NCBI GenBank assembly: GCA_022361115.1
Contig: JAKSBL010000376.1
Location: 1-32,234, forward strand
Source: Spirochaetota bacterium
GTDB lineage: Bacteria; Spirochaetota; GWE2-31-10
Length of the DNA stretch: 32,234 nt
Reading direction: 5' to 3'
Below the pieces are notes generated by a model. It saw nothing but the letters and a program-made list of their open reading frames with translations, ran no database searches and had not been told where the DNA came from. Shown here in pieces: positions 1 through 32,234 of the stretch (the stretch's first letter is position 1; each line of letters opens with the position of its first letter). The translations under genes were made by a program, and so were the position numbers.

Positions 1-29
1 TAAATAAAAAATCCTTTAAAAATAGTTCT

Positions 30-248
30 TTATTTTAAAGGATCATAGCCCCCTTTATTCCAGGGATTACAGCGTAAAATTCGGTAACAAGAGAGTCCCA
101 ATGCTTTAAAAAAAGGATACTTGGTAAAAGCTTCTTCAGCATATTGGGAACAGGAAGGATAAAACCTGCATGAGGGCGGTAATGCGGGTGATATGAATTT
201 ACGATAAAATTGAATTATTAACAAAAAAATTTTATTTAGTACTTTCAT
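30..248 (-). CDS. yidD: Membrane protein insertion efficiency factor YidD
   Basis: 72 aa; motif [14 protein letters not shown]...[20 protein letters not shown] typical of the YidD/DUF37 family; follows rnpA. Confidence 0.95.
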
Positions 249-588
249 TTTTTATTTGGTCAAAAATTGCCAGCAGGTGATCCTTTTTTTTTGAGAAAGA
301 GGAAGAGAAGGTTTTTACAATAATTATCATATCGACTTGTGGTAATCGATCAGAATGTGTACGGAATATTTCTTTTACAACACGTTTTTCATAATTACGG
401 GTAACAGCATTACGGATAATGTTTCTATCTTTTTTCTTAACGATAATTCCAATTCGTGAGGTGTTTGAATGATTCTTTGTATAGCAACAATGATATAATT
501 GACTTCTGATAAATTTGCCATTTGCAAATACCTGATCAAATTCCTTTCTCTTCCGCAGTCTCTGCCAGTGACTAAAGGAATGACTCAT
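232..588 (-). CDS. rnpA: Ribonuclease P protein component
   Basis: 118 aa basic protein with [16 protein letters not shown] and [18 protein letters not shown] (RNR-like motif); located between rpmH and yidD. Confidence 0.92.
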
Positions 589-731
589 TAACTATCAGAA
601 ACGGTTAATCTTTTTCTTCCCTGTTGTCTTCTTCTTTTTAAAATTGATCGTCCATTTTTAGTAGACATACGTGTACGGAAACCATGTTTGCGGGCGCGTC
701 GTACCTTAGAAGGCTGATATGTCCTTTTCAT
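588..731 (-). CDS. rpmH: 50S ribosomal protein L34 (bL34)
   Basis: Not in the ORF track; manual reverse-strand translation gives [47 protein letters not shown], a textbook L34; stop overlaps rnpA start. Confidence 0.97.
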
Positions 732-903
732 CGTTTTCTCCTAATCAACATCTTATTATATACATGAAAATGTCTATTTATTATAAAGCAGTAAAGAAAT
801 ATGTATCTTCGTTACTGTATGTTTATTTAGACTATTGGATTATTTAAACTCTCTTTATTGCTTTTAATGAATAGACATCTTTAAAAACTTAAAGAATAGG
901 GGG

Positions 904-933
904 ATAATATCATTTTAATCTAATTTATGTCAA
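904..933 (-). promoter_or_regulatory. Putative sigma70-type promoter for rpmH-rnpA-yidD
   Basis: Reverse strand reads TTGACA-18 nt-TATTAT about 170 bp upstream of rpmH. Confidence 0.5.
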
Positions 934-974
934 GCTTATCCTTTCAAATTCTTTTCTCAAAATAATATATTTGT

Positions 975-1409
975 TTATTCATTACCCAAAAATTTTTTTA
1001 GGTTTTTTTCCCAGTTTTCTGGATCTGGACTTTCTTTTTTCGCTTTTTTAACAGTTTTTTTTATTTCAGGTATATCAGGATGTTGAACCTTGCCGAAAAC
1101 AAATCTGATATCCTCAATTTCAATCCCATTCAGAATTTTATTTTTCTCTTTCAGCTCCATAATTCTTTGAAAAAATTGACTTTTATAGCTTTGAAGAGTC
1201 GGGATTAAACCTTGATGAAGGCAATTGACCGACAGAACTTTTTTATAGATCGACCGTGGCATAGTATAAGAAAAAAGTTTTGCACCAACAATATCCTGCC
1301 AGTTTTTTTCAATCAGATATACTTGTGCCGAAAAAGTCATTCGTTCTCTTCTCATGATTCTTTCTAAAATGGAACGAATATTATGCTGATTCATTGATGA
1401 TTTTGCCAT
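975..1409 (-). CDS. dciA: DUF721/DciA-like protein
   Basis: 144 aa; N-terminal pattern (SILERIMRRERM...W..IVGAKLFSYTMPRSIYKKVLSVNCLHQGLIPTLQSYKSQFFQRI) matches DUF721/DciA; position after recF. Confidence 0.75.
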   Translation of the reverse strand: MAKSSMNQHNIRSILERIMRRERMTFSAQVYLIEKNWQDIVGAKLFSYTMPRSIYKKVLSVNCLHQGLIPTLQSYKSQFFQRIMELKEKNKILNGIEIEDIRFVFGKVQHPDIPEIKKTVKKAKKESPDPENWEKNLKKFLGNE

Positions 1410-2475
1410 CTTTCATCCTGATGATATGGATTTTATTTTTATCCGGAAAAAAGCTCAAATACTTATCGTCAGTTATGGTAAAAAATAATTGATAGCCAGC
1501 AGAAATTTCAGATAAAAAACGCTGCTGTTTTACCGGATCTAACTCTAATATAACATCATCAATCAAAAATATAGGTTTTTTATGAAACTTTTGTTGATAC
1601 ATTTGACTCTGAGCTAATTTTAAAACTAAAGAGGCTAATCGGGTCTGGCCAAAAGAAGCAAATTTATGAAAAACTTTTCCGCTGATTAAAAATAAATATT
1701 GGTCTCGATGACTGCCAACCTGACTATGTCCTGCTTCTATATCTCTTTTTCGACTTTGTTCTAGTTTAATTAAGATATTCTCTTTTGTCAATTCTTTCAT
1801 GTCGCAGGCTGGTTTATAGATAATTTTAACTTTTTCTCCAAATTGACTGATTTTTAAAAAATTCTCCTGGAAGATCAGACTGATCTGCTGGATAAGTAAA
1901 TTTCTTTTTTGCTGAATATAAAAAATGGTTTCTGCCAATTGAATATCATAGGTAAACAGAAGGGAAGGTTGATCGGATTTCAATAAAGTATTTTTTTGCT
2001 TCAGCAGGTTTTGATATTTTTTTAGATAGTATAAGTACTCCTGATCCAGTACTGAAAAAAAAATATCAAAATAATGCCGTCTCACAGCCGGGCTTCCGGA
2101 AACAATAAACAAGTCATCATTAGAAAATAAAACCGTTAAAAGTTTGCCCAATATCTCAGAATGTTTGATCACTTTTTTGAGATTATATTCCAGCTCTTTT
2201 TTTTTCTGGTATTTTATTTTTAAAACATCCGGATGCCCTGCTTCACTAAACTCTGCCTGTAAAAAAAAATGATTACTCCCTTTGCGAATGATATCCTGGT
2301 CTTTGGCCTGCCGAAAGGGACGTGCATGAGCTAAATAATAAACAGCTTCCAGCAAATTGGATTTTCCCATACCATTTGGTGCCAGAATAATGTTATGATT
2401 TTTGTCTGGATGGAAAGAAAGGTCAAGATCATCAAAATTTCTAAAATTTAAGGCTCTGAGGGTGCGTAGATACAA
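1381..2475 (-). CDS. recF: DNA replication/repair protein RecF
   Basis: 364 aa; Walker A APNGMGKSNLLEA, GSHRDQYLF, FASFGQTRLASLVLKLAQ, FLIDDVILELD; follows dnaN. Confidence 0.95.
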   Translation of the reverse strand: MYLRTLRALNFRNFDDLDLSFHPDKNHNIILAPNGMGKSNLLEAVYYLAHARPFRQAKDQDIIRKGSNHFFLQAEFSEAGHPDVLKIKYQKKKELEYNLKKVIKHSEILGKLLTVLFSNDDLFIVSGSPAVRRHYFDIFFSVLDQEYLYYLKKYQNLLKQKNTLLKSDQPSLLFTYDIQLAETIFYIQQKRNLLIQQISLIFQENFLKISQFGEKVKIIYKPACDMKELTKENILIKLEQSRKRDIEAGHSQVGSHRDQYLFLISGKVFHKFASFGQTRLASLVLKLAQSQMYQQKFHKKPIFLIDDVILELDPVKQQRFLSEISAGYQLFFTITDDKYLSFFPDKNKIHIIRMKDGKIINESA

Positions 2476-2515
2476 TTTTTATGCTCTTTGGTGAAGTATA
2501 ATTTTTAAGCCATGC

Positions 2516-3622
2516 TTAAACAGTCATCGGCATCATTATACAGAGATAGTCATCATCTTTCTCTTCTTTGACAGTAATGGTTGCTTTGGAATTGGTGTAC
2601 TCAATTTTTACCCGGCTATCTTTAAAGACAGAAAGCACTTCTAATAAATAAATATAATTAAAAGCAATTTTTATAGGTTCAAAAGAAAACTCCACAGGAA
2701 TGATTTCTTCACCAGATCCTAAGGTGATGTTTTCAGTATAAATTTTCAACTGATTTTCTTCTAAAGAGAAAATAATTTTATGCGTCTCCTTATCTCCTAA
2801 CAAAGAGATCCGGTCAATGGCCTGGTAAAAGGTTTGCCGATCAACGACAAAGTGTTTATCCTGTTTTTCTGGAATAACTTTTTCATAGGGAGGAAAATTT
2901 CCCTCTAACAGGTTAGAGACAAAGTAATGACCATCAATATTGATATAAATGCTTTGGGAGGTTAAAGCCAACTGGATATCGCCATTACCACTGGTTAGTT
3001 TATTGGCTTCCATCAGGACTTTGACTGGAACAATAATACTGATGTTTTCGATATTGGGCAGGTTGATTTGCTTATTGATAAAAGCCATTCTTTTCCCATC
3101 AGTAGAAACCATTCTAATGGTGTCTTCATATTTTTCTAATAAGATACCGCTAACAAATTTACGGCTATCTGTATTACTAACAGCAAATTTAGTCTTCTCA
3201 ACCATCTCAGAGTACATTTCCTGCTTGAGAGAAAAAAACTCAACATTATCAACTGGTTTAATAGGAGGATATTTATCGGCTTCTACCCCTTTCAGATGAT
3301 AAACAATATTATCATTATCCTGAGGTTTGATGGTTACTAAATTATTTTCATCTGTGGTGACTTCGATTTCATCTGCAGGCATCTTTTTTACGATTGAGTA
3401 AAAACGGTTACAGTAAACAGATACAGAGCCTGTTGATTGAACATCAGCTGGGATTTCACTGTTGTAACCTAAAGCTGTATCACTGGCTGAAATTTTTACT
3501 CCATTTTCACCTGCTTCAATTAAAACATTGGAGAGAATAGAAATACTATTTTTGGTGGATATAACATTTTCTGCAATGGTTAAAACTTTGCTTAAATTTT
3601 CTTTACTGGTGACAAATTTCAT
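2516..3622 (-). CDS. dnaN: DNA polymerase III beta subunit (sliding clamp)
   Basis: 368 aa, MKFVTSKENLSKVLTIAENVISTKNSISILSNVLIEA start and C-terminal MMPMTV; between dnaA and recF. Confidence 0.96.
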   Translation of the reverse strand: MKFVTSKENLSKVLTIAENVISTKNSISILSNVLIEAGENGVKISASDTALGYNSEIPADVQSTGSVSVYCNRFYSIVKKMPADEIEVTTDENNLVTIKPQDNDNIVYHLKGVEADKYPPIKPVDNVEFFSLKQEMYSEMVEKTKFAVSNTDSRKFVSGILLEKYEDTIRMVSTDGKRMAFINKQINLPNIENISIIVPVKVLMEANKLTSGNGDIQLALTSQSIYINIDGHYFVSNLLEGNFPPYEKVIPEKQDKHFVVDRQTFYQAIDRISLLGDKETHKIIFSLEENQLKIYTENITLGSGEEIIPVEFSFEPIKIAFNYIYLLEVLSVFKDSRVKIEYTNSKATITVKEEKDDDYLCIMMPMTV

Positions 3623-4170
3623 TCTTTACTCCAATATAATGAAATTATTTTGCTAATTGTTAACAGTACTATATTAATACTATATTAAATTTAAAATAGT
3701 ATTAGTATTTAGTAGGCATTGATAATATGTGAATAATCCATTTATCTTCTTGTTATACTGTAAGTTAGCAATCAGAATAGTATGTTAATACTTATGTTAA
3801 CAATGCAATAATATTAACAGATCAATAAGTTATTGACAAGTTATTTTGACCTTTTTCATAATTTATTTTCAATGAGAATTAGAATTTTATATGAATTGAT
3901 GGAGGGGAGTAGGACTTTGAGGGATCATTCAGACACTAAAGCTACTGATAATAAAATACTGAGTAACTTGTGAATAACTGAATCGTTTATTGGAGGTTAG
4001 AGAGGAGAGTCATGTAAATGCAAAAAAACTGGTTAGGAAGGTAAGATTGATAAATATAATTTATTTCATTTTTATCATTCTGCCTGAGATATTTATTTTG
4101 TTGATGAGAAAGCTTTTCATTGATCATTAGTTTTATTGGAGAAAAATAACAATATTAAGGAAGAGATTTG
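3623..4170. other. Candidate oriC subregion (dnaA-dnaN intergenic)
   Basis: 548-bp AT-rich non-coding gap with TGTGAATAA at 3728-3736 and 3969-3977 (DnaA-box-like, reverse TTATTCACA) and TTATTGACA at 3830-3838. Confidence 0.5.
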
Positions 4171-5610
4171 TTATTCTGATTTGATTTTATTGATCAGATG
4201 TTCAATATCACCTTTAATTTTTGAGTCTGTATTGGTGAGGTCTTCGATTTTTTTAGTAGCATGCATAACCGTTCCATGTTCTTTATTGCCAAAGTATGTT
4301 CCAATTTGAGTAGTGGAAAGACGGGTTAGTTTTCGCGAAAGGTACATGGCAATTTGACGGGCCAGGGCAATGGATTTTGTCCTTTTATTACCGATAATTT
4401 CCTGGGTTTTCACATCATAGTATTCCCCAACCATATGGATAATTTTATCTACAGATACCGAAGAAGTGTAAATATTTACAGTTATTTTTTCTTTTAAACG
4501 GTACATAACAATATCCAAGGTAATGGTTTCGATATTCATAATACTGGAATAAGCTAGTAGATCTTTAAAAGCCCCTTTTAAATCTCGGATATTCCCTTCA
4601 ATGTTGGTACAAATGTATTCCATGGCATCATTTTTAATGGTGAGACCGTAAGTATCAGAGAGAGTCTCTAAAATAGCCATTCTCAGCTCAAAATCCGGCG
4701 GACGGAGATCTACGGTTAAACCCATACTAAAACGGCCTTTTAGCCGGGCTTCCATTTTTTTTACCTTGTAAATCGGTTGATCACAGGAAAAGATCATTTG
4801 TTTATGGTTATCATAGAGTTTATTAAAGGTATGAAAAAATTCTCCCTGTATTCCCTCTTTATTTGCAAAAAACTGAACATCATCGATGAGTAAAACATCC
4901 AGTTGGCGATATTTAATACGAAACTTTTCCTGGGCACTTGACTTTAATGAATTAACAAAATCATTGGTAAATTCTTCAGATGAAACATATTTTGCCTTTT
5001 TGGTCGGAAAATATTCTCTTATGTGTTTTGCAATGGCTTTTAATAAGTGTGTCTTGCCCAATCCACTTTCGCCCCAGATAAAATAGGGATTGTATTTTGT
5101 TCCTGGATTTTCAGCTACAGCCTTTGCTGCATGTGCTGCAAATTCATTCGAGCTTCCAATAATAAAGGATTCAAAAGTATAGTTTTCATCTTCTGACTGG
5201 GGGTTCATGATTCCGGGCTGGTTGGTAGAAAGTGGAGGAAAAGGAATATTCTTAACTTCGTTTGCCGGAGAGGTAATGATCTGGGGATGGGGAGTACTGG
5301 TCTTGCTTTCAGGCGTTTCAACAGCAGATTTTTCTACTTTTGCCATCTCTGGTTTTGCTTTATCAATTTTAAATTCTACTGAACATTGATAACCTGAAAT
5401 ATGATTTAAGGTATCAGTAATGAGTTCTTGATATTTTAAAATGTTATCTTTAATAAAATTTGAGGGTACTGCTAAGGTCATTTTTTTTTCGTTTATGTTA
5501 AACTGATCATAATCAATACGATTGATCCACATAAACATTTCATTTTGAGACAGGACACTTTCTAATTCTTTTTTAACACCATCCCAATACATGGAATACA
5601 TGTCTGACAT
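4171..5610 (-). CDS. dnaA: Chromosomal replication initiator protein DnaA
   Basis: 479 aa; NYTFESFIIGSSNEFAAHAAKAVAENPG, WGESGLGKTHLLKAIA, LLIDDVQFF, GRFSMGLTVDLRPPD, C-terminal FGNKEHGTVMHATKKIE. Confidence 0.97.
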   Translation of the reverse strand: MSDMYSMYWDGVKKELESVLSQNEMFMWINRIDYDQFNINEKKMTLAVPSNFIKDNILKYQELITDTLNHISGYQCSVEFKIDKAKPEMAKVEKSAVETPESKTSTPHPQIITSPANEVKNIPFPPLSTNQPGIMNPQSEDENYTFESFIIGSSNEFAAHAAKAVAENPGTKYNPYFIWGESGLGKTHLLKAIAKHIREYFPTKKAKYVSSEEFTNDFVNSLKSSAQEKFRIKYRQLDVLLIDDVQFFANKEGIQGEFFHTFNKLYDNHKQMIFSCDQPIYKVKKMEARLKGRFSMGLTVDLRPPDFELRMAILETLSDTYGLTIKNDAMEYICTNIEGNIRDLKGAFKDLLAYSSIMNIETITLDIVMYRLKEKITVNIYTSSVSVDKIIHMVGEYYDVKTQEIIGNKRTKSIALARQIAMYLSRKLTRLSTTQIGTYFGNKEHGTVMHATKKIEDLTNTDSKIKGDIEHLINKIKSE

Positions 5611-6135
5611 ACAACAGAACCTCTTATAGTTATTAACAATTTATTGACAACGTATACAAAAATAGGTTAAATTTTGTAAATTTAAATAAATTTAGCAAAA
5701 TTTAATAAATATCTATAACTTCTCTTTATTTAGGCAAATAGAGAAATTTAGGCAAACAGAAAATAAAGGGTAAATTCTCATTAACAGTTCATTATTAAGT
5801 TATTGACAACTTATTGACAGTTTGTTTCAGTTACTTTTCGCATCCTCTATTATAGAATAAACCTATCAGTAATGCAAAGGGAATTTATGTTTTTTTTATA
5901 TCCCTGATAAGTTTTTTTATTTCTCTATAAAAACTTATTTTTTGATGATATTAAACTGAATTATATCCCTTTTCTGGAAATGAAAAAAAGTAAAGTATCC
6001 TTTTTTATACAGTTCAAAAAAGTAAATTCCTGGATTTGGAATTTTTTTGAATTTAAAATTCAGGAATAAAAATTTGTTTTTTTCTTGTCATCCCAATTGA
6101 ACTTCAGTATAATGGCAAAAACCTGTTTATGACTT
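5611..6135. other. Candidate oriC subregion upstream of dnaA
   Basis: AT-rich non-coding region with TTATTAACA 5630-5638, TTATTGACA 5641-5649, 5800-5808, 5811-5819, TGTGAATAA 6135-6143 and a tandem 18-bp repeat at 5728-5763. Confidence 0.5.
5728..5763. repeat. Two tandem 18-bp direct repeats (ATTTAGGCAAA[T/C]AGA[G/A]AA)
   Basis: ATTTAGGCAAATAGAGAA followed immediately by ATTTAGGCAAACAGAAAA (16/18 identical). Confidence 0.75.
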
Positions 6136-6909
6136 GTGAATAAGATGACAATAAATGAATTCTCACTAACTCCGAAATTCACTCAATTTAACAAGCAGCT
6201 AAAGTGGGGTTTTACCCTTCCGGTTTTAGGAAACCAGGCTTTAACCCGTCCAAGTGTTTCTTCGGGCCTGTCCAATCAGGTAAATCGGAAAAATTTAGCA
6301 GAAATACTAGGGTTAGATATTCAGTCAATTTTCGCACCCCGTCAAATACATTCCGATGTCATCTTTGAGGTGACTCCAGCTTTAGCTGGAAAAGGAGCGG
6401 CTGAGCTGGATACTGCTTTGGAAGGCGATGCTTGTATTACTCAAAATAAACAAATTTTATTATTGACGACTTTTGCAGATTGTATACCTGTGCTTTTATA
6501 TGATCCTCAAACAAACTGGGCAGCAACGATTCATTCCGGATGGAAAGGAACTTTTTTAGAAATCGTTCCTAAAACCATCGCTCTGCTCGAAAGTAAAGGG
6601 ATGAATGTTGAAAACCTGTATGCTGCTATTGGCCCGGGTATACGGGACTGTTGTTACCAAATCGGGGAAGATTTTTTTCAGTACTTTACCCAAACCAGAT
6701 ATGCTCCCTATTACACAAAAAAGGGCTCTCAGTGGTTTTTTAACCTCTCTGAGGTAGTTTACCACCAAATACTCAAAAATGGTTTAAAACAGGAGCATAT
6801 TGATTATCCCAGGATGTGTACGTTCTGTCACACTCAACCTGATTTTTTTTCCTATCGCAGAGATCATGACCATTATGAAGCACAAGCTGCTTTTATCACC
6901 CTGGTTTAG
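6136..6909 (+). CDS. pgeF: Purine nucleoside phosphorylase / multicopper polyphenol oxidase family protein (YfiH/PgeF)
   Basis: QIHSDVIFEV, GDACIT, TTFADCIPVLLYDP, AATIHSGWKGTF, AIGPGIRDCCYQIG, CTFC, FFSYRRD; start GTG 6136 or ATG 6145. Confidence 0.9.
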   Translation: MNKMTINEFSLTPKFTQFNKQLKWGFTLPVLGNQALTRPSVSSGLSNQVNRKNLAEILGLDIQSIFAPRQIHSDVIFEVTPALAGKGAAELDTALEGDACITQNKQILLLTTFADCIPVLLYDPQTNWAATIHSGWKGTFLEIVPKTIALLESKGMNVENLYAAIGPGIRDCCYQIGEDFFQYFTQTRYAPYYTKKGSQWFFNLSEVVYHQILKNGLKQEHIDYPRMCTFCHTQPDFFSYRRDHDHYEAQAAFITLV

Positions 6910-6980
6910 CAATACTCTTTTATTTAAACTTTTCTATTGCCTTATTCCTGTTGAAAACTTAACTTATTTATTATAAGGAG

Positions 6981-7682
6981 TTGATCATGAAAAAGATTCA
7001 GTTATTGATAATACTCACCTTTATGCTTTTTCCCCTTTATAGTATTGATGGTTTTTTTATTGGTTATAAAGGAGGATTTTTATTAAAAGTCGATGTGGCA
7101 TCTGCTTTTCAATCCAAGCGGGTAATTGACGAAGATAAAAAAAAGGAAAATAGTATACCCACAGGAATGGGTCAATATGGAAATACCAATCCCCATAATT
7201 TCCCACGAGTCGTGGAAGCAAAAACTGCACCCTATGGAGATATGGTAGTATTTTGGGGATATAAATTTCCTAAATTGTTTAGCCTGGGATTTGGAGTCTT
7301 ATTATCCAATTTAGTGATGCCTTCATTAATGTTTGATTATAAGTTTTCTTTTCGGGAGGATAAACGAATTCGTCCCTATGTATTTATTGATATTTATGGA
7401 GGATTGTTTGACGGATTTCCCATTGGCCTTTATGCTGGCGGAGGGATGGATATTTTTTTAAATCAGCACTTTTTCTTTTTAATTGAATCAAAACTGGGAG
7501 CAGAGATTTTTGTTTCTCAATACTATGATGATGGCAATAACAGTAATCCAATCTGGCATTGGGATTCTGTTTACGCTTATGCTGGATTTGCTATTTATCT
7601 TGGCCTGGGTTATCAGTTTAAAAATAAATGGACGGATGAAAATGGCAAATGGCTGGGCAATCCGAGGAAACGAAAAAGTTAG
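6981..7682 (+). CDS. Probable secreted/outer-membrane beta-barrel-like protein of unknown function
   Basis: Signal-peptide-like N-terminus (MKKIQLLIILTFMLFPLYSIDG after MIM), aromatic/glycine-rich alternating strands; RBS-like AAGGAG upstream. Confidence 0.55.
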   Translation: MIMKKIQLLIILTFMLFPLYSIDGFFIGYKGGFLLKVDVASAFQSKRVIDEDKKKENSIPTGMGQYGNTNPHNFPRVVEAKTAPYGDMVVFWGYKFPKLFSLGFGVLLSNLVMPSLMFDYKFSFREDKRIRPYVFIDIYGGLFDGFPIGLYAGGGMDIFLNQHFFFLIESKLGAEIFVSQYYDDGNNSNPIWHWDSVYAYAGFAIYLGLGYQFKNKWTDENGKWLGNPRKRKS

Positions 7683-7707
7683 ATATTAATAACAATGTGA
7701 GCATTGA

Positions 7708-8184
7708 TTAAATTTCTGTTTTTGTAAAAAGGGTATCAAAAACATTTTTCAGTTTATTAATGGCTTGTTCGGTAAACATACCTGCAATGGAAGACAGGGC
7801 AGCAATTCCATAAAGGTTGATTTGATCTGGTGAATTAGCAGAAGTGAGCAATCCCCCTCTGATTAAGAAATAAAAAATTAATGCCAGACAACTGCCTAAA
7901 AATGGTTTTAAATAATACCACCAGATCCAGCGGATATTAAAATCGTTTGCACCAAAGTGCTGAGCAAATGATTTCATAGTAAAAATTAAACTGCCAATTG
8001 CCCCGGTAATCATCACAATCATTAAATAGAGCCGTTCTCCTTGGAGATTTAAAAAGTTGGAAATATCTTTTTCAAAAGGCCAAATAAATATCAGGAGGAT
8101 AACCAGGCCTATGGTCAGCAGGATGTTGTAAAGACCAGTAAAGATGACAATGCTATACCAGAGAAATGTTTTATTGTTTTCCAT
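7708..8184 (-). CDS. Four-TM membrane protein of unknown function
   Basis: 158 aa with about four hydrophobic segments; motif-like WIWWYYLKPFLGSCLALIFYFLIRGGLL and MFTEQAINKLKNVFDTLF. Confidence 0.6.
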   Translation of the reverse strand: MENNKTFLWYSIVIFTGLYNILLTIGLVILLIFIWPFEKDISNFLNLQGERLYLMIVMITGAIGSLIFTMKSFAQHFGANDFNIRWIWWYYLKPFLGSCLALIFYFLIRGGLLTSANSPDQINLYGIAALSSIAGMFTEQAINKLKNVFDTLFTKTEI

Positions 8185-8350
8185 AAAAAGTTGAAATATT
8201 GGTTACTAGAGTTTATATTAGTATCGTAGTTTGCTTTAATAAAAATTAATTTAATCTCATTGACAGATTAATTTTTCTTTTGTATCATGATTTTCTTTCT
8301 TTAATTATGCTGATTAAAATGGAAAATAAATTTACCATTTTCGGCATTTC

Positions 8351-8434
8351 TGATATAATATTTTTCTAAGAGGCTCTTACAAAGGCAAAGAACACTCTTT
8401 GGGGTTTGCAAATAAGATGCATGCAAACACCTCC
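8351..8434 (+). promoter_or_regulatory. Extended -10 promoter and structured 5' leader upstream of smc
   Basis: TGATATAAT (8351-8359), then three successive hairpins: TAAGA/TCTTA (8367-8379), CAAAGA-ACAC-TCTTTG (8386-8401), GTTTGCA/TGCAAAC (8404-8428). Confidence 0.45.
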
Positions 8435-8525
8435 TAAGATTCCTTTTTGTGATCTTTTTAAAACTATCTAAAACACTATTTTTGCTTATAACTAATAAAT
8501 CAAATGGTAATCCAGAGGTACTCGG

Positions 8526-11363
8526 ATGGTATTAAAGAAACTCATTGTTAACGGATTTAAGTCATTTTGTGATCATTCTGAAATCACTTTTGATAAAGGG
8601 ACATCCGCTATTGTTGGTCCCAATGGTTGCGGTAAGTCTAATATTGTGGATGCTATTAAATGGGTAATTGGTGAACAAAAAACCAGGATGCTCAGAGCTA
8701 ATAATATGACTGACGTAATATTTAAAGGGACTGAAGAAAAACGTGGTTTAGGACGTGCAGAAGTTAAATTGATTTTAGTGAATGATGATAATCTCTTACC
8801 ATTAGAATATAATGAAATTGAAATATCCAGAATTATTTATGCCTCAGGGGAAAACGAATATTATATCAACAAAGAAAGGGTGCGGCTAAAGGATATTCAG
8901 GAACTTTTCTTTGATACAGGAGTGGGTAAATCAGCCTACTCATTTATGGAACAGGGAAAGATCGATTTAATCCTTTCTACCAAACCTGAAGACCGCCGCT
9001 ATATTATTGAAGAAGCTGCAGGTATTACTCGTTATAAATCGAAGAAAGATGAATCCATAGCTAAACTCAAACAGTCAGATGAAAATATCATGCGGGTCAA
9101 AGATATCCTGAAAGAGGTGGAAGGACAGTATAAGCACATGAAGGATCAGGCTGAAAAAGCAATCCGTTATAAAGAACTCTATGAGAAAGAGATGAATCTG
9201 GAGATTGAGATCAACCTTAACCGGATCAGTCGCCAGAAAAAAATTCGAGATGAATTCAATGAAAAACTGGAAAGTGCTGAAAAATCATTAGAAGAGGTTA
9301 AAGAAAAAATTGATGCTCTGGAATCCACTGTTGCTGATAAAATGGTTCACTTAAATGAATTGGAAGTAAAAAAAATTGACAACCAGCGTTTCCATTTTCA
9401 AGTAGAAAGTGAAATGAAAGTCATTACTTCCAAGATCAATTTATTGAAGGACCAGTTACAATCTTTGCAGGCTGCATTAAAATCAGACCAGGAAAAAATT
9501 GAAGTTTCCAAAAATAAGATTGCTGAAATTGAAGAAGAAATTGCAGATATTGATGACAGTAAACAAGATGTGGCAAACCAGATCGGAAGTACAAATACAG
9601 ACATTCAGTTTTACCAGCAGTCTATTGAATCAGCTGATCTACAAGTAGCCGACTTAGAGCAAAAAATTACTAGCCTGAAAGATTTGATCACAGTTACTGG
9701 TAAAGAATTAGAAAACCAGCGGACAGCTCATCGAGAGATTACTGATGCATTAATTATCAAAATTAATCAGTCCTTAAATGAGCTGGCCATTAATGAAAAA
9801 GAAATCATGGATTTAAAAGGTAATCTGAATCAGAAAATTTCCGGTATTGCCGAAGAGATTCATTTTCGTAAAGCTTTTATTGATGATATATTAAAGACTG
9901 GATTAACGGATAATCAAAAAGATAAATATCTTAACATGCTGAAGGAACTTCAAAATTCATTAGGGTCGATTGAAGAAAAAATTTATGCCACCAATGGTGA
10001 TGTGAAAAAATTTATTCAGGCAACAGAAATGTTTGTCGATGATATTTTCAGTCCCGAAGGGGTGGTTCAGCAAAAACGTCAGGTTGAAAATCAAATTAAT
10101 CAGTTAAATGAAAAGATCAAACAATCCAATCAGCAGATCGAAGAATTCCAGAGTGATATTACTTCGGTTATCCAGTCAAAAGATAAAAATAGAGAAATTT
10201 TATCAGAGCTAAAAATCAATATGTCAACTTTGATTGAAAAACAAAATTCTATTGAAAAAGAATTAGAAAGAACATTATCATTAAAGAAGCTGCATCAAGA
10301 TACTTACAATGATCTGAAAATTCAGGTGAAACAGTCTCAAGACAAAATTGAAGATTGTGAGATTGATATTGATGATCAACAAGCTGAAATGGCCAGGCTG
10401 CAAAGAAAAAAAATTGATATAGAAAAATTTATTGAAGACCTGAATTTTCAAATACAAAAAGAAAATGCTTCCATGACAAAGCAGCAGCAGTCAATAAAAG
10501 AAATCAATGACCGCTGGATAAATAAAAAAAGTGATGTAGAAAAACTCAATATCAAGATTACTGAAGCAACGACGACTGTTAAAAATATTTATGATTCCTT
10601 TTATGAAAACTTCAGTATCAATCTCAGTGAATATGAATCAAAAGGTGGATTTATTACTAATCGTGCTTATGAAGATGTTCGTCGAGAACTCAGTAATGTA
10701 AGAAGTGAAAAATCTTCATTAGGAAATGTTAACCTTATGGCTATTGAAGAGAGCAAGATCCTGGAGGAAAGATATCAGTTGTTGACTGACCAGCTGAATG
10801 ATCTAGAGGAGGCCAAGGTTGATTTATTAAAAGTAATTGAAGAACTCAACCTGGTATCTCAGGAGTTGTTCTTAAAGACCTTTAATCAAATCAAGATCAA
10901 TTTCCATAAACTTTTCAGAAAATTATTTGATGGAGGAAATGCTGAGATTAAACTGAGTCAGCCGGATAATGTTTTGGAAAGCGGCATAGAGATTACTGCT
11001 CATCCTCCTGGACAAAAGACCCAAAGTATTACTTTGCTTTCTGGTGGCCAGCGAACCATGACTGCCATATCTTTAATGTTTGCTACATTTTTAGTAAAAC
11101 CTTCACCTTTTTGTTTACTGGATGAAATTGATGCTGCTTTGGATGAAGAAAATGTTACCCGTTTTGTAAACCTGGTGAGTGATTTTAAACAAACCAGTCA
11201 ATTTATTATTATTACGCATAATAAGAAAACCATATCAGCAGCAGATGTTATGTATGGTGTTACACAGGAACAAAGGGGTGTATCAAAGATTGTTTCTGCA
11301 AAACTAATCAATGCTAATGACATGAAAAATGAAACTGCTCCGGCTAGTGAGACATCAGCTTAA
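8526..11363 (+). CDS. smc: SMC-family chromosome segregation ATPase (short, apparently lacking canonical hinge)
   Basis: KKLIVNGFKSFCDHSEITFDKGTSAIVGPNGCGKSNIVDAIKWVIGEQ Walker A region, long coiled coils, C-terminal LLSGGQRTMTAISLMFATFLVKPSPFCLLDEIDAALDEENV. Confidence 0.93.
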   Translation: MVLKKLIVNGFKSFCDHSEITFDKGTSAIVGPNGCGKSNIVDAIKWVIGEQKTRMLRANNMTDVIFKGTEEKRGLGRAEVKLILVNDDNLLPLEYNEIEISRIIYASGENEYYINKERVRLKDIQELFFDTGVGKSAYSFMEQGKIDLILSTKPEDRRYIIEEAAGITRYKSKKDESIAKLKQSDENIMRVKDILKEVEGQYKHMKDQAEKAIRYKELYEKEMNLEIEINLNRISRQKKIRDEFNEKLESAEKSLEEVKEKIDALESTVADKMVHLNELEVKKIDNQRFHFQVESEMKVITSKINLLKDQLQSLQAALKSDQEKIEVSKNKIAEIEEEIADIDDSKQDVANQIGSTNTDIQFYQQSIESADLQVADLEQKITSLKDLITVTGKELENQRTAHREITDALIIKINQSLNELAINEKEIMDLKGNLNQKISGIAEEIHFRKAFIDDILKTGLTDNQKDKYLNMLKELQNSLGSIEEKIYATNGDVKKFIQATEMFVDDIFSPEGVVQQKRQVENQINQLNEKIKQSNQQIEEFQSDITSVIQSKDKNREILSELKINMSTLIEKQNSIEKELERTLSLKKLHQDTYNDLKIQVKQSQDKIEDCEIDIDDQQAEMARLQRKKIDIEKFIEDLNFQIQKENASMTKQQQSIKEINDRWINKKSDVEKLNIKITEATTTVKNIYDSFYENFSINLSEYESKGGFITNRAYEDVRRELSNVRSEKSSLGNVNLMAIEESKILEERYQLLTDQLNDLEEAKVDLLKVIEELNLVSQELFLKTFNQIKINFHKLFRKLFDGGNAEIKLSQPDNVLESGIEITAHPPGQKTQSITLLSGGQRTMTAISLMFATFLVKPSPFCLLDEIDAALDEENVTRFVNLVSDFKQTSQFIIITHNKKTISAADVMYGVTQEQRGVSKIVSAKLINANDMKNETAPASETSA

Positions 11364-11528
11364 ATTCTTTCTTCATTGTTTTGATTCAATTGCCTCAATT
11401 CTCTCTCATATCACTTCAATCAGATCTTTAGCCATAAGTTTAAAATTTTGCTAAAAAAGATATCATTTTCTTTAGAATTTGTTTAAAATTACGAAAATAT
11501 AACTAACTGGGGAAATAAAGGGGAAATC

Positions 11529-11966
11529 ATGTCAGGTCTCAATCGCTTCAGAGAATTCGCTCATTCTTTATTAAAAAAAATTGATGATTTTGTCACACAT
11601 AATCTTAAAGAAGTGATCATTGTCATTGGCGTTTTTACTGGCATTATCATAGTGGGTACTATACTTTTTAGTGCCATTCTATCTTCTGGAAAATCAAAAA
11701 AAAATCCTTTGGTTATAGAGGAAACCAGAGAAACTCCTGTTGAGCAATCCTTAAATTATGATCAACTGGATTATTTATTAAAAGATAGTGTTGCCTATCC
11801 ACACCTTAAGTCTTTTGATGTAACCATGGATTATATTGATTTTATGCCTCTAAAAGCAGATTACCAACCAGATAAAGAAGCTTTTCAATATGAACTGGAT
11901 CAACTGATCCAAGTAACCCTGGAGGAGTCTTGCAAATTTAACTTTGAGAAGCGGAGGGGAAAATGA
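11529..11966 (+). CDS. Single-TM protein of unknown function
   Basis: 145 aa with one TM (EVIIVIGVFTGIIIVGTILFSAIL); overlaps next gene by 4 bp (ATGA), implying co-translation. Confidence 0.6.
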   Translation: MSGLNRFREFAHSLLKKIDDFVTHNLKEVIIVIGVFTGIIIVGTILFSAILSSGKSKKNPLVIEETRETPVEQSLNYDQLDYLLKDSVAYPHLKSFDVTMDYIDFMPLKADYQPDKEAFQYELDQLIQVTLEESCKFNFEKRRGK

Positions 11967-13588
11967 AAAAAATTATTGTTTTATTAATACCTGTTATATT
12001 GGCGGGCTGCTTAAGCCATTCTAATGTTTTTGTAAAAGATACTCCCATATCTCAAGACCAATCACCGAATAATATAATCACCAACTATCCAGATCAAGAT
12101 GAGCGTCAAGAAATGCTGAGTAAAAAAAATGAACCAATGGATGCAACTACCGATCTTGTAATAAGTGATAATAATGAAATTTTAAAAGAACAGATTACTT
12201 ATAAAAAGCAGGAATTAGAAAAAAAGCAAATTGTGACAAAGACAAATTCTGATCTAGTAAAAAAAACCATTCCAACTCAATCCAAAGAAAAATCAATAAA
12301 CAGAGAAGAAAACTCAACAGAAACAGTGGATAAAAAATATATGGAAACTTCTGCTATTGAACAAAAAAATAATGATTTTCCAGAACAATTCCCTGCACCA
12401 GATAAAGAAAAAAAACAAAATAAAGTTGTGAAAAAAAAGCAGCAAAAGAAAGATAAAATTCTTAACAAAAAAGAAACCCTTAAATCTATACCTGTTAATT
12501 TAAAGACTTTTAATCAGGAATATTTTCCATTGATTACTCAAAATCAAAATCAAATTAATTATCAAAATCTGGACCTGGATAATATAAAAATTGTTGAACA
12601 GGAAGCGTCTGTAATTAATGCAGAAGAAAATAAAGAACTCAATATCTCTTTGAAACAACCCAACTGGATTTTAAAAAGCTCTTCTCCTGTTGCATTGCCT
12701 TTATTGAGCCGTGAAAATCTGAAGAACAGCACATCCTTTCGATTTCAATTATCTTCACCCCAAGATTACCAATTGCTTTTTATTCGGTATAGTGAAATGG
12801 AAAATACGATTTATCGCAAGCCTTTTCAAATTGTGGTAAAAGCAAGACGAATTTTTATTATGAAGCAGGATGAAGAATTTCCTGATAGTGAAGCAAAAAT
12901 TATTACTTTTCATGAGGATTCAGGTTCTGAAGCAGATCAGACTCAGGAAAAAGCAGCTCAACCTGAGGTTGAACAGGAAGATTTTCGGCTGGATTTGGCT
13001 AACCGTTTATTTGATCAGGGCAAGTATAAAGAGGCAAAAAATCGCTTTGAAAGTGTGATTAAAGATGGATATTCAGATCCTGAGCTATTTTATAAATTAG
13101 GAGTTATTGAAAAGGCTGATGGAAATCTGGAACAAGCCAAAACTCACTTTGAGAACAACATGAATGACCAGGAAAATATCTATTACATCAAAGCTCTGCT
13201 GGAATATATTAATTTATTAAAAGAGCAAAATAAAAATCAGCAAGCATTGGATGCAATTTATAATCGAGGTTTTTCTTTAGAATTAGCAGAAGAAGATGCA
13301 GAAGAGCTGTCATTGTTATTAGCCGATGTTTATTATAACATGGCTGATTATTTTGAAGCTTCCCGTGAATATCAACGTTTTGTTCAACAATTTCCACATT
13401 CTTCTGCTATTGATAAAGCTCTTTTTTATCTAGCCTATGCAATGGAAAGCTATTTAAATAACCCAGATTATAAAGAATCAGCCCGCTTATATCAAAGAAT
13501 ATTAAATGAGTATCCTGAGTCAAATTATTTTTATTTAAGTAAAAATCGATTGTTATATTTAAAAAGACATTTTTTAAATATTTATTAA
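11963..13588 (+). CDS. TPR-repeat lipoprotein
   Basis: Lipobox MKKIIVLLIPVILAGC, Lys/Gln-rich linker, C-terminal TPR-like helices (LANRLFDQGKYKEAKNRFESVIKDG, LADVYYNMADYFEASREYQRFVQQFPHS). Confidence 0.75.
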   Translation: MKKIIVLLIPVILAGCLSHSNVFVKDTPISQDQSPNNIITNYPDQDERQEMLSKKNEPMDATTDLVISDNNEILKEQITYKKQELEKKQIVTKTNSDLVKKTIPTQSKEKSINREENSTETVDKKYMETSAIEQKNNDFPEQFPAPDKEKKQNKVVKKKQQKKDKILNKKETLKSIPVNLKTFNQEYFPLITQNQNQINYQNLDLDNIKIVEQEASVINAEENKELNISLKQPNWILKSSSPVALPLLSRENLKNSTSFRFQLSSPQDYQLLFIRYSEMENTIYRKPFQIVVKARRIFIMKQDEEFPDSEAKIITFHEDSGSEADQTQEKAAQPEVEQEDFRLDLANRLFDQGKYKEAKNRFESVIKDGYSDPELFYKLGVIEKADGNLEQAKTHFENNMNDQENIYYIKALLEYINLLKEQNKNQQALDAIYNRGFSLELAEEDAEELSLLLADVYYNMADYFEASREYQRFVQQFPHSSAIDKALFYLAYAMESYLNNPDYKESARLYQRILNEYPESNYFYLSKNRLLYLKRHFLNIY

Positions 13589-13606
13589 AGGGATTGGTTT
13601 TTTTAA

Positions 13607-13622
13607 TGTTTCACGTGAAACA
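13607..13622. promoter_or_regulatory. parS site 1
   Basis: TGTTTCACGTGAAACA, perfect 16-bp palindrome matching the consensus ParB-binding parS. Confidence 0.92.
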
Positions 13623-13645
13623 ATTTGAAGATTATTAATGTTGAA

Positions 13646-13661
13646 TGTTTCACGTGAAACA
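13646..13661. promoter_or_regulatory. parS site 2
   Basis: Second identical TGTTTCACGTGAAACA, 39 bp from the first. Confidence 0.92.
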
Positions 13662-13666
13662 TGGAT

Positions 13667-15160
13667 TTAAAAACCTATGTATCTGGCTAAAATCATAGTC
13701 ATATCATCTTTTCTATTATTATCACAATAGTGGAGAACTTCCGAAAAAATCAATTCTTTAATATCTTCAACACTTTGATCCGCATTTAATTCAATAATAT
13801 CCATAAGCCATTCAACACCATTAAGTTGATTGTCTTTATCTTTAGCTTCAATGATGCCATCAGTATAAATGCAGAGAATATCTCCTGTTTGCAATTGTAT
13901 AACCTGATCTTCTAAGGAATCAGAAATATCCTTCAGCAATCCTAAATAAATACCCTTTGTTTTATACTGGACACATTTTTTATCTTCTTGGTGATATACT
14001 ATAAGATCGGTATGCGAGCCGGCATGTAAAAATTTTCCATTTCCTTTATATTTCATAAATACCATTGTCATAAATTGGCTTTCTTTTAAACGTTCACGAA
14101 CATTTTCATTTAATATGTGATTGACTAATTGAATAGCAATTTTAGGCGTAATTTCAGTAATCCCTGTAACATGGGAATTAAAAGAAGTTTGCGCCATCAT
14201 CATGATTAAACCAGGAGTGACACCATGACCGGAAACATCTCCTATGGCAAACCACATATTGCCCATAAAATCATAAACAATATCGTAGTAATCACCACCC
14301 ACTTCTTCTGCTGTTTGCATACCAGCAGAAATTTCAAAATCGGGATGAGTGATAACTGGTGGACAAAGGGAAGTTTGAATGCGTTGAGCTATTTCCATTT
14401 CTCCTCTTAATCGTATTCTCTCTTTTTCTTTAGTAATGCTTTCTTTTATTTTTTCAGCCATATCATTTGTACAAATTGCCAGATGGCCTAATTCATCTTG
14501 GGATTTGATTTGAACCCTTTCATCTAGTTCCATTTGTGAAAATTTATAAACGACTCTGTTTAACTCAGTAATAGGTTTTAGGATTATTCTGTTTAAGCTG
14601 ATTATTAAAACTAAAAACAGGACAAAAGCTAAAGTTGAAAATTGAATAATCGTTTTCGAGATGAGGCCATATATTTTTATTTTTAAAGGATGATCCGTTG
14701 TATATAATTCTAATGTACCTAAAGTCTCATGAATGCCATTTGATTGAAAGATAATTTTTGAAGTCAGGGTTTCATATGCTTTAGATCGTAATTTTTCAGG
14801 CTGATAATTTTCCTTTACTAGTTCAATGTATTCTCCGTTGTCATTTTTTTGCAATCCATAGTATAAATTTGTGTTATTGTTTTTAATGACAATTGCCAGG
14901 ATATAATCCTTCCATAAAGACATTGAAACAAGTTTTCTCACATCACCATCATTATAATTCCAAAGGGGGTCGGTAATACTGAAAACTAATCGTTCCAGCT
15001 CTTTTTTGGACTCCTCTGAAAGTTTATTTCTTTCTAAGGAGCTTTCTCTGGCAAATACAATGACGGAAATAATAACAGTGATGATCAAAATAAAGAGACC
15101 TAAAAAAATGAGAAGCTTGGAAGTTAATGTTGTCTTTAGTCGATAATTTGGTCTTTTCAT
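13667..15160 (-). CDS. Membrane sensor-HAMP-PP2C (SpoIIE/RsbU-type) serine phosphatase
   Basis: N-terminal TM, extracytoplasmic sensor with DPLWNYNDGDVRKLV, second TM, HAMP, then AQRIQTSLCPP...EVGGDYYDIV...FAIGDVSGHGVTPGLIMM...LCIYTDGIIEAKD. Confidence 0.92.
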   Translation of the reverse strand: MKRPNYRLKTTLTSKLLIFLGLFILIITVIISVIVFARESSLERNKLSEESKKELERLVFSITDPLWNYNDGDVRKLVSMSLWKDYILAIVIKNNNTNLYYGLQKNDNGEYIELVKENYQPEKLRSKAYETLTSKIIFQSNGIHETLGTLELYTTDHPLKIKIYGLISKTIIQFSTLAFVLFLVLIISLNRIILKPITELNRVVYKFSQMELDERVQIKSQDELGHLAICTNDMAEKIKESITKEKERIRLRGEMEIAQRIQTSLCPPVITHPDFEISAGMQTAEEVGGDYYDIVYDFMGNMWFAIGDVSGHGVTPGLIMMMAQTSFNSHVTGITEITPKIAIQLVNHILNENVRERLKESQFMTMVFMKYKGNGKFLHAGSHTDLIVYHQEDKKCVQYKTKGIYLGLLKDISDSLEDQVIQLQTGDILCIYTDGIIEAKDKDNQLNGVEWLMDIIELNADQSVEDIKELIFSEVLHYCDNNRKDDMTMILARYIGF

Positions 15161-15240
15161 AATACAGATCCGTAGAAAATCATAATATTATTATAGAGAT
15201 TATTTATAATTTAACAAGGCGTAAGATTTTTTCTGTTTTT

Positions 15241-17235
15241 CTATGATTGTATTTTCATTTCACTAAACAAGTTGCTCCACTTACTTTGCTTGCGGAAAAA
15301 AACCGGAGGTTTTCCCAAGGGGGTTTTTACTAAATGTTTTCCTTGAGAAAAACTTTGACCAGTGAAAAGGTGAATCCATTGATCATCAGGAAGATAAACT
15401 TCCCATTCTTCTTTTCCTTCCAGATAAACAGGAGCTACTAAAAGATCTCTGCCAAGTAAATATTGATAGGAAAGAGAAAATGTTTCACGATCATGTTCGT
15501 AATGGAGAAATAGTGGCCGCATGACAGGAATACCTGTTTCAGCATTTTCTTTTACAGCAGCTTTTAGATAAGGGGCCAGTTTTTGATAGACTTTAACCAT
15601 AGATGCCAGAAACTTTATTGATTCATCATCAGAATAAAATTGCCAATTGGTGTCGGGGCGGTTCCCTTCATGAGTTCTCATCATAGGAGTGAAAGCTGCA
15701 AACTCAGTCCAGCGGTATAATAATTCTTTGGTACGTTTTAAATGATAAAGTGTTGTATAGCCTCCAATATCACTATGGTGTAGTCCTGCTCCCATTAGGC
15801 CTAATGAAAGGGCTGCAGGTATAACTGAGGCTAATCCATCATCTAAGCTCCAGTCAACATTCTGATCCCCTGCCCAGATCAGGGGGCAATATTTTTGTGA
15901 AGCCGTATATCCAGATCGCATAAAATATAAAATTTCTTTTTCTTTGCCCTTTTCTTTAACTGCTTCAGCATTACATTGTGCCCATAATACTGGCCATTTG
16001 TTATGCATTAATTCTCCGCTGATTCCATTGTAACATACTGCATCGGTTGGTAAATATTCTCCAAAATCCGCCATCCAACCTGCCAATCCCAGTTCAATCA
16101 TATTTTCTTTTATAATATTTTTATACCACTCAAAAGCAGCAGGATTGGTCAGGTCGACAATACCGCCGTCAAATTCTCCAAAGTCGATGATATAATTGTC
16201 CCCTTTTTTATTCTTACAAAGATATCCGTTTTTTTCTGCTTCTGGAAAAAGTGTACCGTCTTGACAGATATAGGGATTGATGTATCCTAAAAATTTGATT
16301 CCTTTTTTGTCTAAGTTTGCGATTGTTTTTTTTAAGTTTGGATAGAGCTCCTCACTACAAACCCAATCCCATTTTAATCGTTTCCCAAAAGAAGTATAAC
16401 GAATTCCCTGCCAGTCTTGAGCCCAAATGGCAGCTACAGAAACTCCTTTTGATTCAGCATTGGCTAAGTGTTCCAGACATTTTTGTGTTCCTCCCTGGAC
16501 ACCCATGGTAATTCCCTGATATACCCAATCTGGTAGTTCCGGTTGATTGCCGAAGTAGTTAGAGTTTTTCCGGACAAGATCCAACATGTTTTGTCCGTTA
16601 ATAAACTCAATTTGTTGAGGAACTTCCCAAATTTCTAATTGATGATAATCGGGATGAGAAAAATCAAAATCCATATATGCTGAACTGTCAACATGACAGG
16701 TATAGTGGCGATTGGAAACAAAGGTTGGTAAGGGAAAGAAGGTTGTGTAATAATCTCCTCCAGCCCAGTTTTCATTATCTGCATGAAAAGTTGCTAAAGA
16801 GGATTTATTTCTGCCAACACCTTGTTCAGATACCCAGAGAGGAAAATTTTTTCCCCGCAAATTAAAATATGAAAACTGCTCTCCACATCCATAAATAGAT
16901 TCATCAGGCTGAGCTGAAATTCTCAACCAGATACGATTTATAGATGGATCCATTTTTTTAAAATGAATTACAAGTCGATCCTCTTTTTTTTCAACTATGA
17001 TTTTGATTGATAAGAGGCCATTGCGGGAAAAAATGACTTCCTGGTCATTCAATACTTTGTATTCTCTCAGAGCCATTTTTTCCAAAAGCCGGTCCTTGAT
17101 TTTAAAGTTGCCATGTAGCATTTGGTATTCTGCTTGCCCGGTACCAGCAAATATGACTGGTTTTGACTGGCTGTGTTTGATTAAAAGTTTGTTGTCTAGG
17201 CTGATGGATAATTCCTGGTTTTCTACTGAAAGCAT
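15241..17235 (-). CDS. yihQ: Glycoside hydrolase family 31, sulfoquinovosidase-like (YihQ-like)
   Basis: Recognisable near-colinear similarity to E. coli YihQ as recalled; GNFKIKDRLLEKMAL, IYGCGEQFSYFNLRGKNFPLWVSEQGVGR, WAQDWQGIRYTSFGKRLKWDW, GWMADFGEYLPTDA, WAGDQNVDWSLDDGLASVIPAALSL, HHSDIGGYTTL. Confidence 0.88.
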   Translation of the reverse strand: MLSVENQELSISLDNKLLIKHSQSKPVIFAGTGQAEYQMLHGNFKIKDRLLEKMALREYKVLNDQEVIFSRNGLLSIKIIVEKKEDRLVIHFKKMDPSINRIWLRISAQPDESIYGCGEQFSYFNLRGKNFPLWVSEQGVGRNKSSLATFHADNENWAGGDYYTTFFPLPTFVSNRHYTCHVDSSAYMDFDFSHPDYHQLEIWEVPQQIEFINGQNMLDLVRKNSNYFGNQPELPDWVYQGITMGVQGGTQKCLEHLANAESKGVSVAAIWAQDWQGIRYTSFGKRLKWDWVCSEELYPNLKKTIANLDKKGIKFLGYINPYICQDGTLFPEAEKNGYLCKNKKGDNYIIDFGEFDGGIVDLTNPAAFEWYKNIIKENMIELGLAGWMADFGEYLPTDAVCYNGISGELMHNKWPVLWAQCNAEAVKEKGKEKEILYFMRSGYTASQKYCPLIWAGDQNVDWSLDDGLASVIPAALSLGLMGAGLHHSDIGGYTTLYHLKRTKELLYRWTEFAAFTPMMRTHEGNRPDTNWQFYSDDESIKFLASMVKVYQKLAPYLKAAVKENAETGIPVMRPLFLHYEHDRETFSLSYQYLLGRDLLVAPVYLEGKEEWEVYLPDDQWIHLFTGQSFSQGKHLVKTPLGKPPVFFRKQSKWSNLFSEMKIQS

Positions 17236-17322
17236 AAATTTTCCTTGGTCTTCATGAAATTTTAGGAGAGCGTTCTTTGATCTGAATAGTAGTAAAAAAA
17301 CACCCTGTTTTATGTATTATAT

Positions 17323-17340
17323 GCTTTTTTATAAAAAAGC
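17323..17340. repeat. Perfect 18-bp palindrome GCTTTTTTATAAAAAAGC
   Basis: Self-complementary over all 18 bases in the divergent intergenic region; flanked by CACCCTG (17301-17307) and CAGGGTG (17366-17372). Confidence 0.6.
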
Positions 17341-17632
17341 AAAAGAGAATATATTTAATTTTTTTCAGGGTGAAAATAATTATTTGTCACCTGGTGGTCT
17401 ATAATCACTCTGAAAATCAGACAAGTTGTAAAAAATCCCAGATGAGGCTTTTTGCAAAATTGAAAAAAAAGGTCAATAATTGTTTTACAAAACTACATAA
17501 AATTTGCTTTTTGCTAGATATCAATTATAATTATATTGAGAAATGTTTCCTTTAATTATAAAAAAAGTCGTTTTAATAATCTTTTAAACTATTTTTAAAA
17601 GGTTAAGATTGATTTAATAATGGAGGAAATTT

Positions 17633-18358
17633 ATGTGCTCTTACTTAAAAAAAACAACATTTCGATTGCTATGTTTAGTGATCATTCTCAATACCTCCTT
17701 TTCTTTTGAAAATAATATCCTAAAATTAGAAATACTGTCAGATTTAATAGAAATTGAAATAAAAGATGCCCTTTGGGAATTTAATGATGACAGAGTTAAT
17801 GAAGTTATGCATATAGCCATGGAAAGTTCGATCATTACATCCAGTCTTTTTTTTGATCATAATGACCAGCTCTATAATGCTATTGTAAAAGATTATGGTG
17901 ATCAATACATCATCGTGAAATCTCAAAAAGAATTACAGATTATTGATCCTTTTTTAGTTAAATCCATTAAAACTCAAGGAAATTATTTAGGTTTTTACAT
18001 TTTAACATACCAGGAACATTTACTATACACTGGGGAAGATAATTTTGATTTTACTGTTAATATGATTTCAAAATTTATGGGTGCTTTACTCTGGAATTAT
18101 AATTATAAAGTTATAAATACCTATCTGAGCTGGTTACTCGATCATAAAAATTTAGAGTATAACATTGTTTGTGCCCTTATCTGTAATCATAACAATAAAA
18201 TTTTGACTGGGTATCAAAAACTACAGGATAATCAATTACAGGTTATAAAAAATTCAGAAGAATTACCTAACTATTTTATGATAAAAAAACAGGAAATATT
18301 TTATTCGGATAGAAAATTAGGTGAGTTAATCATCTACTATCATTATGCAGATTTTTGA
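17633..18358 (+). CDS. Secreted protein with two tandem sensor-like modules, no recognisable effector
   Basis: Signal peptide-like start, RBS GGAGG; repeats begin ALWEFNDDRVNEVM and LLWNYNYKVINTYL and end LGFYILTY / LGELIIYY, as in the sensor of the phosphatase at 13667-15160. Confidence 0.65.
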   Translation: MCSYLKKTTFRLLCLVIILNTSFSFENNILKLEILSDLIEIEIKDALWEFNDDRVNEVMHIAMESSIITSSLFFDHNDQLYNAIVKDYGDQYIIVKSQKELQIIDPFLVKSIKTQGNYLGFYILTYQEHLLYTGEDNFDFTVNMISKFMGALLWNYNYKVINTYLSWLLDHKNLEYNIVCALICNHNNKILTGYQKLQDNQLQVIKNSEELPNYFMIKKQEIFYSDRKLGELIIYYHYADF

Positions 18359-18411
18359 ATGAAACTTCACTTGACAAAGCCTGTCTATTCAAGGTAAGGT
18401 ACAGATAAGAA

Positions 18412-18624
18412 AAACAGGTGGCCAGATAGCGAGGCAGAATAGGGAAGCAGGTGGAAATCCTGCACTAATGGATTAGCTGTAAACGGGGATGAAATAACCA
18501 GCTCTATTTAACGATAGGTTAAAAGTACAGAGAAGGTCACTGTTCTTGTACTCACAATTTTGAGTATTGAGGATGGGAAGATGGTTGAGAGTAAGTAGAT
18601 CCGTAAGTCAGAAGACCTGCCTGA
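18412..18624 (+). ncRNA. Cobalamin riboswitch
   Basis: ACAGGTGG...AATAGGGAAGCAGGTGGAAATCCTGC...AGCTGTAA...GGTCACTG...GAGGATGGGAAG...AAGTCAGAAGACCTGCC match conserved cobalamin-riboswitch segments; immediately upstream of cbi operon. Confidence 0.92.
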
Positions 18625-18729
18625 TAACCAATTTTTATTATCTCTTTATTAAATACTTCTTATTTGTCTTTCTTTTCCTCTGGTTTTCTTATTTATAACA
18701 TCGGTTCTATATCAAAAACAGGATTTGTA

Positions 18730-20064
18730 ATGAAAGGTATTATCATTGCTGCCCCTCATAGCGGTTCCGGGAAAACCCTTTTTAGCATAGGATTAATGAA
18801 AACCCTAACCAATCAAGGTTATGAAGTCGTTCCTTTTAAAGTTGGGCCTGATTATATTGATCCCATGTTCCACCACATAGCAATCAATCAGAAAAGTTCA
18901 AATTTAGACAGTTACATGCTGGATGATCAAACAATAAAACAACTTTTCTCAAAAAAAATGAAAAAAAACTCAATGGCTGTCATTGAAGGGGTGATGGGAT
19001 TTTATGATGGTTATGCTTATTCTGTTAAAGCTAGTACTTATGATATTGCCAGAATATTGCAAATTCCCACAATTTTGATCATCAATGCACAAGGTGCTTC
19101 CGTTAGTTTACTAGCCCAAATAGCTGGTTTTTTGAATTACCAGAAAGGGAACCAGATTAAAGGGATTATACTGAACCAGATTAAAAATTTACACCATTAC
19201 GAAGCAATGAAAAGCAAAATTGAAGAAGAACTCTCTGTTGAATGTTTGGGCTATTTACCTCCAATGGCTAATGTGAACTTTTACTCACGGCATTTAGGGC
19301 TTATTCAGCCTGCTGAAATTCCTCAAATTCAATCAATGATTAACAAAATTGCTAAAACCATTGAAGATACGGTTAATATTGATCGCTTAGTTGCTTTAAG
19401 TGATATCAAAACAGCTAAAGTAGATAATGACTCACCAGTCAATAAAAAACAATTACGAATTGGAATTGCCTTTGATCAGGCTTTTTCTTTTTATTATCAG
19501 GAAAATTTAGATTTCCTGCAGGACAATAATTTTGAACTGGTATTTTTTAGCCCTCTATCCGATCCGGAACTGCCGAAACAGCTGGATGCACTTTATCTGG
19601 GGGGAGGATATCCTGAAGTATTTGCCGAACCATTACAGCAAAACCACAGCCTCAAAAAAGAGATTAGAACCAAACTGGAAAAAGGATTTCCTTGTTTTGC
19701 AGAATGTGGCGGGCTTATTTATCTAGCTAAAAATGTCATCACTGATCAAAAGTATCAAATGGTTGGTTTTTTTGATTTTGAGATTGAATTAACCGACAAG
19801 CTTCAGCATTTTGGCTATGAAGAAGTAGAGCTTGCCGGGGCAACAACCTTTGCTCATGAATTTCATTATACTCGAATAAAAGAAAGTTCACTTGCCAACA
19901 CTAATTATGAGTTTAAGTATTCTGTAAAAAAAAGAAACAAATCCTGGCAGGAAGGGTATTCAAGAAAAAATGTCATTGCTGGTTATCCTCATATTCATTT
20001 TCTTTCTAACCAGCAATTTAGTTTAAAAATTATTGAATTATTTAAAAAAGGAAAGTCCCAATGA
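18730..20064 (+). CDS. cbiA: Cobyrinate a,c-diamide synthase
   Basis: MKGIIIAAPHSGSGKTLFSIGLMKTL P-loop, KVGPDYIDPMFH, LYLGGGYPEVFAEPL, CFAECGGLIYLA glutaminase; ATG at 18730 preferred over ORF-track start 18664. Confidence 0.94.
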   Translation: MKGIIIAAPHSGSGKTLFSIGLMKTLTNQGYEVVPFKVGPDYIDPMFHHIAINQKSSNLDSYMLDDQTIKQLFSKKMKKNSMAVIEGVMGFYDGYAYSVKASTYDIARILQIPTILIINAQGASVSLLAQIAGFLNYQKGNQIKGIILNQIKNLHHYEAMKSKIEEELSVECLGYLPPMANVNFYSRHLGLIQPAEIPQIQSMINKIAKTIEDTVNIDRLVALSDIKTAKVDNDSPVNKKQLRIGIAFDQAFSFYYQENLDFLQDNNFELVFFSPLSDPELPKQLDALYLGGGYPEVFAEPLQQNHSLKKEIRTKLEKGFPCFAECGGLIYLAKNVITDQKYQMVGFFDFEIELTDKLQHFGYEEVELAGATTFAHEFHYTRIKESSLANTNYEFKYSVKKRNKSWQEGYSRKNVIAGYPHIHFLSNQQFSLKIIELFKKGKSQ

Positions 20065-20681
20065 TAACTGATCCACTGGAAATAGAAAAAAAAAGTTTTG
20101 AAATCATCACAAATGAGTTAAATACGAATCATATACAAATTCCCAAAAAATACGAAAAAATTATCAAGAGGGTAATCCATACAACAGCAGATTTCGAATA
20201 TGCTAGTTTATTCCAATTTTCTGATGATTTTCTTACAACTATCACCCAGGCCATTAAAACGGGCTGCCGTATATATGCAGACACCAATATGATTATTGCT
20301 GGTGTTAATAAACACCATTTAGCCAAAAATCGCTGTGAAATTTATACACTGGTTCATGAGCCAGCTATTCGGGAAGAAGCAAAGGCGAAAGGAATCACCC
20401 GATCTTTATTGGGAATGGATAAAGCCTGCCAGGATGGACAAACAAAAATTTTTGTTATTGGTAATGCACCAACAGCTCTTTTTCATTTGTATAAAAAAAT
20501 TGAAGAAGAAAAGGTTCAGCCTGCAGCAATTATTGGAGTCCCCGTGGGATTTGTAGGTGCTGGTGAATCAAAAAATCAAATTGCTTTATCTAAAATTCCT
20601 AATCTGATTATTAAAGGGAGAAAAGGGGGCAGTACTGTTGCTGCCTCAATTTTAAATGCAATTTTATACCATTACTTATGA
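20061..20681 (+). CDS. cbiC: Cobalt-precorrin-8 methylmutase
   Basis: DPLEIEKKSFEII, KRVIHTTADFEYA, DTNMIIAGVNK, IGNAPTALFHL, IGVPVGFVGAGESK. Confidence 0.94.
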   Translation: MITDPLEIEKKSFEIITNELNTNHIQIPKKYEKIIKRVIHTTADFEYASLFQFSDDFLTTITQAIKTGCRIYADTNMIIAGVNKHHLAKNRCEIYTLVHEPAIREEAKAKGITRSLLGMDKACQDGQTKIFVIGNAPTALFHLYKKIEEEKVQPAAIIGVPVGFVGAGESKNQIALSKIPNLIIKGRKGGSTVAASILNAILYHYL

Positions 20682-20688
20682 GTCTTTT

Positions 20689-21762
20689 ATGAATGAATAT
20701 TACCAGACAATCAATGGAAAAAAACTCAAACTGGGATTTACAACTGGTACAGCAGCAGCTTTAGCTGCCAAAGCAGCTGCCCGGATGCTGAAAAATCAAC
20801 AGATCATTACAGAAATAGCGTTGATTACTCCGGCAGGTATGGAAATGAACACCAGAGTTTTTGATCAAAAATTTACTGCCCAATATGCAGAGTGTTCTGT
20901 GGTAAAAGATGCTGGAGATGATCCGGATGTAACCAATGGCTTAAAAGTACACTGCAAAGTCAGTTATCAAAAAACCAATCAAATTGAAATTATTGGTGGA
21001 CATGGAATTGGCAAAGTAACCAAAAAAGGTTTAAGTGTGGCAGTCGGAGAAAAAGCCATTAATCCTCAACCCAAAAAAATGATAAAAGAGGCTGTCGCTA
21101 GTATTCTGGATGATAAAGGATTATGTGTTAAAATCTGGGTTCCTCAGGGAAAAGAAATTGCCAAAAAAACTTTTAATCAAAAGCTGGGAATTGTAGATGG
21201 TATTTCCATTTTAGGGACAACTGGTATTGTAAAACCAATGTCCCAGGCAGCCATAATTGAAACCATTATACTGGAACTGAAAGTTTTAAGAGAACAATCT
21301 GCTACTGTTATTCTGACATTTGGTAATTATGGGAAAGATTTTGTCATCCATTCTCTGAATCTTCCGGAAAAAAACATTATTAGTATGAGTAACTATTGTG
21401 GAGAAATTTTAAAACAGGTTATTCAGCTTGATTTCCAGTCTGCCATACTGGTAGGGCATATCGGTAAAATAGTCAAATTAGCTGGTTCCATTTTTAATAC
21501 CCATTCTAGTATTGCCGATGCCAGATTGGAAATTTTAGCCAGCCATTTTGGCTATTTTTCTGGTGATATGGAAAGAATGAAAAAAATTTTTACTAGCAAT
21601 ACAACAGAAGAGGCAATTGAGTATATTGAGGATTCACAGTTTTTTCACTATTTTGCTCAAGTGATTCACAATAAGATTTTTGATTTTTTGAAAATAAAAC
21701 ACTGGAATTTAAAGGTAATGATTTTTTCTCAAAGCAGGGGGTTGCTTGGTGAAACCAGCTAA
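20689..21762 (+). CDS. cbiD: Cobalt-precorrin-5B C1-methyltransferase
   Basis: LKLGFTTGTAAALAAKAAARML, KDAGDDPDVTNG, GGHGIGKVTKKGLSVAVGEKAINP, GTTGIVKPMS; ATG at 20689 preferred. Confidence 0.93.
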   Translation: MNEYYQTINGKKLKLGFTTGTAAALAAKAAARMLKNQQIITEIALITPAGMEMNTRVFDQKFTAQYAECSVVKDAGDDPDVTNGLKVHCKVSYQKTNQIEIIGGHGIGKVTKKGLSVAVGEKAINPQPKKMIKEAVASILDDKGLCVKIWVPQGKEIAKKTFNQKLGIVDGISILGTTGIVKPMSQAAIIETIILELKVLREQSATVILTFGNYGKDFVIHSLNLPEKNIISMSNYCGEILKQVIQLDFQSAILVGHIGKIVKLAGSIFNTHSSIADARLEILASHFGYFSGDMERMKKIFTSNTTEEAIEYIEDSQFFHYFAQVIHNKIFDFLKIKHWNLKVMIFSQSRGLLGETS

Positions 21763-22393
21763 AATAAATATTGTGGGAATGGGCCCTGGAAATCCTAAAT
21801 ACATTTTTCCGTTCGTTTACAAAATAGTGCAAAACAGTGATATGGTTGTTGGGGCTAACCGCTGTCTGCAAAATTTTGATTTAAAAAATAAAAAAGTGAT
21901 TCCTATCCAATCTTCCATAAATCAAGTAGTGGATTCAATCCAAAAAAACAGAGACAAAATAATCACTGTCATAGCTAGTGGCGACCCGCTTTTTTTCGGT
22001 ATTGCCCGTACGTTCCAGCGCTTCTTTTCTATAAATGAATTAAACATAGAACCAGGTGTTTCATCTGTTCAATACCTATTAAGCAAACTTGGCAAATCCT
22101 TACCTGATTATCATTTAAACAGTATGCATGGACAAACACAAGATGTATCAAAACTGATTCAGCAATATAAAAAAATAATTTTATTAACAGATAAGAAACA
22201 CAATCCTCAAATGATTATTGATGAATTAATAAAACTGAATCAATTTAACTTCCAGATGACAGTAGGTTATCAGCTCTCGTATGAGAATGAAAAAATCATC
22301 TGCGGATCACCGGTTAATATATTAGCCCAATTACCAGACGATCCATTATCCATTGTCGTTATTGAAAGGAAAACCGAATGTATCACGGAATAA
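21746..22393 (+). CDS. cbiE: Cobalt-precorrin-7 C5-methyltransferase
   Basis: INIVGMGPGNPKYIFP, ASGDPLFFGIARTF, EPGVSSVQYLLSKLGKS; starts TTG/GTG at 21746/21749; followed by CbiT. Confidence 0.9.
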   Translation: MVKPAKINIVGMGPGNPKYIFPFVYKIVQNSDMVVGANRCLQNFDLKNKKVIPIQSSINQVVDSIQKNRDKIITVIASGDPLFFGIARTFQRFFSINELNIEPGVSSVQYLLSKLGKSLPDYHLNSMHGQTQDVSKLIQQYKKIILLTDKKHNPQMIIDELIKLNQFNFQMTVGYQLSYENEKIICGSPVNILAQLPDDPLSIVVIERKTECITE

Positions 22394-22947
22394 AGGATCA
22401 AGACTTTATCAGAAGTCAAATCCCAATGACCAAAGAAGAGATCAGAGCTATTGTACTGAGAGAATTAAAGTTACAACCCAGTTCTATCCTTCTGGACATT
22501 GGAGCGGGAACAGGCTCTATCTCTATTGAAGCAGCACAAATTACACAGCAAGGAAAGGTTTGGGCAATTGAAGAAAAACCTGAAGCAGTTACATTAATTC
22601 AGAAAAATATAAACAAATTTGGTATTAAGAATATTAAAATTATTCAGGGACAGGCTCCAGACTGCCTACAGAATTTACCTGGCTTTACTCACGCATTTAT
22701 CGGAGGATCTGGAGGAAGAATATCTGAAATTCTTACTTATTTAAAAAACCAAATATCCCGGCCTGGATATATAGCCATTACCGCTATCAATCCAGATACA
22801 GTTAGCCAGAGCTATTCATTTTTGCAGAACCAGGGTTTCCAAGAAATAAAAAGCATATTAGTCCAAATATCCCGGTCGGAAAGAGCGGGTAACTCTGTTT
22901 TATACAAAGCCTTGAATCCAATTTATATCATCAGTGCAAATATATAA
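22378..22947 (+). CDS. cbiT: Cobalt-precorrin-6B C15-methyltransferase (decarboxylating)
   Basis: SQIPMTKEEIRAIVLRELKL, LLDIGAGTGSISIEAA, AFIGGSGGRISEIL. Confidence 0.92.
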   Translation: MYHGIKDQDFIRSQIPMTKEEIRAIVLRELKLQPSSILLDIGAGTGSISIEAAQITQQGKVWAIEEKPEAVTLIQKNINKFGIKNIKIIQGQAPDCLQNLPGFTHAFIGGSGGRISEILTYLKNQISRPGYIAITAINPDTVSQSYSFLQNQGFQEIKSILVQISRSERAGNSVLYKALNPIYIISANI

Positions 22948-22970
22948 AGTAATTAATAAAGGAGCCATAA

Positions 22971-23726
22971 TTGACAAAAGTCTATTTTATAGGAGCTGGT
23001 CCTGGTGACCCGGAGCTGCTCACGATCAAAGGAAAAAAAATAATTGATCAAGCTGATATTATTATTTATGCAGGTTCTCTGGTTAATAAGGAGATCCTGA
23101 AAGACCATAAAAAAGATGCTCAAATCTATAACAGCGCTGAAATGACACTGGAAGAAATTACTGGTATCATGCTGAAAGAAAGGGAAAATGATTGTTTGAT
23201 TGCCCGGGTACATACTGGTGATCCTTCCATCTATGGCGCAATTAAAGAGCAGATAGATTTTTTACATCAACATGGTATTCCTTATCAAGTTATTCCAGGG
23301 GTCAGTTCTTTTACCGCTGCGGCAGCTATCTTAGAAGCAGAGTATACACTGCCTTCTGTATCACAGACAGTCATTTGTACTCGAATAGAAGGAAGAACAA
23401 AGGTTCCTGCTGAAGAAAAACTGTCTGCTTTAGCCAAACACCAGTCCAGTATGGCCATATTTTTATCCATTGGACTGATTGATCAGGTTATTCAAGAATT
23501 ATTGACAGCCTACCAGGAAGATACACCTTGTGCTGTGGTATATAAAGCCAGCTGGCCAGATCAAAAAATTCTAAAAGGAAAGCTTAATCAAATTGTACAG
23601 CAAGTTAAGGAAAACCAGATTTCCAAACATGCATTATTACTGGTCGGTCGCTTTTTAGACACAAAATATGAAAAGTCAAAACTTTATGATAAAAATTTCT
23701 CTCATGGCACCAGGAAAAGCCGGTGA
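22971..23726 (+). CDS. cbiF: Cobalt-precorrin-4 C11-methyltransferase
   Basis: VYFIGAGPGDPELLTIKG, YAGSLVNKEIL, RVHTGDPSIYGAI, IPGVSSFTAAAA; TTG start. Confidence 0.92.
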   Translation: MTKVYFIGAGPGDPELLTIKGKKIIDQADIIIYAGSLVNKEILKDHKKDAQIYNSAEMTLEEITGIMLKERENDCLIARVHTGDPSIYGAIKEQIDFLHQHGIPYQVIPGVSSFTAAAAILEAEYTLPSVSQTVICTRIEGRTKVPAEEKLSALAKHQSSMAIFLSIGLIDQVIQELLTAYQEDTPCAVVYKASWPDQKILKGKLNQIVQQVKENQISKHALLLVGRFLDTKYEKSKLYDKNFSHGTRKSR

Positions 23727-24766
23727 AAAAAAGTGTCATTGCAATTACCAAGAAAGGGATTGCTTTAGGAGAAAAAATTGTGAATTGGAATTCTCAATAT
23801 GAACTTTATCTTAAAGCAGAATATTATAAAGGTAAAAACCAGAAATTTTACGGTTCGGTTATGGAATTGGTAAAATCACTCTTTCAGCAATCCCGGAGCC
23901 TTATTTTTATTTGTGCAACAGGCATAGCAGTCAGAGCTATTGCTCCATTGCTGAAGGATAAAACCAGAGATCCGGCTGTTTTGGTAATTGATGAGCAGGG
24001 CCGCTTTGTGATCAGCCTCTTATCCGGCCATTTAGGCGGAGCAAATGCAGAAGCCAGTGAGATTGCTGCCTTTTTAAACGCTCAAGCCGTTATTACCACA
24101 GCTAGTGATCTTAATCAAAAAATCAGTATTGATTTATTTGCCAAAAATAACCATCTACTCATTGATAACATGGAAATGGCCAAAACATTGACTGCTATGC
24201 TGGTGAATGAAGAAAAAGTTGCTATGATTAGTGATATTTCCATTGCCGTTCCTGATTACCTCAATCTGCCACACAATCAGGCAAAAGGTATTATTTATAT
24301 AGGAAATCGGCAAAAAAAATTTAATATACCCGCCGTCAGGTTGATCCCAAAAAATATTATCCTGGGACTTGGTTGCAGAAAAGGTAAACCAGGGAATGAT
24401 ATTATAAATTTTATCAAAACCCAACTCAAAGCTATAAGGATTGATCCTGGCAGTATCCAGAAAATAGGGACTATTAATATTAAAGAAAAAGAAGCAGGGA
24501 TATTAGAAACTGCTCAGTATTTTCATGCAGATCTGGTTTTTTATAGTAAAGATCAGCTTAACCAGGTAGCAAAGCAGTTTAAGCAGTCTGAATTTGCCTT
24601 TAAAACCACTGGCACAGGGAATGTCAGTGAAGCCTCTGCCTTTTTAGCAGGTCAGAAGAGAGGAACCTTTCTTTTAAAAAAAGCTGTTTCTAATGGAATT
24701 ACCCTCTCTGTTTTTCAAACCAGCTTCAACTATGAAGAAGAACAAAATTGTTTTAAAGACAGGTGA
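23723..24766 (+). CDS. cbiG: Cobalt-precorrin-5A hydrolase
   Basis: FICATGIAVRAIAPLLKDKTRDPAVLVIDEQGRFVISLLSGHLGGAN, LGLGCRKG. Confidence 0.92.
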   Translation: MKKSVIAITKKGIALGEKIVNWNSQYELYLKAEYYKGKNQKFYGSVMELVKSLFQQSRSLIFICATGIAVRAIAPLLKDKTRDPAVLVIDEQGRFVISLLSGHLGGANAEASEIAAFLNAQAVITTASDLNQKISIDLFAKNNHLLIDNMEMAKTLTAMLVNEEKVAMISDISIAVPDYLNLPHNQAKGIIYIGNRQKKFNIPAVRLIPKNIILGLGCRKGKPGNDIINFIKTQLKAIRIDPGSIQKIGTINIKEKEAGILETAQYFHADLVFYSKDQLNQVAKQFKQSEFAFKTTGTGNVSEASAFLAGQKRGTFLLKKAVSNGITLSVFQTSFNYEEEQNCFKDR

Positions 24767-24800
24767 GATACTTGTTCAAACAGAAAGGCAAAAAAAAGCA

Positions 24801-25532
24801 ATGAGTAAAATATATATAATAGGAACTGGCCCCGGAAACCGACAGCATATGACTGAAAAAGCGCTAACCGCAATTGAAAAAAGCGAAGTCATTATTGGTT
24901 ATGAGACTTATCTCAATTTAATAGCTGAGTTAATCACTAATAAAACTGTTTTCTCATCAAAAATGCGGAAGGAAAAAGAACGTTGCCAGCAGGCGATTGA
25001 TTTAGCTTTAAAAGGAAAAGCTGTTAGTTTAATTTCTGGAGGTGATCCAGGGATTTATGGAATGGCAGGAATTCTGTTGGAATTAATTAAAAAAGAACAG
25101 TATACCATTGATGTTGAAATCATTCCAGGAATTAGTGCAGTCAATGCAGCAGCAGCCGTCTTAGGTGCCCCTTTAATGCATGATTTTGTCTGTATTAGTC
25201 TCAGCGATTTATTAACAGACTGGCAATTAATAAAAAAGAGAATTCATTGTGCAGCACAAGGAGATTTTGTTATTGCATTGTACAATCCCTGCAGCCGGAA
25301 ACGAATTAACCAGATCAAGGAAGCACAGCAGATCCTGCTGAAATATAAAGATAAAAGCACACCCGTAGGGGTTGTAAAAAACGGAATGAGAGATCAGGAA
25401 GAGTCCTTTCTCACGAGTTTAGATATGTTTTTAGATTACCCAATTGATATGTCTACATTGATAATTATTGGAAATTCCCATACTTATATTGCTGATAATA
25501 AAATGATTACCCCCCGAGGATATTCCATATGA
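24801..25532 (+). CDS. cbiH: Cobalt-precorrin-3 C17-methyltransferase
   Basis: IYIIGTGPGNRQHMTEKALTAIEKSEVIIGYETYL, LISGGDPGIYGMAG, IPGISAVNAAAAVLGAPLMHDF; ATG at 24801 preferred over ORF-track 24693. Confidence 0.9.
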   Translation: MSKIYIIGTGPGNRQHMTEKALTAIEKSEVIIGYETYLNLIAELITNKTVFSSKMRKEKERCQQAIDLALKGKAVSLISGGDPGIYGMAGILLELIKKEQYTIDVEIIPGISAVNAAAAVLGAPLMHDFVCISLSDLLTDWQLIKKRIHCAAQGDFVIALYNPCSRKRINQIKEAQQILLKYKDKSTPVGVVKNGMRDQEESFLTSLDMFLDYPIDMSTLIIIGNSHTYIADNKMITPRGYSI

Positions 25533-26290
25533 TCTGGATTATGGCTGGAACCAGTGAATCCAAAAAAATTATTGCTTATTGTCCAGAAGAGCAAAGGATT
25601 ATTACTGTTGCAACTGCTTTAGGAAAGGAAGAATTTCAAGAATACCCCAATTTACATCATAAAGCCATGTCTTATGAAGAAATGCTGATCTTTATCGATC
25701 AAAATCAAATTCGTGTTATCATCGATGCTACCCACCCTTTTGCTGCTAATGCCTCACAAAATGCTATACTGGCAGCTAAGTCAAAAAAAATTCCTTATTT
25801 TCGCTTTGAAAGAAAGAATACTTTTATTGATCAGCAGTACTTATATGAAAGTTATGAGGAAGTCATTCAAAAGTTGCAGCAGCAAACTGGAAATATTTTG
25901 ATAACGACAGGTATTAAAAATCTTAATTGTTATCAATCCATCACTCATAACCGTTTGTTTATTAAGATTATTCCTCATCAGGCTGCTTTTTTAGCCTGTG
26001 AAAAGGCCGGTTTTTCTGCAGATCATATTATAGCCTTAAAGGGAATTCTTTCTATTCCAATGTTACAGGCGATTATTCAGGAATTCCAGATAAAACACCT
26101 GGTCATGAAGGATAGCGGATGTGAAGGAGGAACCAATCATAAATTACAAGCTTGCTTATTAGAAAAAGTAAACCCTTATGTAATAAAAAGGGAACAACTG
26201 AATTATCCCCAAGTTTTTCACACAATAGATGATTTAGTTCACTATTTAGAAAAAACCAAATACTTCCTTAATATAAAACATTGTTTTTAA
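25529..26290 (+). CDS. cbiJ: Cobalt-precorrin-6A reductase
   Basis: MIWIMAGTSESKKI, IDATHPFAANASQNA, PYFRFERK, ITTGIKNL, VMKDSGCEGGTNHKLQA. Confidence 0.9.
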   Translation: MIWIMAGTSESKKIIAYCPEEQRIITVATALGKEEFQEYPNLHHKAMSYEEMLIFIDQNQIRVIIDATHPFAANASQNAILAAKSKKIPYFRFERKNTFIDQQYLYESYEEVIQKLQQQTGNILITTGIKNLNCYQSITHNRLFIKIIPHQAAFLACEKAGFSADHIIALKGILSIPMLQAIIQEFQIKHLVMKDSGCEGGTNHKLQACLLEKVNPYVIKREQLNYPQVFHTIDDLVHYLEKTKYFLNIKHCF

Positions 26291-26333
26291 ATCTGTTTTT
26301 AAAATATCTTCTCAAGGATAAAATGATTTTAAA

Positions 26334-26362
26334 TTGACAAGGCAGTATGATTTTAGTATATT
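26334..26362 (+). promoter_or_regulatory. Sigma70-type promoter of the TonB/B12 uptake operon
   Basis: TTGACA (26334-26339) - 17 nt - TATATT (26357-26362). Confidence 0.7.
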
Positions 26363-26368
26363 ATTTCT

Positions 26369-26516
26369 TGAATAATCAAAGAAAGAGAAGTGAAAGTCTT
26401 CCGCTAGCCCGTAACTGTGATTTTAACTTAACTTGATAAGTTAGATAAGTCAGGTCGTTTGATATTCGCAAATCTATTATATTCATGACTTCGAGGATAG
26501 AGTCGGGAATATACCA
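26369..26516 (+). ncRNA. Compact/variant cobalamin-riboswitch-like leader
   Basis: GAAGTGAAAGTCTTCCGCTAGCCCGTAACTGTGAT resembles the conserved GGTGAAA-TCC...CCCGCAACTGTGA core; AAGTCAGGTCG and a downstream GACTTCGAGGATAGAGTCGGGAATATACC element; upstream of btuB-type operon. 3' boundary uncertain. Confidence 0.65.
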
Positions 26517-26598
26517 AAACCTATGTAGTCATATAAAATTGGTATTACTCATTTGTTATTCAGTTTATCCTTGTTTATATTTTATTAGGATAGGTTTA

Positions 26599-27090
26599 AT
26601 GTTTGAAAAGCAGATTAAGAGCATTTTTATTATCATGTTGTTCTGTCTTCCATTTTTTCTACTTCATTCACAAAAGAGGGGATCATTACAGCAGTTAGAT
26701 TTCAATCAGCAAAATCAGCACACATTTATTACGCAAAAAGGAATTGCTGTCTCTTTAAATAGCATAACTATTTTCCAGGCAAATAACATGACTCATACAA
26801 GAAAACAATTTATATTAGAAAAAGTGATGATTTCCATTGGAGTCATTCATTTTGCTGTTGGAATTCCCTTGATTGTTATGGGAATTATCAATTATATTAC
26901 CCCCTATCATAATTATTCATCCATAACCAATGATCAGGCAAAATACTTTACTCTTACTGGTTCCGTTATATTTGGTTTGGGAACAACCTTGTTTATACCA
27001 GGAGTGGTAAGTATTGGAATAAAAATTCGAAAAAGGAAAAAACAAATGAATAAACCAAAATCAGATCTTTCTTACTCATCTCAATTTTAA
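26599..27090 (+). CDS. Small membrane protein of unknown function, first gene of the TonB/B12 operon
   Basis: MFEKQIKSIFIIMLFCLPFFLLHSQ signal-like N-terminus plus two TMs (ISIGVIHFAVGIPLIVMGIINYI; FTLTGSVIFGLGTTLFIPGVVSIGI); ATG 26599 with upstream AGGATAGG preferred over 26485. Confidence 0.6.
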   Translation: MFEKQIKSIFIIMLFCLPFFLLHSQKRGSLQQLDFNQQNQHTFITQKGIAVSLNSITIFQANNMTHTRKQFILEKVMISIGVIHFAVGIPLIVMGIINYITPYHNYSSITNDQAKYFTLTGSVIFGLGTTLFIPGVVSIGIKIRKRKKQMNKPKSDLSYSSQF

Positions 27091-27100
27091 GGAGTTCCTA

Positions 27101-27706
27101 TTGAAAACAAATTTACTATTTTTCTATTTTCAACAAGGGGGGCCTTTTATGTATCCTCTGTTTTTATTCTTATTTGGTGCCCTCTTTTTCATCATTGAAC
27201 GGCTGCTAGTTTTTACTCAGTTCAACTGGAAAACCCGTTATCAAATCAGTGATCTTAATCAAAACTATACGATAAAAAAACAAAATCGATTTACTTTGAT
27301 TCTTAAAAGCAACCTGAAATACTTTTATAATAATGGTGAAAAGTTTAATCAAATGATGGAAGTTGATATGCAAAACATTATTAACTATCTGGAAAAAAAT
27401 CTCAATTATTTAACAGCCATTGCTACTTTAGCACCCATTACTGGCTTTTTAGGTACTGTTTCCGGGATGATTATTGCTTTTAAAGATATCACCAATGCAG
27501 CAGATGTGACCCCGCAATTAGTTGCCGGCGGTATTTACGAAGCCCTGATCACTACTGCTACAGGATTGCTCATTACCATATTTACTTCTTTTTTTTATTT
27601 CTTGTTCACAGGAAAAATCAAAAAGTATATTACAAACCTTGAGCTGACAGTTAATGAAATCTATAAAGCAATTGAAACAGGAAAATTACAAGATTATGAA
27701 AATTAA
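27101..27706 (+). CDS. exbB: ExbB/TolQ/MotA-family proton channel
   Basis: QQGGPFMYPLFLF, LTAIATLAPITGFLGTVSGMIIAFKDI, GGIYEALITTATGLLITI; TTG start with AAGGAG RBS. Confidence 0.9.
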   Translation: MKTNLLFFYFQQGGPFMYPLFLFLFGALFFIIERLLVFTQFNWKTRYQISDLNQNYTIKKQNRFTLILKSNLKYFYNNGEKFNQMMEVDMQNIINYLEKNLNYLTAIATLAPITGFLGTVSGMIIAFKDITNAADVTPQLVAGGIYEALITTATGLLITIFTSFFYFLFTGKIKKYITNLELTVNEIYKAIETGKLQDYEN

Positions 27707-28079
27707 AAAACACTCTAATATCCAGGCTGATTTTTGGGAAGGGACAATGAGTGATATTGCTTTTCTACTCATCATTTTTTTTATACTCACTACTTTTTTC
27801 AGTCTCCCCTATATTTTAAAATTCAACCAGGCTTTTTCCAATCAGGAAAATATCCGTGAAGACCAATTAACTACTATCGAGATCAATGAACAAGGTATCA
27901 TATTATTAAACAATAAAACCATTACATTAAATAAATTATCAAATTCATTTAATCAACAAGATAAATACCGGATAAAAGTGCATGCGAAACGGCCATACCA
28001 GGAATTCATTGATTTGCTAAATCTATTCTATGAACATAGAATCACAAAATTTGAGGTTGATACACAAAATGAAACTTAA
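27696..28079 (+). CDS. exbD: ExbD/TolR-family protein (copy 1)
   Basis: N-terminal TM with MSDIAFLLIIFFILTTFF, periplasmic ExbD-like domain; ATG 27696 preferred. Confidence 0.85.
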   Translation: MKIKKHSNIQADFWEGTMSDIAFLLIIFFILTTFFSLPYILKFNQAFSNQENIREDQLTTIEINEQGIILLNNKTITLNKLSNSFNQQDKYRIKVHAKRPYQEFIDLLNLFYEHRITKFEVDTQNET

Positions 28080-28449
28080 AACAAAAAAGAATACATTAAA
28101 TATTCCAGTTACCAATATGGCTGACATTGCCTATTTACTTTTAATTTTTATTATAATTTTAAGCCTATTTAATAAAAATTATCAATCAGGTGTTGAGCTT
28201 CCCATATCTACTGGTTCGGAATTTCAGGATAAGGGAAATCAACTGGTCATAACACAAAAGGATTATTTATTAAATGATCTGGTAATCCTGAACATTCGTA
28301 CTTTAAAAAAAGAGTTACTTAAAATTGATAAAAGCAAACCAGTAAAGATTATTGCAGACCGTGAATTGGATTTTAGTTATATTCGCAATACTTTATCTGT
28401 TTTAAAAGAACTCAAATTTAATAAAATTGAATTTTTGGTTTCCGATTAA
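28069..28449 (+). CDS. exbD: ExbD/TolR-family protein (copy 2)
   Basis: VTNMADIAYLLLIFIIILSLF, VELPISTGS, KPVKIIADRELDFSYIRNTLSVLKE; ATG 28069 preferred. Confidence 0.87.
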   Translation: MKLKTKKNTLNIPVTNMADIAYLLLIFIIILSLFNKNYQSGVELPISTGSEFQDKGNQLVITQKDYLLNDLVILNIRTLKKELLKIDKSKPVKIIADRELDFSYIRNTLSVLKELKFNKIEFLVSD

Positions 28450-29058
28450 ATGAATAATAATTTCATTTCGTTTTCAATCACCCTGTTTATCACATTCCTC
28501 ATATTTTTTATCCCAACTAAGCAAAGTAATCCCGTTTTAAAGGAAAAAGCAGTCCAAAAAAAAGTTGTAATTAAAAACTTCACTCTGATGAATTATAAAA
28601 TCATCCCTAATCATCAATTACCATCTGAAGACAATACTAAAAAAAATAAAAAAGAAAAGAGAAAAGAGGAAAATAAAAATTCCCAGCAGGCAATAAAAAA
28701 TAACCAAACAGAAAAAAAAGCAGAGTCCAAAGAAGTAGAAAAGCAAATTGATGCAAGTCAAGAAACCAGTAAGCCCATAAAGATCATTAATTATACCCCT
28801 GATTTTACCATTGACCAAATTCCTGTTTACCCGGATAAAGCAAAAAGAATGGGTCAGGAAGGAACAGTACAAATCTTAGTGATTACTGATATAAATGGAA
28901 AAATTCAGCAAGCTGTCATAAAAAAGTCATCTGGATACCCTTTATTGGATACATCAGCTTTAAAAGCAGTACGTAAATGGAGATTTTCTCAATTGAACTT
29001 ACAGGATAATAAAAATTATTTTAAAACAGAAATCGAATTTAAGTTAAGAAAAAGATGA
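28450..29058 (+). CDS. tonB: TonB-family energy transducer
   Basis: N-terminal TM, Lys/Glu/Gln-rich linker, C-terminal YPDKAKRMGQEGTVQILVITDINGKIQQAVIKKSSGYPLLDTSALKAVRKWRF. Confidence 0.92.
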   Translation: MNNNFISFSITLFITFLIFFIPTKQSNPVLKEKAVQKKVVIKNFTLMNYKIIPNHQLPSEDNTKKNKKEKRKEENKNSQQAIKNNQTEKKAESKEVEKQIDASQETSKPIKIINYTPDFTIDQIPVYPDKAKRMGQEGTVQILVITDINGKIQQAVIKKSSGYPLLDTSALKAVRKWRFSQLNLQDNKNYFKTEIEFKLRKR

Positions 29059-31028
29059 AATATAAACAATTTATTAATTTTATTACCTTACTCATGATCA
29101 CTATTGTAGCATTGTCTGCTGAAGAAATCGACCTGGGTAAGATTGAAGTTATTGATGATCAGGAAAATCAATATGAAAAAGATGATCAACCAGAAACTTT
29201 TACAACCATTATTGAAGTTGATGAAAAAGATGAGACGAAAAACATTGCTGAAATATTATCTGCCTCAGCTGAAGTGTTTATTAAAGATACTGGTGGGGAA
29301 GCAGGAATCAGTACAGTATCTATTCGAGGAAGTACTTCCAAAAATGTTTTAATTTTAATAGATGGTTTACCTATCAATACTGCTGGAAACAGTTCTTTTG
29401 ATATTAGTATGATCCCTGCGAGTTCAGTGGAAAAAATTGAAATCATTCGAGGGGGGGATGCCTCATTATATGGTCCTGGAGCCATGGGTGGTGTCATCAA
29501 TATCATTACCAAAAAAACCGATAGAAACTATTTTAAAAACACAGTCAGTTCAAAGCTCAATCAATCATTTCATAACATTATGTCATCCGGGATTTATCAT
29601 CAGCACTTTGATCTCTTTATTTCTCTGGATTATCTTTATGACCAGGGAAATTATCAGTATTTTGATAATAATGGCACAGAGTTCAATGAAGAGGATGATA
29701 CTTTACAAGAACGAGCACACAATTGTGTTGAAAAAAACAGCTTGCTCTTAAAACAAAATTTTTATTTTCCACAAAATATTACTGCTGGTTATAGTTTTCA
29801 TTATAATGTGAAAAAAAATGAAATAGCTGGACCTTTAACTTTTGAAAATCATTTTGAAAATGCTTTTTTTAATACTAGTTTAATGAATATAGGAACAACA
29901 TTCAGTTTAGGAAACTCTAATCCCTACTTTACAGGAGATTTTTTCCTGAATTACAAAAAAGATTATTACCAGTATACTAATCCCCAAGAGTATGGCGGAG
30001 CCAGTTTAGAATCTACCAGAACAACCCATTTTGTTAAACATAAATTTCATTTTCAAATACTGGCCATCCCTTTTAATCTATTACATGTAATTGGTGAGTT
30101 TTCTTATGAAAATATAGAGGGAATCAGTCAGGACGAAGACCTATTTATTGCTGAAACAATTATCCCATCCAGAATAGAAATCTCAGGAATTATCAGAGAT
30201 GAGTTTCTGGTTTATCATGAAAAAATCGGGATGATACCAACTGCCCGTTTTCAATACAATAGTGATTTGGCTAAAAAATTTCACTTTTTATGGAATCTGG
30301 GAGCTTTTTTTAAACCGGCTAAAGGTTTAAAATTGAAATTCAATGGTTTTCATGCTTTTAGAAACCCGGATTTTACTGAAATGTATTACTCCTACGGCCA
30401 ATATGTAGGAAACCCAGATCTTAATCCTGAGATATCCTATGGAGGGGATGCGGGGATTCACTACAAACATAAATACTTCTTTGTTGAATCGGCTTTCTTT
30501 TGTACCTATTATCAAAATTTAATCATGTATCTTTTATCTTATGGATTTGTATATAAACCCAAAAATGTGGGAAATGTCATCTCTTTTGGAGGAGAGTTTC
30601 GTTTTCACTTTCATATGATTAAATTTTTTAACATTCAGCTCAGTTATACTCTCAATTATGTCAATGATTGGGAAGATTTAAAAAATGGAATTTTAAAACA
30701 ATTACCAGCTCATCCGCTGCAAACTCTGGTTAGCAGCATTAAACTAAACTTTCCTACTAAAATATTTCAGTATAATCTGGGGACACAGTTTAAATTTGAA
30801 GACTCAATTTTAATTACCTATAATGGTAGTAAATTTATTCCCCCCAAAATCATGATCGATTTTTTTTGGAGAGTCACAGCCCAGGATATAAAAATACTGG
30901 AACAGAACATCATCAATTTCACAATATTTATGAATATCAATAACCTGCTCAATATCTACACAACAGATGTGAGAAATTATCCATTAGAAGGATTTAGTGT
31001 GGAAATCGGCAGCTCATTTCAATTTTAA
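29055..31028 (+). CDS. btuB: TonB-dependent outer-membrane receptor, probably for corrinoids (BtuB-like)
   Basis: Signal peptide, plug domain (STVSIRGSTSKNVLILIDGLPIN, VEKIEIIRGGDASLYGPGAMGGVINIITKK), barrel strands to C-terminal F; substrate inferred from context. Confidence 0.85.
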   Translation: MKYKQFINFITLLMITIVALSAEEIDLGKIEVIDDQENQYEKDDQPETFTTIIEVDEKDETKNIAEILSASAEVFIKDTGGEAGISTVSIRGSTSKNVLILIDGLPINTAGNSSFDISMIPASSVEKIEIIRGGDASLYGPGAMGGVINIITKKTDRNYFKNTVSSKLNQSFHNIMSSGIYHQHFDLFISLDYLYDQGNYQYFDNNGTEFNEEDDTLQERAHNCVEKNSLLLKQNFYFPQNITAGYSFHYNVKKNEIAGPLTFENHFENAFFNTSLMNIGTTFSLGNSNPYFTGDFFLNYKKDYYQYTNPQEYGGASLESTRTTHFVKHKFHFQILAIPFNLLHVIGEFSYENIEGISQDEDLFIAETIIPSRIEISGIIRDEFLVYHEKIGMIPTARFQYNSDLAKKFHFLWNLGAFFKPAKGLKLKFNGFHAFRNPDFTEMYYSYGQYVGNPDLNPEISYGGDAGIHYKHKYFFVESAFFCTYYQNLIMYLLSYGFVYKPKNVGNVISFGGEFRFHFHMIKFFNIQLSYTLNYVNDWEDLKNGILKQLPAHPLQTLVSSIKLNFPTKIFQYNLGTQFKFEDSILITYNGSKFIPPKIMIDFFWRVTAQDIKILEQNIINFTIFMNINNLLNIYTTDVRNYPLEGFSVEIGSSFQF

Positions 31029-31052
31029 ATTTTCTAGTTTTTAATTATAGTA

Positions 31053-32177
31053 TTATTCTATTAGAAGCATAAATTGAGCATCTCCATAACGATTAGCTGA
31101 GCTGGAATATTGATCATGGATATCCAGAGTTTCCGGATCAAGAATATAAAGTTTGTTTCCATTAAATTCCGTCACAAATAACTGGTTGGACTTAGCAGCA
31201 AATTGAATGTCCGGGATATACGCCATTCCATGTCCTCCGGGAAAAGTTCTGTTTTTATTTTCGATCCAGGGTGATTGAGAAGCATCATAATAGCGCAGTG
31301 TTCCATTTCCCAGGTTACCTGTCCAGGCCTGGTCGTTATAAATGCAAAATGCGCCAAATGAGCTTTCGCCGGCTTGAGTAACAGGAACAATTGCAGAAGG
31401 ATTTGACATATTCACCGAGTTTAAATCAACGGTTTCTATTTTGCCATCTTCTAAAAAGCCGCTGCTATAGCTGCCGCTTGAGATAATATACAAAATATCA
31501 TTACTGATAAGCACCTGGTTGGTGTCTTTTGCTCCAGCATCAATATAACCAATGATACTGCTGCTGGCTAATGAAAAAACAGCAACTCGTCCCGGATTTC
31601 TGGTTTTAGTTGCTCCATTTTCTTCCGAGTACATGCAGGCGATAAAGATATAATCATTGGCTAATGAATCCCATAAAGTAATTCCCTGCGGAAAAGGATA
31701 ATAAATTTTACTGCTTTCATTCAGTATTTCTAAATCATGAGTTGCAATATGACTGCCACTCAGGTTGTAAACTAGTAACTGGTGCGTTAAATAGGCAGTC
31801 ACATAAATTTGATCATTATAGATAGCTGCTTTAAAAGGATTGGTTCCTGTTCCTGTAGAAAACTCATTTTTAATTTCAAAGGTTTTATAATCATAAATCA
31901 GGATTGAATTGGCTAAAGAATTGACAATATAGACATTGTTTTTATGTTTTATGATTTGATTGGGACTCTGTCCGGTTTGAACAGTACTTTCTGTTAGAGA
32001 TTCACCTTCTTTTTTGATAAAACTTAAATTCTCACTTAATCCGTTAATGACGGTTAAATAGGGAGATTCGATATCAAAAGCTGCTTCCTCTTCAGGATAA
32101 TGATAGGGATAGGTACAGCTATTAAATAAAAACAGGACTGTACAGAAGAAAAGAATGAAATATATTATTTTTTTCAA
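31053..32177 (-). CDS. Beta-propeller (YncE/NHL-like) lipoprotein
   Basis: Lipobox FLFNSC; repeated blades (SPNQIIKHKNNVYIVNSLANSILIYDYKTFEI; NPFKAAIYNDQIYVTAYLTHQLLVYNLSG). Confidence 0.75.
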   Translation of the reverse strand: MKKIIYFILFFCTVLFLFNSCTYPYHYPEEEAAFDIESPYLTVINGLSENLSFIKKEGESLTESTVQTGQSPNQIIKHKNNVYIVNSLANSILIYDYKTFEIKNEFSTGTGTNPFKAAIYNDQIYVTAYLTHQLLVYNLSGSHIATHDLEILNESSKIYYPFPQGITLWDSLANDYIFIACMYSEENGATKTRNPGRVAVFSLASSSIIGYIDAGAKDTNQVLISNDILYIISSGSYSSGFLEDGKIETVDLNSVNMSNPSAIVPVTQAGESSFGAFCIYNDQAWTGNLGNGTLRYYDASQSPWIENKNRTFPGGHGMAYIPDIQFAAKSNQLFVTEFNGNKLYILDPETLDIHDQYSSSANRYGDAQFMLLIE

Positions 32178-32234
32178 TTTTATTTCTCACTTTCTTGAAA
32201 TGAGTGGGTTTAACAACCCTCCAGTATAACCGGA

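Follow-up and report, generated by a model that had tools for sequence, protein, structure and literature searches.

The window, by which we mean the whole stretch of 32,234 nucleotides that was analysed, is one whole contig of a draft Spirochaetota genome (5.3 Mb, 734 contigs, 86% complete, 5.9% contamination). It carries dnaA, smc and a 78-bp gap between two convergent genes (13589-13666), in which both copies of the palindrome TGTTTCACGTGAAACA are found (Table 1). An earlier note on this DNA had described two perfect parS palindromes in a convergent gap, 39 bp centre to centre and about 8 kb from dnaA; both copies proved to be exact, and the distance from the pair to the dnaA start codon (5610) was measured as 8.0 kb. 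The longer, 18-bp palindrome around the second copy reads ATGTTTCACGTGAAACAT. The end of smc is 2.2 kb to the left of the pair, with two ORFs intervening. Duplication of a larger segment was rejected as the source of the pair, as the flanks of the two copies have only AATGTTTCACGTGAAACA in common.

Table 1. Features of the window discussed in the text (positions of the whole stretch).
Feature	Positions	Strand	Basis or remark
Likely origin region around dnaA	3623-6143	n/a	the window's only three exact TTATNCACA boxes
dnaA, origin marker	4171-5610	-	translation; homologues in 54 of 60 relatives
smc, Smc ATPase of 945 aa with canonical heads and no canonical hinge, presumed client loaded at parS	8526-11363	+	TIGR02168, 781 bits, above cut-off
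TPR-repeat protein, 541 aa, left convergent neighbour	11963-13588	+	ORF; TPR families
parS copy 1	13607-13622	n/a	TGTTTCACGTGAAACA, perfect 16-bp palindrome, exact match
Spacer of 23 bp separating the two parS copies	13623-13645	n/a	39 bp centre to centre
parS copy 2	13646-13661	n/a	TGTTTCACGTGAAACA, exact; within 18-bp palindrome 13645-13662
HAMP and SpoIIE-type phosphatase, 497 aa, right convergent neighbour	13667-15160	-	PF07228, E 2e-36

The exact TTATNCACA boxes found by scanning the window start at 3728, 3969 and 6135, in the gaps around dnaA, which is consistent with oriC likely being near dnaA. This placement of oriC is put conditionally because, once one mismatch is allowed, the window has about as many TTATNCACA boxes in total as chance would give. 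Elsewhere in the window, the N-terminal half of the SpoIIE-type phosphatase and a 241-aa protein (17633-18358) have a weakly similar sensor-like segment with an LWxxND motif (E 3e-05). There are also two cobalamin riboswitches (18399-18638 and 26352-26515), of which one precedes a cobalamin biosynthesis cluster and the other ExbB/TonB-like and outer-membrane receptor genes.

Occurrence of the palindrome in the genome

Apart from this pair, the window has no copy of TGTTTCACGTGAAACA even with three mismatches allowed, and the genome-wide search for the 16-mer, which had been proposed as a check, returned no third copy at up to two mismatches in the 5.3 Mb of the draft. A reversed-pattern control gave no matches under these conditions; from the base composition (5.3 Mb, 33% GC), 0.0019 exact copies would be expected by chance. 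The palindrome is therefore not present as many copies spread uniformly, the distribution that was named in advance as speaking against parS; the two copies are not scattered. As the genome is a draft, more parS sites could be missing from it.

Partitioning proteins and the identity of the sites

The earlier note had implied a ParABS system with parA and parB outside the window, and both genes are indeed encoded elsewhere in the genome. The single ParB-family protein that was found (L003, 310 aa) has ParB_N, HTH_ParB and ParB_C domains, a GERR nucleotide motif read in the translation, and, near the N-terminus, LGKGLDALL, a type of segment through which ParB contacts ParA; the ParA gene is upstream of parB and overlaps it. 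ScpA and ScpB are encoded close together in a recA-folK-scpA-scpB segment (the names recA and folK being read from the sequences). The parAB genes are on a separate 7-kb contig, therefore any linkage between them and parS is invisible in the draft. The identities of ParB (about 62-66%), DnaA (about 62-63%) and Smc (about 55-60%) to the same relatives argue that the parAB contig and the parS contig come from one organism.

Among the NCBIfam models, this ParB matches Noc best (243.6 bits, under the cut-off of 315), which raises the possibility that the sites are Noc-binding sites or other palindromic operators and not parS. However, the site sequence is the parS consensus, and the genome yielded a single ParB-family protein. 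The residues that govern site recognition have been assigned as R and G for the parS type and as Q, K, K and R for the Noc type (PMC7383237). In alignments, the protein has GKSR and TPGHAR where Noc has GKGQ and TERHAR, i.e. R and G at the Noc Q and R positions, pointing to parS-type recognition and contradicting the Noc reading. Neither an NBS-type site nor the residues Q, K, K and R were found, and we regard this reading as barely credible.

What was found at the locus and in the genome is instead what would be looked for in a chromosomal parS: a 16-bp palindrome in few, origin-proximal and unscattered copies, together with a cognate ParB with parS-type residues and a ParA. The match to the canonical chromosomal ParB site noticed earlier was thus borne out by an exact consensus palindrome and a suitable ParB. 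We conclude from the sequences that the two palindromes are almost certainly the chromosomal parS centromere of a ParABS system, at which ParB is predicted to bind in this organism.

Conservation among relatives

At up to one mismatch, TGTTTCACGTGAAACA was present in 42 of 60 relatives, normally in one to three copies each, while the reversed control pattern was positive in 1 of 60. Within the same family and order, parS was found 8-28 kb from dnaA wherever the two share a contig. The flanking genes mostly differ between lineages, being convergent here and mostly divergent pairs in relatives, and a conserved gene context was rejected, as no gene of the window flanks parS in the same-family loci. 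Retention of the palindrome while its surroundings turn over is as predicted for a protein-binding site. Within this family and order parS and parB never share a contig, and in other Spirochaetota families parS is often within or beside parB.

These comparisons also bear on the possibility that the inverted repeat is a bidirectional transcription terminator serving the two convergent genes. In favour of it, RNA copies of the two sites can pair over a long hairpin (-30.9 kcal/mol, z -5.1) within the 78-bp convergent gap. Such pairing, however, is expected of any two copies of a palindrome; no terminator-like site was detected, and a T tract precedes the hairpin and an A tract follows it, the reverse of the arrangement in a bidirectional terminator. 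In relatives, TGTTTCACGTGAAACA is mostly a single copy situated in divergent gaps or inside parB. A terminator is therefore very unlikely indeed as an explanation of the pair, and parS is kept as the reading in what follows.

In six mostly single-contig relatives (G010, G025, G032, G036, G039 and G057), the distance between parS and dnaA is 275 kb to 1.4 Mb; two of them, G010 and G032, have this distant parS directly beside parB. For these six, either dnaA is not an origin marker or parS is not origin-proximal.

Smc without a canonical hinge

The earlier note attached special interest to the parS pair if the Smc encoded here lacks a hinge, and a canonical hinge is absent. The heads are about 50% identical to Bacillus subtilis head fragments in structural alignments. 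A Pfam search found no PF06470 (SMC_hinge) in the Smc of this genome or of 35 aligned relatives, and no hinge match anywhere in the 60 relative genomes, with 10 of 14 control genomes positive. Of the parts of a canonical Smc-ScpAB, the head ATPase and coiled-coil arms of Smc and both ScpA and ScpB are present; only the PF06470 hinge was not found. A recognisable hinge in Smc was found in 0 of 393 Spirochaetota genomes. Five weak PF06470 matches occurred across these 393 genomes and were rejected as Smc hinges: one is in a Wadjet JetC, one shares its contig with a JetB-like ORF, and the other three are separated by more than 20 kb from the Smc match of their genome. As a separate observation, Wadjet JetABC defence genes are present in one spirochaete (G115; L249, PADLOC), and the JetB-like ORF is in another (G318; L250).

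In the AlphaFold model of Smc (mean pLDDT 80, pTM 0.47), the helices 248-457, 465-508 and 513-696 are unbroken, and the stretch that joins the two head halves contains no strands. Conservation is higher at the turn near 508-517 than in the arms, and reaches at least 90% at Lys517. The model suggests an all-helical turn in place of the hinge, with a conserved [LI][FY]xxEG[IT]xxxKE-like motif, and the same appears to hold across the sampled Spirochaetota. In a literature search of partial coverage, no paper stating that spirochaete Smc is hinge-less was found. What deserves further work is this hinge-less Smc, which characterises the phylum rather than the parS site.

The position of the pair just beyond smc had been read as meaningful, a reading that did not hold, as relatives of the same family and order have smc either 37-38 kb away from parS or on a different contig. 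Since this linkage is not conserved, the adjacency is incidental, and parS with adjacent smc was rejected as a functional unit.

Close pairing and spacing of parS

Two parS copies less than 132 bp apart were not found in any other of the 60 relatives. Pairs of exact copies separated by 8-38 bp were present in 7 of a sample of 393 Spirochaetota genomes, belonging to five genera and with spacers of 20-33 bp. A separate scan of one genome per species of bacteria and archaea gave such pairs on at least 119 contigs, from Firmicutes, Actinobacteria, Proteobacteria, Bacteroidetes and others. These numbers make the parS pair a recurrent and unremarkable form.

Among the matches listed, pooled centre-to-centre distances were high at 35-41 and 46-49 bp and low at 29-34 bp. 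After removal of near-identical spacers, the 123 deduplicated close pairs among these matches gave a 10.5-bp component (R 0.26; smoothed null, p about 4e-4) whose phase is close to half a turn; under stricter clustering of the same matches (n=41), p was 0.014. A weak helical spacing preference of close parS pairs was observed, which is suggestive only. It can be taken as a lead and no further because the test was post hoc, the pooled sample is confined to the matches listed and uneven, leaning to Clostridia, and the signal is weaker under stricter clustering. In a scan at larger distances, adjacent parS pairs were few, too few for phasing. The two copies here had been called phased; 39 bp is in fact 3.7 helical turns, i.e. 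out of phase, and the clustering of pooled close pairs is itself post hoc, so the term was not upheld.

The pair could also be a specialised compact Smc loading module, in which two helically arranged ParB clamps beside smc are fitted to a hinge-less Smc. The lack of a hinge speaks for such a module, as does the 39-bp distance, which falls in the first of the classes (36-41 and 46-49 bp) favoured by the pooled close pairs among the matches listed. However, the other 59 relatives share the hinge-less Smc and none of them has such a pair, the few close pairs in the phylum are spread over several genera with different spacers, such pairs are common in other phyla, and smc is unlinked to parS in relatives. 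We therefore consider a specialised module very unlikely, and an ordinary parS centromere with two neighbouring copies is the reading that we prefer.

Proposed mechanism and comparison with known systems

Each step beyond the identification of the site and the genes is one that we infer by analogy with studied relatives. ParB dimers would bind at each of the two palindromes and, on closing, form CTP-dependent sliding clamps that spread onto the flanking DNA. The spread ParB would then engage ParA, leading to segregation, and may recruit Smc-ScpAB, resulting in organisation of the origin region. The second parS copy would most likely just provide more ParB nucleation at one spot.

If ParB at parS loads Smc in this way, the condensin being loaded would be one whose hinge has been lost phylum-wide in Spirochaetota and which has an all-helical apex instead, so that loading would be independent of the hinge dimer interface. 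A separate suggestion is that close parS pairs may prefer a spacing that puts ParB dimers about half a helical turn out of phase. We would give the two proposals, taken jointly, an even chance of being right.

As in bacterial chromosomal parS systems generally, the same 16-bp palindrome is present here in one to a few copies near dnaA, with ParA, ParB and Smc-ScpAB encoded in the genome. There are two differences from the typical arrangement: parAB is not beside parS (it is on another contig, as it is elsewhere in the order), and the two sites are unusually close for Spirochaetota. Clustered parS sites are known from Myxococcus xanthus, in which an array has 22 sites in about 3 kb (PMC3899335); like that array and the close pairs of other bacteria, the sites here are clustered, although there are only two of them. 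The parS pair is one more example of a well-known centromere, and its value is in its context, namely that the full set of ParA, ParB, parS and ScpAB is retained in an uncultured spirochaete whose Smc is hinge-less. In most of the Spirochaetota sampled, ParB and ScpA at least appear to have been kept.

Recruitment of SMC by a ParB bound to parS near oriC is known from Borrelia burgdorferi (PMC9712426, PMC10406323). This member of the same phylum likewise has an origin-proximal parS, but it has one parS, no ScpB, and ParZ for ParA (PMC9712426, PMC10406323), whereas the genome described here encodes ScpB and a ParB with LGKGLDALL. Since ParB recruits SMC at parS in Borrelia, spirochaetes could be used to test whether ParB-dependent loading needs the hinge, and with the gene set found here the role of the hinge in this loading is directly testable. 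In 0.9-Mb single-contig relatives, which are of the size of the Borrelia chromosome, Smc is 817 aa long and has no Pfam hinge.
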